In this document: positions 1 to 64,000 of the stretch, one piece after another
How positions within the stretch are numbered: position 1 is the stretch's first letter
Layout of the letters: each line of letters opens with the position of its first letter
NCBI RefSeq assembly: GCF_016695175.1
Contig: NZ_CP068023.1
Span: 3,177,501-3,241,500 of the forward strand
Source of the DNA: Pseudoalteromonas sp. GCY
Lineage (GTDB): Bacteria; Pseudomonadota; Gammaproteobacteria; Enterobacterales; Alteromonadaceae
Direction: 5' to 3'
Length of the DNA stretch: 64,000 nt
Position numbers and translations under genes: made by a program
The notes under the pieces: model-generated
Database searches by the model: none
The model's input: only the letters and a program-made list of their open reading frames with translations
Told to the model about the DNA's origin: nothing

Positions 1-791
1 ACACTCAATAAGATAAGCCAAGATACTGAGAAGGACGTCGCCCAGCAGGAGAATAAAATCCAGTCTATCCACCATTCACTCGAGAATATGGCGCAGTCCG
101 CTCGCTCGGTTGAGGATGCCGCATTTAGCGCCACAGAGCTGGCCTCCGTAGCAGCCAAACAAGTAAAGCAAAGTAGCATCAATACCACAGCCCTTGCACA
201 GCAAATGACCGAACTACAAGCTGAGTTTCAACAAAGTCGTGCAGCCTTAGACAAGCTCGCGGAAGACACGCAAAACATTAGTCAGGTGAGCTCCGCGATT
301 AGAGAGATTGCCGAGCAAACCAATTTACTCGCGCTCAATGCCGCAATTGAGGCTGCTCGTGCAGGTGAACAAGGCCGAGGATTTGCGGTGGTAGCGGATG
401 AAGTTAGAACGCTTGCGCAGAGAACGCAGCAACAAACGGAAGAAATACACAATATTATTCAATCTTTACAAGCTGCATCAGAGACACGCAAGACAAAATG
501 CGCAGCAGTGAAGACAATATGGCGCAAAGTGTTATCGCCGCGAATGAAACCAATGAAGTGCTTCAGCACGCAGAGCAAAGCATGCGAGACATAGATGAAC
601 AAGGGAAACTGATCAGTCAGTTAGTGCAACAACAAACCCAAGCGACCGAACACGCATTGAATGAATCATCTGAGATCAGTAACTTAGCACAGCATACTCT
701 GGGTTCCGCAAGAGCGACCCAGAGCGATGCACAAAAACTTGGCAAGCTCTCACAAACTTTAAATAAAGAAATCGATAAATTTAAAGCTTAG
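1..791 (+). pseudogene. Methyl-accepting chemotaxis protein, C-terminal part, frameshifted
   Basis: The 5' end lies outside the window. The reading frame open from position 1 encodes the cytoplasmic signalling tip of a methyl-accepting chemotaxis receptor: the highly conserved hairpin with [20 protein letters not shown] and [15 protein letters not shown] lies near 300-415. That frame is left near position 480; the normal continuation ([12 protein letters not shown], then a helical tail ending NKEIDKFKA) is in another frame down to the stop at 789-791. Translation runs in frame across the junction if one base is added near 478-483, so this is a one-base deletion or a sequencing error. If real, the receptor would end in a wrong tail and lose its last ~100 residues, which carry the second methylation helix. 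The family is certain; whether the gene is truly broken is not. Confidence 0.75.
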
Positions 792-810
792 AGGCTGTGC
801 TAGACAGGCC

Positions 811-830
811 CTAGAGTTAACAAACTCTAG
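811..830. terminator. Hairpin between the convergent MCP and mrcB genes
   Basis: An 8-bp perfect stem (CTAGAGTT, loop AACA, AACTCTAG) sits in the 54-bp gap between two convergent genes. There is no clear T-run on either side, so termination is inferred from position. Confidence 0.45.
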
Positions 831-845
831 CAGCCAATAGTTTGC

Positions 846-3167
846 TCAACACCTAGGTCTTGGTTCGAACATGCTCTCTCTAATAGGTAGCTGCAATACA
901 GGACCACAACTCGGAGGCGACTGCTTACCCGTTTTCGGATTGACAAACGCCCAGCGAATGGACTTTGGACGCTCATCAACAATCGCTTGTGGATTTAGTG
1001 GTTTAAGATAGCGAATATAGAGCTCAAGCGCACCTTGGCTGCCCGTTAATCCCGTTGGCTTGTTATCATCGCGACCAATCCAAGCAACAGTGACCGTATT
1101 TTGGTCAAAACCTGCAAACCAGCTGTCTCTTAAATCATTACTCGTCCCCGTTTTCCCTGCAAGTTGAATTGAGGGGAAGTGAAGATTGAGGCGTTTTGCC
1201 GTGCCTTTTTTAGTTACACGCTTCATACCGTATTTCGTCATGTATACCGCATCGCTGTCTAGCGTTTGGCTTTTTTGTACTGGATGTTCGTATACCAGCT
1301 TACCCAGTGAATCGGTGATAGCCATGACGCTGGTCAACTCGCTCTGCTTACCATCTGCAGCAAGTGTGGTGTACGCCTCTGCAATATCAAAACTGGATAG
1401 CTCTAACGCGCCCAATAATAAAGAAGGATAAAGTGGAATCGACTTAGAGACACCAAGGTCATTCAAAGTTTGTGCGACTCGGTTAACCCCCACATCCAAA
1501 CCAAGGTTTACTGCTGGAATATTGATGCTATTGCTGAACGCTTCAAACATTGGCACTTGGCCTCTGAATTTATGATCAAAGTTCTCTGGAGACCAAACCT
1601 TACCTGAACCGTCTGTCACTTCAAGGGGACTGTCATCAAGCAGCATGCCCAAATGGTAGTTTGGATTCGACAAAGCACTCAAATAAATAGCGGGCTTGAC
1701 CAGTGAACCTATATTACGCTCGGTGTCTAATACCCGATTAAAACCTGAAAACTTCAACTGACGACCAGCAACTAACGCCGATACCCCCGCTTTTTCAACA
1801 TTAACTGACAGCATCGCGGTTTCTAGATCTTCCGTTTTAAAGCGGCGCTCTAAGTAAGGTAAGCCCTTTTTAACGGCATCTTCCATCGCCGTTTGTTTTT
1901 GTAAATCGAGATAGGTGAAAATCCGAATCCCAGAGTCGACAATGTCATCATCAGGCACGAGTTTCTTTAACTCGCGATTCACCAACTCCAAATATCCAGG
2001 ATAAGACTGCATACGGCTCGCTTTTAAAGGCTGTACATCAATCGGCCTTGCCAGCGCTGCGCGATACTCAGGCGTTGTGATAAGGCCATTTTCCACCATT
2101 AACCTCAGGACTAAATCACGCCTTTCCATTACCCGCTCAGGGTAGCGCCTTGGGTTATAAAAAGACGGCCCTTTAACCATCGCGACTAACATCGCGACTT
2201 GGTCAAACTCAAGCTCGTCCACTGGCTTACCAAAATAAAAATCGGCCGCAAGCCCCATACCATGAACGCCTTGATTATAGGCTTGTCCCAAAAACACTTC
2301 GTTTAAATAGGCTTCAAGGATTTCATCTTTGCTGTAACGGAAATCTAAAATCAATGCGATGAATGCTTCATTCACCTTGCGGACTAAGGTGCGATCTCTG
2401 GTGAGATAAAAGTTCTTTGCGAGCTGTTGCGTGAGCGTACTGCCACCTTGCACTGTTCGCCCAGCTTTGATGTTGGCATACAATGCACGCAAAATAGACA
2501 GCGCAGAAACCCCATGATGTTGGTAAAAGTCTCTATCTTCTACCACCAGCAGTGTTTCTTTTAAAATATTAGGGAATTTATCGAACGGAACAAACTCTCT
2601 GTCTTGACGCGATTCATTGCCGATCCGAGCAATTTGCACTGGTTCTAGGCGAGCCCCAGCTAAGCGCCGACCTTGATTATCGACAATATTGGCAAGCTTC
2701 TTACCAGCAAAATTAAGCGTAAAAATACGCGCCACTTCTGGGCCATCGTAGAATTCGAACGCGCGGCGATGAATGGTGATTGTGCGACCTTGAACGGTAT
2801 ATTGACCGGTACGGCTGATACGATTTACACGAGAATAGTTAAGCCGCTTCAGCTCCCACAGCACTTCATCCTCATTAAGGAACTGATCAGGAAAAAACTG
2901 CATCGATCTGGCATAAACTTGAACGGGAAGTTCCCACTTATTGCCCTCAAACTGCCGGCTTATTTTCGCGTCTAAGTAGATGATATAGATTGCAACAAGG
3001 AATATCGCCGCAATAGTCCCCTTCCAAAAGAAAGACCACAACGTGCTCAGGACACGGCTTTTAACTCTTTGCATCTTAGAACCGTTTTGCTGGGTATTGT
3101 TTTTACGCGAAGTGTTCGCTTTGACGTTTGATTTGTTGGTAGGTGTTCGTTTCTTTTTATCCGTCAT
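846..3167 (-). CDS. mrcB: Penicillin-binding protein 1B (bifunctional transglycosylase/transpeptidase)
   Basis: Class A PBP that polymerises lipid II into glycan strands and cross-links the peptides at the inner membrane. The 773-residue protein has a basic, Asn/Lys-rich cytoplasmic N-terminus (1-45), one membrane segment (about 49-66), a UB2H-like region (about 75-160), then the GT51 domain with VVEDRDFYQHHG (catalytic Glu at about 210) and QGGSTLTQQLAKN. The transpeptidase domain shows all three motifs in order: SLVK (SxxK) near 486, SNS (SxN), and KTGTS. Length and domain order match E. coli PBP1b, where UB2H binds the outer-membrane activator LpoB; no lpoB is visible here. It appears to be a single-gene unit convergent with the MCP gene. 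Confidence 0.96.
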   Translation of the reverse strand: MTDKKKRTPTNKSNVKANTSRKNNTQQNGSKMQRVKSRVLSTLWSFFWKGTIAAIFLVAIYIIYLDAKISRQFEGNKWELPVQVYARSMQFFPDQFLNEDEVLWELKRLNYSRVNRISRTGQYTVQGRTITIHRRAFEFYDGPEVARIFTLNFAGKKLANIVDNQGRRLAGARLEPVQIARIGNESRQDREFVPFDKFPNILKETLLVVEDRDFYQHHGVSALSILRALYANIKAGRTVQGGSTLTQQLAKNFYLTRDRTLVRKVNEAFIALILDFRYSKDEILEAYLNEVFLGQAYNQGVHGMGLAADFYFGKPVDELEFDQVAMLVAMVKGPSFYNPRRYPERVMERRDLVLRLMVENGLITTPEYRAALARPIDVQPLKASRMQSYPGYLELVNRELKKLVPDDDIVDSGIRIFTYLDLQKQTAMEDAVKKGLPYLERRFKTEDLETAMLSVNVEKAGVSALVAGRQLKFSGFNRVLDTERNIGSLVKPAIYLSALSNPNYHLGMLLDDSPLEVTDGSGKVWSPENFDHKFRGQVPMFEAFSNSINIPAVNLGLDVGVNRVAQTLNDLGVSKSIPLYPSLLLGALELSSFDIAEAYTTLAADGKQSELTSVMAITDSLGKLVYEHPVQKSQTLDSDAVYMTKYGMKRVTKKGTAKRLNLHFPSIQLAGKTGTSNDLRDSWFAGFDQNTVTVAWIGRDDNKPTGLTGSQGALELYIRYLKPLNPQAIVDERPKSIRWAFVNPKTGKQSPPSCGPVLQLPIRESMFEPRPRC

Positions 3168-3254
3168 GACCCAAGTAAAACTAAAAAATGAATCGCAAGA
3201 TGGTAGGGTAACCTAAATTAACAACTGCTGAAAGTAGAATAATATTTATAAAGA

Positions 3255-3280
3255 AAAGTGAGCCCTACTGGACTCACTTT
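3255..3280 (-). terminator. Terminator of the glnK-amtB operon
   Basis: Read on the minus strand, an AAAGTGAG/CTCACTTT stem with a short loop is followed by TCTTT, about 50 bp past the amtB stop codon. Confidence 0.7.
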
Positions 3281-3328
3281 GTTTAGACAACGAGAACTTT
3301 ACAATATTGACCGAGAGCCAAATTGGTA

Positions 3329-4558
3329 TTACTGTCCGCGAACTGTCACGAACTCGGGATAGGCATCTACGCCACAATCATGTTGATCCATACCGCTTAG
3401 CTCTTCTTCTTCGCCAACGCGGATCCCCATGCTCGCTTTCAATACACTCCAGACAATATAAGAAGCAATGAAAACAAAACCTAAAATAGTGATAAGTCCC
3501 ACAGCCTGACCTTGGAAAGTAGCGTCTGAGTTTGAAAATGGTACCATCATCACACCCAGCGCACCGCATATACCGTGAACAGAGATAGCACCGACAGGAT
3601 CATCAATTTTTGCTTTATCTAGCGCAACGATGCTAAACACCACCAATGCACCACCTATGGCACCGAGGATAAGCGCTAATACAGGTGTTGGAGAGGCAGG
3701 CTCAGCGGTAATGGTCACCAGACCTGCTAGTGCACCATTAAGCACCATAGTTAAATCCGCCTTGCCCCACATTAATTTACACACCAACAGTGCAGCAACC
3801 GCACCTGCAGCCGCCGCCGCATTGGTATTTAGCATGATTTGACTAACCGCGATGGCATTTTCTTTGTCGGCAAGGAACAGTTGAGAGCCACCGTTAAAGC
3901 CAAACCACCCCATCCACAAAATAAAGGTGCCTAGTGTAGCCAGTGGCATGTTGGAACCAGGAATTGGATAGATCTCACCATTTTTACCATATTTGCCTTT
4001 GCGCGCACCAAGTAACAAGACACCCGCTAGTGCCGCAGCAGCACCGGCACCATGCACAATGGCAGAGCCGGCAAAGTCAACAAAGCCAAGCTCAGATAAG
4101 AAACCACCGCCCCACGTCCAATAGCCTTCTAACGGGTAGATAAAACCAGTTAACACCACACAAAATGCTAAAAACGCCCATAATTTCATACGCTCAGCAA
4201 CAGCGCCCGAGACAATTGACATAGCCGTTGCAACAAATACAACTTGGAAGAAAAAGTCGGATTGCAGTGCATGGTCGGCATCCTTAGCAGCACTGCCAAT
4301 GAGCGCACCAAGACTTGGTAAAACCCCACCTTCGGCATTATCGACATACATGATGTTGTAACCAATAAGCAGATACATAGTACAAGCAATAGCGTACAGT
4401 GCGACGTTCTTGGTAAGGATTTCAGTGGTATTTTTTGAGCGTACTAATCCCGCTTCAAGCATAGCGAATCCAGCAGCCATCCACATAACTAAGACGCCAG
4501 AGATCAGAAAGTAAAAAGTGTTTAATGAAAATTTTAGTTCTATTATTGTATTTTCCAT
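3329..4558 (-). CDS. amtB: Ammonium transporter AmtB
   Basis: Inner-membrane ammonium channel of the Amt/MEP/Rh family, expressed under nitrogen limitation and gated by GlnK. The protein is almost entirely hydrophobic helices, consistent with 11 membrane segments, and contains the family blocks FAGSAIVHGAGAAAALAG and GWFGFNGGSQ. The longest open frame begins at 4615 inside glnK, but the start at 4558 (MENTIIELKF) is preferred: it has a good ribosome site (AAGGGGAG) and leaves 13 bp after glnK. The resulting 409 residues suit the family. The cytoplasmic C-terminal tail (GVDAYPEFV) resembles the tail that contacts GlnK. It forms an operon with glnK, the near-universal bacterial arrangement. Confidence 0.96.
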   Translation of the reverse strand: MENTIIELKFSLNTFYFLISGVLVMWMAAGFAMLEAGLVRSKNTTEILTKNVALYAIACTMYLLIGYNIMYVDNAEGGVLPSLGALIGSAAKDADHALQSDFFFQVVFVATAMSIVSGAVAERMKLWAFLAFCVVLTGFIYPLEGYWTWGGGFLSELGFVDFAGSAIVHGAGAAAALAGVLLLGARKGKYGKNGEIYPIPGSNMPLATLGTFILWMGWFGFNGGSQLFLADKENAIAVSQIMLNTNAAAAAGAVAALLVCKLMWGKADLTMVLNGALAGLVTITAEPASPTPVLALILGAIGGALVVFSIVALDKAKIDDPVGAISVHGICGALGVMMVPFSNSDATFQGQAVGLITILGFVFIASYIVWSVLKASMGIRVGEEEELSGMDQHDCGVDAYPEFVTVRGQ

Positions 4559-4571
4559 TGCTTGGCTCCCC

Positions 4572-4985
<414 letters not shown>

Positions 4986-5028
4986 TTAACAATGAATTAA
5001 AGTTGAAGATGGAATTTTACGCATAAAA

Positions 5029-5049
5029 AATGCACCATCTAGGTGCATT
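5029..5049 (-). terminator. Rho-independent terminator of the REC-REC-GGDEF gene
   Basis: On the minus strand AATGCACC-TAGA-TGGTGCATT is followed directly by TTTTAT, 50 bp beyond the stop codon of the gene at 5100-6329. Confidence 0.85.
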
Positions 5050-5099
5050 GATATTAAGTCTGAACTGAGTTGGTGCATAAACACCCAAATAACGAAAAG

Positions 5100-6329
5100 C
5101 TAATGCGCGATAACGCAATTGCGTTGTTTGTCCTTCGCTTTGTAGAGCGCTTTATCAGCCTTGCGCATTACTTCGCTTAGACTCTTTGATTGGCAAGCCG
5201 CGAGGCCAATACTGATGGTGCAATAATGCTTACCCTCAGGAATTTTGAATGCTTGCTGCGCAAGGCGCTCTCTAAAGTCTTCTAGCATGTGCTTTGCCAT
5301 CTTCATATCTGAGCTTGGAATAAGCAAAGCAAACTCTTCCCCACCAATACGTGCCACAATGTAGTGACCAAATGCACTACGCAGTAAATCAGCAACTTGT
5401 TTAAGTACATCATCACCGCTTTCATGACCATATTGATCATTAATAGATTTAAAATGATCGAGGTCTAACAATGCCAATATATGCTGACTCGGTTTGTTCT
5501 TGATTAAACGCTCTGCTTGCTGACAGAAATAACGGCGATTATAAAGTCCTGTTAAATAGTCTCGATGGGCATATTCTTTGATTTCTGCAATCAAATTGAG
5601 CTGCTCCATCGTCTGCATGATGCGGCAATGAAACTCTTCACTCATAAAAGGTTTTGCCAAAAAGTCATTGGCGCCATATTTGATAAACTTTGCTGACAAA
5701 CCATGACTTCCCGCGCCAGACAGACCAATAATCGCCAACTCATCTCGTCCGCGACTATTACGAACGGATTTCACCAACTCAAAGCCATCCATCGTCGGCA
5801 TCGCAAAGTCTGTCAGCAGTAGCTTAATTTCATGGTCAGATAGCAACATCTCCAGTGCCTGTTCGCCATCTTGCGCCTCAAGCACTGTAAATAATTGCTT
5901 TTCAAGCATTTGCTTCATTACCGCTCGACTGATCACAGAATCATCGGCGATCAGCGCCTTGCAACCTTGGTTTCTCAACAGTCTAGATGCTAACTTGACC
6001 GCGTATAGGTATGAATCACGGTTATCTTTAATCACATAATCCACCACGCCCATTTCAAGCATTTGCTGGCGACTATATTCATCTATTTTTGAGGTCAGCA
6101 CCACGGTAGGAATTTTGTGGCTGAGCGTGAGCTGCACGACCTCTGCGTCCATCGCATCGGGCAGCGTTAAATCTACCAGCGCCAATGTATATTGGTGCTG
6201 TGCTAAGAAGTCCTTACTTTCCTTGAGGGACCAAGCAAAATCGATTTCGACATCTAGATGCTGAGCAGCAAGGTGTCGCAATACCTGTTGTACGACTTTA
6301 CTGTCTTCAACAATTAAAATTCTTTGCAT
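5100..6329 (-). CDS. Response regulator with two receiver domains and a GGDEF diguanylate cyclase
   Basis: Predicted cytoplasmic response regulator that makes cyclic di-GMP. Domains in order: REC1 (about 1-115; acidic pair in VEDSKVV, phospho-Asp in LALVDLTLPDA), REC2 (about 122-240; ADDS, phospho-Asp in LLLTDFAMPTMDGFEL, conserved Lys in LAKPF) and GGDEF (about 250-409). The catalytic motif is GGEEF near residue 328, an active variant, and the preceding DLDHFKSINDQYGHESGDDVL block is intact. No clear RxxD inhibitory site was noted. The architecture resembles WspR/PleD-type regulators with a doubled receiver. No histidine kinase is adjacent, so its partner is unknown. The gene has its own terminator and a strong inverted repeat upstream. 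Confidence 0.92.
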   Translation of the reverse strand: MQRILIVEDSKVVQQVLRHLAAQHLDVEIDFAWSLKESKDFLAQHQYTLALVDLTLPDAMDAEVVQLTLSHKIPTVVLTSKIDEYSRQQMLEMGVVDYVIKDNRDSYLYAVKLASRLLRNQGCKALIADDSVISRAVMKQMLEKQLFTVLEAQDGEQALEMLLSDHEIKLLLTDFAMPTMDGFELVKSVRNSRGRDELAIIGLSGAGSHGLSAKFIKYGANDFLAKPFMSEEFHCRIMQTMEQLNLIAEIKEYAHRDYLTGLYNRRYFCQQAERLIKNKPSQHILALLDLDHFKSINDQYGHESGDDVLKQVADLLRSAFGHYIVARIGGEEFALLIPSSDMKMAKHMLEDFRERLAQQAFKIPEGKHYCTISIGLAACQSKSLSEVMRKADKALYKAKDKQRNCVIAH

Positions 6330-6390
6330 GGATTGAGATCTCTTAAGTACAACGAGAAGCGCAGTGAAACAAGAATTTAACGGGGCTAAA

Positions 6391-6415
6391 TACTTTATTA
6401 CTACATAATAAAGTA
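6391..6415. repeat. 10-bp perfect inverted repeat upstream of the diguanylate cyclase gene
   Basis: TACTTTATTA-ctaca-TAATAAAGTA is a perfect palindrome 62 bp before the start codon at 6329. It may be an operator or a leader hairpin; no T-run follows it on the minus strand. The rest of 6330-6604 is A+T-rich, with no gene seen. Confidence 0.5.
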
Positions 6416-6604
6416 CTAAATATACGCGAATCTTGCACTAAAAAAAACCAAATCGGCTCAAATTCGTTACTTTTCGATAAACGAGGTTACAACAGCCTAC
6501 TTTCAAACCTGCCGTTTTTTTTGTTGAGTTTGTCTCAATGGCTTTGAATTTCAGATGAAATACTTCTTTAATGCAGACATACCTACTGTAATACCGAGGA
6601 AGCA

Positions 6605-8116
6605 ATGAAAAAATTACTACCACTATTGCTCGTGAGTTGTGCCCTACTCTCAGCGCCAAGCATAGCTGAAGAGCACAACCGCGCAATTGAGATAGATCAT
6701 AAAATAACAACTGAGCATAGAGCCGAAATAAAAGGTGAACGTATTAACTACACCGCGACAACAGGCACACAGCCGGTGTGGAATGAAAACGGCGACGCAG
6801 TTGCAACGTTGCATTACACCTACTACAAGCGCACAAAAATCAAAGATATGAGCAAACGTCCGCTGCTGATCTCATTTAACGGCGGTCCAGGCTCTGCTTC
6901 CGTGTGGATGCACATTGCCTATACTGGCCCAAGAGTATTAAAAATTGATGACGAAGGATATCCACTGCAACCTTACGGCTTGAAAGATAACCCATATTCA
7001 GTGCTAGATGTTGCCGATATTGTTTATGTAAACCCAGTAAACACAGGTTATTCTCGCGTACTCAAAAATGCTGAAGGTAAATATCCTAGTAAAGCCGAAC
7101 AAACAAAGATGTTTTTTGGCGTCAACGCGGACGTGAAGTACTTAGCCGAATGGCTCAATACATTTATTCATCGCAATGAGCGTATGCTTTCCCCTAAGTA
7201 CCTGATTGGTGAGAGCTACGGCACGACTCGAGTGTCAGGTCTTGCGCACGCGATGCAAAACAATCAGTGGCTTTATCTCAATGGCGTGGTGTTGGTATCT
7301 CCTACGGAAATCGGCATTAAACGAGAAGGTCCGGTTGAAGTGGCAAACCGTTTACCGTATTACGCTGCCGCCGCTTGGTACCACAAAGCGCTGTCTTCTG
7401 AATTGCAAAATAAAGATTTACTCGAAGTACTTGCAGAGGTTGAACAATATACGGTTGATCAGTATCTTCCCGCACTCGCCAAAGGCGCATTTATCGGCGC
7501 CCAAGAAAAGCAAAGTGTGACACAGGCCGTTGCTAAATATAGTGGCTTAAGCGAGGGCTTTGTGGCTCAAAACAACCTAGATATTCCTACTGCGGCATTT
7601 TGGAAAGAACTGTTGCGTGACCGTGGCTATACGCTAGGTCGATTAGACTCACGCTATCTTGGTATTGATAAAAGAGACGCTGGTTCTCGCCCTGATTATT
7701 GGCCTGAACTGACCTCTTGGTTGCACTCATTTACGCCTGCGATTAATCATTACTTCGCAACGGAGCTCAACTATAAAACCGATGTAAAATATAATATGTT
7801 TGGTTCAGTTCACCCTTGGGATAACAGCGATAATAATGTCGGTGAGCAATTACGATTAGCAATGGCACAAAACCCTTACCTAAACGTGATGATCCAATCT
7901 GGGTACTACGATGGCGCAACGAATTACTTTGATGCCAAGTACAATATGTGGCAGCTCGATCCGAGCGGAAAAATGCGTGATCGCTTAAGCTTTAAAGGTT
8001 ACCGCTCCGGGCACATGATGTACCTGCGTCATGAAGATTTACAAAAGTCGAACGAAGATCTCCGCGAGTTTATCTTAAAAACAACCCCCAAAGCGGATCA
8101 GTCAGCGCTTTACTAA
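6605..8116 (+). CDS. Secreted S10-family serine carboxypeptidase-like protein
   Basis: Exported peptidase of the S10 (carboxypeptidase Y) family, alpha/beta-hydrolase fold, expected to remove C-terminal residues from peptides. A signal peptide is clear (MKKLLPLLLVSCALLSAPSIA). The oxyanion-hole block FNGGPGSAS corresponds to the family NGGPGSSS, the nucleophile is Ser204 in IGESYGTTR, and the other triad members are probably Asp436 (GYYDGATNY) and His470 (SGHMMYL). The 503-residue length fits bacterial S10 proteins. Mature enzyme is likely periplasmic or secreted. It is a single-gene unit, preceded by GAGGAAGCA as ribosome site. Substrate cannot be told from sequence. Confidence 0.9.
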   Translation: MKKLLPLLLVSCALLSAPSIAEEHNRAIEIDHKITTEHRAEIKGERINYTATTGTQPVWNENGDAVATLHYTYYKRTKIKDMSKRPLLISFNGGPGSASVWMHIAYTGPRVLKIDDEGYPLQPYGLKDNPYSVLDVADIVYVNPVNTGYSRVLKNAEGKYPSKAEQTKMFFGVNADVKYLAEWLNTFIHRNERMLSPKYLIGESYGTTRVSGLAHAMQNNQWLYLNGVVLVSPTEIGIKREGPVEVANRLPYYAAAAWYHKALSSELQNKDLLEVLAEVEQYTVDQYLPALAKGAFIGAQEKQSVTQAVAKYSGLSEGFVAQNNLDIPTAAFWKELLRDRGYTLGRLDSRYLGIDKRDAGSRPDYWPELTSWLHSFTPAINHYFATELNYKTDVKYNMFGSVHPWDNSDNNVGEQLRLAMAQNPYLNVMIQSGYYDGATNYFDAKYNMWQLDPSGKMRDRLSFKGYRSGHMMYLRHEDLQKSNEDLREFILKTTPKADQSALY

Positions 8117-8130
8117 ATTCCCAACCCATT

Positions 8131-8150
8131 GTGGCCGCGCAAGCGGTCAC
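8131..8150 (+). terminator. GCAA-tetraloop hairpin after the S10 peptidase gene
   Basis: GTGGCCGC-GCAA-GCGGTCAC forms an 8-bp stem with one G-T pair, followed by TTATCTTAAT. The T-run is poor, so termination is likely but not certain. Confidence 0.45.
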
Positions 8151-8255
8151 TTATCTTAATGCTCACCAGATTGTAAAAATTTCCTTTTATCCTTCTACAG
8201 TTACCTATAATCTAGATATACTCAATACTATCTCTCTACAACTTAGGCACGCACC

Positions 8256-8789
8256 ATGAACGAGCAGTTTAAAGTCGTCTTCGTTGGCATGGCCGACGGT
8301 AAGGATCAACAAAGCGCCGCTATCGCAATTGCAGACAGGTTGAAAACCTCACCTTCAAAGATCCAGCAATTTTACGCTGGCAAAAACTTGTTTGCTCCTG
8401 CGGATAAAGCCAAAGCGCTAAAACAGGTAAAATTACTTGCAAGCGCGGGGATCAATGCCAAGCTGCAAAGCCAAACAGCCGCTACTCCGACCAACGCAGA
8501 TCAAGAGCGCGTATTTGAAGCGCTGGATTACATCACAAGCAGTCTAATACGTATCGAAGAGCGATTAGAGGAGCTCGAGCAACGCGTAGCACCAACTCCC
8601 CATACTAAAATAGAAGATACAACAGACGAAGAATGGGAGACGAAGGAGCTATTTGATGAACTGGACTTTGAACCTAGCCCTCCGGCTAAATCTAAGACTT
8701 GGCTATATTATCTGCTCGCTGTATTAATTATTTTATTTATTCTGCTTGGTGTAAGTTTGTTTTTCCCTGAGTGGCTCGCGTTAGAATGA
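8256..8789 (+). CDS. Membrane-anchored protein with a small N-terminal alpha/beta domain, unknown function
   Basis: I do not recognise a named gene. The N-terminal ~70 residues (FKVVFVG... KTSPSKIQQFYAGKNLF... ALKQVKLLASAGINAKL) resemble a small domain found at the start of many proteobacterial membrane proteins, in which a strand is followed by helices and an 'xxLFxGK' turn. Then come an acidic, Pro-containing linker with a short coiled coil (RIEERLEELEQRV) and one C-terminal membrane segment (about 150-172), so it is probably tail-anchored with the bulk in the cytoplasm. Its stop codon overlaps the preferred start of fau (ATGA), implying translational coupling with folate salvage, though a functional link is only inferred. 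Confidence 0.65.
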   Translation: MNEQFKVVFVGMADGKDQQSAAIAIADRLKTSPSKIQQFYAGKNLFAPADKAKALKQVKLLASAGINAKLQSQTAATPTNADQERVFEALDYITSSLIRIEERLEELEQRVAPTPHTKIEDTTDEEWETKELFDELDFEPSPPAKSKTWLYYLLAVLIILFILLGVSLFFPEWLALE

Positions 8790-9415
8790 ATAAAACTAAT
8801 AACAACATAAATAAATCTCAAGTTACTCGTGCTAATTTGAGAAAAACGATTAGAAATGCAAGAAACTCGCTATCAGCAGAGCAACAGAAGACAGCCGCGG
8901 CACATCTCAACATTAATTTTTTTCAACAAATAAACCTCCCAGAAAATGCCAATGTAGGGGTCTATATTCAAAACGATGGCGAACTAGATACATCCCTTTT
9001 AATTCAATCGCTTTGGGACAAAAAACACCAGGTTTTCTTACCCGTAATCCACCCCTTCAATCCTGCAAATTTACTCTTCCAGAAGTATGAAAAAAACTCA
9101 CCCATGAAGGCAAATCGCTATGCTATCTTGGAACCTAAGTTAGATTGTTCAGCTGTGGCACCGCTTGCATCATTGGATTTACTGTTGATGCCTCTGGTTG
9201 CTTTTGATGAGCAAGGTAATCGCCTCGGTATGGGCGGTGGGTACTACGATAGAACATTAGCGTTACACTACGCTGAGCAGCGAGCTAAACCAGCACTTGT
9301 TGGCCTTGCTCATGATTGCCAGCAAGTTCCAAGCTTACCAACAGCAGCTTGGGATGTACCGCTCCCAACTATCCTCACTCCAACCCAACTATACACTTGG
9401 CCAAAAAATAATTGA
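8786..9415 (+). CDS. fau: 5-formyltetrahydrofolate cyclo-ligase
   Basis: ATP-dependent enzyme converting 5-formyl-THF to 5,10-methenyl-THF (cytoplasm, one-carbon metabolism). The start at 8786 (MNKTNNNINKSQ) overlaps the upstream stop as ATGA and is preferred to a GTG at 8771. Visible signatures are the N-terminal helix with LRKTIRNARNSLS, the substrate block NDGELDT, and the family hallmark GNRLGMGGGYYDRTL with a Gly-rich ATP/phosphate loop near 150. The ~209-residue length is normal. In many gammaproteobacteria the 6S RNA gene lies immediately upstream of fau; here it does not (see 44187). Confidence 0.93.
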   Translation: MNKTNNNINKSQVTRANLRKTIRNARNSLSAEQQKTAAAHLNINFFQQINLPENANVGVYIQNDGELDTSLLIQSLWDKKHQVFLPVIHPFNPANLLFQKYEKNSPMKANRYAILEPKLDCSAVAPLASLDLLLMPLVAFDEQGNRLGMGGGYYDRTLALHYAEQRAKPALVGLAHDCQQVPSLPTAAWDVPLPTILTPTQLYTWPKNN

Positions 9416-9429
9416 GCAGGCAAACAGTT

Positions 9430-9450
9430 AAGCGCATTTTGAGGCGCTTT
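9430..9450 (+). terminator. Weak hairpin after fau
   Basis: AAGCGC-ATTTTGAG-GCGCTT followed by TT, 15 bp beyond the fau stop codon. The short stem and short T-tract make it a weak terminator. Confidence 0.45.
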
Positions 9451-9519
9451 TGACCATGACGCTGACACTTTGATTGAGTTATACTCCATACAACTTCAAT
9501 GACAACTAAGTGTAGCGTT

Positions 9520-10173
9520 ATGACTCAAGATGAAATGAAAAAAGCCGCAGCATGGGCAGCTTTGAACTATGTAGAAGAAAACACCATTGTTGGGGTTGGT
9601 ACAGGCTCAACGGTAAACCACTTTATTGATGCGCTTGGCAGTATCAAGGATCAAATCAAAGGGGCAGTATCAAGCTCTGAAGCTTCAACAGAGAAGCTAA
9701 AAGCACTTGGTATTGAAGTTTTCGAGTTAAACGATGTGTCAGAGCTTGCGGTATATGTTGATGGTGCAGATGAAATCAACAGCACCAACGAAATGATAAA
9801 AGGCGGTGGCGCAGCACTGACGCGCGAGAAAATCGTTGCAGCCGTCGCCAAGAAATTTGTTTGTATTGTTGATAATACTAAGCATGTTGAGACTCTAGGT
9901 GCATTTCCACTACCTGTTGAAGTGATCCCAATGGCGCGTAGCTACGTGGCTAGAGAGTTACTAAAACTAGGTGGCGATCCGGTATACCGCCAAGGCGTCA
10001 TCACTGATAACGGCAATGTCATTCTTGATGTGCATGGCCTAAAAATTAGCGCAGCTAAAGCGCTTGAAGAAAAAATTAACCAGATTGTTGGCGTCGTGAC
10101 TAATGGCTTATTTGCCGCGCGTGGCGCTGACGTTGTAATAACAGGCACTCCAGAAGGGCCTAAAATCAACTAG
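9520..10173 (+). CDS. rpiA: Ribose-5-phosphate isomerase A
   Basis: Interconverts ribose-5-phosphate and ribulose-5-phosphate in the non-oxidative pentose phosphate pathway. The sequence follows E. coli RpiA closely: [18 protein letters not shown] at the start, phosphate loop [12 protein letters not shown], then VDGADEIN and the catalytic block [12 protein letters not shown]. An in-frame ATG at 9499 would add seven residues, but homology supports 9520 (217 residues). The stop is 11 bp before the serA start. The rpiA-serA neighbourhood is also found in E. coli, though here the genes are co-directional and probably co-transcribed. Confidence 0.96.
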
Positions 10174-10184
10174 TGAGATTACAG

Positions 10185-11414
10185 ATGAGCAAGGTTTCGT
10201 TATCAAAGGATAAAATTCGAATTTTGTTGTTAGAAGGCGTACATCAAAGCGCCGTTGAGACGTTAAAGCGCAACGGTTATAGCAACATAGACTACGTTAA
10301 AACATCCTTACCGGAGCCTGAGCTGATCGAGCGGCTCAAGGACGCTCACTTTGTCGGGATCCGCTCGCGTACTCACCTTACAGAAGCAGTATTAGAACAG
10401 GCTGAAAAGCTGGTCGCTATTGGCTGTTTCTGCATCGGCACCAACCAAGTGGATTTGGATGCCGCTAAAAAACGCGGTATCGCCGTATTCAACGCGCCAT
10501 TTTCTAACACCCGCTCTGTGGCTGAACTCGTACTAGGTGAAATTCTCTTGTTACTGCGCCGTGTTCCTGAGCGTAACGCAAAGGCGCATCGCGGTGAGTG
10601 GGATAAATCTGCCGACGGTTCATACGAAGCCCGTGGTAAAACGCTGGGTATTATTGGTTATGGTCACATTGGCACCCAGCTTGGCATTATGGCTGAGAAT
10701 ATCGGTATGAACGTCGAGTTTTATGACATCGAAGATAAGCTCACGCTCGGCAACGCAACGCAGTTACACACGCTTACGCAATTGCTACAAAGAGCGGACG
10801 TGGTCAGTTTGCATGTGCCAGAGACATCACAGACCAAAAACCTTATCGGCATGGCTGAAATTGAAGTGATGAAGCAAGGCGCAATTCTAATTAACGCATC
10901 ACGCGGAACGGTTGTTGATATCGACGCCTTAGCTGAAGCATTAGCGGCTAAGAAACTTTCCGGCGCTGCTATCGATGTATTCCCCGTTGAGCCAAAATCT
11001 AATCATGAAGAATTTGTCTCACCACTACGCGAGTTTGACAATGTACTGCTAACCCCACACGTTGGTGGCTCTACGCAAGAAGCACAAGAAAACATCGGTG
11101 TGGAAGTCGCGGGCAAGTTGGCGAAGTATTCAGATAATGGTTCAACAGTCACAGCAGTTAACTTCCCGGAAGTTTCTCTACCTGAATTATCAAACCGAAG
11201 TCGTTTATTACACGTACACGTAAACCGCCCAGGCGTACTAACGCAAATCAACCAAGCGTTCGCTCAGCACGGTATCAATATTGCGGCGCAATACCTACAA
11301 ACGGATGAATCTATTGGTTACGTAGTTATCGACGTCGATAGCGACCACTCTGAAGTGGCGTTGAAAGAGTTAAGTGCGGTTGAAGGAACTATCAGAGCAC
11401 GTATTCTTCACTAA
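10185..11414 (+). CDS. serA: D-3-phosphoglycerate dehydrogenase
   Basis: First enzyme of serine biosynthesis, oxidising 3-phosphoglycerate with NAD. Start chosen at 10185 (MSKVSLSKDKI) because it aligns with E. coli SerA; a GTG overlapping the rpiA stop at 10173 would only add four residues. The NAD-binding loop is GIIGYGHIGTQLG, and the catalytic Arg, Glu and His lie in NASRGTVVD, VFPVEPKS and LTPHVGGST. A C-terminal ACT domain (LLHVHVNRPGVLTQINQAF to the end) is present, so feedback inhibition by serine, as in E. coli, is expected. 409 residues, the short SerA type. Confidence 0.97.
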   Translation: MSKVSLSKDKIRILLLEGVHQSAVETLKRNGYSNIDYVKTSLPEPELIERLKDAHFVGIRSRTHLTEAVLEQAEKLVAIGCFCIGTNQVDLDAAKKRGIAVFNAPFSNTRSVAELVLGEILLLLRRVPERNAKAHRGEWDKSADGSYEARGKTLGIIGYGHIGTQLGIMAENIGMNVEFYDIEDKLTLGNATQLHTLTQLLQRADVVSLHVPETSQTKNLIGMAEIEVMKQGAILINASRGTVVDIDALAEALAAKKLSGAAIDVFPVEPKSNHEEFVSPLREFDNVLLTPHVGGSTQEAQENIGVEVAGKLAKYSDNGSTVTAVNFPEVSLPELSNRSRLLHVHVNRPGVLTQINQAFAQHGINIAAQYLQTDESIGYVVIDVDSDHSEVALKELSAVEGTIRARILH

Positions 11415-11447
11415 GAAGAATCATTTGAGGTCTTATACCTCAGGCAT

Positions 11448-11481
11448 AAAAAACCAGTCACTGTGAAGCGACTGGTTTTTT
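11448..11481. terminator. Bidirectional terminator between serA and mdh
   Basis: AAAAAACCAGTC / GACTGGTTTTTT stem with a 10-base loop; A-run on one side and T-run on the other serve both convergent genes. Confidence 0.9.
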
Positions 11482-11494
11482 GTATCAATCCGGC

Positions 11495-12427
11495 TTACGC
11501 CATGAAATCAACACCTTCTTTGATGTCTTTTTCAAGTGTCGCTAGCATGTCGTCTTTTGCTTTTTGCTCAAACGCGCTTAGCTCACCGTAAGGAAGTAAC
11601 TTCTCTACACCATTTTGACCAAGGATAACTGGCTGTGCAAAGAATGTTGCATCGCCTGTGTTACCTTCAACGTATGCGTACTCAAGTACTTCTTCACCTT
11701 GTAGACCTTTCACTAGTGAGAAGCAGAAACGTGCTGCTGCTGCACCCATTGAAAGTGTAGCTGAACCGCCACCCGCTTTAGCTTCAACCACTTCAGTACC
11801 CGCGTTTTGGATACGAGTCGTTAGTGCAGCAACTTCTTCGTCAGTGAACTCAACACCTTCAACTTGAGAAAGCAGAGGTAGAATTGTAGTACCTGAGTGA
11901 CCACCAATTACTGGGATCTTAACTTCAGCAACATCTAGGCCTTTAAGCTCTGCGATGAAGGTTTCAGCGCGGATAACGTCAAGCGTTGTTACACCGAATA
12001 CGCGAGCTGGATCATAAGTACCTGCTTTTTTGAACACTTCGGCAACGATTGGTACCGTGCCATTTACTGGGTTTGTGATGATACCAACAAGTGCTTTAGG
12101 GCAGCTTCTAACGATACCTTCAGCAAGTGTCTTGATGATACCTGCGTTAACGTTGAATAGGTCAGCGCGGTCCATACCAGGCTTACGAGGCATACCAGCA
12201 GGGATAAGCACTACGTCAGCACCAGCAAGAGCTGGGTCTAGGTCGTCTTTACCATAACCCGCTACTTTTACCGCAGTTGGGATGTGAGATAAGTCAACTG
12301 CAACACCAGGTACAACAGGTGCAACGTCATAAAGCGCTAACTCAGAGCCAGCTGGAAGACCATTTTTAAGCAATAAAGATAGAGCTTGACCGATACCGCC
12401 AGCGGCACCTAATACAGCAACTTTCAT
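11495..12427 (-). CDS. mdh: Malate dehydrogenase (NAD-dependent)
   Basis: TCA-cycle enzyme interconverting malate and oxaloacetate. The start at 12427 ([20 protein letters not shown]) is set by homology and a good GGAGAA ribosome site; the longer open frame to 12496 adds 23 unrelated residues. The NAD loop is GAAGGIGQ, the substrate Arg residues lie in [12 protein letters not shown], Asn in [11 protein letters not shown], and the catalytic His in [15 protein letters not shown]. The 310-residue length equals that of enteric Mdh. Divergent from argR, as in E. coli and Vibrio. Confidence 0.97.
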
Positions 12428-12544
12428 TTGGATTCTCCATAATTTGAAGGTGAAATTGAGTGTGCAGTAAAGATAATGAAAAGCGCTGTTAAACACAAAT
12501 TAATCACGGTTATTTTCGAGATTTTTTGACTAATGTCTTAAATA

Positions 12545-12568
12545 AAAGTGTAAAGATCGCGACACTTT
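12545..12568. promoter_or_regulatory. Inverted repeat in the mdh/argR divergent promoter region
   Basis: AAAGTGT and ACACTTT, a perfect 7-bp pair spaced by 10 bp, lie in the 241-bp region between the divergent genes. No clear pair of ARG boxes was seen, so an unassigned operator is as much as can be said. Confidence 0.3.
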
Positions 12569-12668
12569 GTACACTTATGCTTTACGACTGCCATTTTGAT
12601 CGCGCAAATTTGGGAATCTCGGCGGTTTTGTGTAGAATTTAAAGATTAGCCGTAAAAGAAGACAGACT

Positions 12669-13136
12669 ATGCAGCCGCAAGAAAAACAAGAAGCACTGAT
12701 CAAAGCATTTAAAGCCATTTTAAAAGAAGAAAACTTTGGCTCTCAAGGTGAAATTGTTGATGCTCTAAAACAACAAGGGTTTGACAACGTCAGTCAGAGC
12801 AAAGTGTCGCGCATGCTGAGCAAGTTTGGTGCTGTGCGTACACGTAATGCTAAGCAAGAAATGGTTTACTGCTTACCCGCTGAAATGAGCGTTCCAACAG
12901 CAAAAAGCCCTTTGCGTCAGTTAGTCGTTGATATTATGCACAACGAAATGATGATTATTATTCGAACCAGTCCTGGTGCTGCACAATTAATTGCGAGGCT
13001 ACTTGACTCATTAGGCACCGCAGACGGCGTATTAGGTACCATTGCTGGCGATGACACGATTTTTATTGCGCCTGCCAAAGTATCTGAAATCGACGTTACT
13101 TTAGATAAAGTAAAAACCCTGTTCGATAACGTTTAG
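12669..13136 (+). CDS. argR: Arginine repressor ArgR
   Basis: Hexameric, arginine-dependent DNA-binding repressor of arginine biosynthesis; also an accessory factor in plasmid-dimer recombination in E. coli. The N-terminal winged helix (1-75) contains [37 protein letters not shown], nearly identical to E. coli. The C-terminal trimerisation and arginine-binding domain contains [14 protein letters not shown] and [13 protein letters not shown], the latter with the two Asp residues that bind arginine. The 155-residue length is standard. Confidence 0.97.
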
Positions 13137-13151
13137 TCTATTATTTTATTA

Positions 13152-13173
13152 GTGCTAACTCACAAGTTAGCAC
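13152..13173 (+). terminator. Hairpin after argR
   Basis: GTGCTAAC-tcacaa-GTTAGCAC, a perfect 8-bp stem 16 bp past the argR stop. There is no T-run, so it may be rho-dependent or simply a stable 3' end. Confidence 0.5.
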
Positions 13174-13548
13174 TTACTTAGCACTTACCTTGATACTTTC
13201 CCCCAACAAGCACGCTTTCCACTATCACGATAAACAGAATAAATTGCTTATCTTTACAGCAAAAAAACGTTTGACATAATATGTCTAATTGTGGCAACTT
13301 TAGAAACACATGTGAGGCTTTCTCACTACGCATGGATGGTTTTTAAGCTGATTGACTAGCTTCTCGGATTTGTTTCCTACAGTGTCTCCGTCTTACCGGA
13401 CACGAACGCTATTCGCTTCACTCAATCATCTCACATTCTATGATGCGGAACTCACCGCTTGATAAACACAAAGACACCTTATGGCGCTGAGTGGACAATT
13501 CACTTACTTAACCGCTTAAAAGGAAATACAAGGAACTAAGGAACAGCA
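13174..13548. other. Non-coding stretch upstream of the yqiJ-yqiK-ATPase cluster
   Basis: No gene was seen in these 375 bp. A perfect palindrome GACATA-a-TATGTC lies at 13273-13285, inside a TTGACA-like sequence; it could be an operator for the downstream cluster, but no convincing -10 element follows at the right distance. The yqiJ ribosome site (AAGGAACAGCA) is at the right end. Confidence 0.4.
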
Positions 13549-14160
13549 ATGGAATTTTTAAATACTGCATTTACGTTTCCCACTGTTATTTTTTCAACAC
13601 TATTACTCATAGTGTTGTTGTTCTGGTTAATTGCTTTACTCGGTTTTACTGATATCGATATCTTAGAAGGCGATATTGATATTGAAGCCGAAGGCGCAAG
13701 CTCTGGTTCTTTTTGGGAGGTCGCTTTTGGTGGCGTCCCAGTGAGTATTTCACTGAGTTTAATCATCGCGCTGGGTTGGATTATCAGTATTTATGTGCAA
13801 CAGTTTTTTGCTTATCTATTGGGCAATGGCATTTTTTACTACCTGATGGGCACGGTATTTATGCTTGCCAGCCTCATTGTTGCATTACCACTAACCGCTG
13901 TAATTGTAAGGCCATTACGACGCTTTTTCGAAAGCCAAGAAACCACTTCTAAGCAAGCGCTGGTTGGGCTCGAATGCGTTATTGCAACATCAAAAGTTAG
14001 CAACACTTTCGGTCAAGCCAGAGTATATATTCAAGGAACGGAGCAACTCATCGAAGTGCGCTCGGATGAAGATAACACTTTCACACTAGGAGACTGTGCC
14101 TTACTTATCGAACATGACACCCTTACACATAGCTACACGATTGTGGCTAAACCTTGGTAA
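13549..14160 (+). CDS. yqiJ: YqiJ-like inner-membrane protein with C-terminal OB-fold (NfeD-like) domain
   Basis: Partner protein usually encoded before a flotillin. Two to three membrane segments are visible (about 10-37, 64-90 and 98-125), with an acidic loop between the first two (DIDILEGDIDIEAEG) and a short helical joint, followed by a soluble domain from about 140 (ALVGLECVIATSKVSNTFGQARVYI) that looks like the NfeD/OB fold. Length 203 matches E. coli YqiJ (about 209), whose gene is likewise followed by yqiK. In the general NfeD-flotillin pairing the OB domain is thought to assist flotillin assembly. The start is supported by AAGGAACAGCA. Confidence 0.85.
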   Translation: MEFLNTAFTFPTVIFSTLLLIVLLFWLIALLGFTDIDILEGDIDIEAEGASSGSFWEVAFGGVPVSISLSLIIALGWIISIYVQQFFAYLLGNGIFYYLMGTVFMLASLIVALPLTAVIVRPLRRFFESQETTSKQALVGLECVIATSKVSNTFGQARVYIQGTEQLIEVRSDEDNTFTLGDCALLIEHDTLTHSYTIVAKPW

Positions 14161-14189
14161 TAGTACGGAAAATAACGGAATTTAGGAAC

Positions 14190-14214
14190 GAGTTGGCATA
14201 GCTAATACCAACTC
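14190..14214 (+). repeat. Hairpin in the yqiJ-yqiK gap
   Basis: GAGTTGG and CCAACTC, a perfect 7-bp stem with an 11-base loop, lie in the 83-bp gap between the two genes. With no T-run it could be an mRNA-processing or stability element rather than a terminator. Confidence 0.4.
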
Positions 14215-14243
14215 AAACAACATAGCGCAACGCAGGAAAAAAC

Positions 14244-16421
14244 ATGGAATTTCTAAACAACCTCGGACCGGTGCTCGCAATCGTGGGCATATCCATCGTC
14301 ATTATTTTTGCCATTCTACTTCTGATTGGAAAGTTCTACCGCAAGGTTGAACAAGGTCAGGCATTGATCATCAACAAGATGAAAAACGAGCCGGATGTCA
14401 CGACAACGGGCGGCATTGTGCTACCTGTGATCCATAAAATGGAAGTCATGGATATTTCAACTAACCGCATGGTACTAGAGCGTCGTGAAAACAGCGGCCT
14501 GATCTGTAAAGATAATATCCGTGCTGACATCGCCATTACTTTTTACATTCGCGTAAACGAAAACAAAGAAGATATCCTACGCGTTGCGAAACAAGTTGGC
14601 TGTGCCCGCGCATCTGCACCAGAAACCTTACAAGCATTATTTGAGGCAAAATTCTCCGAAGCCTTGAAAACCGTTGGTAAGCGCATGAATTTTGAGGAGC
14701 TATTTACACATCGTAATGAGTTCCGAGATTCTATTAAAGAAGTGATTGGACAAGATTTATCTGGCTATACGTTAGAAGATGTAGCAATTGATTATCTTGA
14801 ACAAACCTCGATCGACAAGTTAGATCCAAATAACATTCTTGACGCTGAAGGTATTCGCCGTATTACCGAAAAAACCTCACGCCAAAACGTAGAAACTAAC
14901 CAGCTTAAATGTGATGAAAAAGCGCAAATCGACAACCAAAACCAAGCTGCCTTTGAAAAAGCCGCAGAAGTCGAGCGCCAACGTGAAGATGCCAGCGCGA
15001 GACAACGCCGTGAAATCGAGTCGGTGCGCGCTCGCGAAGCCGCTGAAGCTGAACGTGTTAAGCATGAAGAGCGCTTAAAGGCCGAAGAAGCACGCCTCAA
15101 AGCGGACGAAGCAATTGCAATTGCAGAACACAACAAACAACGCGAAATCGATGTTGCAGAGCAAAATCGCCTTCGCTTACTCGGCATAGAAGAAGAAAAA
15201 GTCACGCGTTCTCGCCAGATTGAAATTATCGAACGTGAGCGTGAAACCGAAATACTACGTATTCAAAAGGCCAAAGCGCTAGAAGTTGAACGTAAAGAGA
15301 TTGCCGATGTTCAGCGTGAACGGGTTGCCGTTGAGAAAACCGTTGCCGAGGAACAAGAGCGCATCAAAGACGTGCAATGTATTGCTGAAGCCGAGCGTGA
15401 GAAGCAAGCGAAAATTATTCTTGCTCAAGCAGAGGCCGAAGAAGCGTTGGTTAAAGATATTGAAGCGGCTAAAGCTAAAGAGCAAGCTGCCGAATTTAAA
15501 GCCCGTGAAATGGAAAAAATGGCTGCGGCGGAGCTGCGTATTGCGAACCAAACCGCTGAGTCGAAGAAAATTCTTGCCGAAGCTGCTCAGGTTGAAGCGG
15601 CAGCGCCTGGTCTTGCAGAAGCCGATATCATTAAGGCTAAAGCCGCTGCAAGTGCGATACAGGGTGAAACAGACGCCAAAGTGCTACAGCAAAAACTAGA
15701 AGCCGAAGCACAAGGTAAACGTGATATTGGCCGCGCCGAAGCCGAAGTACAAGCAGCAATGGCAGAGGCAACCAAGAAGCAAAGTGAAGCCGAAGCGCAA
15801 GGCAAACGTGAAATTGGTTTGGCAGAAGCTGAGGTTCAATCAGCAATGGCTGAGGCAATTGAAAAACAAGGAGAAGCAGAAGCTATCAACCTTGAACGTA
15901 AGATGTCAGCAGAAGCCAAAGGTCTTACAGAGAAGCTGGAAGCACTTAATAAGATGGATAAAGACGCCCGTGAATACGAAAGCTTCACGCTACAGTTAAA
16001 CCAACAGAAAGAGCTGACGCTTGCGAGTATCGAGGCGAACAAACAAGTTTCTGCAAGTCAGGCTGAAGTATTAGGTAAAGCATTGAGCGGTGCTGATATC
16101 AACTTTATGGGCGGCGACGGCCAGTTCTTTAACCAGTTTATGAATGCCATCACAGTAGGCAAGTCAATTGACGGCTTAGTAGGCGAAAGTAAGACGGTAC
16201 AAACCGTATTTAAAGATCACCTAAACGGTGAACGTAATTTGATGGACGACCTAAAAGGGGTATTGGCTGGTGCCAATGCGTCGTCGGAAACGCTAAAAAA
16301 CATCAACATGAGTAAGTTCTTCCAACAGCTAAGCAATAGCTCAGATGCGGACAAACAGCAGCTACTCAGGTTACTTGGCGGCTCGTTAAATGGCAGTAAA
16401 CAAAGCGAACCACTAGAGTAA
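14244..16421 (+). CDS. yqiK: YqiK-type flotillin (SPFH/band 7 protein) with extended helical tail
   Basis: Inner-membrane scaffold of the flotillin family, which organises detergent-resistant membrane patches. One N-terminal membrane segment (about 8-29) is followed by the SPFH domain (about 30-210, with LICKDNIRADIAITFYIRV and EELFTHRNEFRDSIKEVI). From about 215 to 620 the protein is an Ala/Glu/Lys/Arg-rich coiled coil with flotillin-type EA repeats. The 725 residues are far more than E. coli YqiK (about 553); part of the excess is a 29-residue tandem duplication at 15699-15872. The C-terminus (NNLMDDLKGV... SSDADKQQLLRLLGG) is less repetitive. Gene order with yqiJ and the giant ATPase suggests the three act together at the membrane. 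Confidence 0.92.
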   Translation: MEFLNNLGPVLAIVGISIVIIFAILLLIGKFYRKVEQGQALIINKMKNEPDVTTTGGIVLPVIHKMEVMDISTNRMVLERRENSGLICKDNIRADIAITFYIRVNENKEDILRVAKQVGCARASAPETLQALFEAKFSEALKTVGKRMNFEELFTHRNEFRDSIKEVIGQDLSGYTLEDVAIDYLEQTSIDKLDPNNILDAEGIRRITEKTSRQNVETNQLKCDEKAQIDNQNQAAFEKAAEVERQREDASARQRREIESVRAREAAEAERVKHEERLKAEEARLKADEAIAIAEHNKQREIDVAEQNRLRLLGIEEEKVTRSRQIEIIERERETEILRIQKAKALEVERKEIADVQRERVAVEKTVAEEQERIKDVQCIAEAEREKQAKIILAQAEAEEALVKDIEAAKAKEQAAEFKAREMEKMAAAELRIANQTAESKKILAEAAQVEAAAPGLAEADIIKAKAAASAIQGETDAKVLQQKLEAEAQGKRDIGRAEAEVQAAMAEATKKQSEAEAQGKREIGLAEAEVQSAMAEAIEKQGEAEAINLERKMSAEAKGLTEKLEALNKMDKDAREYESFTLQLNQQKELTLASIEANKQVSASQAEVLGKALSGADINFMGGDGQFFNQFMNAITVGKSIDGLVGESKTVQTVFKDHLNGERNLMDDLKGVLAGANASSETLKNINMSKFFQQLSNSSDADKQQLLRLLGGSLNGSKQSEPLE
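15699..15872 (+). repeat. 87-bp tandem duplication inside the flotillin coiled coil
   Basis: Two in-frame units of 87 bp each (15699-15785 and 15786-15872) encode 29-residue repeats beginning EAEAQGKR and containing AEAEVQ, with a third copy beginning at 15873 (EAEA). DNA copies differ at many third positions, so the duplication is not recent. Confidence 0.85.
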
Positions 16422-16429
16422 TTAACCCT

Positions 16430-16454
16430 GAGGAGTCAATCTGCTTGACTCCTC
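16430..16454 (+). repeat. 9-bp hairpin between yqiK and the giant ATPase gene
   Basis: GAGGAGTCA and TGACTCCTC form a perfect stem with a 7-base loop in the 70-bp gap. It is followed by TCCCCCATTTG rather than a T-run, so partial attenuation or an mRNA processing signal is possible. Confidence 0.5.
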
Positions 16455-16491
16455 TCCCCCATTTGCGACAGCGCACATAGGAAAGCAAAGA

Positions 16492-19400
16492 ATGACGGAA
16501 GCAACGCAACAAGCGCCAGAGCGAACGCTCGAACAAGACTCTTATCAACTTATTAAACGCCGGCTTAGTAACTTTGGCGGTGAACTGAAAAGTCAGATAG
16601 ATAAACTCAACCAACAGCGTGTTGACACATTTGGCAGCACCGAGCTTAAAGTGAAAGGTCGAGCAAGAGTTCGTACTGAGCATAACTGCGTACCGCGCGA
16701 CATTGTACTGATCGGCGACAAGCTTATCTTTGCTTATAATGTGTTTATGGGGCTTAAACAAAATACCCAAGTCAGCGATGTATTCACCGTACAAAAGCTA
16801 CACCTGCAAGAAGACCATTACGAAATAGAACCTTACCCGCAAGAAACTAAATTCCTCACTGACCAACGTTTCTTACGCGACTTTGACGAACTATACACGT
16901 ATTACAAAGACACCCGTCTACAACACCTATTTGTTAAATCAAACAAGCTCTTTGCGCTATTTCAGATTGGCGAAAAGCTCTCTGATGTCCGCGTGTTTCG
17001 CTGGCAAATCGCCAAAGACGAAACCTTAGATTATATTGATAATCGAGGAGAGCGCGACCTAGGCGAAGTGGAAAACTTTGACTTTGAATGGCAAAAAACC
17101 GATCGCGCCGATCACGTCGAAGGCCGTCACCCACATATTAATGTGAACGACAAAGTGTTTATTGAAGTATCGAGTGGCAAACTCACCGTAAAAATAGAAA
17201 ACAATACCCAAAGCGGTGAAGGTATTTATCAAGAAGCCGTTGATGACGCCAGTCAATCACTCGCAGATTGCGATTTGCGTTTTGCCGAAGTTGGCGAAAT
17301 GGTGTTGTTAAAGTTACTTCCCTACCGTGAAAAACAGTGGCGTTATTTTATTTATAATTGCCGCACCCAGCAGGTATTACGCCAAGATGCGCTGGGTGGT
17401 GCCTGTGTTCAATTACCTGAGAACCAAGGGATTATTTTTCCTGGTGGCTATTATTTACAATCTGGGCAAACACGCTATTTTGACGACCAACTGGACGATT
17501 TAATTTTCCATCGCCAGATCAAATCACCCAATGGTGAAGATGTACTGTATATCTTCTACGAACCAAACGAGGGTCGTTACGCACTTTTCTCTTACAATAT
17601 TATTGAAAAAAACCTGCAAAATCCCATTTATTGTCATGGCTATGGTATTTATGACGATGGCTTAGCGCTAACCTTTAAAGCAGAGCCAGAGCCTGAGCGC
17701 GTACATCCTATTCAAATCTGGCAAAGCCCATTTTGTGGCAGCGAGTTTGCCGCACAAGCCCCTCGCGCAACCGGCTTATTTGGCCGGATCGGCAACCCGG
17801 ATTTAGTACGCGCGATTTCTGATTTATACAGTGTGTTCCAAGCCATTAACGAACAAAGCCCCACAGTCTTTCATTATGAAGATTTAATTGCCCTCACCCG
17901 CAGTATTTTAGACCGCTATCATTGGCTTGCTGAAGCGGACTTTGCAGATATCACAGCAAAACTACATGAAATTTTTGAAACCTCGGAGCAGGTACTAGAC
18001 GAATTTGAAAAGGTAAGCCAAATTGAGGCCGACGCTCGGCGCGCAGAAACCGAAATAGAGCAAGCCATGCAAGATGTGCTTCGCGAGGTGAGACCAGATA
18101 GCTTTAAAACAGCGGAGCAGTTTGTCCAGAGCTTAGAATCTCTCAAACGCTTAAAAGGCAAAGTGATCAGCCTTGAAGAAGTGAAGTATATCAATCTTGA
18201 CGCGCTATCTGCCATGCAGCAGCAGATTGATGAGCAAACCCTGAGCTTAAGCCATAAAACCGCGGAGTTTTTGCAGCAAGATAGTGCTTTGGCGCCCTAC
18301 TACGAGCAGCTAGACTCCTTAGAGCAAGCCAGAGCACAAACAGAGAGTGTCACCGAGCTTAACGGCTTTTTGGCGACCTTGGAAACCTTGAGCGCTGAAC
18401 TTGATCTGCTCAACCATACCATGCTTGATCTCGACATTGACGATAGCCGCATTCGCACTAAAATTTTGGAAGATGTCAGCGCCATTTATGGTCAAGTAAA
18501 CCGCGCCAAAGCAGCGTTAGAAATTCAGAAAAAGAGCGTGGGCAGTGTTGAAGCAAAAGCCGAATTCGCGGCTCGTTTTAAGCTTTTCAGCCAAAGTATT
18601 ACCAGCGGTCTAAGCGCTGCCAAAACCCCAGAGCAATGTGACGACCAGCTATCTCGCTTACTTATCCAATTAGAAGAGCTCGAGTCTCAATTTAGTCAGT
18701 ATGATGAGTTTTTAACGGAGATCTTGTCTAAACGTGATGACGTTTATGAAAGCTTTGAGGCGCACAAACAGCAGCTCATTGACGAAAGACAGCGCCGCGC
18801 GCTGAGTCTAGCAAACGCTGCCGAGCGTATTTTACAGGGGGTGACACGACGCTCGCAAAGTTTTAAAACCTTAGATGACATCAATAGCTACTTTGCCTCC
18901 GACCCTATGATTGGCAAGCTTCGCGATTTAACGCAAGAGCTAAAGCGCCTAAGCGATGAAGTGAAGGCGGATGATATTCAAGCCAAACTCAAGGCCTGCA
19001 AAGATCAAGCGATCCGCGCTTTGCGAGACAAGCAAGATATTTATATTGATGGTGGCAATACCGTTAAAGTCGGCAAACATGCGTTTAGTTTCAATAAACA
19101 AATCCTTGATTTAACTTTGCTGCCTCGTGGTGAACAGCTGATGTTACACCTCACTGGCACTGAGTATTTTGATACTATTCCTGACGATAAGATCAATCAA
19201 CAGCTCAATGATGCAAGCACGTACTGGGAGCAAAACCTGATCTCAGAAAACCGTCACTTGTATCGAGGCGAGTACCTTGCAGCTCAAGTATTAGCGGCTG
19301 CGGAGCAAGATGGCAACGACTTTAGTCAAGCGGATCTAGAACTTGCAGTTGATGAGGGAAGTTTACTGCCTATCGTACAAAAATTTGCAGAACCCCGATA

Positions 19401-21990
19401 TCAAGAAGGCTATGAGAAAGGTATTCATGATCAAGATGCCAGCCTGATCTTAGCTAATTTACTAAAACAAAAACGACAGCTTGAGTTACTCGTCTACCCT
19501 GCCAGCTGTCGAATTGCGGCACAGCTATTTTATACTCATCAAAGCAAGGCTGAGCTAGCTGAATTGGCGTTTCAGGCTATACAAGCAGAGCTGATGGCAA
19601 CGAAGTTAGATGACCATAGCTTTAGCCAACAGCTAAGCAAAGAATTAAGTGAAAAGATCACAGCATTTTGTCAGCAAAACTTATCGAGCTATTTAACCGA
19701 GCTACACCGCTTTTCAGGCGAGTTAAGCGCAACTTACTTAATTAAAGCCCTTGCCAAGCAAGTTAAGCCGAGACAATTTGACTTGGCTTCACCTGCAAAA
19801 CACATCAGCGAGCAGTTTATCTCGATGGCAAAGGCCAAAGGCGTTTGGCAACAACTTGAGGACTCATTAACGCATTTGACCAAACTTGAGGACAAATGCC
19901 GCCTGTTAAGCAGCTGGCTGCGCGCCTATGGCAGTAAGCAAAATGAAAGTGCTGAGACCTTGCTTGAGGCCGCTAACTGCATTTTGCTTTCCACCCAGTT
20001 AGATATCACCTACCAAGTCAAAGAAGCCGAAATAAAAACCGACATTTCAGGCTTAATGGGCCAACATCCACGTATCGAGAACCAAGTGCTACACCTAGAT
20101 TACGCAGATTTTTTTGCCCGTAGTAACGAGTATCTCACGGTTCATGTTCCGGCCTACAAACAGTACCAACAGTTAAAAGCACAAGTGCTTGAGGCACAAA
20201 AGCAGCGTTTGCAATTGGATGAGTTTAAACCCAGACCGCTAAGCTCATTTGTACGTAATCAGCTGATTGACAAAGTCTACTTCCCTATTATTGGCGATAA
20301 CTTAGCAAAACAAATAGGGGCTGCAGGAAACAATAAGCGCACCGACTTAATGGGCATGTTGCTGCTTATCTCCCCTCCGGGCTATGGTAAAACCACGTTA
20401 ATAGAGTATGTGGCTAACCGCTTAGGACTCACCTTTGTTAAGGTCAATTGTCCATCCATAGGTCACGACCAAGTCTCTTTGGATCCTGCTCAAGCTATCA
20501 ATGCGACCGCCGCAAAAGAAATTGAAAAGATCAACCAAAGCTTTGAGATGGGAAATAATGTGATGCTGTACCTTGACGATATTCAGCATACCAACCCCGA
20601 GTTTTTACAAAAGTTCATCTCTTTGTGCGACGGTTCAAGACGCATAGACGGGGTGTGGAATGGCCGTAGTAAAACCTATGATCTGAGAGGCAAAAAGTTT
20701 GCCGTTGTGATGGCAGGAAACCCATACACCGAATCCGGTGAATCTTTTAAGATCCCAGATATGCTTGCCAACCGCGCCGATATTTATAATCTCGGTGACA
20801 CCCTTAGTGGCTGCGAGCAAGAATTTGCCATGAGCTTTATTGAAAATACGCTCACTTCCAATGCAGTGCTTGCGCCACTTGCCAATCGTGGTATGGAAGA
20901 CTTGTACAAGCTAGTACGCATTGCCGACGGAGAAGACATCTCCATCAATGAATTGGAATTTAATTACTCTCAAGCGCAAGTGAATGAAATTGTCAGCGTA
21001 CTGAAAAAGCTGCTCACCATTCGCAACACCGTGCTCAAAGTAAATACCCAATATATTGCCTCTGCAGCGCAAGATGATAACTATCGAACCGAGCCACCGT
21101 TTAAGCTACAAGGCAGTTACCGTAACATGAATAAGATGGCTGAAAAGGTGGTTGCTGCCATGAATGACAGTGAACTTGAAAACCTAATTCAAGATCACTA
21201 TCGCGGTGAAGCACAAACGCTTAGCAAAGGCAGCGAAGAAAACTTACTTAAACTGGCTGAATTACGCGGTACCTTGACGGATGAAGAAGCAACACGCTGG
21301 CATGAAATCAAAGCCGAATATGCCCGTCTGCACCGCAATAGTGACGAAGGAAGCCCTGCGCAGCTAGCCGTTGAACAGCTGAGCTTTGTCAATAAATCCC
21401 TTTCGCAAATCGCCGCTAAACTCGATAAAGAGCAGCTTAGCTTTGATTACAGTGCGCTGTTGCAACAATTAGCTCAGGTGCTTAACGAGCAAGAGTTTGC
21501 CACGCAGTTAACTGAGCTACGTGAGGCCTTAACGCAGCAACCTTACGCTACACCGCTAAAGCAATTGATAGGTTCACAGCAACAAGTCGCAGAGGAAATT
21601 GCTGGACTACAAAACGCTATCAAACACACTGCGAACAACGAGCAGCTACTCGCTAACCTTAGCAAACTCAATGACTTGCTTAGCACCCAAGCCCAAATAC
21701 AACAAGCATTGGGTCAACAAGGTCAGCAGCAAAATACACTTTTTGAAAACCTGTCTGAGCGCTTAGAGGCGGCGGCACAACCGCAGATCCAAGTCGACAA
21801 TCATGTTGATGACAGCAGTGCTAAAGCACTTGAAGCCGTCACGACATTGTTGACAAATACCCTAGCAAACTCAAGCGCTGAGCAAGTCCAGCAGCAACAA
21901 CTAAAAGACATTTTACAAAAGCTTGAGGAGATTCAATCAAGACCTGTAGTTAGTAACGGTTCACCAGCGAAAAACCCGTATATGTTGTAA
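16492..21990 (+). CDS. Giant AAA-family ATPase (1832 residues) associated with flotillin
   Basis: A very large protein of unknown role; relatives are often labelled 'DNA repair ATPase' without firm proof. The first ~480 residues look beta-rich, with many aromatic/Gly turns and no signal peptide. Long helical, coiled-coil-prone stretches follow (about 490-860). A second mixed region (about 860-1240) precedes one AAA module: Walker A SPPGYGKTT at 1294-1302 (Lys1300), Walker B VMLYLDD at 1357-1363, and a sensor-1-like Asn in VVMAGNPYTESGE. The last ~350 residues are Gln/Leu/Ala-rich coiled coil ending in RPVVSNGSPAKNPYML. Only one ATPase site is evident. Being co-directional and close behind yqiJ-yqiK, it probably acts with the flotillin at the inner membrane. 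Ribosome site AGGAAAGCAAAG. Confidence 0.85.
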   Translation: MTEATQQAPERTLEQDSYQLIKRRLSNFGGELKSQIDKLNQQRVDTFGSTELKVKGRARVRTEHNCVPRDIVLIGDKLIFAYNVFMGLKQNTQVSDVFTVQKLHLQEDHYEIEPYPQETKFLTDQRFLRDFDELYTYYKDTRLQHLFVKSNKLFALFQIGEKLSDVRVFRWQIAKDETLDYIDNRGERDLGEVENFDFEWQKTDRADHVEGRHPHINVNDKVFIEVSSGKLTVKIENNTQSGEGIYQEAVDDASQSLADCDLRFAEVGEMVLLKLLPYREKQWRYFIYNCRTQQVLRQDALGGACVQLPENQGIIFPGGYYLQSGQTRYFDDQLDDLIFHRQIKSPNGEDVLYIFYEPNEGRYALFSYNIIEKNLQNPIYCHGYGIYDDGLALTFKAEPEPERVHPIQIWQSPFCGSEFAAQAPRATGLFGRIGNPDLVRAISDLYSVFQAINEQSPTVFHYEDLIALTRSILDRYHWLAEADFADITAKLHEIFETSEQVLDEFEKVSQIEADARRAETEIEQAMQDVLREVRPDSFKTAEQFVQSLESLKRLKGKVISLEEVKYINLDALSAMQQQIDEQTLSLSHKTAEFLQQDSALAPYYEQLDSLEQARAQTESVTELNGFLATLETLSAELDLLNHTMLDLDIDDSRIRTKILEDVSAIYGQVNRAKAALEIQKKSVGSVEAKAEFAARFKLFSQSITSGLSAAKTPEQCDDQLSRLLIQLEELESQFSQYDEFLTEILSKRDDVYESFEAHKQQLIDERQRRALSLANAAERILQGVTRRSQSFKTLDDINSYFASDPMIGKLRDLTQELKRLSDEVKADDIQAKLKACKDQAIRALRDKQDIYIDGGNTVKVGKHAFSFNKQILDLTLLPRGEQLMLHLTGTEYFDTIPDDKINQQLNDASTYWEQNLISENRHLYRGEYLAAQVLAAAEQDGNDFSQADLELAVDEGSLLPIVQKFAEPRYQEGYEKGIHDQDASLILANLLKQKRQLELLVYPASCRIAAQLFYTHQSKAELAELAFQAIQAELMATKLDDHSFSQQLSKELSEKITAFCQQNLSSYLTELHRFSGELSATYLIKALAKQVKPRQFDLASPAKHISEQFISMAKAKGVWQQLEDSLTHLTKLEDKCRLLSSWLRAYGSKQNESAETLLEAANCILLSTQLDITYQVKEAEIKTDISGLMGQHPRIENQVLHLDYADFFARSNEYLTVHVPAYKQYQQLKAQVLEAQKQRLQLDEFKPRPLSSFVRNQLIDKVYFPIIGDNLAKQIGAAGNNKRTDLMGMLLLISPPGYGKTTLIEYVANRLGLTFVKVNCPSIGHDQVSLDPAQAINATAAKEIEKINQSFEMGNNVMLYLDDIQHTNPEFLQKFISLCDGSRRIDGVWNGRSKTYDLRGKKFAVVMAGNPYTESGESFKIPDMLANRADIYNLGDTLSGCEQEFAMSFIENTLTSNAVLAPLANRGMEDLYKLVRIADGEDISINELEFNYSQAQVNEIVSVLKKLLTIRNTVLKVNTQYIASAAQDDNYRTEPPFKLQGSYRNMNKMAEKVVAAMNDSELENLIQDHYRGEAQTLSKGSEENLLKLAELRGTLTDEEATRWHEIKAEYARLHRNSDEGSPAQLAVEQLSFVNKSLSQIAAKLDKEQLSFDYSALLQQLAQVLNEQEFATQLTELREALTQQPYATPLKQLIGSQQQVAEEIAGLQNAIKHTANNEQLLANLSKLNDLLSTQAQIQQALGQQGQQQNTLFENLSERLEAAAQPQIQVDNHVDDSSAKALEAVTTLLTNTLANSSAEQVQQQQLKDILQKLEEIQSRPVVSNGSPAKNPYML

Positions 21991-22017
21991 CGGCAAAAAA
22001 ACGCTTGCGAAACAAGT

Positions 22018-22039
22018 CAAAGCCCATGGATGGGCTTTG
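22018..22039 (+). terminator. Hairpin ending the yqiJ-yqiK-ATPase cluster
   Basis: CAAAGCCCAT/ATGGGCTTTG is a perfect 10-bp stem with GG between the arms, about 30 bp after the ATPase stop. No T-run beyond the stem itself. No gene was seen in the rest of 21991-22263. Confidence 0.55.
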
Positions 22040-22263
22040 GAGATGTAAAGTTAAAAAACTTGAACTCGGGATAACAACTTGTTCTCTAGCAGCTGTTATC
22101 CCTTACTACTACGTTAAATTTGCTTGCAATAGGCCAGCTATTGACGCACAAATTTGCCTTGTATTAAGAAATAACTTCTGGCTAGAGTGATAATACGCTT
22201 TTGAACTTAGGTATTTTAGTAGCTTAACTAACTTCTTACCCCGAGTTCAGGTTAAAAAGTAAT

Positions 22264-23178
22264 TTACTCCGGCATTTTTGCCATCACCGCCAAAAACTCT
22301 AGTGAGGGTGCAAAAAACGCGGAACCCATATCGGCACTGGAATAATCTAATATGGGGTCGTATTCATCCCCTTCACCCAATCGGCTTCTTAGTACCTGCT
22401 CAAAAGCATCGCCCTTGGCGCTGCAACTTAGCGACAAGCTTCCTTGTTCAAATACATCACCAAACGGCATGCTTTGATTAAGCAGTAGCGCATTACCATT
22501 TGCGTCTTTCAATTCGGTTAATATCGCATGATTACAGGGTTCGCAATCTTCAATTAGGTCATTGTCTAGACGTGTACGCCCCATCAATTGCTCTTGCTCA
22601 GCGAGCGGCAACTCCTGCCAGCGCAGTAAATCAAACTTCACCCGCTGTACGTGAATATAACTACCAAGGTGGTCGGCTGCATTCGGGTTGTGCACAAGTG
22701 CAACTTCTCGCTTATTGCGCCCTCTAGGTGTGTCTGCGCCATAAATAAAGCCATTAAAATCACGACCATCTAAGAAACGGAAGGCGCGCACATGTGCCAC
22801 CATTTCGACTAGGCCATTTAGCATATGCAGCACACTTTGAGCAAAGATATGATTAACGTCTTCTCGGTCGGAGCGGATCACATAAAGCAAGTCAAAAGGC
22901 TGGGTATGCACGGTGTGCTCAGCTTCAACAATATGTGGAAAGCTTTTTAATTCTTTAGGAATAAACTCAGGATAAATGTGCGGCCAGTATTGCGCACCAA
23001 TCGCGACAAAGCTCGACAGCATAGATTCAGAGAATCTGTCTTCCAACTCCTCTTGCAAGCGTCCACAATTGGCGAGCGCCGCTCTTAGCGCCTCGTCTTG
23101 CCCTTCAAGCACATTGAAGAACAAGTGTAAGCCGTGCAAATTGGCTTCAGCACACACACCTGATTGGGCAAGCGCCAT
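22264..23178 (-). CDS. DyP-type (YfeX-like) peroxidase paralogue lacking catalytic Asp and Arg
   Basis: The 304-residue protein follows E. coli YfeX along its length (for example RFLDGRDFNGF and SAFFAPSLEFLAVM near the end) and so belongs to the dye-decolorising peroxidases, heme proteins that reduce peroxide. The proximal heme ligand equivalent to YfeX His215 is kept (His217 in CNHAILTEL). The distal residues are not: the GxxDG motif reads GFIYG, Tyr146 replacing the Asp143 of YfeX, and the Arg232 equivalent is Asn234 (LLLNQSMPFG). It may bind heme without normal peroxidase chemistry. No signal peptide. It lies 30 bp after fbpC and is probably the last gene of the iron-transport operon, hence iron-regulated. 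Confidence 0.85.
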   Translation of the reverse strand: MALAQSGVCAEANLHGLHLFFNVLEGQDEALRAALANCGRLQEELEDRFSESMLSSFVAIGAQYWPHIYPEFIPKELKSFPHIVEAEHTVHTQPFDLLYVIRSDREDVNHIFAQSVLHMLNGLVEMVAHVRAFRFLDGRDFNGFIYGADTPRGRNKREVALVHNPNAADHLGSYIHVQRVKFDLLRWQELPLAEQEQLMGRTRLDNDLIEDCEPCNHAILTELKDANGNALLLNQSMPFGDVFEQGSLSLSCSAKGDAFEQVLRSRLGEGDEYDPILDYSSADMGSAFFAPSLEFLAVMAKMPE

Positions 23179-23208
23179 GCTCTACTCCCTGCTTTTATTC
23201 ATTTGCTA

Positions 23209-24240
23209 TTAAGAAAAGAAATTTACAGCATGTGCCTTAATTTTTAAAGAGATTGGTTGATTTAAGTCGAGTGGTTCATGAGCCGGATGCGGTATTTCAA
23301 GCTCTTGTCCCTCTAATGCAACTCGGTAAATGTACTCTGTTCCCATAAAGCGCTGATTGAGTATTTTAACGCTGCCAAGCTCGGCGTTTTCTAACGTAAT
23401 GTGCTGTGGCCTCACATACATTTCGCCCTTCGCGTCGATATTACCGAGCTCAACGAGAGACTTTACGGCACCAAATTGGGTTTCTACCGAAGCGCCATTC
23501 ACTCGCTGTGCAGGAATATAAATTCCCTGACCCAAAAACTCGGCAACCATTTTGCTCTTCGGTCGTTGGAACAACGTTTTCGGCTCGCCCACTTGTGCGA
23601 TTTTCCCTTTATCCATAATTGCCAACCGATCGGCAAAAGCAAAGGCTTCTTCTTTCGAGTGACTAACAAAAATCGCGGAAACTTGCTGATCTTTGATTAT
23701 ACGGCGAATATCGTTAATTAACTGAAACCGCACTTGGGCATCTATATTTGAAAACGGCTCATCAAGCAGCAACAGATTTGGCTTGTACGCCAGTGCTCGC
23801 GCAATTGCGACGCGTTGTTGCTGGCCACCTGAAAGCTCGTGTGGAAAGCGGTCGCTATAGTCTTGCAACTGCACCAAATGGAGCATTTCAGCCACTCGGT
23901 CTTGACGTTCACGCTTGCTTTTTGAGGTTAAACCAAACGCGACATTTTGCGCCACAGTGAGGTGTGGGAATAACGCATAGTCTTGAAACATCATGCCTAT
24001 ATTGCGTTTTTGTGGAGGTACGAAAGTGCCGTTACCATTCATGGCTTTGCCTAAAATACTCACCGAGCCTTGAAATGGTTCAATCAAGCCCGCTATCGCC
24101 TTCAGCGTGGTAGTTTTACCGCAGCCACTGGCACCAAGCAAACAAACAATCTCGTTTTGTTCTACAGTCAGATTTAGGCTATCCACAACGGCTTCACCGT
24201 CATAGCGATAAGAGAGATTTTCAAGCACTAAACTATGCAT
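23209..24240 (-). CDS. fbpC: Iron(III) ABC transporter ATP-binding protein
   Basis: ATPase subunit that powers ferric-iron uptake across the inner membrane. Walker A GASGCGKTT (about 36-44), Q-loop MMFQDYALFP, signature LSGGQQQRVAIARAL, Walker B LLLLDEPFSN and the switch His in IFVSHSKEEAF are all present. The C-terminal ~110 residues form the regulatory beta domain typical of FbpC/PotA-like ATPases. Its ATG overlaps the permease stop as TAATG, showing translational coupling. 343 residues, usual for the family. Confidence 0.92.
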   Translation of the reverse strand: MHSLVLENLSYRYDGEAVVDSLNLTVEQNEIVCLLGASGCGKTTTLKAIAGLIEPFQGSVSILGKAMNGNGTFVPPQKRNIGMMFQDYALFPHLTVAQNVAFGLTSKSKRERQDRVAEMLHLVQLQDYSDRFPHELSGGQQQRVAIARALAYKPNLLLLDEPFSNIDAQVRFQLINDIRRIIKDQQVSAIFVSHSKEEAFAFADRLAIMDKGKIAQVGEPKTLFQRPKSKMVAEFLGQGIYIPAQRVNGASVETQFGAVKSLVELGNIDAKGEMYVRPQHITLENAELGSVKILNQRFMGTEYIYRVALEGQELEIPHPAHEPLDLNQPISLKIKAHAVNFFS

Positions 24241-25871
24241 TAACTTCGCTGCTCCATAGAACGGTTTACAACATAAAGCGGAATTAAACCAACCAACACA
24301 ATAAATAACGCAGAGACAGAAGCCAGCTCCAGCTGCTCATCACTCACATATTGGAAAACGTGTGTTGCCAGTGTTTCATAATTAAAGGGTCGTAATAACA
24401 ATGCCGCTGGAAGTTCTTTCATACACTCAATAAAAACCAACAGTGCTGCGGTTAAAATACCGCGACGCAGCAATGGCAGATGTATTGATAACATGGTTTT
24501 GAAACGATTGCGACCCAACGAAAAACTTGCCATATCTAGACTTGGGCTGATCCGCTGATAACTCGATTCGACCGCGCCTTGCGCAATCGCATAAAATCGT
24601 ACAACGTAAGCGAAAACCAGTGCAAAAATCGTCCCGCTAAACAGCAAGCCAGGCTCAAATGAAGTACCTTCAAGCCAAGTATTTAGCTTGTCGTCTAATA
24701 AAGTGAGTGGAATAAGTACTGCAATTGCCAGCACAGTGCCCGGTAGCGCATATCCGGTACTTGCAAGCTTGCCCGGTAGCGTGACGCGTTTACCACTACT
24801 AACTCGCTGGTTAAACACCACCAGCATGCTCATGATAATTAATACCACACTCACCCAAAACGCTATTTTTAAACTTTGCCACGCATACAAGAAAAAGTCG
24901 TCATTCCAAGCTTGTTCAAAATAGTCGATGGCGTAATCTGCAAGCACCCATGTAGGCACGATAAAAGCAGCAATTAGAATAAGCCAACAAAAAGCGCTAG
25001 CGAGCCAAGCCTGCGCGCCTTTAAGATGATAAAGCGTGGTACTGTTAACGCTCGATTGACGCTCGTGCACTACCTGAGTTGGGCGGCTCACTCGCTCCAG
25101 TGTCAGGGCTAAAAATAAAAACAGTAGCATAATGCCTGAAATTTTAGCCGCAGCAGTAAGTGAATAATAACCCAACCAAGTATCGTAAACGGCGGTGGTT
25201 AGTGTGCTCACAGCGAAGTAATGTACGGTTGCAAAATCTGCCATGCTTTCCATGGCGATCAGTGCCAGCCCCGCCACAATCGCGCCTCGCGACAAAGGTA
25301 AACTTACCTTAAAGAAGCTCTGTGAAGGCGACTTGCCCATCAATTGGCTGGCTTGCACCAGCTTAAACGACTGCTCTCTTAGCGCCGTTCTAAAAATCAA
25401 AAACAAATAAGGATAAAGCACCAGTGCAATCATCACGATAGCACCTGACAAAGTGCGAATATCAAAGAACCAATAATCGTCTGGAGATTGCCAACCAAAC
25501 CACTTTCGCAGCGCTATTTGTACAGGCCCAGCATAATCCAGCAAATCGGTATACACGTAAGCAATCAAATAGGTTGGCATCGCAAGGGGTAGCATCAACG
25601 ACCATTCGAAAAAACGCCGTCCAGGAAATTCACAATACGCGGTTAGCCAGCCAAGTGGTAGCGCGATTAAAGCGCAAAGGATACATACACCCACAATCAG
25701 CAAAATCGTATTGCGGACATAATCCCACAGAACGGTGTCCCAAAGGTGAGCAAAGACTTCAGAGTCAGGTTGTAGCGACTCAAAGATTAAAAACATCAGC
25801 GGGACTGATAGGCTAAGCCCTATCAGCCACGCAAAACTCTGCCATTTAGACAGTGAAAATGATAATTGCAT
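24240..25871 (-). CDS. fbpB: Iron(III) ABC transporter permease (fused double permease)
   Basis: Membrane subunit of the ferric importer. 543 residues with about 12 hydrophobic helices, built as two homologous binding-protein-dependent permease halves; the coupling loops are around LMGKSPSQSFFKVSLPLSRGAIVAG in the first half and SLGRNRFKTMLSIHLPLLRRGILTA in the second. This fused form is typical of FbpB/SfuB. Overlaps both neighbours by one base (TAATG), consistent with a tight fbpA-fbpB-fbpC operon. Confidence 0.92.
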   Translation of the reverse strand: MQLSFSLSKWQSFAWLIGLSLSVPLMFLIFESLQPDSEVFAHLWDTVLWDYVRNTILLIVGVCILCALIALPLGWLTAYCEFPGRRFFEWSLMLPLAMPTYLIAYVYTDLLDYAGPVQIALRKWFGWQSPDDYWFFDIRTLSGAIVMIALVLYPYLFLIFRTALREQSFKLVQASQLMGKSPSQSFFKVSLPLSRGAIVAGLALIAMESMADFATVHYFAVSTLTTAVYDTWLGYYSLTAAAKISGIMLLFLFLALTLERVSRPTQVVHERQSSVNSTTLYHLKGAQAWLASAFCWLILIAAFIVPTWVLADYAIDYFEQAWNDDFFLYAWQSLKIAFWVSVVLIIMSMLVVFNQRVSSGKRVTLPGKLASTGYALPGTVLAIAVLIPLTLLDDKLNTWLEGTSFEPGLLFSGTIFALVFAYVVRFYAIAQGAVESSYQRISPSLDMASFSLGRNRFKTMLSIHLPLLRRGILTAALLVFIECMKELPAALLLRPFNYETLATHVFQYVSDEQLELASVSALFIVLVGLIPLYVVNRSMEQRS

Positions 25872-26875
25872 TAAAGGTCAAATTTTACCTCATCGATTAG
25901 CTTAAGCGCTAACGGACGGTATTTACTGATCTCTGACAATGGTAGGCTGTCTTCCTTAAACTCACCCCAAGATGCCACAAGTTTCGATAACTCGACGCCA
26001 GGTTTAACCGGGTATTCCATATTCATCGACGCATACATATTTTGCGCCTTATTGTCGGTCATAAACTCAATGAGTTTCAAGGCATTTTCTGTATTTTTAG
26101 CGTGCTTGGTCAAGACAACACCAGAAACGTTGATATGTGAACCACGATCTTGTTGATTTGGGAAGTTGATATATACCGCTTCAGCCCAGGCTTTTTGTTT
26201 CTCATCTTCCATCATCTTACCGAAGTAATAGCTGTTTCCTATGGCCAAATCACACAGTCCTTCTTTTACTGCTTTGACTTGTGCACGGTCGTTACCTTGA
26301 GGCTTACGAGCTAAGTTTTTCTTCACGCCTTCAAGCCATTCTTTGGTTTTTGCTTCACCATGATGGGCAATCATAGACGCCACTAAACCAAGGTTATAGG
26401 GATGTTTACCTGAGCGCGTACAAATTTTACCGCGGTATTGTTCATCCGCTAGCGCTTCATAAGTAAGCGCATCTAACTTGCCTACACGGTCTTTTGCAGA
26501 ATATACATTGCGCACACGCTTAGTAAGCGCAACCCACTGGCCTTCAGGATCTCTGAAATTCGCTGGGATATTCTTGGTGACGGTTTCGCTGTTAATTGCT
26601 TGTGTTAGGTTTTCGTCTTCAAGTTGAATTAGCGCACTGAAGTTTGAAGTGAGTACAAGATCGGCACGGCTATGCTTGCCTTCACGCTTAACACGCTCGA
26701 TTAAGCCTTTTTTTGCAAAAACCACATTGGTCTTGATACCGGTTTGCTTGGTGAAGTCATCCAAAATAGGTTGGATCAGAAAAGGTTGTCTAAACGAGTA
26801 GATATTAACTTCCTCTGCAGCCATTGCTGGTAGGCAAGTAAGCGTTGCCAGTATAGTAACAAGTGCTTTTTTCAT
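25871..26875 (-). CDS. fbpA: Periplasmic iron(III)-binding protein
   Basis: Substrate-binding protein (transferrin-like class) that captures Fe3+ in the periplasm for FbpBC. A signal peptide is clear (MKKALVTILATLTCLPAMAAEE). The adjacent tyrosines in AIGNSYYFGKMM correspond to the iron-liganding Tyr pair of FbpA/FutA, and the N-terminal EEVNIYSFRQPFLIQPILDDF is typical. 334 residues. It is the first gene of the operon and has a Fur-like box 20-34 bp before its start codon. Confidence 0.93.
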   Translation of the reverse strand: MKKALVTILATLTCLPAMAAEEVNIYSFRQPFLIQPILDDFTKQTGIKTNVVFAKKGLIERVKREGKHSRADLVLTSNFSALIQLEDENLTQAINSETVTKNIPANFRDPEGQWVALTKRVRNVYSAKDRVGKLDALTYEALADEQYRGKICTRSGKHPYNLGLVASMIAHHGEAKTKEWLEGVKKNLARKPQGNDRAQVKAVKEGLCDLAIGNSYYFGKMMEDEKQKAWAEAVYINFPNQQDRGSHINVSGVVLTKHAKNTENALKLIEFMTDNKAQNMYASMNMEYPVKPGVELSKLVASWGEFKEDSLPLSEISKYRPLALKLIDEVKFDL

Positions 26876-26894
26876 AAAGACTCCATTAGGTAAA

Positions 26895-26909
26895 CAATAA
26901 TTATTATCA
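26895..26909 (-). promoter_or_regulatory. Fur-box candidate upstream of fbpA
   Basis: On the minus strand TGATAAT-A-ATTATTG matches the 7-1-7 Fur motif TGATAAT-N-ATTATCA at 13 of 14 symmetric positions or nearly so, differing only at its end. Its place 20 bp before the start of an iron-uptake operon supports Fur repression. Confidence 0.75.
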
Positions 26910-27003
26910 ACTAATTCTACCTGTAATTGTGCCGTTTTACACCCTGAATATTTGAAACTACGCTCAAGATAAAATTAGCGTTGTAGAAAACGGGAGAATT
27001 ACC

Positions 27004-27021
27004 TGTGAGATATATCTCACT
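27004..27021. promoter_or_regulatory. UvrY/GacA-type response-regulator site upstream of csrB
   Basis: TGTGAGATATATCTCACT contains a perfect 16-bp palindrome (27005-27020) and closely resembles the UvrY (GacA/SirA) box known upstream of E. coli csrB (TGTGAG...CTTACA). Its centre is about 165 bp upstream of the inferred csrB start, a typical distance. Confidence 0.75.
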
Positions 27022-27166
27022 TAGCTACCAGAAATTGAGTAAAGACGTGCTGAAATAACACTCAAAATTAAAGTAAGAAATTGAAAAATAAAAAGTTATT
27101 TATTATTACTAGAAAAAGATGCGAAAAAGATTGAATTTCACTGCTCCCGATTTTTTTTAGTCTGCT

Positions 27167-27172
27167 TATACT
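27167..27172 (+). promoter_or_regulatory. -10 element of the csrB-like RNA
   Basis: TATACT, placing the transcription start near 27178-27180. No good -35 sits 17 bp upstream, as expected for an activator-dependent promoter. Confidence 0.55.
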
Positions 27173-27177
27173 TAACA

Positions 27178-27812
27178 ACATCTCAGGAAGAGAGATAAAG
27201 GATACAGAGGAAACGCTCAGGGCAGGACTTGCTAATGGACAAGCACCCACTTAAAGGAATATAGGGAAAAGAGAGCGAGATTGTATGTCACATGGTGTGA
27301 TTATGTTAAAGGACAGGGATTAAAGGTTCATGATGAGCCTAAGGATTGCTTCAGGGGAGGGGCTAAACGTTGAGGGATAACGTTACTGCATTGGATATGC
27401 AGGTGGTTAAGGATGAGGAAGGAAGGTACATCGGATGTACTGGTAAAATGTGGCTTAGGAGATGCCAATTGTTGCAATTAACAGCGCAACACCTAGCTTG
27501 AAGCAACACGTTCAGGCTACCAAGTGCCAAGGTAAAACAAGGTGATGATTGGCACTGCTATTTTGGAAAGTAGCAAACAAGGACAATTAGAACAAGGGGT
27601 TGTTCTTAGCAAGTGGATGGCAATGGATAAGACAGCGGACGTGTAAAAGGAAGATGGACACAGGGCAAGATGCCTTTATTCGCAAAACGAGAACACCAAG
27701 CGATGCCATGGAAGAGGAAAGATTCAGGACGTTGAACTACTCAACTTTGCAGGATGCATTTAGAAGATTCCGTAAGCGCGACTCAGCAATGGGTCGCGCG
27801 CTTCTTATTTTG
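27178..27812 (+). ncRNA. csrB: CsrB-family regulatory RNA, unusually long
   Basis: RNA sponge that sequesters the translational regulator CsrA. About 29 GGA trinucleotides lie in ~635 nt, many as AGGA/AAGGA/CAGGA, and several sit in predicted hairpin loops: AACGTT-gagggat-AACGTT near 27367, TGCAT-tggat-ATGCA near 27387 and GTACAT-cgg-ATGTAC near 27426. There is no credible protein frame. It ends in a strong GC hairpin with a T-rich tail, and a UvrY-type palindrome lies upstream. E. coli CsrB is 369 nt with about 18-22 GGA motifs, so this RNA is much longer. A second, internal promoter dividing it in two cannot be excluded. Confidence 0.88.
27774..27812 (+). terminator. Rho-independent terminator of csrB
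   Basis: AAGCGCGACTC / GGGTCGCGCGCTT stem with a short AGCAAT loop, then CTTATTTTGTT. Confidence 0.88.
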
Positions 27813-27861
27813 TTCCTATCTATCGTGTGATATTACGCTTGTGTTGTCGAGATGTTTGTGT

Positions 27862-27884
27862 TGTCGAGATAAATCTCGACCTAC
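27862..27884. repeat. Palindromic repeat, copy 1 (GTCGAGAT family)
   Basis: The 8-bp hairpin GTCGAGATAAATCTCGAC flanked by T on the left and CTAC on the right. A 12-bp fragment of the same repeat (TTGTCGAGAT) is duplicated just to the left at 27844-27853. Identical to the copy at 27926. Confidence 0.85.
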
Positions 27885-27925
27885 CGTCATCTTGCTCACC
27901 CTACAGCGTAAACAATGCGGCTTTT

Positions 27926-27948
27926 TGTCGAGATAAATCTCGACCTAC
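27926..27948. repeat. Palindromic repeat, copy 2; supplies the stop codon of the DTW gene
   Basis: Same 23-bp unit as at 27862, preceded by a T-run. The CTA of its CTAC end is the TAG stop codon (minus strand) of the gene at 27945, so the repeat overlaps the coding region and could also act as a terminator hairpin for it. Confidence 0.85.
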
Positions 27949-28622
27949 AGTTTGCTGCGCTTACCTTTTAAGTAGGCATCTCTGAAATCGATAAAATGCG
28001 CGGTTAATTTATCTGCCGCATCCTGCTCGCCGCATTCGGCAAACAATACACACGCAACTTCTGCCGTACCGAGCTGATGTTCATGCGGCGCTACTCGAAG
28101 CTTGTAATCCGAGAGCTTTTCAGGGGCGATGGATAACACGGGTAAATTATCGAGATAGGGACTCTTTCTGAACATTTTCTTAGCTTCACGCCATGTGCCA
28201 TCCAAAAAGATAAATAGTGGTGTTTTATTTTCAGTGCGAGTCACCTTAGTAATTACCCGTTCAGGCTCCACGCCTTGCTCTGGGAAAACGACTATTGGTG
28301 TATATTGCTTGTCCGAAAGAAGCGCTAATAACGCAGCGTCAGGCTCAGTTCTGTCCCAACGAAAGGCATGATTATCTGGGATCACATCGGCAATTAAGCG
28401 TCCGGTGTTAGAGGGCTTAAAGCTTTCATTATGATACATAAGCAAACACACTGCACAGTCTGCTTTGGCCACTTCGACTTTATCGCAAATACATAGAGTC
28501 GTGGCTAATAAGCAGCATTCACAACGCGCAAGCTTTGATCCCCTTGCCTTGTATTCGCGTTGAGCCGCAGCGATTTGACGCTGTCTAAGCGCTAGTACTG
28601 AATTATTCACTCTGTTCCCCAT
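27945..28622 (-). CDS. tapT: DTW-domain tRNA-uridine aminocarboxypropyltransferase (TapT-like)
   Basis: Predicted SAM-dependent enzyme adding a 3-amino-3-carboxypropyl group to a tRNA uridine (acp3U, position 47 in E. coli). Visible marks are a Cys-rich zinc-like motif near the N-terminus (CECCLLATTLCIC), the signature LDGTWREAKKM that gives the DTW family its name, and the later block LRVAPHEHQLGTAE. The N-terminal basic helix RQRQIAAAQREYKARGSK could bind tRNA. 225 residues, close to E. coli TapT/YfiP (about 232). DTW paralogues exist, so the exact target is less certain than the family. Confidence 0.88.
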   Translation of the reverse strand: MGNRVNNSVLALRQRQIAAAQREYKARGSKLARCECCLLATTLCICDKVEVAKADCAVCLLMYHNESFKPSNTGRLIADVIPDNHAFRWDRTEPDAALLALLSDKQYTPIVVFPEQGVEPERVITKVTRTENKTPLFIFLDGTWREAKKMFRKSPYLDNLPVLSIAPEKLSDYKLRVAPHEHQLGTAEVACVLFAECGEQDAADKLTAHFIDFRDAYLKGKRSKL

Positions 28623-28747
28623 CTAAAAATGCCGGCGTATTTTAGTAAAGCGCTCGGCTGGCGTCTACGCAAACTTATGCAACATCTTTACTCATGACAT
28701 AAGCTTTTGTACTCTAAAGTTTTATTGGGTTTCATTAGGAGTAAAAA

Positions 28748-29290
28748 ATGCAAGTAAAGGACTCTGCAAGACTGAGTTACCGCCTACTCACCCCACAAGA
28801 TGCACAGCTGCTCGCCGATCTTGATAGCGACCCTGAAGTAATGAAATACATCACAGGCGGTCAGACTAACTCACTTGAAGAAGTAAAAGCCGTATATATT
28901 CCACGTTTAACCGAGTTTACCGATGAGATCAAAGGTTGGGGGCTTTGGGGCTGTTTCGAGCAGCCAAACAAGGCATTTATTGGTTGGATTTTGGTTCGCC
29001 CTGCTAACTTCTTTTCAGAACAAAGAAACGATCAGGATTTAGAACTCGGTTGGCGTTTTAAACAAGCCTCTTGGGGCAAAGGGTTTGCAACAGAGGCCGC
29101 ACAACATCTTCTTCCAGACCTAATAGCAGCAAATCCTACTTTGACGCACTTGAGCGCTATCGCTGAAGAAGAGAACCTTGGCTCCATCAATATTATGAAA
29201 AAACTTGGGATGAGTTATGTGAAAAAAGGGCTCCACAAAGATATTTTAGGAGATATGGAAGTCGTTTATTATCATAAAGTTATTAATTAA
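28748..29290 (+). CDS. GNAT-family N-acetyltransferase (RimJ/RimL-like)
   Basis: Acetyl-CoA-dependent acetyltransferase of unknown substrate. The N-terminal LSYRLLTPQDAQLLADLDSDPEVMKYI is typical of RimJ/RimL-type GNATs, and the acetyl-CoA loop appears as SWGKGFATEAAQHLL near 115-130, followed by NLGSINIMKKLGM. 180 residues is normal. It has its own ribosome site (AGGAGTAAAAA) and ends at a bidirectional terminator, so it is monocistronic. Confidence 0.9.
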   Translation: MQVKDSARLSYRLLTPQDAQLLADLDSDPEVMKYITGGQTNSLEEVKAVYIPRLTEFTDEIKGWGLWGCFEQPNKAFIGWILVRPANFFSEQRNDQDLELGWRFKQASWGKGFATEAAQHLLPDLIAANPTLTHLSAIAEEENLGSINIMKKLGMSYVKKGLHKDILGDMEVVYYHKVIN

Positions 29291-29300
29291 CCGAACAAAA

Positions 29301-29328
29301 GCGCAACCACTTAACACCACGGTTGCGC
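29301..29328. terminator. Bidirectional hairpin between the GNAT and acyltransferase genes
   Basis: GCGCAACC / GGTTGCGC, a perfect 8-bp stem with a 12-base loop in the 51-bp gap between convergent genes; T-run weak. Confidence 0.6.
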
Positions 29329-29341
29329 ATGCTCACTACTA

Positions 29342-30448
29342 TTAAATACCTTTGCGACGCAGTGGTTCTGCATACATACTCAGCACCAATTGCTTCAGCT
29401 CTTCCGGTACAGACTCAAGCGTTGAGATAAAATCCTCTTTATCTTCTGGACTAACTTGCGCATCATCGCCTGCAGCTAGGTGATTGGTTGAATGCAGATA
29501 GTATAAATCTAAAATCTGTTTATCAATGACATTCGCCAGCTCATCTGGGTTTTCAACATCCGCAGTGATAGGGTCGCCAAATGCGATATGCACATGGCCT
29601 TTATCTGAGCTAAAACCTTCGACAATGCTAGCAATGTCTTCTCCTTGCGCTTTCACATATTGGCCAAACTGCTTTTTATGGTATAGCTCTTTAGCCTTAG
29701 CAACCGCGCACGGTTCATATTGATAGGAGATAGCAACGGGCACAATCCTTAGCTGCTTTACATAATCTGAAAAATCTAGCTTCTGTTTGCGACCATTGAG
29801 CTGAAGCATCTTTAACAGTGCCGGATCGGTTTGATCCACTCCATCCTTTGCACGCCCCTCTTTTTGCGCAATCCAAATGGAGTTACCTTCACTCAATGAG
29901 TCAAAAATATAGGCAGAAAGTTGGGTTAATGCTTTTAGCATTTCTTTCGGCGCCTTTGCCGAACGTTTTACAATAAAACTCTTATTAAGGCGCATAAGCT
30001 CAGTGATATAAGGTACTTGCAGTAAGTTATCACCAATAGCGATACGCACCGTGCGCATATCCTGCTGATGTAAGCCCCAGTTAACAAGCGCGGGGTCTAA
30101 TACGATATCGCGGTGATTTGAAATAAATAAATACGAGGTATTCGAGTCTAATGTTTCAAGGCCAGAATAAGTCACCTTAGACGTCGTTTTATTGATTAAA
30201 ATTTGTAAATAGTACGCCACTTCATCTTGTACTTGTTCAATCGTACAAAAACCGCCCCACTTCTTTTTTAGTTTCATTCTTACGAGTGGGCGTGCAATCA
30301 CAGGCCAAGCATTCAACCAAGCTGGCAGGTTATATTTGGCGATCACATCAATGAATTGATCATCACCTAGTAGACGTGCCAATGCTGGCACTACTTCATC
30401 ATCATTATACGGTCTAATGTCAGCGTATTTATCCACTCTACTTCTCAA
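29342..30448 (-). CDS. PlsC-like glycerolipid acyltransferase
   Basis: Likely membrane-associated acyltransferase of the PlsB/PlsC superfamily, transferring an acyl chain to a glycerolipid. The catalytic block is SNHRDIVLDPALVN, a variant of NHxxxxD, and the acceptor/glycine motif region is around WIAQKEGRAKDG with FIVKRSA before it. 368 residues, longer than PlsC (about 245), with an extra N-terminal ~100 residues (LPAWLNAWPVIARPLVRMKLKKKW) and a C-terminal extension. It may act on a substrate other than lysophosphatidate. Single-gene unit. Confidence 0.8.
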   Translation of the reverse strand: MRSRVDKYADIRPYNDDEVVPALARLLGDDQFIDVIAKYNLPAWLNAWPVIARPLVRMKLKKKWGGFCTIEQVQDEVAYYLQILINKTTSKVTYSGLETLDSNTSYLFISNHRDIVLDPALVNWGLHQQDMRTVRIAIGDNLLQVPYITELMRLNKSFIVKRSAKAPKEMLKALTQLSAYIFDSLSEGNSIWIAQKEGRAKDGVDQTDPALLKMLQLNGRKQKLDFSDYVKQLRIVPVAISYQYEPCAVAKAKELYHKKQFGQYVKAQGEDIASIVEGFSSDKGHVHIAFGDPITADVENPDELANVIDKQILDLYYLHSTNHLAAGDDAQVSPEDKEDFISTLESVPEELKQLVLSMYAEPLRRKGI

Positions 30449-30570
30449 ATTGTCGGATTAACGAATACTGGAACGCATTCTATCGTGTCAAATAAACAGA
30501 CGCTAAGCATTTCATGTCTGACCACCAAGGCGATATACCAAGTTGGAACATTAAATGCTTAAGCGTCATG

Positions 30571-30602
30571 CAATTGTAATACGGTAAAAAGTACCACAAT
30601 TG
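30571..30602 (-). terminator. Imperfect hairpin after the efflux permease gene
   Basis: CAATTGT...GGTA and TACC-ACAATTG pair with a small bulge, immediately after the permease stop at 30604. No T-run, hence low confidence. Confidence 0.35.
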
Positions 30603-30603
30603 T

Positions 30604-31878
30604 TTATCTTCTAACAACTTTACCTAATTTGAGTATAGCTAATCTTAGTAAGAGTGCTGCTAATAATGCGCCCATCGATACGGTTAACCAATGTGGTAGC
30701 ACTTCGTGTTCCTCACCTATCATCGGCGTTACCACAAAACCGTAAGTATTGACTAAATAATCAGTTAAATAGCCAAAGATAAGTGCAACCCCGATAACAC
30801 CGCCCAAGTAGGCAAACACGGCACGACGCCCTAATTCTTTACCAACCACCCCGATTGTGGCGATGTTAGTTGCAGGACCTGCGAGCATAAATACCAATAC
30901 CGCACCGGGTGACACACCTGCCATTAATAAACCCGCAGCAATTGGAGTTGAAGCGGTTGCACAAATATACATTGGGATACTGATAAGAATAACCACTAGC
31001 ATGGCGATAATACCGTCGCCCCACTGAGACAAGAAAGACTCAGGCACAAAGGTTTGTACTAACGCAGCAAAGAATAAACCAATAAGTAGCCAAACCGCGG
31101 TGTCGGACAGTAATTGATTACAGCTGAACTTAACAGCTTCTACAATTTTGCCAAAAACCCCTTGGTTTTCAGGTACGGGGGCTGGCTCACAACAGCTTGT
31201 CGTGACTGATGAAGCATCGCAACAACTGGTTACGACAGGCTCAGTAGTATCACAACAAGACATATTCGCCCCTGCCATTGCTAATTGCGGGCCAGCAGGC
31301 GCACAGCAGCTTGAGCTTACTTTTGCGGTTTCCACTTTAGTGCTGGCGCAACAGCTATCATGGCTGTGATGCTTTTCAGCAGGCTTTGGCTCTGGGTGAT
31401 GATTAGCGTCACAACAACCGCTAGTCGCGCTTGGTTCCTCTGAGGTATTAAGGTGCTTTAGTGGCACAGGCTTATCGTCTTTCTCACTGCCAACGAGCAA
31501 CCCAGCCGCAATTGCACTAACCACAGCCGCAATTGGCCTAATTATCGCCATAAAAGGACCAAGTAGCACATAAGAAACTGAGATAGAATCCACTCCAGTT
31601 TCAGGCGTTGAGACTAAAAATGCGGTTGTCGCACTTTTCGAGCCCCCTGCTCTTCTCAGTCCCACCGCAGCAGGAATAACGCCGCAAGAGCAAAGCGGCA
31701 TAGGTGCCCCAATCAGCGCTGCCTTTATCGTCGTCCAAAACCCTTCTTTCCCTAAATGCTTTTGCAACAAATCTTTTGGAATAAATACATTAAGTAACCC
31801 GGCCAATATTAGGCCAAGCAGTAACCACGGGGCAGATACTAAAAATAGCTGCCAAAAATTTACTATCAGTTCATTCAT
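30604..31878 (-). CDS. SO_0444-type Cu/Zn efflux permease with Cys/His-rich loop
   Basis: Inner-membrane permease of the DUF318/ArsP-like family, predicted to export soft metals. Two membrane halves (about 5-115 and 240-424) flank a hydrophilic loop holding six CC doublets and a His cluster (NHHPEPKPAEKHHSHDS), a likely metal-binding segment. The first half has GAPMPLCSCGVIPAAVGLRRAG, the Cys-containing motif of the family. Its start overlaps the merR-type gene by 8 bp, and both follow a ZntR-type promoter, which argues for Zn/Cd/Pb-class rather than oxyanion substrates. Metal specificity is inferred from the regulator. Confidence 0.88.
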   Translation of the reverse strand: MNELIVNFWQLFLVSAPWLLLGLILAGLLNVFIPKDLLQKHLGKEGFWTTIKAALIGAPMPLCSCGVIPAAVGLRRAGGSKSATTAFLVSTPETGVDSISVSYVLLGPFMAIIRPIAAVVSAIAAGLLVGSEKDDKPVPLKHLNTSEEPSATSGCCDANHHPEPKPAEKHHSHDSCCASTKVETAKVSSSCCAPAGPQLAMAGANMSCCDTTEPVVTSCCDASSVTTSCCEPAPVPENQGVFGKIVEAVKFSCNQLLSDTAVWLLIGLFFAALVQTFVPESFLSQWGDGIIAMLVVILISIPMYICATASTPIAAGLLMAGVSPGAVLVFMLAGPATNIATIGVVGKELGRRAVFAYLGGVIGVALIFGYLTDYLVNTYGFVVTPMIGEEHEVLPHWLTVSMGALLAALLLRLAILKLGKVVRR

Positions 31879-32278
31879 CGATAGCCTCCAAGGCCGTTAA
31901 AATCGAGCAGCTCACTGCCGCTTCCTTACCGCCGCAGCATTGCTCTGCTAGCGTCGATAACGATTGTTCAAATTTTTGTAACTCAGCGATCCGCGCTCTC
32001 ACTAAATCCCGTTTAGTAATAGTCAGCGTTTTCACTTCTTCGCAACTATGCTGATGCTTTTCAAACTTTATCTTCAGCAAGTCTTGCACTTCTTTGAGGC
32101 TAAACCCCACTTCCTTCGCGCGAAGAATAAAGCGCATTTGCTTTTCACTTTGCTCATCAAACAACCGATACCCGCCCTCGCTCCTTGTGCAAGGGTGTAG
32201 GAGATCGTTTGCTTCATAATACCTTAACGTGTCAGTTGATACGTTAAGCCGCTTTGCCAGCTCACCAATCTTTACCAC
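31871..32278 (-). CDS. ZntR-like MerR-family metal-responsive regulator
   Basis: Start taken at the GTG at 32278 (VVKIGELAKRLNVSTDTLRYYE) behind a GGGAG ribosome site; the longer frame to 32440 runs through the promoter and is not believed. The winged helix is followed by a long dimerisation helix. Metal-site cysteines are visible: one in HQHSCEEV (ZntR Cys79 equivalent), CC in AEQCCGGKEAAVSCSIL and a further Cys (ZntR 114/115 and 124). The ZntR His119 position is Glu, so sensing may lean to Cd/Pb as in CadR/PbrR. About 135 residues. It overlaps and precedes the permease gene and should autoregulate. Confidence 0.88.
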   Translation of the reverse strand: MVKIGELAKRLNVSTDTLRYYEANDLLHPCTRSEGGYRLFDEQSEKQMRFILRAKEVGFSLKEVQDLLKIKFEKHQHSCEEVKTLTITKRDLVRARIAELQKFEQSLSTLAEQCCGGKEAAVSCSILTALEAIDE

Positions 32279-32321
32279 TTTACACTCCCAAGTCCTGAAG
32301 ATTATCCTAGTCGACATCACA

Positions 32322-32353
32322 AGTATAAACCTTGGAGTTAACTCCAAAGTCAA
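32322..32353 (-). promoter_or_regulatory. ZntR-type promoter/operator with 20-bp spacer
   Basis: Read on the minus strand: -35 TTGACT, a 20-bp spacer containing the perfect 16-bp palindrome TTGGAGTTAACTCCAA (32332-32347), and -10 TATACT. The over-long spacer with a central dyad is the hallmark of MerR-activated promoters, and the sequence closely resembles the E. coli zntA promoter. Confidence 0.9.
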
Positions 32354-32369
32354 GAAAAGGATAAAAATA

Positions 32370-33317
32370 ATGCAAATCGTGGTATTAGACGCTAAAACTC
32401 TCGCAGGAACCGATCTTTCCCCCATTGCCGAACTAGGCACATTAACGTCTTACGACACCACATCCAGAGATGACATCATCACGCGCTGTAAAGATGCAAC
32501 AGTCATCATCACCAATAAAGTACAGTTAACTGAAGAAGCAATCGCGGCGTTACCGCAATTACAACTAATTTGTGTTGCAGCCACAGGCGTCAACAACATC
32601 GACTTAGCAGCCGCAAAAGCCCATCAAATTGCGGTCGCAAATGTGGCTGGTTATTCAACCCCTTCTGTAGTGCAGCACACCTTTACTATGCTTGGTAACT
32701 TAATGACAAATATTCATCGTTATCAGCAAGACTGCCATGCAGGGCTTTGGCAGCAAAGTGACATGTTTTGTCGTTTGGACTACAGCATCAACGAAATTGC
32801 AGGCAAAAACTTTGTGATAGTAGGCCATGGAACATTAGGAGAAGCCGTTGCAAAAGTCGCACAAGCATTTGGGGCTCAGGTAATTGTTGCCGAACGTAGA
32901 GGCGTAAATGAGGTTAGAGCAGGACGAATGGCTTTTGAAGAAGCACTGCGTATTGCAGATATTGTATCGATTCACTGCCCGCTTACCGCTGAAACAGAAA
33001 ACCTGATTGCGAGTGCTGAATTCGCCCTACTTCCAAATCATGCTTATCTTATTAACACCGCAAGAGGCGGAATAGTCAATGAGCAAGCGTTGGTGGATGC
33101 ACTAACTAACAAGCAAATAGCTGGTGCTGCTGTGGATGTCCTCACTCAAGAGCCGGCACAAGCAAGCAATCCACTCGTTCAATACCAAGGTGAGAACTTG
33201 CTTTTGACGCCGCATACGGCATGGGCGAGTAAAGAAGCCATCGAACGTTTAGTCAGCGAAATTGCCATTAATATTGAAAATTTTGTGGCAGGTACAACAA
33301 GAAACCGAGTGGTCTAG
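32370..33317 (+). CDS. D-2-hydroxyacid dehydrogenase (glycerate dehydrogenase-like)
   Basis: NAD(P)-dependent reductase of 2-oxoacids. Start at 32370 (MQIVVLDAKTLAG) follows AAGGAT; upstream in-frame codons run through the divergent promoter. The nucleotide loop is VGHGTLGEAV, and the catalytic trio lies in NTARGGIVNEQ (Arg), TQEPA (Glu) and LLTPHTAW (His). Best resemblance is to HprA/GhrB-like hydroxypyruvate or glycerate dehydrogenases, but substrate cannot be fixed. It is divergent from the metal-efflux operon, and its start codon lies only 17 bp from the ZntR-type -35, so the two promoters must overlap or compete. Confidence 0.9.
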   Translation: MQIVVLDAKTLAGTDLSPIAELGTLTSYDTTSRDDIITRCKDATVIITNKVQLTEEAIAALPQLQLICVAATGVNNIDLAAAKAHQIAVANVAGYSTPSVVQHTFTMLGNLMTNIHRYQQDCHAGLWQQSDMFCRLDYSINEIAGKNFVIVGHGTLGEAVAKVAQAFGAQVIVAERRGVNEVRAGRMAFEEALRIADIVSIHCPLTAETENLIASAEFALLPNHAYLINTARGGIVNEQALVDALTNKQIAGAAVDVLTQEPAQASNPLVQYQGENLLLTPHTAWASKEAIERLVSEIAINIENFVAGTTRNRVV

Positions 33318-33515
33318 ATTATTGTTTTAGTGAGTGATATAGCTAAATGTTAGTAAAAATCATCAAATACAAACTGTTCAAAAATCAACAACAGACTGAT
33401 ATTTATGAACTTTATTAGTTGGCAAAAAGTTTGCAACTCTTGTGATGATTCAAGCAAAAAATAAATGGCTGTTTGCATTATTTGCTCAGCAACAAAATTA
33501 AAAAGGAAAACAACA

Positions 33516-33896
33516 ATGAAAAAATTAATGTTAGTGGCTGCGCTTAGCTCTACTCTATTATCAGGCTGTATCGTTGCCGTATCCGACGGTGAAGTAGAGC
33601 ACGGTTGGGCTTCTGAATACAACTCGTCTAACTGGGAACATAAACAGCGTAAAAATCGTGAAAAGATTGCCAACCTTGAAATGGGCGCGTCTTACTCATC
33701 AGTAAAAGACATGTTTACAACCCCTGATTTTAGCGAGTTGGTGTCAAAAGACGGCGACAACTATCAAGTGCTGTACTATGCAACCAACAGTAAACACTCA
33801 GACGGCAAAGTAACAAAAGATGAGTGCACGCCATTGGTATTCAAAAACAACCAACTTGTTGGCTTTGGCGACAACGCCCTAAAGCAAATTCAGTAA
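33516..33896 (+). CDS. DUF3192-like lipoprotein
   Basis: Small lipoprotein of unknown function. The preferred start at 33516 (MKKLMLVAALSSTLLSGC) follows AAGGAAAACAACA and gives a signal peptide ending in the lipobox LSGC. The remaining ~108 residues (NREKIANLEMGASYSSVKDMFTTPDFSE... YQVLYYATN... LVFKNNQLVGFGD) look like the DUF3192/SmpA-like fold in which a short helix is followed by a sheet. Residue 2 after the Cys is Ile/Val, not Asp, so outer-membrane targeting is expected. Single gene. Confidence 0.8.
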   Translation: MKKLMLVAALSSTLLSGCIVAVSDGEVEHGWASEYNSSNWEHKQRKNREKIANLEMGASYSSVKDMFTTPDFSELVSKDGDNYQVLYYATNSKHSDGKVTKDECTPLVFKNNQLVGFGDNALKQIQ

Positions 33897-33964
33897 GACT
33901 TTATCGCACCAAGGATGGTGAATAATGCGGATATGCATTCGCTCCTGCATATGGCTTTAGATAT

Positions 33965-34867
33965 TTATAGCGCTTTAATAAATACCGTGCTTTGCTGTTT
34001 TTGTGCAGCGGCAAGGGCACTATCTGCCATTTTTATCAGCTCACTAAGCTCACTACTACAGTGATTTTCAATATGAACTGCACCAATGCTAACGCTCACA
34101 TGAGCACATATGGGTGAGGCAATATGGGGGATTTTTAACGCATTAACCGAGTCATGCAACGCTTCTGCTATCTCATTAATTACATCAATATTATGCTGAG
34201 TTAGCACCAACGCAAAACGAGTACCATCAAAACGGCCAACAAATAAAGAACGTCGGGTTGCGCCTTCTTCTAGCGCTTTGGCGACCTTAAATAAACAATC
34301 ATCACCGTGCATGTAGCCATAATGCTCATTAAACGTTTTAAAATAGTCCACCTCAACCAGCATAACGGTAAACGCACTGCCATCAGCTTTTGCGCTTTCT
34401 AATGCCGATTTCATAGCTTCATCTAGATATCTACGATTGGGCAACTCCGTTAAACCATCGATAGAGGCTAGCTTTTCTAGCAGGTCATTTTTCTTTTTTA
34501 TTGCTAAATGGTTTTTGATTCTGGCTTTTACAATCAAAGGGTTAAAAGGTTTAGTAATATAATCCACGGCCCCTAACTCCAAACCTCTTGCTTCATCTTT
34601 AAAGCTCACACTACCGGAGATCACGACAACGGGAATACCGTAAGTGCTCGCATCCTTTTTTAGGCACTCTAAAACAGAAAATCCAGCGCCGTCAGCCATT
34701 AACACATCTAAAATAATAAGGTCTGGTTTGCTTGCTTTTAGTTCATCAATACATAACTTAGTGTCAGTGCTATGGGATAACCGATAGCCGTCACCTAATG
34801 TATTACTTAGGACCATCTTATTTATTGGGTCATCATCAATAATAAAAATGTGCTCAGCTTGCTGCAT
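33965..34867 (-). CDS. Response regulator with receiver and degenerate GGDEF domain
   Basis: REC domain (1-~120: DDD acidic patch, phospho-Asp in LIILDVLMADGAGF, Lys in ITKPF) joined to a GGDEF fold (~130-300). The catalytic motif is DGTRF instead of GGDEF and the upstream metal-binding Asp in LVEVD is Glu, so diguanylate cyclase activity is unlikely; it may bind GTP or act as an adaptor. It starts 9 bp after the stop of the hybrid kinase and is almost certainly co-transcribed and phosphorylated by it. Confidence 0.88.
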   Translation of the reverse strand: MQQAEHIFIIDDDPINKMVLSNTLGDGYRLSHSTDTKLCIDELKASKPDLIILDVLMADGAGFSVLECLKKDASTYGIPVVVISGSVSFKDEARGLELGAVDYITKPFNPLIVKARIKNHLAIKKKNDLLEKLASIDGLTELPNRRYLDEAMKSALESAKADGSAFTVMLVEVDYFKTFNEHYGYMHGDDCLFKVAKALEEGATRRSLFVGRFDGTRFALVLTQHNIDVINEIAEALHDSVNALKIPHIASPICAHVSVSIGAVHIENHCSSELSELIKMADSALAAAQKQQSTVFIKAL

Positions 34868-34876
34868 CTTATGACG

Positions 34877-37800
34877 CTACCTTTTTAGCTCGATAAAGCA
34901 CACCACCTGTGAAAGTGCATTTGTTAACACATCCAAGTCAGTGCGATTTGTTATTGTTGTGATCGTTTTGCTTTGCGTTTCAAGGTCTTTTGCAACTTTC
35001 GCTAGTCGCTTAAAGCCCAAACCTGCTGCAGCGCCCTTAATTCCATGTGCTAATTCAAATAATGCTGAACCTTGCTCTATTTCAGCAACCTGTTCTAGGT
35101 AATCATGGCAAAGTTTAGCAAATTTATCTAACATTGTTTGCAAAAACGTTTCATTTTGCATCATTTGCGATAAAGCAAACTCATAATCAAAAAAAGCTTC
35201 TTCTGTTTTATCTGACTGGAAAATATTACTTGCCAATGCCTTGCACGCCTGTGTGCTATTAATTGGTTTTACCAAATAATCATTCATGCCAACGGCTGTG
35301 GCTTTCGCCCGCTCTTCTTTACTTGCATTGGCGGTCAAGGCAATAACGGGTAGCTCAGTTTCAGACCACACGGCTCTGATCTGCTTGGTCGCTTGATAGC
35401 CATCAATGTTTGGCATATGGATATCCATCAGGATGATGTCGGGTTGCAGTGAGCGGCAAACTTCCTCAATATGTTCAGCGCTTTGTAGCCCTATTGTAGA
35501 AATACCATTCTGCTTCAACATATTTTCAGTAATATCTAAATTTAAGTTGTTATCGTCGACCACCAAACAAAGCGCACCGGCAACCTGCATACACACGTTG
35601 TCGACGGTTTGCGTCATATGGGCAAATTCAGCAAGCCAAGTATAAGCTGATTGGTAAAACACACTTTGATTAAGCGCAATATGGTTACTTTGCTCAGGAA
35701 ATTCCCCTTCACAATGTAGTAGTAATGCAGTATTTTCAGGTAGCGAATAAGCGGGGTCAAGCGCTGCTTCTGGTGGAATTACAATAATAGACTTGTCGAG
35801 CATCGCATGCATCGCGTGCAATCGCTCAACAGATAAAGGTTCTGCGAGACCTGCAAAATAGCTTGGTAAGCTATGCGCTTCGGTGGTGAGACAATAAACT
35901 TCTTTGTGACTATCCACAACTGGGCAAGCGCCTTTATCTAGCACCAATTCGAAGAAAAAGCAGCTTCCTTCGTTCGGGGTTGAGTTAACCGCAATATCGC
36001 CACCTAAGAGTGCAACTTCTTGCTTCACAATCGCAAGCCCCAAACCAATGCCCTCGTGACGACGTGTGAAGCTTTCATCACCTTGGGTAAATGCATCAAA
36101 AAGGTGTTCAATCTCTTGCGCTTTGATCCCAACTCCAGTGTCCCAAACAGCAAACTTTATGGTTTGTTTTGCAGCTCTATCATTAACTAACGTTACCTTC
36201 AAACCAACCTTACCATGATTGGTATACTTTACGGCGTTACCAAGCAGGTTTACTAAGATTTGCTTTACCTTATCTTCATCACTGTAAAGGTAAGGCCAAA
36301 CTTGAGGGCCGACCTGTAACTCAAATTCCAAACCTTTTTGTATACATAAAGGCTTAATCAGTGATTCTATCGTGGTAAATACATGGCAGGTTTGAAATGT
36401 CTCGTATTGAATTGTGCCTTGATGACTTTCTACTTTGGCAAACTCTAAAATACTGTTGAGCATGGTAAGCAGCTCATTTGCAGCCCCAGAAAGCTGCTGT
36501 AATTTTTTATTCTGAACTCGAGTCAGCGCCTCACTTTTGATCATATCCGCCAGACCTAATATGGCATTAATTGGCGTTCTAATTTCATGGCTGATATTCG
36601 CGATAAAGCGGCTTTTTGCAAGCGTTGCGCGCTCAGCATCTTGCTTCGCTAACAGCAGACCAGTGATATTTTGAATATGGATCACGTAATACTTAGGGCG
36701 CTTATTTTTATCCCAAACTAAAGAAATACTCAATTGTAACCAGCGGTGCTTACCCGACTGTGAAATCATGTGTTCAACGACTTTCTTTTGCTCCTTTAAT
36801 AGCCCAGCCAAGACAGGCTTTAGCTCTTGCCAGTTTTGTTCATCAAACAGGCGTTCCAGCTGCTTTTCTCCCGTATTCTTATCAAGTGACAAGTAACGTT
36901 TGGCAGCCTTGTTCATCTCCAAAATTTTACCGCTAATCGCAGCTAAAATAACGCCATTAGGTGCAAACTCAGTCGCTGCCCTAAAGTTTTCTTCAGAGTC
37001 TCTTAGGGCATTATATGCCTCTTGTGCAGCGGTAATATCTCTCGCAACCCCCAAACAACCGATGAGCTTTCCAGTTTCCGATTTCAATGGCGTGATAGTC
37101 AAAAAGTAGGTATTCGCCCCAAGGACAAAGTTAGTTGCCACTTGTTCTTGCGAGCGCTCCATCGCCGCTTCTTGCTCAAGTAATATGGTTAATCCAGATG
37201 TCACTTCAGGTTGTGTTTTCGCAACCAAATCCGACTTATCAACCCCCATAAACTCTTCAAACGCGCGATTACAGCCTATGAATGAACCGTCTATATTTTT
37301 GAAATAGATAATATCGGGTACAGAGTCAAGCACTGCATTAAGTAAAGCCGCTTGACGCTCTTTTGCCTCAAAGCTTTGCTTTAATGCCTGTTGTTTTCGC
37401 TTAATTTCGTCATCGAGTTCTTGATTATGTTGCTTAAGGGCATGCATTAAGCGCGATTTTTGCTCCACCACCTGCTTGATTTGTATAAACCAAGGTTGCC
37501 ATTCTGAGGGAATGGGATAGTTTAAAGTGGCTTGTGGTGTATGCTCTTGCAAAGATAGATAATTCACAAAATGCTTTAAAGGTCGGACAAATATTTGTCC
37601 GCTTAACCACACAATAGTCACAAAGGTAAAAAGAATAAAAAACAGTAATAGTGCAAGTTCGAGCAAGATCTCCCGCTGTAGCGGAGCGGCAAACTGCTCA
37701 TAGCTTTCATGATAGTTTAAACTGATAGGCTCTTTGGCGGGTTTTGCAATAAAGTGCAGTCCATACTGCCAAGGTGCTGATGAATTTACAAGCCCATCGT

Positions 37801-38572
37801 GGTCGTGATCATAGCGTTCCCCCGCGATAATCTCATCACTTTGGTTTTTAAATTCCATCGTACCCTCTAAGGAGCCGATGTTTAACAACCACCTATCAAT
37901 AATATCGCTATCATAGATCATCAATACATGAGCGTTATCCACCGTTGATAGTTTCTTACCGAGCGCGAACATTTGTCTATCGAAAAACTTCACGGGTGGA
38001 CCAACGACTATATTGCCCAAGCTAAAGTCGGGTTCGAACTTACCTTGAACTAGCCGCGTGATGAAGTGGCTGCTTGAGGCTTCTCGACGCTTTACATACG
38101 CAAAGCCGTCATCTTCTATGTATGCGACCGCATACAATCCACCTTGCAACGCGAGCGCGGCATCAAAAGCGGTATTAAGCGACAATACGGTTTGCCATCG
38201 TTTAGTGGCAAAAAGCGCTTCACTGACTTGCCCACGACCAACAATCTCTCCACCATTGTTTGGTAACGCATGATAATAATGTTCAGGGTGTTGCTCTATA
38301 TCTTCTAACCACTCTGGTGGCTTTTGAAAAGAAATGGGCTGCGCTAGGTTAACGGCGATACTATCAAGAACAACATGTGCAGCATAAAACTCTTGTTTCA
38401 GCTGCTGAGAAACATATTCATACTGACCAAAACGTACTTTGTACTGGCGTTCGAGTTTAATTTGATAGAGATGGTAAGCTAAGACGAGGACAAGTAGGAT
38501 GGGTATTATTACCGCCACTAAAATTCCCTTTCGGTAACTTTTTAGTGGTAAAAATTCTTTTGTCGCATCCAT
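34877..38572 (-). CDS. Hybrid sensor histidine kinase (PAS-PAS-HK-REC-HPt)
   Basis: Membrane-bound sensor of 1231 residues. Order: membrane segment 1 (about 15-37), a periplasmic sensory region (about 38-300), membrane segment 2 (about 300-323), a coiled coil, two PAS domains (NAVLDSVPDIIYFKNIDGSF; NFRAATEFAPNGVILA), HisKA with ANISHEIRTPINAIL, HATPase (NLLGNAVKYTNHG; GIGLGLAI), a receiver (DDNNLNL; IILMDIHMPNIDGY; YLVKP) and a C-terminal HPt domain (FELAHGIKGAAAGLGF). This is a complete phosphorelay. The degenerate-GGDEF regulator directly downstream is its likely output. Ligand unknown. Confidence 0.93.
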   Translation of the reverse strand: MDATKEFLPLKSYRKGILVAVIIPILLVLVLAYHLYQIKLERQYKVRFGQYEYVSQQLKQEFYAAHVVLDSIAVNLAQPISFQKPPEWLEDIEQHPEHYYHALPNNGGEIVGRGQVSEALFATKRWQTVLSLNTAFDAALALQGGLYAVAYIEDDGFAYVKRREASSSHFITRLVQGKFEPDFSLGNIVVGPPVKFFDRQMFALGKKLSTVDNAHVLMIYDSDIIDRWLLNIGSLEGTMEFKNQSDEIIAGERYDHDHDGLVNSSAPWQYGLHFIAKPAKEPISLNYHESYEQFAAPLQREILLELALLLFFILFTFVTIVWLSGQIFVRPLKHFVNYLSLQEHTPQATLNYPIPSEWQPWFIQIKQVVEQKSRLMHALKQHNQELDDEIKRKQQALKQSFEAKERQAALLNAVLDSVPDIIYFKNIDGSFIGCNRAFEEFMGVDKSDLVAKTQPEVTSGLTILLEQEAAMERSQEQVATNFVLGANTYFLTITPLKSETGKLIGCLGVARDITAAQEAYNALRDSEENFRAATEFAPNGVILAAISGKILEMNKAAKRYLSLDKNTGEKQLERLFDEQNWQELKPVLAGLLKEQKKVVEHMISQSGKHRWLQLSISLVWDKNKRPKYYVIHIQNITGLLLAKQDAERATLAKSRFIANISHEIRTPINAILGLADMIKSEALTRVQNKKLQQLSGAANELLTMLNSILEFAKVESHQGTIQYETFQTCHVFTTIESLIKPLCIQKGLEFELQVGPQVWPYLYSDEDKVKQILVNLLGNAVKYTNHGKVGLKVTLVNDRAAKQTIKFAVWDTGVGIKAQEIEHLFDAFTQGDESFTRRHEGIGLGLAIVKQEVALLGGDIAVNSTPNEGSCFFFELVLDKGACPVVDSHKEVYCLTTEAHSLPSYFAGLAEPLSVERLHAMHAMLDKSIIVIPPEAALDPAYSLPENTALLLHCEGEFPEQSNHIALNQSVFYQSAYTWLAEFAHMTQTVDNVCMQVAGALCLVVDDNNLNLDITENMLKQNGISTIGLQSAEHIEEVCRSLQPDIILMDIHMPNIDGYQATKQIRAVWSETELPVIALTANASKEERAKATAVGMNDYLVKPINSTQACKALASNIFQSDKTEEAFFDYEFALSQMMQNETFLQTMLDKFAKLCHDYLEQVAEIEQGSALFELAHGIKGAAAGLGFKRLAKVAKDLETQSKTITTITNRTDLDVLTNALSQVVCFIELKR

Positions 38573-38640
38573 TTACTGGCTCGTTCCCGTTTGCACACAG
38601 TGTTAGCAAAAGAGTAACGAGCCAGTCGGCTCAAGGCAAG

Positions 38641-40041
38641 TTATAAATTTTCTTCAGCAAAACTTGCCAAGCGGCTTCGTACTACACCGTTTAAGTTAAT
38701 GGTAGCGCTACCTTCAAAGTCTTTAAAGCGCTCGACAATATAGGTTAACCCTGATGTCACTGGGGTGAGATAATTACTATCAATCTGGGCGAGGTTTCCC
38801 GTACAAATTAATTTGGTTCCCTCACCGCAGCGAGTGATGATGGTTTTTAACTGTGATGCCGTTAAGTTTTGGCTCTCATCTAAAATAACGACCGCATTTT
38901 GAATACTTCGGCCACGCATAAAGTTTACCGATTTGAACTGAATGTTCGCCTTTTCCATAATATAGTTACGGCTAGTCACGGGGCTTTCATCGTGTTTGTG
39001 GAGCACTTCTAAGGTATCTGTGATTGCCGCAAGCCAAGGGGCCATTTTCTCTTCTTCCGTGCCAGGTAAAAAGCCGATGCTCTCTGCAATTTCAGGCGTA
39101 TTTCGCGTCACAATTACCTTATCGTAAATCCCTTTTTCGATGATCATTTCAAGCGCACTGGCAAGCGCCAATAAGGTTTTTCCGCACCCCGCAGGCCCGG
39201 TTAGTATCACCAGTTCAATGTCAGTATCTAATAATGCATCCAGCGCCATACCTTGGTTGATATTTTTCGGTTTCACTCCCCATGCTTGACGGTGCATCAA
39301 ACGTTCAACGCCTAAGTCTTTTAATCGAATGTGCTCAGAGTCGTAACCCACAACCCGAGCTGCGAAGTGATTAGTATCGTCTATCAGATACTCATTACAG
39401 AACACATCTGGTACGAGTGATTTTGGCACATCATGAACCGTGTATCGCCCTTCCTGCTGCGTTTGACACTCACCAACATTTTGCCAAAAATCGCCTTCAA
39501 CCTTTTTAAAGCCACTGGTTAACAGCGCAATGTCGTCAATCAGTTGATCGGTACGATAGTCTTCAACATACTTGAGTCCAGCGCCTTTCGCTTTTAGTCG
39601 CATGTTGATGTCTTTGGTAACCAGCACCACTTTTTTGTCGCTGTACTGAGTTTGCAAATGTACCGCACAATTAATAATGCGGTGGTCATTTTCGTTGCCG
39701 GGTAACCCGGAGATGGAATCAGGAAACAGGTGATCGTTTACAATAATTAATTTACCTGAACTGGGCGTTCGGTGACTTTCAATTCTCAATGTTGGTAGCG
39801 CTACCCCCTCTAACATTTGCTCTGGTGTTGCATCGCGAAGCACATCATCTAACCCACGAATGGCAACTCTTGCGTCTCGGCTTACATCACTCTTTCGATC
39901 TTTAATGTGATCGAGTTCTTCAAGGACAGTCATGGGAATAACAACATCGTGTTCTTGGAAGGAAAGGTAAGCGAGCGGTTCATGGAGAAGTACGTTGGTG
40001 TCGAGCACGTACACTTTATGGTCTTTGTCTTGTTTTACCAT
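38641..40041 (-). CDS. PIN-PhoH family protein (PhoH2-type RNA-dependent ATPase/ribonuclease)
   Basis: Cytoplasmic protein with an N-terminal PIN nuclease domain (KVYVLDTNVLLHEP, with later Asp residues in KDINMRLKAKGAGLKYVEDY) and a C-terminal PhoH ATPase (Walker A LTGPAGCGKTLLAL, Walker B VVILDESQN). PIN-PhoH proteins are described as RNA helicase/nucleases in other bacteria. The start at 40041 (MVKQDKDHK) follows AGGAATGCGCT; the 16 extra upstream residues are not believed. About 466 residues, standard. Divergent from rapA. Confidence 0.93.
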   Translation of the reverse strand: MVKQDKDHKVYVLDTNVLLHEPLAYLSFQEHDVVIPMTVLEELDHIKDRKSDVSRDARVAIRGLDDVLRDATPEQMLEGVALPTLRIESHRTPSSGKLIIVNDHLFPDSISGLPGNENDHRIINCAVHLQTQYSDKKVVLVTKDINMRLKAKGAGLKYVEDYRTDQLIDDIALLTSGFKKVEGDFWQNVGECQTQQEGRYTVHDVPKSLVPDVFCNEYLIDDTNHFAARVVGYDSEHIRLKDLGVERLMHRQAWGVKPKNINQGMALDALLDTDIELVILTGPAGCGKTLLALASALEMIIEKGIYDKVIVTRNTPEIAESIGFLPGTEEEKMAPWLAAITDTLEVLHKHDESPVTSRNYIMEKANIQFKSVNFMRGRSIQNAVVILDESQNLTASQLKTIITRCGEGTKLICTGNLAQIDSNYLTPVTSGLTYIVERFKDFEGSATINLNGVVRSRLASFAEENL

Positions 40042-40072
40042 AGCGCATTCCTGTTGTTTACAGATTATTATG

Positions 40073-40118
40073 CTATACCCAATACACAACGTAGTGACCG
40101 ATTATGTTTTGGGTATAG
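40073..40118. repeat. Long inverted repeat (CTATACCCAA...TTGGGTATAG)
   Basis: Two perfect 10-bp arms (40073-40082 and 40109-40118) separated by 26 bp, in the leader of the phoH-type gene. It has the look of an interspersed palindromic element; I saw no second copy here. Confidence 0.55.
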
Positions 40119-40196
40119 TTCAAGTTTAGTCTATTTGTCACAAAAGTCGCTTTTATGACAGTAGAAAATCCAACTTGCATATTGATAAAAAACAAC

Positions 40197-40221
40197 TAGT
40201 TGGCGATTGCCATGCCAACTA
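40197..40221. promoter_or_regulatory. 8-bp inverted repeat in the phoH/rapA divergent region
   Basis: TAGTTGGC-gattgccat-GCCAACTA, a perfect palindrome about midway in the 294-bp intergenic region. Operator or hairpin; no regulator can be named. Confidence 0.4.
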
Positions 40222-40335
40222 AATAGAAAAAGCGCCAGCACTTGATAAATAAAGGCTTGAGTCACTGTTGTGTATTGAACAAACCGACATGAATAGGTAA
40301 CATAGCCGCCTTTTTTCTGCATAGACGAGATAACC

Positions 40336-43233
40336 ATGAATTTTTCCTTAGGTCAGCGCTGGATCAGTGATACGGAATCAGATTTGGGATTGGGTACAAT
40401 AGTGGCACTTGAGGGGCGTCAAGTGACTATTTTATTTCCCGCTAGCGGAGAAAACCGTGTTTACTCAGTACAGGAAGCGCCTGTAACTCGAGTTGTATTC
40501 AACCCAGGCGATGTGATCCGCCATGTTGAAGAGTGGGAACTACGTGTTGACAGCGTGGAAGAGCAAAATGGACTATTTTGCTATCATGGTACTCGAGTTG
40601 ATAATGAAGAAGAGACTTCATTCAAAGAGACCTTTCTTGATCACTTCCTCAAGTTCAATAAACCTCAAGATCGTCTATTTGCAGGCCAAATCGACCGTTT
40701 TGATCGCTACACACTGCGCTATCAAACTTGGCAACACCAGTTTGATAAAGAACAATCTCACCTTAAAGGGTTGATAGGTCAACGCGCTAGCCTTATTCCA
40801 CACCAGCTGTATATCGCCGATGAAGTCGGTAAGCGCTTTGCACCTCGCGTACTTCTGTCTGATGAAGTGGGCCTAGGTAAAACCATTGAAGCGGGCATGA
40901 TTTTACACCAGCAAATTCTCTCTGGTCGTGCCAACCGTGTGTTGATCGTGGTTCCAGAGAACTTACAACACCAATGGCTTGTAGAGATGCTACGCCGCTT
41001 TAACCTACATTTTTCGATCTTTGACGAAGAGCGTTGTAGCGAAGCTTATGCAGATGCACCGAATGTATTCGAAACAGAACAACTAGTACTGGTTAGCCTA
41101 GAGTTTATTACCAAAAAGCGCCGCTGGTTTGAACAAGCCACACTCGCTGATTGGGATCTACTGATTGTCGATGAAGCACACCACCTGACGGTCACTAAGG
41201 AAAAGCCAAGCACTGAATATCAACGTATTGCTGAGCTTTCTCAAGATATTCCTGGACTTATCTTGTTGACTGCAACACCTGACCAATTGGGTCACCGCAG
41301 TCACTTTGCGCGTTTACAGCTACTCGATCCAGACCGCTTCTACGACTACGACGTGTTTGTTGAAGAAGAAAGTCATTATAAAGAAGTCGCAGAAGCAGCG
41401 AACAACCTACTACAAGACAAAAAGTTAGACGCAAAAGAAGAGCAAACACTTTGTACACTGCTAAAAGAAACCGATATTTCTGAGCTACTTGCTAAGGCAC
41501 AAAGTGGCGATAGCGACGCCAAAGCTGAAATCTTGTCCATGTTACTAGACCGTCATGGTACTGGCCGTATTCTATTTAGAAATAGCCGCAGTGGCATTGA
41601 TGGCTACCCAAGTCGTTTGTTACATCAATACCCAGTACCTTTACCAAAGCAATACAAAACAGCAATGGCGGTAATGGGTAACATTGGTGGTATTCAAAGT
41701 CCTGAATTTAACGCGATGCGTGCTTTGTTCCCAGAAAAAATCTTCCAAGAGTTTGAAGGTGAAGGAAGCAGCTGGGCGCAGTTTGACCCGCGCGTTGAGT
41801 GGTTGATTGCTAAATTAAAAGAGTTAAAGCACGAAAAAGTACTGCTTATTTGTGCCAAAGCGGAAACCGCAATTAGCCTTGAACAAGTGTTACGTGAGCG
41901 CGAAGCAATTAAAGCGGCAGTGTTCCACGAAGGCATGTCTATCATTGAGCGCGACCGCGCGGCAGCGTTTTTTGCTGATGAATATGATAGCGCGCAAGTA
42001 TTGCTCTGCTCTGAAATTGGCTCTGAAGGTCGTAACTTCCAGTTCTCACATCATTTGGTGCTATTTGACCTACCACTTAACCCTGACTTACTTGAGCAAC
42101 GTATTGGTCGTCTTGACCGTATTGGCCAAAAGCACGACATCAATATTCACGTGCCTTACTTTGAAAGTACTGCACAGGAAGTATTACTACGTTGGTATCA
42201 CGAGGGCTTAGATGCGTTCGAAACCACTAGCACCACAGGGCAAATGCTGTATAAGTCTTTCTCTGATGATTTGTTAGCGCTGATCGCTGAACACAACTGT
42301 GACGAAGACGAATTAGATCCTCTATTGGAGCAAGCCGCAAAAGAAAACGCACAGCTGCGCACAAAGATGGAGCAAGGTCGAGACCGCCTACTTGAGCTTC
42401 ACTCAAGTGGCCAAGGTAAAACAGATAATATCGTTGCTGAACTTGAAGCACTTGATAACGACGTAATTTTGCCTGCGTTTATGATTAATGTGTTTGATAC
42501 TTTTGGTGTTAACCAAGAAGACAAAGGCGAGAATACGATTATTCTCAAACCTACCGAGCACATGCTTAACCCTTCTTTCCCTTGTTTGAAAGACGATGGC
42601 ATCACAGTGACTTTTGACCGTAACACCTCACTGTCACAAGAAGACGCGCATTTCATCAGCTGGGATCACCCCATGGTCAGCGGCGTAATGGATATGATCT
42701 GTAACGATGACTTTGGTTGTGCATCAGTGGCACTGCTTAAAAATAACAAGTTACCTGTCGGTACTTTCTTTGTTGAAATGATCTTCGTTGCAGAAGCTTC
42801 TGCGCCTAAGTCTCTTCAAGTGGGCCGCTTTTTACCGCCAACTCCAATTCGCGTCCTAATGGATAAAGGTGGCAATGACTTAGCGCAAAACGTGGCGTTT
42901 GATGCATTCAATCAACAGCTTTCTGCCGTTGGCAGACAAACCGGCAGTAAGCTAGTTAATGCGCTACAAAGCGCTATTCACCCACTTATTACTCAAGCTG
43001 GCGATATTGCACAAACTCAACTTGAAAGCATTCAAGCCAGCGCGATGGATAAAATGCAAAAGCAATTAGGTGATGAGCAAGGTCGTTTGCAAGCACTTAA
43101 GGCTATCAATCCGAACATCCGTGATGAAGAAGTTCAAGTATTTGATAAACAAAGAGCTGAGCTGAGCACACACATTGAAAAAGCGCAGCTTAAATTGGAT
43201 GCGATTCGTTTAATTGTGGTTGCAAACCAGTAA
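40336..43233 (+). CDS. rapA: RNA polymerase-associated SWI2/SNF2 ATPase RapA
   Basis: ATPase that binds RNA polymerase and recycles it from stalled complexes. 965 residues, as in E. coli (968). N-terminal Tudor-like KOW domains (SLGQRWISDTESDLGLGTIV) precede the helicase core: motif I LLSDEVGLGKTIEAGMI, DEAHH in LLIVDEAHHL, motif III LLTATP, and motif VI QRIGRLDRIGQ. The C-terminal third matches the RapA-specific domains. The neighbour rluA is the same as in enterics. Confidence 0.97.
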   Translation: MNFSLGQRWISDTESDLGLGTIVALEGRQVTILFPASGENRVYSVQEAPVTRVVFNPGDVIRHVEEWELRVDSVEEQNGLFCYHGTRVDNEEETSFKETFLDHFLKFNKPQDRLFAGQIDRFDRYTLRYQTWQHQFDKEQSHLKGLIGQRASLIPHQLYIADEVGKRFAPRVLLSDEVGLGKTIEAGMILHQQILSGRANRVLIVVPENLQHQWLVEMLRRFNLHFSIFDEERCSEAYADAPNVFETEQLVLVSLEFITKKRRWFEQATLADWDLLIVDEAHHLTVTKEKPSTEYQRIAELSQDIPGLILLTATPDQLGHRSHFARLQLLDPDRFYDYDVFVEEESHYKEVAEAANNLLQDKKLDAKEEQTLCTLLKETDISELLAKAQSGDSDAKAEILSMLLDRHGTGRILFRNSRSGIDGYPSRLLHQYPVPLPKQYKTAMAVMGNIGGIQSPEFNAMRALFPEKIFQEFEGEGSSWAQFDPRVEWLIAKLKELKHEKVLLICAKAETAISLEQVLREREAIKAAVFHEGMSIIERDRAAAFFADEYDSAQVLLCSEIGSEGRNFQFSHHLVLFDLPLNPDLLEQRIGRLDRIGQKHDINIHVPYFESTAQEVLLRWYHEGLDAFETTSTTGQMLYKSFSDDLLALIAEHNCDEDELDPLLEQAAKENAQLRTKMEQGRDRLLELHSSGQGKTDNIVAELEALDNDVILPAFMINVFDTFGVNQEDKGENTIILKPTEHMLNPSFPCLKDDGITVTFDRNTSLSQEDAHFISWDHPMVSGVMDMICNDDFGCASVALLKNNKLPVGTFFVEMIFVAEASAPKSLQVGRFLPPTPIRVLMDKGGNDLAQNVAFDAFNQQLSAVGRQTGSKLVNALQSAIHPLITQAGDIAQTQLESIQASAMDKMQKQLGDEQGRLQALKAINPNIRDEEVQVFDKQRAELSTHIEKAQLKLDAIRLIVVANQ

Positions 43234-43245
43234 ATCTCCCACACC

Positions 43246-43269
43246 GAAAGAGAGCTGCGGCTCTCTTTC
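43246..43269 (+). terminator. Terminator after rapA
   Basis: GAAAGAGAGC-tgcg-GCTCTCTTTC, a perfect 10-bp stem followed by TCG, 13 bp beyond the rapA stop. Confidence 0.7.
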
Positions 43270-43321
43270 TCGCTACCGCTCACTTAGCAACTCATATATA
43301 ATACGCGGCTTCGTTCTGTTC

Positions 43322-43990
43322 ATGCTGAGGCAGCTGGTGTTACTAAATTACGCTCCCCCCCTTTCTCCCTATCTTGATATTTTGTACCAAGATGAAGATA
43401 TGTTGGTGATCAACAAACCAAGCGGGTTACTCACCGTACCTGGTAAAGATCCAAAGCATTGGGACAGCGCTATCGCCAGAGTGAATTTTGTCTACCCTAC
43501 GGCAAGAATTGTGCATCGCCTTGATATGGCAACATCCGGCGTACTGTGCCTTGCTATGAATAAAGCAGCGCATCGCCATCTGAGCATTCAATTTCAAGAC
43601 CGGTTAACCCACAAACACTACATCGCCCGAGTTCATGGCAAATTACAACAGCAAACGGGTTCTGTTGATTTACCGCTGGTGTGTGATTGGCCTAACCGCC
43701 CTAAGCAAATGGTTTGTCATGAGAGCGGGAAACCTTCATTAACGCATTTTGAAGTCATGGAATATGAAGCACAAGCAACACGCGTCAAGCTAACTCCCAT
43801 CACAGGACGCTCTCATCAACTCAGAGTACATATGCTTTCGCTTGGACACGTTATCCTAGGTGATAGACTATACGCTACGGGAGAGGCGTTAACGGCGGCT
43901 TCACGTCTACAGTTGCATGCAGAGATGCTGCAAATTTCACATCCAACAACCGCTGAGATGATGACCTTTACTGCAGCAGTTCCTTTCTAA
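43322..43990 (+). CDS. rluA: Dual-specificity 23S rRNA/tRNA pseudouridine synthase RluA
   Basis: Makes pseudouridine at 23S rRNA 746 and tRNA 32 in E. coli. Start at 43322 (MLRQLVLLNYAPPLSPYLDILYQDEDMLVINKPSGLLTVPG) chosen because homology to E. coli RluA begins just after it; earlier in-frame codons overlap the rapA end and terminator. The catalytic Asp is in ARIVHRLDMATSGV, and the family block PLVCDWPNRPKQMVCHESGKPSLT is nearly identical to E. coli. About 222 residues. Confidence 0.94.
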   Translation: MLRQLVLLNYAPPLSPYLDILYQDEDMLVINKPSGLLTVPGKDPKHWDSAIARVNFVYPTARIVHRLDMATSGVLCLAMNKAAHRHLSIQFQDRLTHKHYIARVHGKLQQQTGSVDLPLVCDWPNRPKQMVCHESGKPSLTHFEVMEYEAQATRVKLTPITGRSHQLRVHMLSLGHVILGDRLYATGEALTAASRLQLHAEMLQISHPTTAEMMTFTAAVPF

Positions 43991-44186
43991 GTAACCTGAT
44001 TACTCTGTTAGTTAGAAACGGTTTAGAAACTGTGGTCTTCGAAAAATTAAGCAAATTTAGCGTTGCCAGCTAACGCTCAGATTAACGTTTGCTTAGTCAC
44101 TAAACAAAGCGAGTAAAAAGCACGCGGTTAACACATAAATTGCATTACTATGGTTTCGTGATCGGCAGATGTTTTATATACTGTAA
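43991..44186. other. Non-coding stretch between rluA and ssrS
   Basis: No gene seen. It contains scattered short inverted repeats (for example GCGTTGCCAGCTAACGC near 44060) and the promoter region of ssrS at its right end. Confidence 0.4.
44177..44182 (+). promoter_or_regulatory. -10 element of the 6S RNA gene
   Basis: TATACT, seven bases before the inferred 5' end of 6S RNA. The -35 region is not well defined. Confidence 0.5.
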
Positions 44187-44373
44187 TTGTTCCCTAGCTC
44201 GTAGGACAGCTGATTAAGTCCCTGAGCCGATAAATTTCTTTCAGGATAGCAGTTTGTTTACTATTGAGCATGCTCGGCATGTACCGAGAAGCCTACGGTA
44301 GGCTGTTGCTCTCCGCCTTGAACCTCAGGGTTCAAGGGCTGACATCGGCATCCGCGAAGCCGGGGAACAATCT
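44187..44373 (+). ncRNA. ssrS: 6S RNA
   Basis: RNA that mimics an open promoter and holds the sigma-70 RNA polymerase holoenzyme in stationary phase. Blocks shared with E. coli 6S appear in order: GTCCCTGAGCCGAT, GAGCATGCTCGG, CCGAGAAGCCT, CCTTGAAC with GGTTCAAGGG, then GGCATC. The ends pair (TTGTTCCC with GGGGAACAA) to form the closing stem, giving about 187 nt, the usual length. Unlike in enterics it is not beside fau, which lies 35 kb away at 8786. Confidence 0.93.
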
Positions 44374-44495
44374 TTCCCACTCTACACTTGTCATTGCTTC
44401 AGAGCTAACTCGCTTTTACACATACTCAATAAACCACATCTCCAACTCCATACTATAAAAGCGGCCACTTAGTTAACGCCGCAAGGCAAAAGAAA

Positions 44496-44644
44496 TCGCG
44501 AGATAAACGCTAGAAAAGAGTCGCGAGATAAACTCTAGAAAAGAGTCGCGAGATAAACTCTAGAAAAGAGTCGCGAGATAAACTCTAGAAAAGAGTCGCG
44601 AGATAAACTCTAGAAAAGAGTCGCGAGATAAACTCGCTGCTACG
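44496..44644. repeat. 25-bp tandem repeat array, about six units, ending in a palindromic element
   Basis: Five full 25-bp units (starting at 44496, 44521, 44546, 44571 and 44596) and a sixth that diverges into CTCGCTGCTACG. Units 2-5 are identical; unit 1 differs by two bases. Each begins TCGCGAGATAAACTC and continues with TAGAAAAGAG, so units contain overlapping pairings. The terminal copy makes the hairpin GCGAG-ATAAA-CTCGC followed by TGCTACG, related to the repeats at 27862 and 27926. The array lies between ssrS and the cystine symporter. Confidence 0.92.
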
Positions 44645-44864
44645 AAGGATTATTGCAAGCTACGCTCATATCTCAGTGTTCTTGCTTATTACTAGTTAGT
44701 ACCAACTCACTACAAGACATCTTTATATGGAAGGAAAAACCATCAAAAACTTTCATTTTTATTGATAACCTTTTGTTCTATTCCATAGTCAAAGAATATT
44801 TTAGACCAATCAACAAAACCTCTATAGTAGCGCGTTATTTTCATATATTTCGAAAGGTATTCTG
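44645..44864. other. Upstream region of the cystine symporter gene
   Basis: No convincing gene in these 220 bp; it probably holds the symporter promoter. A GAAAGG ribosome site lies just before 44865. Confidence 0.4.
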
Positions 44865-46223
44865 ATGTCTTTTGCTGTTATCGCCGCGTTGGCGGTTTTT
44901 ATTGCCATACTTTTCGGTCTTTACCGCTTTCAACAGCGCTCCGAAACCCTGTCACGAACAGTATTATTAGGCTTAGTTGCGGGTAGCCTATTTGGACTCG
45001 CCCTACAATTTGTTTTCTCAGGTGACTTAATCACCAAACAGACTGTACTAGATTGGGTTGCGATTGTTGGTAGCGGCTATGTCAATCTTCTCAAAATGGT
45101 CATCATGCCATTGGTCTTAGTTTCTATGATTGCCGCGGTCGTAAAATTAGATAATCAAGGCTCTCTTGGAAAAATCTCGTTTGTCACCATCGCAATTTTA
45201 GTTTTTACCACGGCCATTGCGGCGCTCATTGGTATTTTTATCACTCAAGCATTTGGTTTAAGCGCTGAAGGTTTAGTCGAAGGTGCACGCGAAACTGCCA
45301 GAATAGCGGTACTTGAAGAACGCGCAACAGCCGTTGCCGATTTAACCATTCCACAAATGCTGCTTAGCTTTGTACCAACCAATCCGTTTGCTGACTTAAC
45401 TGGCGAGCGTTCTACCTCGATTATCGCCGTGGTGATTTTTGGTGTATTAACTGGTATTGCTGCTCGCAGAGCCATCTTGGAAGAGTCAGACTTAAGTAGC
45501 CCAATAAAAAATGCAGTTGAAGGCACACAGGCAGTTGTGCTGAGATTAGTACGTATGATCATCGCCCTCACGCCCTATGGTGTAGCTGGCTTGATGGCCA
45601 AAGTGATCGCCACATCTAGCATGGCTGACATTATTAGCTTACTCGGTTTTATTATTGCCTCTTACGTTGCCATTTTACTGATGTTTTTGGTGCATGGTTT
45701 GTTAGTTACTTTGGTTGGTGAAAACCCAAAGCATTTCTTCCAAAAAATTTGGCCTGTTTTAACTTTTGCTTTCACCTCACGAAGCTCTGCAGCAACCATC
45801 CCATTGAACGTTGAAGCGCAGATCCACAAGCTTAATGTTCCCCCTGCGATTGCAAACCTTTCTGCATCGTTTGGTGCGACAATCGGACAAAATGGCTGCG
45901 CTGGCATTTATCCTGCAATGCTTGCTGTAATGGTTGCGCCAACGGTAGGAATTGACCCGTTCGCACTCGACTTTATTGTCTCTTTAGTGGCTATGGTTGC
46001 AATTAGCTCGTTTGGTATTGCGGGTGTTGGAGGCGGTGCCACTTTCGCGGCGCTGGTGGTATTACCTGCGATGGGACTACCAGTGACAATTGCTGCGCTG
46101 CTTATTTCTATTGAGCCATTAATTGATATGGCAAGAACGGCACTCAATGTATCGGGCTCAATGACCGCAGGTACAGTGACAAGTCGCTTGTTAAAGCAAA
46201 AGCACAATAACGAAGCGATATAG
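44865..46223 (+). CDS. tcyP: Sodium:dicarboxylate-type symporter, probable L-cystine importer (TcyP-like)
   Basis: Inner-membrane symporter of the DAACS/GltP superfamily. 452 residues with about 8-9 membrane segments plus re-entrant loops. Visible motifs: MVIMPLVLVSMIAAVVKL, the serine-rich loop TFAFTSRSSAATIPLN (first re-entrant hairpin), SASFGATIGQNGCAGIYPA and SSFGIAGVGGGATFAALVVLPAMGLP, and ISIEPLIDMARTALNVSGSMTAG. The wording IGQNGCAG and the EPLIDMARTALNV block fit the TcyP/YdjN cystine branch better than glutamate carriers. Monocistronic with a strong terminator. Confidence 0.85.
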   Translation: MSFAVIAALAVFIAILFGLYRFQQRSETLSRTVLLGLVAGSLFGLALQFVFSGDLITKQTVLDWVAIVGSGYVNLLKMVIMPLVLVSMIAAVVKLDNQGSLGKISFVTIAILVFTTAIAALIGIFITQAFGLSAEGLVEGARETARIAVLEERATAVADLTIPQMLLSFVPTNPFADLTGERSTSIIAVVIFGVLTGIAARRAILEESDLSSPIKNAVEGTQAVVLRLVRMIIALTPYGVAGLMAKVIATSSMADIISLLGFIIASYVAILLMFLVHGLLVTLVGENPKHFFQKIWPVLTFAFTSRSSAATIPLNVEAQIHKLNVPPAIANLSASFGATIGQNGCAGIYPAMLAVMVAPTVGIDPFALDFIVSLVAMVAISSFGIAGVGGGATFAALVVLPAMGLPVTIAALLISIEPLIDMARTALNVSGSMTAGTVTSRLLKQKHNNEAI

Positions 46224-46237
46224 TGCTATGACAGCTT

Positions 46238-46264
46238 AAGGGCCAGTTAGTTATTCTGGCCCTT
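46238..46264. terminator. Bidirectional terminator between tcyP and the receiver gene
   Basis: AAGGGCCAG / CTGGCCCTT, a perfect 9-bp stem with a 9-base loop, flanked by T-rich sequence (CACTTTT) on the right. Confidence 0.8.
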
Positions 46265-46269
46265 CACTT

Positions 46270-46719
46270 TTAATCAATCACGAGCTTTGCAGTGCCAAGC
46301 CAAAAAGACAGCAAGGACTTCATTGAATCCACCAGCTCATGATATTGGGAAGGTTTGGTCATATAAGAATTCGCCCCAAGCAAGTAACACTGCTTTATAT
46401 CTAGCTCAGAGTCCGATGTACTGAACATAATAACCGGAATATGCTTAAGGTTTGCAGCCCCACGCATCTCAGCTAATACATCTTTACCGCTTTTTCGTGG
46501 CATATTTAAATCAAGAATAATAAGGCTAGGTAATAGCTCGGTGCTATTGAGTTTTTCAATCAACTCAACGCCATCACTTACAAATTGTAACTTAGCCTCC
46601 ATCACGCCGTTGTCTTCAAATGCATCACGGATTAATTCTTGGTCGTCGAAATCATCATCTGCAACTAAGATATAGTTCACAGAGTGAAGCTGTTTAATTA
46701 AATCATGATGATGGACCAT
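46270..46719 (-). CDS. Single-domain response regulator paired with a bacteriophytochrome
   Basis: A stand-alone REC protein like cyanobacterial Rcp1. Start at 46719 (MVHHHDLIKQ) follows AAGGAGAG; an upstream in-frame GTG adds two residues only. Acidic patch ADDDFDDQELI, phospho-Asp in SLIILDLNMPRKSG, Thr in FSTSDSE and Lys in MTKPSQ are present. About 149 residues, no output domain. It lies 79 bp downstream of the phytochrome kinase in the same direction and is its probable phosphoacceptor. Confidence 0.92.
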   Translation of the reverse strand: MVHHHDLIKQLHSVNYILVADDDFDDQELIRDAFEDNGVMEAKLQFVSDGVELIEKLNSTELLPSLIILDLNMPRKSGKDVLAEMRGAANLKHIPVIMFSTSDSELDIKQCYLLGANSYMTKPSQYHELVDSMKSLLSFWLGTAKLVID

Positions 46720-46798
46720 ACACACTCTCCTTAAACTCGCATTAAACCTCGAGTTTGTATGCTGATATCAGAACCGCATCAATGGCTCTACAGCTAAG

Positions 46799-49129
46799 TT
46801 AACTCTCTTGCGCTGAAATTGGCAAACTAAAATAGAAAGTAGAGCCTTGCCCCACTTCCGTTTCGACCCATATGCGACCATGATGTCTTTCGACGATTTT
46901 TTTACAAATAGCAAGCCCAAGCCCAGTACCGGCATATGCGCTACGACCATGTAATCTTTCAAAAAGATTGAAGATTTGCTCACTAAATTCGGGATCAAAA
47001 CCAATCCCGTTATCCTTAACGGCAACAATCAGTTCATTTGCTTTACGTTCGCTGCTAATCGAGACTCGTGGTGCTCTTTCTGGCGCACTAAATTTAATCC
47101 CATTATTGATTAAGTTTAGCAGCACGCGTTGCAACTGTCTGCGGTCTCCAAATACATCACCAAGCCCTGTGGTATCCACTTGTGCATTTGATTCTTTAAT
47201 CACTAACTCAAGATCCTGTAAGGTTTCAGCTAACGCATTATCGCCATCAAATGATCTAAATGACTCACCTTTACGATCAATCCGTGAAAAGCTTAATAAT
47301 CCTTTTATCAACTTTTGCATTCGCTCAGCAGAATCCATCATGCGCTTAAGATAAGAGGCATGTCTATCATTTAGCCCCTCTGCAGAACACTGGATCCGAT
47401 CGCCGAACATTTGAATTTTTCTGAGCGGTTCTTGCAGATCATGGGACGCTAAAAATGCAAAACGCTCCAGCTCTTGATTCGACTCATGTGCTTTTCCAAG
47501 TGCTATCGTCAGTAATTGCTCAGCAGTACGGCGCGAAGTGATCTCATTTTCCAACGCTTCGGTACGCTTGGTAACTTTTTGCTCTAGAATTGCATTAAGC
47601 TTTTTATATCGCTCAGATTTAGCCAGCACATAATTTACCAAGGTATTACGAAACTTCAATGCACAACTTACTTCGGCTTCCGTCCAAGGGTGAGATTTGC
47701 ACTTCACATTCTCGACCCATAACTTAAACGAACTACGTGGCATTAAACGATGGCTACCATCATCCAAAAACTCAATGGATTTTTCAGGTTTCCCTCCCCA
47801 ATTTTTGGTTTGAATAACTTCCTTTCTAAACCACATGATGAAGTGATTAGCATCCGCTGAAAGTGGCATCAATAGCACCCCACTCGCGGTTTTCGCAAAG
47901 GCTTTAAATGCTTCGTTAAGCTCACCTAAATTATGGCAATAAAAAATGGAGTCGTCCCCAAGTTGATGCTCTGCAAGCCAACGGTAAATACTCTCAATAT
48001 CCGCCTTTGCGGGAGTTTGCCCGTAGCATTCCAAATCATTTTCAACGCGCCACGCGACACCTGTAGCTTTCATCATCTCTTGTAATGCCGCGGATTCGTA
48101 GCGCAGCCCATCAACAAAAAAGATTTCTTTTGCCATGCGCTCTGTTACTGAAGAGCTTAAGGCCAGTGCATTGGCTTCAGCCATTGCTTCTAAAGAGGAG
48201 GTTTTAAGAGAAATTAAGTAAGATAACATCACCCCCATATACTGGGCGACTTCACGGGTGTTAAATGGAACTATATGCTTTTCGTAGTGGTGGCAGGCAA
48301 TCAATCCCCACAACTTGCCCGCGACAATAATACTAATGGACATAGTTGCCTGAACGCCCATATTGCGTAAATACTGACAATGAATAGGCGAAACACTACG
48401 TAAAATACAGGCACTTAAATCAATTGGCTTATCTTGCGGATAAAGCGGTGAATTTTCGCCATCAACATCAGCAAGCAAGCGGATCGGATTCCTTAGATAC
48501 AGCGCTCTTGCTTGTTTTGGAATATCAGACTCAGGAAAATGTTGATGTAGAAAGGAGTTAAGTCCACCTCGTTTAGCTTCTGCAACCACCTCACCATTAT
48601 ACTCATGGTCAAATTTATACAGCATCACCCTGTCAAACCGCGTTAACTCTCTAATTTCCTCCACGGCCATCTCGTACGAAGCCTGTAACGACTGAGAATC
48701 CACCATACTAGACAACGAATGCTTCATAAGGTGTTGCATTGAATGATTGATTTCAACGCCATGCGCCGTGTTTTGCTCAAGTTCTAAAATGAGCCCAGCT
48801 TCGTTTTGACTTGCTACTACGGAGAATTCAATGCATTTTGAGTCCTTGGTTTTTATGCTGGCTGTCATCGGATTCAAACGATGGATATCAGAGGAGTTAC
48901 AGTTGCTGGCAAGCAGCTCAGAAAATGGAGACGCAAAAATCGTTTCAGCATAAGTATTGACCAAAGCACTAGGCTCAAGTCCTACAAGTGCGGCAAAGTT
49001 TTCGCTAAAATAGCGTAGTGTTAATGTGTTGGTGTCGAATAGCAATAAATAGCCATGCGGCTGAATTGAACCTGGAATATGAATTGGCTCTTTATGACAG
49101 TTGTCTAATGTTGCTTCGAACTTCTCCAC
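46799..49129 (-). CDS. bphP: Bacteriophytochrome histidine kinase
   Basis: Red/far-red light sensor kinase of 776 residues: PAS (1-~120), GAF (~140-310), PHY (~320-500), HisKA and HATPase (~530-776). The biliverdin-attachment Cys is Cys11 in DNCHKEPIHIPGSIQPHG, the canonical bacterial position. The GAF shows the DIP motif (FPESDIPKQARALYLRN) and SPIHCQYLRNMGVQATMSIS with CHHYEKHIVPF. The kinase His lies in FLASHDLQEPLRKIQ, and the ATP site includes DNGIGFDPEF and GTGLGLAI. It forms an operon with the receiver gene. No heme oxygenase, needed for biliverdin, is seen in the window. Confidence 0.95.
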   Translation of the reverse strand: MEKFEATLDNCHKEPIHIPGSIQPHGYLLLFDTNTLTLRYFSENFAALVGLEPSALVNTYAETIFASPFSELLASNCNSSDIHRLNPMTASIKTKDSKCIEFSVVASQNEAGLILELEQNTAHGVEINHSMQHLMKHSLSSMVDSQSLQASYEMAVEEIRELTRFDRVMLYKFDHEYNGEVVAEAKRGGLNSFLHQHFPESDIPKQARALYLRNPIRLLADVDGENSPLYPQDKPIDLSACILRSVSPIHCQYLRNMGVQATMSISIIVAGKLWGLIACHHYEKHIVPFNTREVAQYMGVMLSYLISLKTSSLEAMAEANALALSSSVTERMAKEIFFVDGLRYESAALQEMMKATGVAWRVENDLECYGQTPAKADIESIYRWLAEHQLGDDSIFYCHNLGELNEAFKAFAKTASGVLLMPLSADANHFIMWFRKEVIQTKNWGGKPEKSIEFLDDGSHRLMPRSSFKLWVENVKCKSHPWTEAEVSCALKFRNTLVNYVLAKSERYKKLNAILEQKVTKRTEALENEITSRRTAEQLLTIALGKAHESNQELERFAFLASHDLQEPLRKIQMFGDRIQCSAEGLNDRHASYLKRMMDSAERMQKLIKGLLSFSRIDRKGESFRSFDGDNALAETLQDLELVIKESNAQVDTTGLGDVFGDRRQLQRVLLNLINNGIKFSAPERAPRVSISSERKANELIVAVKDNGIGFDPEFSEQIFNLFERLHGRSAYAGTGLGLAICKKIVERHHGRIWVETEVGQGSTFYFSLPISAQES

Positions 49130-49281
49130 CTTTTGTACACCTTTTTCCTTAATTTACCTCGCAATCTCATCCTATCACGGGTCCCCACCTAGTATGCAAG
49201 CAACAGAGTAAGTAAGCACTCGGTTCACAAAGCAATTAAATGCGATTAGACTTATGCAATTAGGAAGTAGAAAGTAAGTGA

Positions 49282-49527
49282 ATGATGACAACCACAGTAA
49301 AGTGTCCAACCTGCCAACAGGCTGTTGAATGGTCTGATAAAAGCCCATTTCGCCCGTTTTGCTCAAAACGCTGTCAATTAATTGATTTAGGTGATTGGTC
49401 TGACGAATCAAATACGATTTCAACACCGATGAAAAGCGGTGAGCTCACGCCTCAAGATGCGGAAAGTTTGATTGAAGATATAGAAGCGATGCTGGCAAAA
49501 AACGACAACAGCTTTTTTAAAGAATAA
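49282..49527 (+). CDS. yacG: DNA gyrase inhibitor YacG (zinc protein)
   Basis: 81-residue zinc-binding protein reported in E. coli to inhibit gyrase. The treble-clef CPTC...CSKRC spacing (Cys residues at 9, 12, 28 and 32) is exact, followed by IDLGDWSDE, characteristic of YacG. It usually sits with coaE and zapD, which are absent here. Monocistronic with a terminator. Confidence 0.93.
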
Positions 49528-49534
49528 ACCTGTG

Positions 49535-49551
49535 GGCCGATTTCCTCGGCC
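49535..49551 (+). terminator. Terminator after yacG
   Basis: GGCCGA-tttcc-TCGGCC followed by TTTCCCTCTC, 7 bp beyond the yacG stop. Confidence 0.7.
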
Positions 49552-49610
49552 TTTCCCTCTCATTAGCAACTTGTTTGGCAAGACAAGCAATTCAAACTCG
49601 GCGGATTGTA

Positions 49611-49919
49611 CTAGCGCTCTATTTCCGTTTGATCTTGTTCCGTCTTTTGCCCTGTGTTTCTCACCTCATTTTGATAGGTTTTAGCTATATGCCCCGCACC
49701 TTCTAAAATATCACTTAATTGGATCCGGCAAATTTCCGACAATTTAATTAAGGTACCTAAGCGAAATGAGCTTGTTCCGTTAAGATAGTCGTCTAGTGTG
49801 GTGAGACCTATTCCGAGCTTTTGGCTAATGGTTTTTTTAGTATAGCCTTTACGCTTTTTGAGTTCTTTTAGCAGTTCTCGGATCCTAAGTGTCACCTCGT
49901 ATTCTTCAGGTGTCTGCAT
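49611..49919 (-). CDS. XRE-family helix-turn-helix protein, function unknown
   Basis: Small DNA-binding protein. The start at 49919 (MQTPEEYEVTLRIRELL) follows GGGAG. The HTH reads YTKKTISQKLGIGLTTLDDYLNG (about 27-49), in the lambda-Cro/XRE fold. The tail (about 75-102) is charged (QNEVRNTGQKTEQDQTEIER). No toxin or phage gene is adjacent, so it is not obviously an antitoxin. Targets cannot be deduced. Confidence 0.8.
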   Translation of the reverse strand: MQTPEEYEVTLRIRELLKELKKRKGYTKKTISQKLGIGLTTLDDYLNGTSSFRLGTLIKLSEICRIQLSDILEGAGHIAKTYQNEVRNTGQKTEQDQTEIER

Positions 49920-49946
49920 GTCTCCCTCAGTGATACCTAGTAACAA

Positions 49947-50249
49947 ACAGCCAACAACAAAGAATACCCTTAGTTACTCTGAAGAAAACAAAAGTTATTG
50001 GAAAGTTTGTGCGCGTAAATTAAGAATTTTTCAATTCGACACTATTTCAAAAAGAGTTGTCCGCAGACTTGCTAGATGTACTCTTAATCGAAAAATACCA
50101 CAACGCAAACATGTTATCAACATGTAACTTAAAGCAGTACAAACAGTTGTAATATTTTGTACATTGATTCCAAGGAGTCGGTTCTTTACATCAATCTGGA
50201 GTACAAGCTCTCATTTTACAGGAAGGTGACAGTGACTGAAAAATGATAA
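49947..50249. other. Non-coding stretch upstream of the XRE gene
   Basis: No gene seen. Two inverted repeats stand out: ACATGT-tatca-ACATGT at 50109-50125 and GTACAAA...TTTGTAC near 50132-50162. They may be operators, possibly for the XRE protein whose start is about 190 bp away. Confidence 0.4.
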
Positions 50250-50274
50250 AGCCCTTACCGTGGAGGTTAGGGCT
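50250..50274 (-). terminator. Terminator of the cpxP/spy-like gene
   Basis: On the minus strand AGCCCTAACC-tccac-GGTAAGGGCT is followed by TTATCATTTTT, 14 bp beyond the stop at 50288. Confidence 0.85.
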
Positions 50275-50287
50275 AAGTTGGAAAGAC

Positions 50288-50749
50288 TTAATCTGCTTTT
50301 TTATGGCCTTTGTGACTACGACGTGATTTAAGTGCTTGAAGCTTATCGCGCTGCTCTTCACTCAATACATGGAATACCTTGTGGCGAGTTTCCATTGAAA
50401 GTAGCGCCCACGCTTGCTTTTTATCTTGGCCTTTTTCCAGTAAAAGTTGCGCTTGAACCTTATCAAAGGTTGGGGCTGCCATAAGTGCTTTCATTTCTTC
50501 ACGATAAGCTGAATGTGCTTCTTTTCCGCTTTCTTTTAGCGCTTTTTTGGCAGTTTTGTAATCCGCATAAATTGTCTTTAGTTGGCCTTGCTGCGCTTCT
50601 GTCAACTCTAATAACTTCTGGCCTTTATCTGATAGTAGCAACCTTGCTGAATGCTCAAGCTGCCCGCTCATCGGGCCCGCGTTTGCAGTGAAGCTGAAAG
50701 TCGATACGCCAAGTGCTGTAACTAATGCTAAAGTAGATAGTAATTTCAT
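50288..50749 (-). CDS. cpxP: CpxP/Spy-family periplasmic protein
   Basis: Periplasmic LTxxQ-family protein that in E. coli binds misfolded proteins and damps CpxA. Signal peptide MKLLSTLALVTALGVSTFSFTANA, then a mostly helical, Lys-rich domain with two LTxxQ-like motifs (LELTEAQQGQL and LSEEQRDKLQAL). 153 residues, the usual size. It is divergent from cpxR, the same arrangement as enteric cpxP/cpxRA. I call it cpxP by position; it could equally be Spy-like. Confidence 0.87.
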   Translation of the reverse strand: MKLLSTLALVTALGVSTFSFTANAGPMSGQLEHSARLLLSDKGQKLLELTEAQQGQLKTIYADYKTAKKALKESGKEAHSAYREEMKALMAAPTFDKVQAQLLLEKGQDKKQAWALLSMETRHKVFHVLSEEQRDKLQALKSRRSHKGHKKAD

Positions 50750-50826
50750 GGTATTGGCTCCTTGTTCGCCATTGCTTTGTCACTTCCAAATTTAGCAAGC
50801 ACAAAGAAAAGGAACGTCAGACAGAG

Positions 50827-50841
50827 GTAAAGTTTTGTCAG
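50827..50841 (-). promoter_or_regulatory. CpxR-box candidate
   Basis: GTAAA-N5-GTCAG resembles the CpxR consensus GTAAA-N5-GTAAA, with the second half-site only partly matching. It lies 78 bp upstream of the cpxP-like gene. Confidence 0.35.
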
Positions 50842-50950
50842 TGCTTTGCAAAAAAAAGCAAAGGCAATTTACATAAGGCGTTGAAGTAAGGTGTAATATG
50901 CTAGAGCCGAACTATTCAGGCCGACGCCAATCAACAATGCTGGACTAAGT

Positions 50951-51643
50951 ATGACAATGAAACATTCCATTTTACTTATTGATGACGACCAAGAACTTTG
51001 CAGCCTGTTAAAAGAATACTTTACTGCAGAAGGCTTTGAAGTGGCGATGGCCCACACAGGAACTGAAGGTTTACAGCTGGCATTAAAGCAAAATTTCGAT
51101 CTGATATTATTAGACGTAATGCTTCCTGAAATGGATGGTTTTGAAGTACTAAAAGCGTTACGTGTCCAGAAGATGACACCCGTTATTATGTTAACGGCAA
51201 AAGGCGATGACTTTGACCGCATCTTTGGTTTGGAGCTAGGTGCTGACGATTATATTCCAAAACCGTTTAACCACCGCGAGCTACTCGCGCGCGTTAAAGC
51301 CATTACGCGTCGCGTCGATCATTATAAGCAACACAGCCCGGATGATACCTTTACTATCCACCAGCTGCGTTTAGATGTAGCTTCGAGAAGCGCTACTGTT
51401 AATGGCGAAGTGCTGTCACTGACGGGCACCGAATACGAGGTGCTACTCTTGCTGGTCAGAACCGCAGGAGAAGTGGTCGACAAGCAGACTATTTCGCGAC
51501 AAGTACTAGGCCGGCCACTAGTGCCTTATGATCGCTCTATTGATATGCATGTCTCTAACGTTCGCAAGAAAATTGCCGCCTTAAGTGAGCACACTTATAT
51601 CAAAACGATCCGCGGCGCTGGCTATATTTTTCTAAAGGCGTAA
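50951..51643 (+). CDS. cpxR: CpxR envelope-stress response regulator
   Basis: OmpR-family transcription factor of the Cpx system. Receiver with DDD acidic cluster (LLIDDDQELCSLLKEYF), phospho-Asp in LILLDVMLPEMDGFEV and Lys in IPKPFNHREL; winged-helix domain (about 125-230) with LTGTEYEVLLLLV and SRQVLGRPLVPYDRSIDMHVSNVRKKI, close to E. coli CpxR. An alternate start at the third residue is possible. 230 residues. Three bases separate it from cpxA. Confidence 0.95.
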   Translation: MTMKHSILLIDDDQELCSLLKEYFTAEGFEVAMAHTGTEGLQLALKQNFDLILLDVMLPEMDGFEVLKALRVQKMTPVIMLTAKGDDFDRIFGLELGADDYIPKPFNHRELLARVKAITRRVDHYKQHSPDDTFTIHQLRLDVASRSATVNGEVLSLTGTEYEVLLLLVRTAGEVVDKQTISRQVLGRPLVPYDRSIDMHVSNVRKKIAALSEHTYIKTIRGAGYIFLKA

Positions 51644-51646
51644 TGA

Positions 51647-53008
51647 ATGAAGCGGTACTTACTTGTTAAGGTTTTTGCCTGGTTTTGGCTCACTATCATT
51701 GCCACTATGTTGCTGCTGCTCGGGATCAGCATGCTACAACCTGATGTTGTAGAGACTCACCGCATCTCAAAACCCATGCTGCAAAATCTAAAACAATTAG
51801 AAAAAGCGTTAATACGCGCAAGCGAGCGTCCTAATTTTGAGCTGAATAAGGTCGCCAAACTGCGTAAAAGAAAGGCGCGAAATATCTATTTGAGCCATCG
51901 CGATGCCGAAAAAAGCGTTGCCGCCGATCCCAATATAAAGACGCTGAATTTAGATTTACTCAGTTTTACCGAAGATGCCAAGCCGGCCGCTATTTTTACT
52001 CCTGAGTACAAGGCTTTTGGCCCCCTAGAGCTTACACTTCAAGGTGAAAGCTATCGTCTATATTTAATTTTTGAAAACCATACTCCAAGTGCGCTCATCA
52101 AATTAAGAACTCTACCGCTTTGGGTAAAAATCGCGGTCGTGCTGGGCGCAAGCTTGTTACTGTGTTTTTGGTTTACTCGAGATCTATTGTCGCCAATTAA
52201 AGAGCTACAAAAAGCCGCAGCAAAACTTTCTCGTGGAGAATTGTCGAGCAGAGCCGATATAAATACCAAGCGCCAAGACGAGCTCGGTCAACTGGGTCAT
52301 GATTTTAACTTGATGGCTGATAAATTAGAGTCTCTGGTTAACAACCAAAAACGCTTGCTTGCTGATATATCCCATGAACTACGCTCACCGCTCACCCGCT
52401 TGCAAATGGCCACAGGCCTCGCTGCTGGCCATGCCACAGCGCAAAGCCAAAGTTATATCGAGCGTATTGAGCGTGAAGCTCAGTTAGTTGAAAATATGCT
52501 CAGCGATATTTTGCATTTATCTAAGCTCGAAGCGGATCAAGTGCCAATCGATAAGCAAATAATTAAGCTCAATGAACTGCTCGACCCGATATTGGAAGAT
52601 GCATTGTTTGAAGCACAACAATTAGGGAAGAACCTTGTCGTCACAGCACTACCCGAGGCAACACTTTATGGCGACCCAATGCTACTTAACCGCGCATTCG
52701 AAAACATTATTCGTAACGCGATTAAGTATGCGACTAACCGTATTAATGTCGATATTGAGAGCGATAGTAATCAGTTGCTATGCACTATCAGTGATGATGG
52801 TAAAGGCGTAAGTGAAGATATGCTCGACAAGCTTTGTATTCCATTTTTCAGAGTGTCCAGCGCACGTACGCCAACCAAAAATCAAATGGGCGGGTTTGGG
52901 CTGGGTCTTGCCATTGCGCAGCACGCGTTAAAAGTACATGACGCCCATATCGAATTTAATAATAATGTAGGTTTGCAAGTCAGCATTCGAATTCCATTAC
53001 ACAGGTAG
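51647..53008 (+). CDS. cpxA: CpxA envelope-stress sensor histidine kinase
   Basis: Sensor kinase/phosphatase partnered with CpxR. Two membrane segments (about 8-29 and 160-180) flank a ~130-residue periplasmic sensor; then HAMP (about 180-235), HisKA with LADISHELRSPLTRLQ, and HATPase (NRAFENIIRNAIKYATN, GFGLGLAI). 453 residues, as in E. coli (457). ATG at 51647 chosen, just after the cpxR stop. Gene order cpxR-cpxA is as in enterics. Confidence 0.95.
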   Translation: MKRYLLVKVFAWFWLTIIATMLLLLGISMLQPDVVETHRISKPMLQNLKQLEKALIRASERPNFELNKVAKLRKRKARNIYLSHRDAEKSVAADPNIKTLNLDLLSFTEDAKPAAIFTPEYKAFGPLELTLQGESYRLYLIFENHTPSALIKLRTLPLWVKIAVVLGASLLLCFWFTRDLLSPIKELQKAAAKLSRGELSSRADINTKRQDELGQLGHDFNLMADKLESLVNNQKRLLADISHELRSPLTRLQMATGLAAGHATAQSQSYIERIEREAQLVENMLSDILHLSKLEADQVPIDKQIIKLNELLDPILEDALFEAQQLGKNLVVTALPEATLYGDPMLLNRAFENIIRNAIKYATNRINVDIESDSNQLLCTISDDGKGVSEDMLDKLCIPFFRVSSARTPTKNQMGGFGLGLAIAQHALKVHDAHIEFNNNVGLQVSIRIPLHR

Positions 53009-53010
53009 CC

Positions 53011-53973
53011 ATGTTTTATAGCCAGAGTCAGCAACTTGAATCACATCTTTCTGAAATTGATAAGCACTGGCAAGGCTGCCAAAAAGGCTTTTTTGATACC
53101 CCTCATGGTAGACTATTTTACGCCTACCACATTCCAGAAAAGGCAACGTTCAGCCTTATATTGGTTAATGGCCGTATTGAATCTGCTCATAAATACAGAG
53201 AATTGCTGTGGGAGTTTGCGCAAAACAACATAGCGGTATTTACCTATGACCATCCAGGACAAGGCTACTCGCCGCGATTACTTAAAGACCAGCAAATCGG
53301 CTATGTTAGACGCTTTGAAGATTATGCAGCAACACTGCACTGCTTTATGGATCAAATCGTTGCCAAGCAAAATACCTTGCCACTTTTTATATTGGCGCAT
53401 TCAATGGGTGGCGCCATTACCTGCGACTATTTATCGCTATTTCGGCCTCACAACATAGAGGGAGTCTATTTATCAGCCCCGATGCTTGGGATCAATACGA
53501 CTCCCTACCCGGCTTGGTTTGCCGAGGGACTGGCAGGCGCAGCTTGTTTATTGGGGCTAGGTAAGCATTATGCATTGGGACAGGTGCACTACCACAACAA
53601 ACCTTTTCAAGATAATGACCTTACAGATTGCCCAATCAGATATGCGCTATTTAGAGGTTTGTACGATCAATTTCCCGAGCTGCAACTCGGAGGTGTCAGT
53701 TTTGCTTGGTTATACACGGCACTACATAAATGCCGCTCGTTTAAAGATATTAAGCTAGATCTCCCAATCCGCATCGCGACAGCCAGTGAAGACAGCATTG
53801 TTGATAATCAGGCGCAAAGTCAATTTGCCGCGCACAGAGACAATGTGACAGTTACAGAGTTTATCGGGAAGCATGAACTGCTTTGCGAGCAAGATAACAC
53901 CCGCAAAGCCGTGTTAGATGACTTTTATGCGTTTACAGCCGAGCTGCTTAGTGCTAAAGAAACTGGGTCTTGA
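53011..53973 (+). CDS. pldB: Lysophospholipase L2-like alpha/beta hydrolase (PldB-like)
   Basis: Serine hydrolase, probably acting on lysophospholipids or monoacylglycerols. Oxyanion and nucleophile motif AHSMGGAITCDYL (nucleophile Ser in HSMGG, about residue 132) and FTYDHPGQGYSPRLL are typical of PldB; catalytic His is likely in FIGKHELLCEQD. 320 residues, no signal peptide. It begins 3 bp after cpxA and is probably in the cpxRA operon, plausibly part of membrane repair. Its end overlaps the convergent fieF by 49 bp. Confidence 0.87.
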   Translation: MFYSQSQQLESHLSEIDKHWQGCQKGFFDTPHGRLFYAYHIPEKATFSLILVNGRIESAHKYRELLWEFAQNNIAVFTYDHPGQGYSPRLLKDQQIGYVRRFEDYAATLHCFMDQIVAKQNTLPLFILAHSMGGAITCDYLSLFRPHNIEGVYLSAPMLGINTTPYPAWFAEGLAGAACLLGLGKHYALGQVHYHNKPFQDNDLTDCPIRYALFRGLYDQFPELQLGGVSFAWLYTALHKCRSFKDIKLDLPIRIATASEDSIVDNQAQSQFAAHRDNVTVTEFIGKHELLCEQDNTRKAVLDDFYAFTAELLSAKETGS

Positions 53974-54830
53974 TGGATAAGCACGTCCATCTCACAATCA
54001 AACTCTTCTTTAATGCTAGCAACTACCTCATCCGCAACCTGATGCGCACGCATCAGCGGCATATCATCGTCAAGCTCTAGATGCAGCTGAATAAATTTGA
54101 TTTTGCCACCTTGTCTGGTACGCAAATCATGTACTCCGTAAACGTCCTCATGGCTCGACGCGATAAGTATGATCTGTGCTTTTTCTTCGTCTGGCAGCTC
54201 TTTATCCATCAAGTGCGCAGCACTTTCCTTGGCAATATCCCAACTGTTATAAAGTAAATACATCGCCACCAAAATACCAAAAATTGGATCGGCGTAACCT
54301 ACGCCGTAAAAGTTAAGCAATACAGCTAGGAGCACAGCAAGGTTTAATAAAATATCGCCCTTATAATGTAACGAGTCGGCCTTAATGGCGATGGACTGCG
54401 TGCGTTTAACGACTTGATACTGCACCGCAACCACCAACAAAGTACAAACTATCGCAAATAAACTCACCCACACACCAAACAACGAATGTGGAATTTGAGT
54501 TGGATTGATAATGCGCTCTACACCATGAAAAGCCAATAAACTCGCTGAGCCCGCGATAAAGGCCGCTTGCCCAAGCCCAGCTAATGCTTCTGCTTTTCCA
54601 TGACCAAATCGATGATCATCGTCCGCAGGACGCAGTGCGTAGCTCAGTACAAAAAAATTCATTAAAGAGGCGCTAATATCAAGCAGTGAATCAGTTAAAG
54701 AGCCGAGCATAGCGGCACTACCTGAAGACAGCCAAGCCCAACACTTAGCTGCGATCATCAATCCCACCATTATGATGGTAAAGACACTCGAAAACCTAAC
54801 CCAAAACTCATAGCTGCGATCCACTGGCAC
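53925..54830 (-). CDS. fieF: FieF-like cation-efflux (CDF) transporter
   Basis: Zn/Fe/Cd proton antiporter of the inner membrane, YiiP/FieF family. Six membrane segments and a cytoplasmic domain; the transport-site residues are clear: Asp pair in GSLTDSLLDI (YiiP Asp45/49) and ADSLHYKGD (His153/Asp157). The C-terminal domain has LHLELDDDMPLMRAHQVADEV. 301 residues, like E. coli FieF (300), which in enterics also lies next to cpxP. Convergent and overlapping with pldB at the 3' end. Confidence 0.93.
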   Translation of the reverse strand: MPVDRSYEFWVRFSSVFTIIMVGLMIAAKCWAWLSSGSAAMLGSLTDSLLDISASLMNFFVLSYALRPADDDHRFGHGKAEALAGLGQAAFIAGSASLLAFHGVERIINPTQIPHSLFGVWVSLFAIVCTLLVVAVQYQVVKRTQSIAIKADSLHYKGDILLNLAVLLAVLLNFYGVGYADPIFGILVAMYLLYNSWDIAKESAAHLMDKELPDEEKAQIILIASSHEDVYGVHDLRTRQGGKIKFIQLHLELDDDMPLMRAHQVADEVVASIKEEFDCEMDVLIHQDPVSLALSSSAVNA

Positions 54831-55119
54831 CTCATTTTTTCATGTTATTTAATCTGAAGTTTGGCTGACTAACCTGAGGTTAACTGAAAACCTAAACCTC
54901 TAATTAGTCGTCAAACCACTCGCAAAATGCCACGGCATCGCGATGCTGTTATATTACAGGGTAATGCTTTGAAATGAAAAACAGATTACGGTTGTATAGT
55001 TTTTCACAACAGTCGTACTTTAAAAACAGGGTAATACCGTTCACTCTATCAAGCGCAGCACATATAAATGTCGACAAGTATCAGCTATACTGCCGGACAA
55101 AATTTAATTGAGGCCTATC
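54831..55119. other. Divergent intergenic region between fieF and trmL
   Basis: No gene seen in 289 bp. A perfect 12-bp palindrome GCATCGCGATGC is at 54935-54946; otherwise it is ordinary A+T-rich leader sequence for both genes. Confidence 0.4.
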
Positions 55120-55584
55120 ATGTTAGATATCGTTTTATACCAACCCGAGATCCCGCCTAATACAGGCAATATTATTCGTTTGTGTGCCAATACAGGGTAT
55201 TCATTACATCTAATAGAGCCGCTAGGATTTGAATGGGATGATAAACGGGTAAGACGTGCTGGCCTTGATTATCATGAATTTAGCGAAGTAGAGCGCCACC
55301 CAAACTTTGAAGCATACTTAGCAAAACGAAACCCAAAGCGAGTATTTGCTTGCACGACAAAAGGTACCAAGTACCATCATGAAGTAGCCTATGAAGCTGG
55401 TGACTGTCTACTGTTTGGCCCGGAAACTCGTGGCTTGCCAGAAGACATTATTTTTTCACTGCCTGAGCCGCAACGAGTCCGTATTCCTATGCGTCCCGAT
55501 AGCCGCAGTATGAACCTATCTAATGCTGTTTCCGTTTTTGTTTATGAGTCTTGGCGACAACTTGGATTTGCTGGCGCAAAGTAA
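55120..55584 (+). CDS. trmL: tRNA (cytidine/uridine-34 2'-O-)methyltransferase TrmL
   Basis: SPOUT methyltransferase that methylates the wobble ribose of tRNA-Leu. Start at 55120 ([26 protein letters not shown]) follows TTGAGG; an upstream TTG adds four residues. The SAM-binding knot is [12 protein letters not shown] and [23 protein letters not shown]. About 154 residues, as usual. Followed by a hairpin terminator. Confidence 0.95.
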
Positions 55585-55589
55585 AAATA

Positions 55590-55615
55590 GCTCCTATCCT
55601 CTGCTGCATAGGAGC
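55590..55615 (+). terminator. Hairpin after trmL
   Basis: GCTCCTAT / ATAGGAGC, a perfect 8-bp stem with a 10-base loop, 6 bp past the stop; a second weaker hairpin (AAGGCG/CGCCTT) lies near 55635. Confidence 0.65.
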
Positions 55616-55687
55616 AAATTTGAGGCACAAAAAAGGCGCCTTACGACGCCTTGCTAACTTTAATTTACATTAACTATAGGGATTCTT

Positions 55688-56281
55688 TTAAATTTCTGCG
55701 TGGTGTAAAATCGTACCAACAATATCACTGAATTTATTTGCCGGTTTCATTGAGTTTACTGCACGTCCACAGGCTTTCATCATATCGATTAGGTCAAAAT
55801 AACCGACTGGATGCTGAGTCATTTCGTCAATAACAAGTAAAAACTCAAAGCCACCTTCTTCCATTGTTTTTAGCACATTGCCAACCACAGTTTGGCTAGT
55901 TTGTTTTAAGGTGATTTGACGAAGATCTGATAGTGGGATCATGACATCATTGACGTTTAAATCACGTCTTGTACAACCACGTCTTTCTGCAATGCTCAAC
56001 ACGTAGCGACTGCCAATTTTTGCATTAGAGATCATACCAACAAGCTTTTCTTTGCTATCAACGACAAAGCTTGCTCTGCGGTGCGTTTTGTCCAGCACTA
56101 ACGTAGCTTCATCTATGCTACTGTTTTCATCAATATGCTGCATTGGTGCCAAATGTAGATTGTGCATTAGGCAATGTGCTGGCGCTTGCTCTAGGTTGTC
56201 AGTGTTACAAGCTGGGAAGTTATTTTCAGCAAGTTCATAATTTGCAACAGGTTGAGTTTTCAATACTGTGTAAGTGTTCAT
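55688..56281 (-). CDS. CBS-domain pair protein
   Basis: Cytoplasmic protein of unknown role with two CBS motifs, probably a nucleotide-sensing Bateman module: first repeat about 45-105 (SIDEATLVLDKTHRRASFVVDSKEKLVGMIS), second about 115-175 (VNDVMIPLSDLRQITLKQTSQTVVGNVL... VIDEMTQHPVGYFDL). No effector domain is attached. 197 residues. A secreted small protein lies upstream in the same direction, 47 bp away. Confidence 0.85.
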   Translation of the reverse strand: MNTYTVLKTQPVANYELAENNFPACNTDNLEQAPAHCLMHNLHLAPMQHIDENSSIDEATLVLDKTHRRASFVVDSKEKLVGMISNAKIGSRYVLSIAERRGCTRRDLNVNDVMIPLSDLRQITLKQTSQTVVGNVLKTMEEGGFEFLLVIDEMTQHPVGYFDLIDMMKACGRAVNSMKPANKFSDIVGTILHHAEI

Positions 56282-56328
56282 AGATCACCTCTATCTTTAA
56301 AATTAATTAAGCACGGAAAAGGACTAAA

Positions 56329-56604
56329 TTAATTCGCGACAGGTGGTGCTCGAATAGACTCGCATACTGAGTTTGAATAAGAATAGTTTGGTTGCGATTG
56401 CGCTATGACAAAGCTACTAGCAACCACGAAACGATGAGTTGTTGATACAACGCAATCATCTAAGTCAGGGCTGAAGTTCGAATTGTCTAGGTCGACAACG
56501 ATAGGCGCGATTGAAAGCGTGGTATCACATTTAGCAGCATCTGCCGTTGACACTGTCAACAGACTCAACATACAAAATGTAATCATCCAACGAACTAACC
56601 GCAT
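56329..56604 (-). CDS. Small secreted protein of unknown function
   Basis: 91 residues with a convincing signal peptide (MRLVRWMITFCMLSLLTVSTADAA) before a ~68-residue mature part containing three Cys residues, so a disulfide is possible. I recognise no family. A ribosome-site-like AGTGAGAA precedes the ATG. It may be co-transcribed with the CBS gene just downstream. Confidence 0.55.
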   Translation of the reverse strand: MRLVRWMITFCMLSLLTVSTADAAKCDTTLSIAPIVVDLDNSNFSPDLDDCVVSTTHRFVVASSFVIAQSQPNYSYSNSVCESIRAPPVAN

Positions 56605-57022
56605 AGTATTCTCACTTCTACTGCCTTACTTTGAGTGTATGGGCAGTTTCTTGCGTTTACAAGTATTATTTCTAATCTATTTACTAAGCTTCTAAATATA
56701 CTAAGGTTAATTTTTACACACACTCAGGCACTATGTGTGGGCTGAGATGAATTGTTACTAATCTCCTGTTTGTAGCGCGTCGTTTAGCGTTATACTAATG
56801 CCAACATTTTTGGTATGTGCCTTAAATCAAAAGAATGAAATCATAACAATTTTCTTAATTAAGTGATCTATTTTGAGGCGAGAAAATCTTGTCGATAACC
56901 AGGCGAAATTTTTGCTATTTAGTTGTTCTAAATAAGAAATTTTTAACGCAGTTAGCGTCAGATTTACTCCTTCAAATTGAGCAAGTATTAAGACTAATTG
57001 GTATTACAACACGAGGTGTACA
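56605..57022. other. Non-coding region upstream of cysZ
   Basis: No credible gene in 418 bp. The right half (about 56875-57000) is an A+T-rich element with a repeated AAATTTTT and a hairpin TATTTAG-ttgtt-CTAAATA at 56916-56934. It looks like an interspersed element, but I cannot confirm other copies. Confidence 0.4.
56916..56934. repeat. Hairpin in the cysZ upstream element
   Basis: Perfect 7-bp stem TATTTAG/CTAAATA with loop TTGTT, flanked by direct AAATTTTT repeats. Confidence 0.55.
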
Positions 57023-57748
57023 GTGCAACTATCACGCGGTATCGAGTACTTTATTGCCGGCTTTTCTTTGATCACCCAAAAAGGGTTAAAACGTTTTGTA
57101 TTTATTCCTCTAACAATCAATGTATTGTTATTTGGTGCGTCGCTCTTTTTTCTTTATGACTGGCTGACTCAAGGGTTTAATTATCTCAACGGATTATTAC
57201 CAGACTGGCTCAGTTGGCTTGAATGGCTAATGTGGCCAATTGCTATCTTAGTGATACTTTTTAGTTATAGTATGATTTTCACGGTGATAACCAACTTTAT
57301 TGCTGCGCCTTTCAATGGCTTACTCTCCGAAAAAGTCGAACTTTACCTGACCAACCAACAAATCAATGATGATAAGCTAATTGATACCGTAAAAGATGTG
57401 CCACGAATGTTGGGTCGAGAATGGACAAAACTCTGCTACTACCTTCCACGTGCACTTGGTTTTTTCATCTTACTTTGGATACTGCCTATCGTTGGGCAAA
57501 TTTTATGGATTATGTTTACGTGTTGGATGTACAGCGTGCAATACAATGATTATCCATTTGATAACCATAAAATTCATTTCAAGCAAATGAAAGACGATTT
57601 GAAGAGTAAACAAGGGCTGTCGTATGGCTTTGGCTTTGCGGTGTTCGTGCTGACCTCTATCCCATTTGTTAACCTCATTGTGATGCCCGTAGCCGTTTGT
57701 GGCGCCACTAAATTGTGGGTAGAGAACTATCGTCAGCAATATCGGTAA
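57023..57748 (+). CDS. cysZ: CysZ sulfate transporter family protein
   Basis: Inner-membrane sulfate permease (CysZ/EI24-like). GTG start at 57023 behind an ACGAGG site. About four to five hydrophobic stretches (28-50, 66-95, 145-175, 205-228) and typical CysZ phrases: RFVFIPLTINVLLF, NFIAAPFNGLLSEKVE, DVPRMLGREWTKLCYYLPRAL, and MYSVQYNDYPFDNHKI. 241 residues, near E. coli CysZ (253). No cysteine-synthase gene is next to it. Confidence 0.92.
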   Translation: MQLSRGIEYFIAGFSLITQKGLKRFVFIPLTINVLLFGASLFFLYDWLTQGFNYLNGLLPDWLSWLEWLMWPIAILVILFSYSMIFTVITNFIAAPFNGLLSEKVELYLTNQQINDDKLIDTVKDVPRMLGREWTKLCYYLPRALGFFILLWILPIVGQILWIMFTCWMYSVQYNDYPFDNHKIHFKQMKDDLKSKQGLSYGFGFAVFVLTSIPFVNLIVMPVAVCGATKLWVENYRQQYR

Positions 57749-57826
57749 AACGCTCGTATGACTGACATCTAGCTGTCAAAAACTCATGCTTTACTTACTT
57801 TTTTGCAAGTATTCAGCGGAGTCGCT

Positions 57827-59044
57827 ATGCGCCTAACATTAAGCCTTATCTGGTTAACGGTATTTTTAACGGGGTGCCAGGCAACAAAACCGTTTGATGT
57901 CGGTACACGGCCTCAATTTTTAGTCTCGCAACTTCCAGATGGTGAGCTTAAAGAAAAGCTTGCAAGCTGTTTAGATAAACCAATCAAGCGCTCACGTTTT
58001 TCCATAGGACATCGCGGTGCGCCACTTTTCTATCCGGAGCACACCAAAGAATCATACACTGCCGCCGCGAAAATGGGAGCTGGCACGCTCGAATGCGATG
58101 TTACTTTCACGAAAGACAAAGCCTTAGTTTGTCGTCATGCACAATGCGACTTACACGCAACGACAGATATCTTACTAAAACCTCAGCTTGCGGCTAAATG
58201 TAAAAAGCCTTTCACACCAGCCAATCCAGACGCCAATGAGCCTGCTTCAGCAGAGTGTTGTACCTCAGATCTCACATTAGCGGAGTTTAAACAGCTAACC
58301 GGTAAAATGGATGGCGTAAATAATAAAGCCACAACTGCCGCCGAGTACGTAAAAGGCACACCGAATTGGCGTACAGATCTTTATGCTAGTACAGGTACAT
58401 TAATGACCCACAGCGAAAGCATTGCTTTATTTAAGCAACTTGGTGTAAATATGACTCCTGAGTTAAAAGCACCAGAAGTGCCAATGCCCTTTAATGGTTT
58501 AAGCCAAAACCAGCTCGCGCAAAAAATGCTGGATGAATATTCTGAGCACGATGTCCCCCCATCTCAAGTTTTCCCACAATCCTTTGCTTACCAAGATATT
58601 CAGTACTGGATAAAACATGCGCCAGAGTTTGCAAACCATGCCGTATTTCTTGATGGTAGAGAAACCAGCGAACATTTTGATATTAACAAACCAAGTACTT
58701 GGCAACCATCAATGGAAGACTTAGTCAAAAATAAGGTAAAAATTATCGCCCCACCAATTTGGATGCTAATTAGCGAAGATAAAAACGGCGATATCATTCC
58801 GTCACAATACGCCCTTGCCGCTAAACACGCAGGATTAAAGATAGTTGCTTGGTCTTTAGAGCGCTCAGGCCCTTTAGCGAACGGCGGCGGTTGGTATTAT
58901 CAATCTGTAAAAAACGCAGTTAAGCATGATGGCGATATACTTAGGGTGTTGGACATATTGACAAAACAAGTTGGCGTAGTTGCAATATTTAGTGACTGGC
59001 CCGCGACTACCAGCTTTTACGCCAGCTGCATGGGAATTGAGTGA
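57827..59044 (+). CDS. Glycerophosphodiester phosphodiesterase family lipoprotein
   Basis: Predicted lipid-anchored GDPD hydrolysing glycerophosphodiesters to glycerol-3-phosphate. Start at 57827 (MRLTLSLIWLTVFLTGC) is chosen because it gives a clean lipobox LTGC and a GGAG ribosome site. The TIM-barrel motifs appear as SIGHRGAPLFYPEHTKESYTAAAKMGAGTLECDVTFTKDKALVCRHAQCD, with HRG, the E/D metal pair and the second His. A later block is GVNMTPELKAP. An insertion (about 110-200) with extra cysteines distinguishes it from UgpQ. 405 residues. Confidence 0.92.
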   Translation: MRLTLSLIWLTVFLTGCQATKPFDVGTRPQFLVSQLPDGELKEKLASCLDKPIKRSRFSIGHRGAPLFYPEHTKESYTAAAKMGAGTLECDVTFTKDKALVCRHAQCDLHATTDILLKPQLAAKCKKPFTPANPDANEPASAECCTSDLTLAEFKQLTGKMDGVNNKATTAAEYVKGTPNWRTDLYASTGTLMTHSESIALFKQLGVNMTPELKAPEVPMPFNGLSQNQLAQKMLDEYSEHDVPPSQVFPQSFAYQDIQYWIKHAPEFANHAVFLDGRETSEHFDINKPSTWQPSMEDLVKNKVKIIAPPIWMLISEDKNGDIIPSQYALAAKHAGLKIVAWSLERSGPLANGGGWYYQSVKNAVKHDGDILRVLDILTKQVGVVAIFSDWPATTSFYASCMGIE

Positions 59045-59115
59045 TAGGTTAATAAGAGTTGTAGCTAGTGTGGGTAAAACCCGCACTAAGTTATGATTTG
59101 CAAATGCCAGAAAGC

Positions 59116-59144
59116 AAAAAGCCTCGCGATTGCGAGGCTTTTTT
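59116..59144. terminator. Bidirectional terminator ending the tRNA operon
   Basis: AAAAAGCCTCGC-gatt-GCGAGGCTTTTTT, a perfect GC-rich stem with A-run and T-run, serving both the tRNA operon and the GDPD gene. Confidence 0.92.
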
Positions 59145-59150
59145 AAAGTA

Positions 59151-59226
59151 TGGTGCCCAGAGGCGGAATCGAACCACCGACACGAGGATTTTCAATCCTC
59201 TGCTCTACCGACTGAGCTATCTGGGC
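59151..59226 (-). tRNA. tRNA-Phe (GAA), copy 1
   Basis: 76-nt minus-strand gene with acceptor GCCCAGA/TCTGGGC, D-stem, TΨC arm GGTTCGATTCC and anticodon GAA (loop TTGAAAA). CCA is encoded. Confidence 0.98.
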
Positions 59227-59245
59227 AAATCTTTTCAAATATCTA

Positions 59246-59304
59246 AATCCTCAAAAGGATTTTCAATACAATTTCAAATAGCTCTACTGAATAGAGCTAT
59301 TTAG
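59246..59304 (-). repeat. Decayed tRNA-Phe-like sequence in the first Phe-Thr spacer
   Basis: Resembles the complement of tRNA-Phe: AATCCTC...GGATTTTCAATAC...GCTCTACTGAATAGAGCTATTTAGA. Too degenerate to fold as a tRNA; probably a fossil. Confidence 0.55.
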
Positions 59305-59331
59305 AAAACACAGGCTTTCGCCTAAATAAAG

Positions 59332-59407
<76 letters not shown>

Positions 59408-59419
59408 ACACTAAATTAG

Positions 59420-59495
59420 TGGTGCCCAGAGGCGGAATCGAACCACCGACACGAGGATTTTCAATCCTCTGCTCTACCGACTGAGCTATCTGGGC
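59420..59495 (-). tRNA. tRNA-Phe (GAA), copy 2
   Basis: Identical in sequence to the copy at 59151, 13 bp from the Thr gene. Confidence 0.98.
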
Positions 59496-59515
59496 AAATC
59501 TTTTTTAGTATCTGA

Positions 59516-59617
59516 ATCCTCAAAGGGATCTTCAATACAACTCCAAGCAGCTCTACTAATTGAACTATCTGGAAATCTTTTTGTTATCTAAAAAACCCAA
59601 TCAACTGAGATATCTAG
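59516..59617 (-). repeat. Decayed tRNA remnants in the second Phe-Thr spacer
   Basis: GCTCTACTAATTGAACTATC at 59550-59569 is close to the tRNA-Phe 5' part (complement GCTCTACCGACTGAGCTATC). A further fragment near 59597 (TCAACTGAGATATC) repeats the pattern. The spacer is homologous to 59227-59331, showing that the Phe-Thr unit was duplicated. Confidence 0.55.
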
Positions 59618-59644
59618 AAAACACAGGCTGACGCCTAAATTAAA

Positions 59645-59720
<76 letters not shown>

Positions 59721-59783
59721 ACACTAATTCGTGTACCATGCAGTTTCTGCATGCACCACATTGCTAATGCAATGATTTTAATC

Positions 59784-59859
59784 TGGTGCCCAGAGGCGGA
59801 ATCGAACCACCGACACGAGGATTTTCAATCCTCTGCTCTACCGACTGAGCTATCTGGGC
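59784..59859 (-). tRNA. tRNA-Phe (GAA), copy 3
   Basis: Third identical Phe gene and the first in transcription order; the promoter lies just upstream at 59869-59897. Confidence 0.98.
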
Positions 59860-59868
59860 GTGCGGCGT

Positions 59869-59897
59869 ATTAAACGGGTTTTGCGGTTCTAAGTCAA
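59869..59897 (-). promoter_or_regulatory. Promoter of the Phe-Thr tRNA operon
   Basis: -35 TTGACT, 17-bp spacer, -10 TTTAAT, then the GC-rich discriminator ACGCCGC typical of stringently controlled tRNA promoters. Confidence 0.8.
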
Positions 59898-59939
59898 CCC
59901 TTTTTTTAAATACATTTATCGTTTGCACAGTTTTCAGAC

Positions 59940-59962
59940 AAAGCGGTTAAAATACCGCTTTT
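59940..59962. terminator. Hairpin upstream of the tRNA operon
   Basis: AAGCGGT-taaaa-TACCGCTT followed by TTTC, in the intergenic region 59898-60165 which otherwise holds no gene that I can see. Confidence 0.4.
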
Positions 59963-60165
59963 TCGATGAAAAAACACCCGACTAGCCATGTTTTACTGTA
60001 TTTATCGACTTATATCTATAAATAACGCAAACTGCTCTAGGCCTATAACAAAGAAAAAGGCGTCACTTAAGAGGAATATGTGCTTAAAGGAATAAAATAG
60101 AATGGAAATACATATTCTATCTCATTCCTATAGCGAAGCTCGGCAGCAAGGTTTATCAATCCTGT

Positions 60166-61374
60166 TTAGAGATTGTCTTTATGTTGAGCTTCAAATCTTT
60201 GTTGCATGACCTGTATCGCTTTTTCTACCGCTTGCTTGGCATTACTCGTATCGCCGTTTGTTACCGCTAATATCGCTATGTTCTTTTCTGGCAACACTAA
60301 GTTGTCTAAATAGAAGGTCCCAGTAAAGCCATTGTGATGAAAGCTATTGTTGTTTGGAGTAAGGATCCAGCCTAAGCCATATTCTGGGCTAACCGGTGTG
60401 AGCAGTCGCGTATATGAATTAGCACCAATCAAATTATCACCACCTCTGGCACCCGCGAGATAAGCACGTAAATAGTATGACAGATCGGTCAAGGTCGTAC
60501 TGACTAACCCAGCAGGTCCAACAACGTTTGGTAGATCTACCCTGTCGGCCGGTGTTATTGGATGCCATTGCCCTTCTCGCATCTGATGACCACTCGGCTG
60601 TCCTTCTGGATCTCCATAGCTAGCAGGCCCAAATCCAATATTTTCCATTCCAAGAGGAATGAATACTTCTTGCTTCACTAACGCTTCCCATGATTGCCCC
60701 GTCACACGCTCCAACATATGGCCTGCAACAACATAACCTGCATTGCTGTATAGATAGGTTCCGTGAGTCACTTCTGGTTGCGTCGTTAACACCTCTTGAG
60801 TCCAGGCATATCTTTGCTCGACCATGCCACGTTGATCTAAATGCCACTTACCTGAATACATGGAGTCAAGATCACGCTTAAAGCCTGAAGTCATCGAAAG
60901 CAGTGCCGTTAATGTAACAGACTCAAATTCAGGGTTGATTTTTCCGATTAACTCAGGGAAAACATCACTCACCCGACTGTCAAATCGAATTAACCCCTGC
61001 TCAACCAAACGAGCAGCGACGGTTGCTGTCATGGACTTACTGAACGAACCAATCGACCACTTATCAAGTTTGGTGACCAGAGCTTGGCCTGTGCTCACTC
61101 GCACACCAGCTACATCAAGCTCAATCAATTCATCCCCATAAACGATAAATCCGCCAAGTGCGGGCATCGCAAACTCAGCTCGGATTGCTTCCAGTTGTTC
61201 GTTGAGTAGCCCGTCTCCCACCTTGCCATAGCGCGGCGGAGTGACGGTTATGTCTTCGTTAGCGCTCTTTTCAATAACAATAGAATTGTCACTGTTATTA
61301 CAGCCAGTTAGTAAGGCGCAGCCCAGCAGTGTAATAAGCCAACCAAACGCCAACCGACTTTGACGTAGAAACAT
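60166..61374 (-). CDS. Serine hydrolase lipoprotein (beta-lactamase/EstB family)
   Basis: Class C beta-lactamase-like serine hydrolase (peptidase S12 fold), perhaps an esterase or peptide hydrolase. Signal peptide with lipobox LTGC (MFLRQSRLAFGWLITLLGCALLTGC). The three motifs are present in order: SFSK (SxxK) near 112, YSNAGY (YxN) near 207 and HHNG near 343 in place of KTG. 402 residues. Whether it affects beta-lactams cannot be judged; most such proteins do not. Single gene. Confidence 0.88.
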   Translation of the reverse strand: MFLRQSRLAFGWLITLLGCALLTGCNNSDNSIVIEKSANEDITVTPPRYGKVGDGLLNEQLEAIRAEFAMPALGGFIVYGDELIELDVAGVRVSTGQALVTKLDKWSIGSFSKSMTATVAARLVEQGLIRFDSRVSDVFPELIGKINPEFESVTLTALLSMTSGFKRDLDSMYSGKWHLDQRGMVEQRYAWTQEVLTTQPEVTHGTYLYSNAGYVVAGHMLERVTGQSWEALVKQEVFIPLGMENIGFGPASYGDPEGQPSGHQMREGQWHPITPADRVDLPNVVGPAGLVSTTLTDLSYYLRAYLAGARGGDNLIGANSYTRLLTPVSPEYGLGWILTPNNNSFHHNGFTGTFYLDNLVLPEKNIAILAVTNGDTSNAKQAVEKAIQVMQQRFEAQHKDNL

Positions 61375-61640
61375 GAGATATCCTTATAAGTATTAGGTTG
61401 AACGAATACTACTTTATAAAAACGTTACGTAAAATTTAATTTTTATTAAATTTAAATGCTTTACACATCGCAGACGTAGTTAAAATTATCGAGATAACAA
61501 TCTGATTATTTTAAGATTTAAAACAATCAGGTGATCTCAGTGTATTGCCACTATTGAATGAAAAACGAGAGGTAAAAACTTGCCGAAGGTGATAGGATTG
61601 CTACAACTAATAAGTATAAATAATTCTTTCGGGATTAAGC
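61375..61640. other. Divergent intergenic region before the hybrid kinase
   Basis: No gene seen. A+T-rich; TATAAA at 61615-61620 could be a -10 for the kinase, but no good -35 was found. Confidence 0.35.
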
Positions 61641-64000
61641 ATGCCAAATAGCGCGAATACCAATGCAAATGGACGGATACTTTTTTTATTTATCGCAATA
61701 CTGACTGTTGGACTATGTAGCGCCGCAGGTGCTTATCTACTGCCGAAGCAAGCTGACGTCCCTACCGCACCAACCGTGAACCTACAACAACAAGCAACAA
61801 CAGTTGCAACTCCCCTTGCCAAGGTGGTCACACAACACGGTTTTGACAGTGCCAAACAGATTGTATCCGCATTATTAGCATCTAACGAACATTTGGGCGC
61901 CTATTTGTACGTCAATACGGGGATGGGGCAACCAAATCTGATATTTCAACAAAGTGCAGGTGAGCAAATCATTGCATTGAATCGTGAAGAGTCTTATAAC
62001 AAAGACACAATGCAGGTTTACCACATGCCACTACTTCTAGATGAGCAAAACATTGGTGAGCTCATTTTGACTTATACACCACCCGTTGCAACTACGTCAT
62101 CAGGCGATCCATTCATTGCCTATATACTGCTCGCTGCCGCTATTATTAGCGCCTTGATGATTGTTGTGACTGCTGCACGTCGGCTTTCAGGCGCATCAAG
62201 TAACGATACTGAAGAACTCATCTCAGAAATCAATCATCTAACGATGGATAAAAACTACAAGTCGACGGTGGGTACCTATTATAGTGGCGGTCTAGCTGAG
62301 GTTGCTGAAGCGATCAATGCGCTGTTAAAGCAAGTACAATCATCCATAGAATCCGATCAAGCAACGCAAAACGAATTAAAACAGCTTCAAGAAAGTCTCG
62401 AAACCGAAGTTCAAGCACGCACGCTGGCGCTAGAAAAAGCGATTTTAAATGCGGAGCGTGCGAGTGATGCAAAAACCACTTTCTTAGCCACCATGAGCCA
62501 TGAGATCCGCACACCAATGAACGGCGTCATTGGTACCATTGATTTACTGCGCCAAACCGATCTTGACGGTGCTCAACACCGCCTCACCACGATTATTCGC
62601 GATTCGGCATTCTCTTTACTTGGTATACTCGATGATATTCTCGACTTTTCTAAAATTGAGGCGGGTAAATTACGTATAGACAATAGTGCTTTCTCAGTAG
62701 CAGAAACCACAGAGGAAGTCGCACGTGTGCTTTCGTCAGTAGCGAAAAAGCGTAAGTTAGACTTACAACTGTTTATTGCACCTGACATTCCAACGAATTT
62801 AGTCGGTGACACCGTTCGCGTTAGGCAAGTACTTTATAACCTGTGCAGTAATGCCATAAAATTTACGACTACCGACGACTCAATCCAAGGTTATGTAAAA
62901 ATCTCCGTTGAAGTTGCACAAAACACCTCGGAGCATTACACCCTACGCTTTACCGTCACTGACAATGGTAAAGGCATGACAAAAGCCCAGCTTAGAGAGA
63001 TTTTTAATCCATTCATTCAAGCTGAGGGCTCTATTACCCGAGAGTTTGGCGGCACAGGGCTTGGCCTTTCTATTTGTAAAAGTCTAATCGAACTCATGCT
63101 AGGTAGCATTCATGTCAATTCGGATATTGGTATGGGAAGCGAGTTTGTTGTAGAGCTGCCATTTAGTGTGGATGGCAAAGTCAATTACGCAAATAAGCAA
63201 ATGTTAAACGGTCGCACTGTTGCTCTACTTACCCCGAATAATGAGAGACGCACTATTTTAAATCGCTACCTTTCATTTATGGGCGCGAGCGTGATTGCTA
63301 TCGATGAAAGCGAAATAACCGAAAACCAACACGAGGACAAATTGATTTGGGTGTTAGACGGTTTAGACGGCATGGATAAAGTCAATGAAGAGCTAAGAAC
63401 GGTAGTTTATTCGCTTGAGAAAAATGAACAGCAGGTTGTTGTCCTAAGTAAAATGGACGAAGCCGCGCTTAATCACAAAAATATTTTCTACCTCAATGCC
63501 TCTCCATTATGTAAGTCTAGCTTTATGACGGCTATCTTGGTTGCCGCCGGTTTGCATAAACCAAAGGAGATTAAACCTTCACGTACTATCAACGATTTTT
63601 TAAGTGTTGATGAAGCAAGAGCAACCAACAAACTTGTATTGTTAGTTGAAGATAACGTATTAAATCAGCAAGTACTGACCGACCAATTACACTTGTTGGG
63701 TTACGGCGTCGAGGTCGCGGAAAATGGTGAGGAAGGTCTAGAACTTTGGAAAAAAGAACACTTCTCAATCGTACTGACTGATTTGCATATGCCCAAAATG
63801 TCAGGTTACGACATGGTCAAACATATTAGAGACTATGTAGAAACCTCAACCGATACCATTGAGCAACCATACATTATTGCTGTTACAGCCAATGCACTAA
63901 AAGGCGAAAGAGAACGCTGTGAGGCTGGTGGTATGAACGACTATATCACCAAACCGGTAGAGTTAAATGTACTAGAAGCGACACTTAATAAATGTATTGA
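61641..64000 (+). CDS. Hybrid histidine kinase, partial (cut by window end)
   Basis: Starts at 61641 (MPNSANTNANGRILFLFIAIL) and is open to the window end, 786 codons seen. Membrane segment 1 (about 14-35), periplasmic region (about 36-150), membrane segment 2 (about 155-177), coiled coil, HisKA (His287 in ATMSHEIRTPMNG), HATPase (NLCSNAIKFTT; DNGKGM; GGTGLGLSI), a degenerate pseudo-receiver stretch (about 515-640) and a receiver with phospho-Asp714 (LTDLHMPKMSGY) and ITKPV. An HPt domain may follow outside. It resembles BarA, the kinase for UvrY, but the periplasmic part is too divergent to be sure. Confidence 0.92.
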   Translation, partial: MPNSANTNANGRILFLFIAILTVGLCSAAGAYLLPKQADVPTAPTVNLQQQATTVATPLAKVVTQHGFDSAKQIVSALLASNEHLGAYLYVNTGMGQPNLIFQQSAGEQIIALNREESYNKDTMQVYHMPLLLDEQNIGELILTYTPPVATTSSGDPFIAYILLAAAIISALMIVVTAARRLSGASSNDTEELISEINHLTMDKNYKSTVGTYYSGGLAEVAEAINALLKQVQSSIESDQATQNELKQLQESLETEVQARTLALEKAILNAERASDAKTTFLATMSHEIRTPMNGVIGTIDLLRQTDLDGAQHRLTTIIRDSAFSLLGILDDILDFSKIEAGKLRIDNSAFSVAETTEEVARVLSSVAKKRKLDLQLFIAPDIPTNLVGDTVRVRQVLYNLCSNAIKFTTTDDSIQGYVKISVEVAQNTSEHYTLRFTVTDNGKGMTKAQLREIFNPFIQAEGSITREFGGTGLGLSICKSLIELMLGSIHVNSDIGMGSEFVVELPFSVDGKVNYANKQMLNGRTVALLTPNNERRTILNRYLSFMGASVIAIDESEITENQHEDKLIWVLDGLDGMDKVNEELRTVVYSLEKNEQQVVVLSKMDEAALNHKNIFYLNASPLCKSSFMTAILVAAGLHKPKEIKPSRTINDFLSVDEARATNKLVLLVEDNVLNQQVLTDQLHLLGYGVEVAENGEEGLELWKKEHFSIVLTDLHMPKMSGYDMVKHIRDYVETSTDTIEQPYIIAVTANALKGERERCEAGGMNDYITKPVELNVLEATLNKCI

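Follow-up and report, generated by a model that had tools for sequence, protein, structure and literature searches.

Operons that combine a CesT/Tir-like protein, a PspA-family protein, a band-7/flotillin protein, an AAA+ ATPase and a YqiJ/YuaF-type protein have been described by Ravi et al. 2024 (PMC11237479), together with shortened operons in which the CesT/Tir–PspA dyad is absent and which were suggested to act with PspA encoded elsewhere. An ESCRT-like role was predicted there for PspA with AAA+ ATPases, the proposed logic shared with ESCRT-III/Vps4 being a PspA-family polymer and an AAA ATPase at a membrane, and the regulation of PspA-type membrane assemblies lacking an associated AAA ATPase was called unknown (PMC11237479). 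The accessible part of that text gives no co-occurrence counts and mentions no gap hairpin, DUF3686 name or bac link.

Three other systems are close enough to serve as references. The Pseudomonas aeruginosa bac operon comprises six genes, bacA-F (PMC10948618, PMC2587700, PMC13086221); it is co-transcribed, its products accumulate together (PMC10948618), and deletion of the flotillin lowers biofilm by only ~20% (PMC13086221). Escherichia coli carries yqiJ-yqiK, a pair homologous to the first two genes studied here and in the same order, but K-12 has no ATPase gene after yqiK. Finally, in HflKC–FtsH an SPFH scaffold is likewise tied to an ATP-dependent machine (PMC2636767), although FtsH is a membrane protease, whereas the ATPase described below has neither a membrane stretch nor a protease domain.

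A three-gene operon in Pseudoalteromonas sp. GCY

The window (a 64,000-nucleotide stretch of the Pseudoalteromonas sp. GCY genome) contains three colinear ORFs, all on the + strand, which encode a YqiJ/NfeD-like protein, a YqiK-type flotillin and an AAA ATPase of the DUF3686 family. Their one-direction arrangement, with intergenic distances of 83 bp (YqiJ-like to flotillin) and 70 bp (flotillin to ATPase), is as read in the initial annotation:

13549..14160, +, YqiJ/NfeD-like membrane protein ORF, 203 aa
14190..14214, +, hairpin in the YqiJ–flotillin gap
14244..16421, +, YqiK-type flotillin ORF, 725 aa
16430..16454, +, hairpin in the flotillin–ATPase gap
16492..21990, +, giant AAA ATPase ORF, 1832 aa, DUF3686 family
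16582..17922, +, DUF3686 domain, ATPase residues 31-477 (E 1e-188)
18286..18534, +, DUF7902, ATPase residues 599-681, within a charged, helix-prone middle region (E 8.1e-21)
20359..20736, +, AAA ATPase core, residues 1290-1415 (Walker A 20371-20397, Walker B from 20560)
21292..21987, +, Q-rich variable C-terminal tail of the ATPase, residues 1601-1832, ending in NPYML

These are the same three proteins as in the operons of Ravi et al., and with no dyad beside them the window fits the short form only (PMC11237479). The operon is a short form of the published CesT/Tir–PspA–YqiJ–flotillin–AAA+ type, and the initial annotation needs correcting in that this type had been published along with its PspA–CesT/Tir partner (PMC11237479). 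That partner was invisible to the initial annotation because the DUF2170–PspA dyad of this genome lies 109 kb away (C2:3080490-3081599), next to DUF350 and spermine-synthase genes.

The YqiJ-like protein has three hydrophobic stretches (residues 3-41, 55-91 and 93-124) followed by a soluble C-terminal part, which by family may form an OB fold, as a few weak matches hint. The window protein gave no Pfam match of its own at E 0.1; among 35 aligned members searched permissively (E up to 1), YqiJ_N was matched by 10 (best E 6.9e-5) and YqiJ_OB by three (best E 0.0055). The family profile matched E. coli YqiJ with 93% probability (E 2.6e-7), and no solved relative scored better than E 1.1. On these matches, we consider the label “NfeD/OB-type” likely rather than proven. 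The flotillin starts with a membrane stretch (2-36) and an SPFH/Band_7 domain (34-182, E 2.7e-7), followed by a long, charged, A/E-rich region. Its homology to E. coli YqiK spans both the SPFH and the helical parts (28% identity across 454 aligned positions, E 3e-44; profile E 1.8e-35), which places it in the YqiK type; its profile found no solved relatives at E 0.001.

The ATPase matches PF12458 (DUF3686) over positions 1-448 of 448 (E 1e-188, 627.8 bits vs. a cut-off of 25). It has a single AAA domain (AAA_5 found once, at 1290-1415, E 1.6e-10), with Walker A (SPPGYGKTT) at residues 1294-1302 and Walker B (VMLYLDD) from 1357, so that both the single site and its motif positions agree with the initial reading. 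This core is among the best-conserved parts of the protein: across 45 sequences, the columns of the SPPGYGKTT, LYLDD, GNP and LANR segments are nearly all invariant, and we take GNP and LANR to be sensor 1 and the arginine finger. Both Walker motifs and the putative sensor and arginine residues of an AAA+ remodeler are thus present, which makes the protein a candidate for Vps4/p97-like action; its likeness in sequence to p97/NVL/Rix7 remodelers is limited to the surroundings of Walker A. The N-terminus had been described as beta-rich, and its composition is consistent with this (29% V/I/F/Y/W/T in residues 1-480 vs. 17-24% in the other four blocks) without amounting to proof of a fold. Beta-propeller repeats are given for the ATPase in the published operon description (PMC11237479); internal repeats were dropped as propeller evidence here, as profile self-comparison of the N-domain found none (next best E 0.13), and no solved relative of this domain scored better than E 0.044. 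A Pfam scan of the ATPase found no protease domain and no MIT domain, and the protein has no membrane stretch of its own. The NPYML C-terminus occurs in 18 of 82 ATPases, Pseudoalteromonas alone, and was therefore rejected as a family-wide motif.

Conservation of the trio and its tie to DUF2170–PspA

Of 88 loci, 82 keep the three genes colinear, and where upstream sequence is present (86 loci) the flotillin gene comes before the ATPase gene in all but one; these counts rest on the best 80 of 502 relatives, all gammaproteobacterial or proteobacterial by title, and therefore lean to near relatives. A single locus of the 88 (L063) has the ATPase without the flotillin. Beyond this sample, the flotillin precedes the ATPase in all 11 plasmid-collection loci examined, from four phyla (11 of 12 records were used, H3 apparently duplicating H2), and the same pair is present in Actinomycetota, Deinococcota and Bacteroidota. 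ATPase homologs found mostly without yqiJ/yqiK would have spoken against the module, and the opposite is seen. Within 108 Pseudoalteromonas genomes, flotillin and ATPase are found in the identical 47, and gene trees (limited to the 67 loci in which each of the three ORFs was clean) have 48 of 64 splits in common vs. at most two when relabelled. The trio behaves as one transmitted unit. Its occurrence is patchy: the ATPase was found in 8 of 398 genomes of a phylum draw and 47 of 108 in the genus, DUF3686 was found in none of 14 control genomes, and the module is absent from a sister genome, apparently by deletion.

What is new beyond the published operon type is the near-constant presence, in ATPase-bearing genomes, of DUF2170 (YjfI), a CesT/Tir-like protein that partners PspA of the YjfJ type. 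DUF2170 was found in 8/8 ATPase-bearing genomes of the phylum draw, 47/47 of the genus and 66/67 of a family draw that presumably represents Pseudomonadaceae, the exception being G529; the two phylum draws, and likewise the two family draws, appear from their equal size and handles to hold the same genomes. The ATPase is therefore almost confined to DUF2170 genomes, and since DUF2170 is also common without the ATPase, the dependence is one-way. In 40 of the 79 loci that are informative, DUF2170 and PspA genes lie upstream at a distance of no more than 9 kb, and on pQBR103 module and dyad form a single run of genes that also includes a rhomboid gene. None of the associated p-values is corrected for common ancestry, and most genomes of the Pseudomonadaceae-type draw have the genes in a single operon. 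Where the genes are unlinked, in Pseudoalteromonas, the test of association (29/29, p-value 0.025) is weak because DUF2170 is near-ubiquitous in this genus (99/108).

A full version is seen in genome G615, in the order DUF2170, PspA, YqiJ-like, flotillin, ATPase and PLD-like, i.e., six genes as in bacA-F and in matching order (PMC10948618, PMC2587700, PMC13086221). The G615 ATPase is 98% identical to a P. aeruginosa-labelled protein, and lengths of 213 and 688 residues for the YqiJ-like protein and the flotillin agree with the masses reported for bac proteins three and four (23 and 76 kDa); the published 16 kDa of the first is less than expected from a 206-residue ORF, which a later start may explain. 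Very probably, then, the bac operon is the full version and bacE the DUF3686 ATPase, a mapping drawn from gene order. Unlike this bac-type run, the window site has neither the dyad nor a PLD gene.

Candidate roles in the cell envelope

Most likely, the module serves envelope maintenance. Our main reading, to which we give a probability of about one half, is that PspA-type membrane assemblies are remodelled by the ATPase of this short-form operon while it is anchored on the flotillin. The flotillin and its YqiJ partner would assemble an oligomeric scaffold at the inner membrane, onto which the giant ATPase might dock, its contacts being the DUF3686 domain at the N-terminus and the helical arms; the CesT/Tir-like protein would keep PspA-type assemblies in a workable state, and the AAA ring would spend ATP dismantling or remodelling these ESCRT-III-like assemblies, much as Vps4 acts on ESCRT-III. 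The link of PspA to the ATPase is supported by the distribution above, and the mechanical remodelling step is one that we infer. Against this reading stand genome G529, which has the ATPase but no DUF2170, locus L063, which lacks the flotillin, the modest biofilm loss of the P. aeruginosa flotillin deletion (PMC13086221), and, in the ATPase, the narrow extent of likeness to p97/NVL/Rix7 and the lack of propeller repeats. The initial annotation had proposed a membrane-raft ATPase remodelling envelope or chromosomal complexes, of which the membrane-microdomain part suits the data better than DNA repair does, while chromosomal complexes find no support and the partners point to PspA-type assemblies.

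DNA repair is what the databases suggest, PF12458 being described as “ATPase involved in DNA repair” and many relatives being named “DNA repair ATPase”, with weak RuvB-like matches near Walker A. A role in repair or chromosome handling nevertheless finds no support here and seems highly improbable, as no DNA-binding family was found in the three module proteins, the ATPase is paired with a membrane scaffold at 85 of the 86 loci whose upstream region could be examined, and a literature search found no paper joining the label to flotillin or using the family names. Only slightly less remote is an anti-phage or other conflict system on a mobile module: the patchy spread (8/398 and 47/108), the presence in plasmid-collection records and the apparent deletion in a sister genome would suit it, but for the three module proteins none of the PADLOC matches went below E 0.013, on which ground a defence function was rejected, 50,697 phage records gave no match, and the module is tied to a stress system.

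Membrane-protein quality control deserves more weight, although we hold it to be doubtful. Here the flotillin–YqiJ scaffold would gather damaged or unfolded membrane proteins for the ATPase to unfold or extract, as in HflKC–FtsH, with PspA as no more than a parallel stress branch. The flotillin-mediated stabilization of unfolded proteins reported for Staphylococcus aureus (PMC11222466), the link of SPFH proteins to FtsH (PMC2636767), a rhomboid-protease-cluster gene downstream in 20 of 88 loci and the rhomboid gene of the pQBR103 run are all consistent with this; against it, the ATPase has no protease domain, most loci have no protease partner, and DUF2170/PspA is the steadiest outside partner seen.

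Returning to the remodelling of PspA-type assemblies, it is tempting, if tentative, to go further and see in the DUF3686 ATPase the Vps4 counterpart that has been missing from bacteria: an AAA motor anchored on flotillin and dedicated to PspA polymers of the YjfJ/BacB type, for which the DUF2170 protein would serve as chaperone. The ATPase is far larger than Vps4, with other accessory domains and no MIT domain found. Were the proposal right, microdomain scaffolds and ESCRT-III-like repair would be one machine, and its best-studied example, so far unrecognized, would be the biofilm operon bac of P. aeruginosa. With its flotillin and ATPase locked together and its tie to a single class of PspA, the module offers a concrete and simply testable candidate regulator, and the bac link makes mutant and proteome data available for a family misleadingly labelled “DNA repair”.

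Promoters and spacer hairpins

A sigma-70 scan placed no promoter in either gap (15 found vs. a mean of 13.0 in shuffles). For a sigma-54 promoter, the type reported for bac, the spacer between argR and yqiJ gave no candidate (at least 8/12 required), and the strict pattern occurred near 0 of 34 DUF2170 ORF starts vs. 14 of 340 control windows in a crude scan (250 bases upstream and 400 inside), which lends such a promoter no support.

Each gap of the window does have its own hairpin, as initially noted (z -2.0 for YqiJ–flotillin and -3.6 for flotillin–ATPase), but among relatives the flotillin–ATPase hairpin alone is kept. The YqiJ–flotillin stem is repeated in three close relatives (L016, L017, L039) and beyond those is not conserved as a class. 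This comparison excluded near-identical spacers, folded those of 20-400 nt (others counted as stemless) and sampled 80 controls, some necessarily true transcript ends. The flotillin–ATPase gap carries hairpins of unrelated sequence in many relatives and, in the window, a perfect 10-bp stem with no T run after it, which may keep the ATPase level under that of the scaffold by way of mRNA ends rather than termination.

A flotillin and an ATPase inherited together

The three open reading frames, the gap sizes (83 and 70 bp) and the Walker motifs proposed by the initial annotation were all borne out by an ORF and motif check:

13549-14160, plus strand, YqiJ/NfeD-like gene
14244-16421, plus strand, YqiK-type flotillin gene
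16492-21990, plus strand, DUF3686 AAA ATPase gene

Profile searches identify the ATPase as a full-length DUF3686 protein (residues 31-477, E 1e-188), with DUF7902 at residues 599-681 and AAA_5 at residues 1290-1415. The ATPase has no predicted membrane stretch; the YqiJ-like protein has three, and the flotillin has one, N-terminal. Across 52 selected sequences (the window's included), conservation of the window residue is 0.74-0.90 per 40-residue block over residues 1241-1440 and also high (0.84) over 1521-1560, and drops to 0.06-0.17 beyond residue 1640. Among the 82 ATPase open frames exceeding 1,500 residues, length runs from 1583 to 2042 residues. The window's ATPase ends in NPYML (21973-21987), and the same five residues close 18 of these 82, all from Pseudoalteromonas, though the preceding tail is barely conserved; they are possibly a C-terminal binding motif. 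The ATPase frame of Pseudoalteromonas sp. HM-SA03 (locus L039, from 10001) is split in two (971 + 879 aa) and that of genome G469 is an open frame of 991 aa, through either sequencing error or decay.

The gene neighbourhood was compared across 88 loci (the 80 best of 502 matches in named genomes, seven loci from further genomes, and the window), and here the proposed module held: YqiJ, flotillin and ATPase share strand and order in 82 of the 88, and among the 86 having upstream sequence, 85 have flotillin ahead of the ATPase. Three loci (L054, L081, L082) have flotillin homology upstream of the ATPase on contigs that end before any YqiJ, and in two others without flotillin (L058, L084) there is hardly any sequence upstream. 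Among the 88 loci, the pairing clearly fails just once, in a Methyloprofundus MAG (L063), whose DUF3686 ATPase has no flotillin in the 10 kb upstream. In the plasmid collection, where 12 records matched the ATPase, flotillin lies upstream in 11 of 11 loci examined, which span Pseudomonadota, Actinomycetota, Deinococcota and Bacteroidota; all but that of Streptomyces globosus also have a YqiJ-like ORF there (10/11). The phage records searched gave zero ATPase matches. Downstream of the ATPase, on the same strand, a PLD-like gene (19/88 loci) and a rhomboid-cluster gene (20/88) occur, both mostly in Pseudomonas-type loci.

The module is optional, and within the genus the flotillin–ATPase pair is never split: DUF3686 occurs in 47 of 108 genus genomes, and flotillin matches at E < 1e-60 fall in the identical 47. 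DUF3686 was detected in 8 of 398 genomes drawn from the phylum and in none of 14 control genomes. In agreement with the unsplit pair, the ATPase and flotillin trees (67 loci) have 48 of 64 splits in common, where 200 relabellings gave 0.155 on average and never more than 2. The module is absent from the sister genome G443, whose flanks are mostly 92-95% identical to the window; since 398 bp of the ATPase and 165 bp from the ATPase end and beyond are retained there, this reads as a loss by deletion. Two other genomes (G503, G482) have argR adjoining the peroxidase gene, with no module between.

A DUF2170–PspA partner

Two families, DUF2170 and PspA_IM30, recur upstream of the module. Among the 79 loci whose upstream sequence reaches 5.5 kb or more, 40 carry both families on the module's strand no more than 9 kb upstream, and two further loci carry just one of them. 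Where whole genomes could be searched, a non-adjacent partner was found elsewhere in the genome. In the window's genome, the single DUF2170 gene (C2:3080490-3080891) is followed by PspA, and DUF350 and spermine-synthase genes belong to the same run. Plasmid pQBR103 resembles these two separate gene groups joined, carrying in a single run yjfI, pspA, rhomboid, DUF2491, DUF350, DUF1190, a glutathionylspermidine-synthase family gene, YqiJ-like, flotillin and ATPase.

In the phylum draw, DUF2170 was found in 8 of 8 DUF3686 genomes vs. 50 of 398 overall (hypergeometric p-value 3.7e-8, uncorrected for shared descent). In five of the eight it lies more than 10 kb from the ATPase or on another contig (one of these, G140, having a contig too short to judge linkage), and with the three linked genomes set aside the association persists (5/5 vs. 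47/395, p-value 2e-5, likewise uncorrected). Within the genus, the counts are 47 of 47 ATPase genomes vs. 99 of 108 overall (p-value 0.0044, again uncorrected for shared descent), DUF2170 being within 10 kb of the ATPase in 18 and not in 29. A draw of 398 genomes from the family of genome G190 gave 66 of 67 ATPase genomes (G529 alone lacking a DUF2170 match) vs. 141 of 398, with the genes mostly linked; this family is probably Pseudomonadaceae, because the ATPase of its member G615 is 98% identical to one labelled P. aeruginosa. Overall, the dependence is one-way: the ATPase goes with DUF2170, and DUF2170 is common without the ATPase.

Published relatives and the bac operon

The module is not a new discovery, as its operon type, CesT/Tir–PspA–YqiJ–flotillin–AAA+, is already published (Ravi et al., 2024, PMC11237479, which also mentions PLD). 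This was the only paper found to combine four of the five module terms in the literature searched (few subscription journals), where no paper was found on DUF3686 or PF12458 and none joining "DNA repair ATPase" with flotillin. A study of SPFH protein evolution (PMC2636767) includes YqiJ–YqiK operons and makes no mention of "ATPase".

In P. aeruginosa, RT-PCR places bacA-F in one operon, where BacA is a DUF2170 protein whose crystal structure resembles secretion chaperones and BacB is PspA-like; in a bacA mutant BacB to BacF rise 6.1- to 13.5-fold, the fifth protein (PA14_16190, bacE) by 8.9-fold (PMC10948618). The flotillin PaFlo3 has been placed at BacD (PMC13086221), and "ATPase" has 0 occurrences in the main text of either paper. 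One DUF3686 protein carries a P. aeruginosa label (P0156, from a cluster of 3222), and the gene order in G615 is DUF2170, PspA, YqiJ-like, flotillin, ATPase, PLD-like. The 213 and 688 residues of the third and fourth products in this order fit the 23 and 76 kDa published for the third and fourth Bac proteins (PMC2587700); the first ORF, at 206 residues, is larger than the published 16 kDa would imply. From this order and these masses, bacE is very probably the DUF3686 ATPase and bacF the PLD-like protein, very probably too; given that mapping, the bac data would show co-expression of the ATPase with flotillin and PspA. Counting against a strong role, flotillin deletion alone costs ~20% of biofilm, and the PaFlo flotillins were judged dispensable in the laboratory (PMC13086221). 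The same source describes conserved context as absent for PaFlo proteins; for this flotillin our neighbourhood counts differ.

The identity of the module and its DUF2170–PspA partner are well supported. For the ATPase we infer a Vps4-like action, an idea made testable by the one-way dependence on DUF2170–PspA, by a pair that stays together and by the bac mapping in combination.

Gap hairpins and genomic setting

Each gap had been proposed to carry its own hairpin, tuning stoichiometry. Folding of spacers of 40-240 nt supports this indirectly, and for the flotillin–ATPase gap only (median z -2.91, 39/54 below -2). The YqiJ–flotillin gap (median z -0.36, 10/39 below -2) was no different from other same-strand spacers (median z -0.98, 29/80 below -2; p-value 0.98), whereas the flotillin–ATPase gap differed from both (p-values 1e-8 and 4e-6, respectively). 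Perfect stems of at least 7 bp occur in 34 of 67 loci for the flotillin–ATPase gap vs. 10 of 67 for the other, with stem sequences unrelated from genus to genus. Because no T run follows the stem in the window's flotillin–ATPase gap, the hairpin there more probably acts on mRNA stability or processing than as a terminator.

The genome (5.47 Mb, two contigs, the window on that of 4.18 Mb) has as closest named relatives by ATPase, among the best 80 of 502 matches, Pseudoalteromonas S2755, P. flavipulchra and HM-SA03 (98-99%). The operon is flanked by argR on one side and by a convergent DyP peroxidase and ABC-transporter cluster on the other. Further along, ~88 bp at 27861-27951 match four sites ~64 bp apart in G443, which suggests an intergenic repeat of variable copy number; Tandem Repeats Finder reported no array over 26800-29000 of the window. 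Two RNA features also lie in the window, the tRNA genes looking like a duplicated array:

44188-44370, 6S RNA (Rfam RF00013, 116.9 bits)
59151-59859, minus strand, five tRNA genes, alternating Phe-Thr-Phe-Thr-Phe
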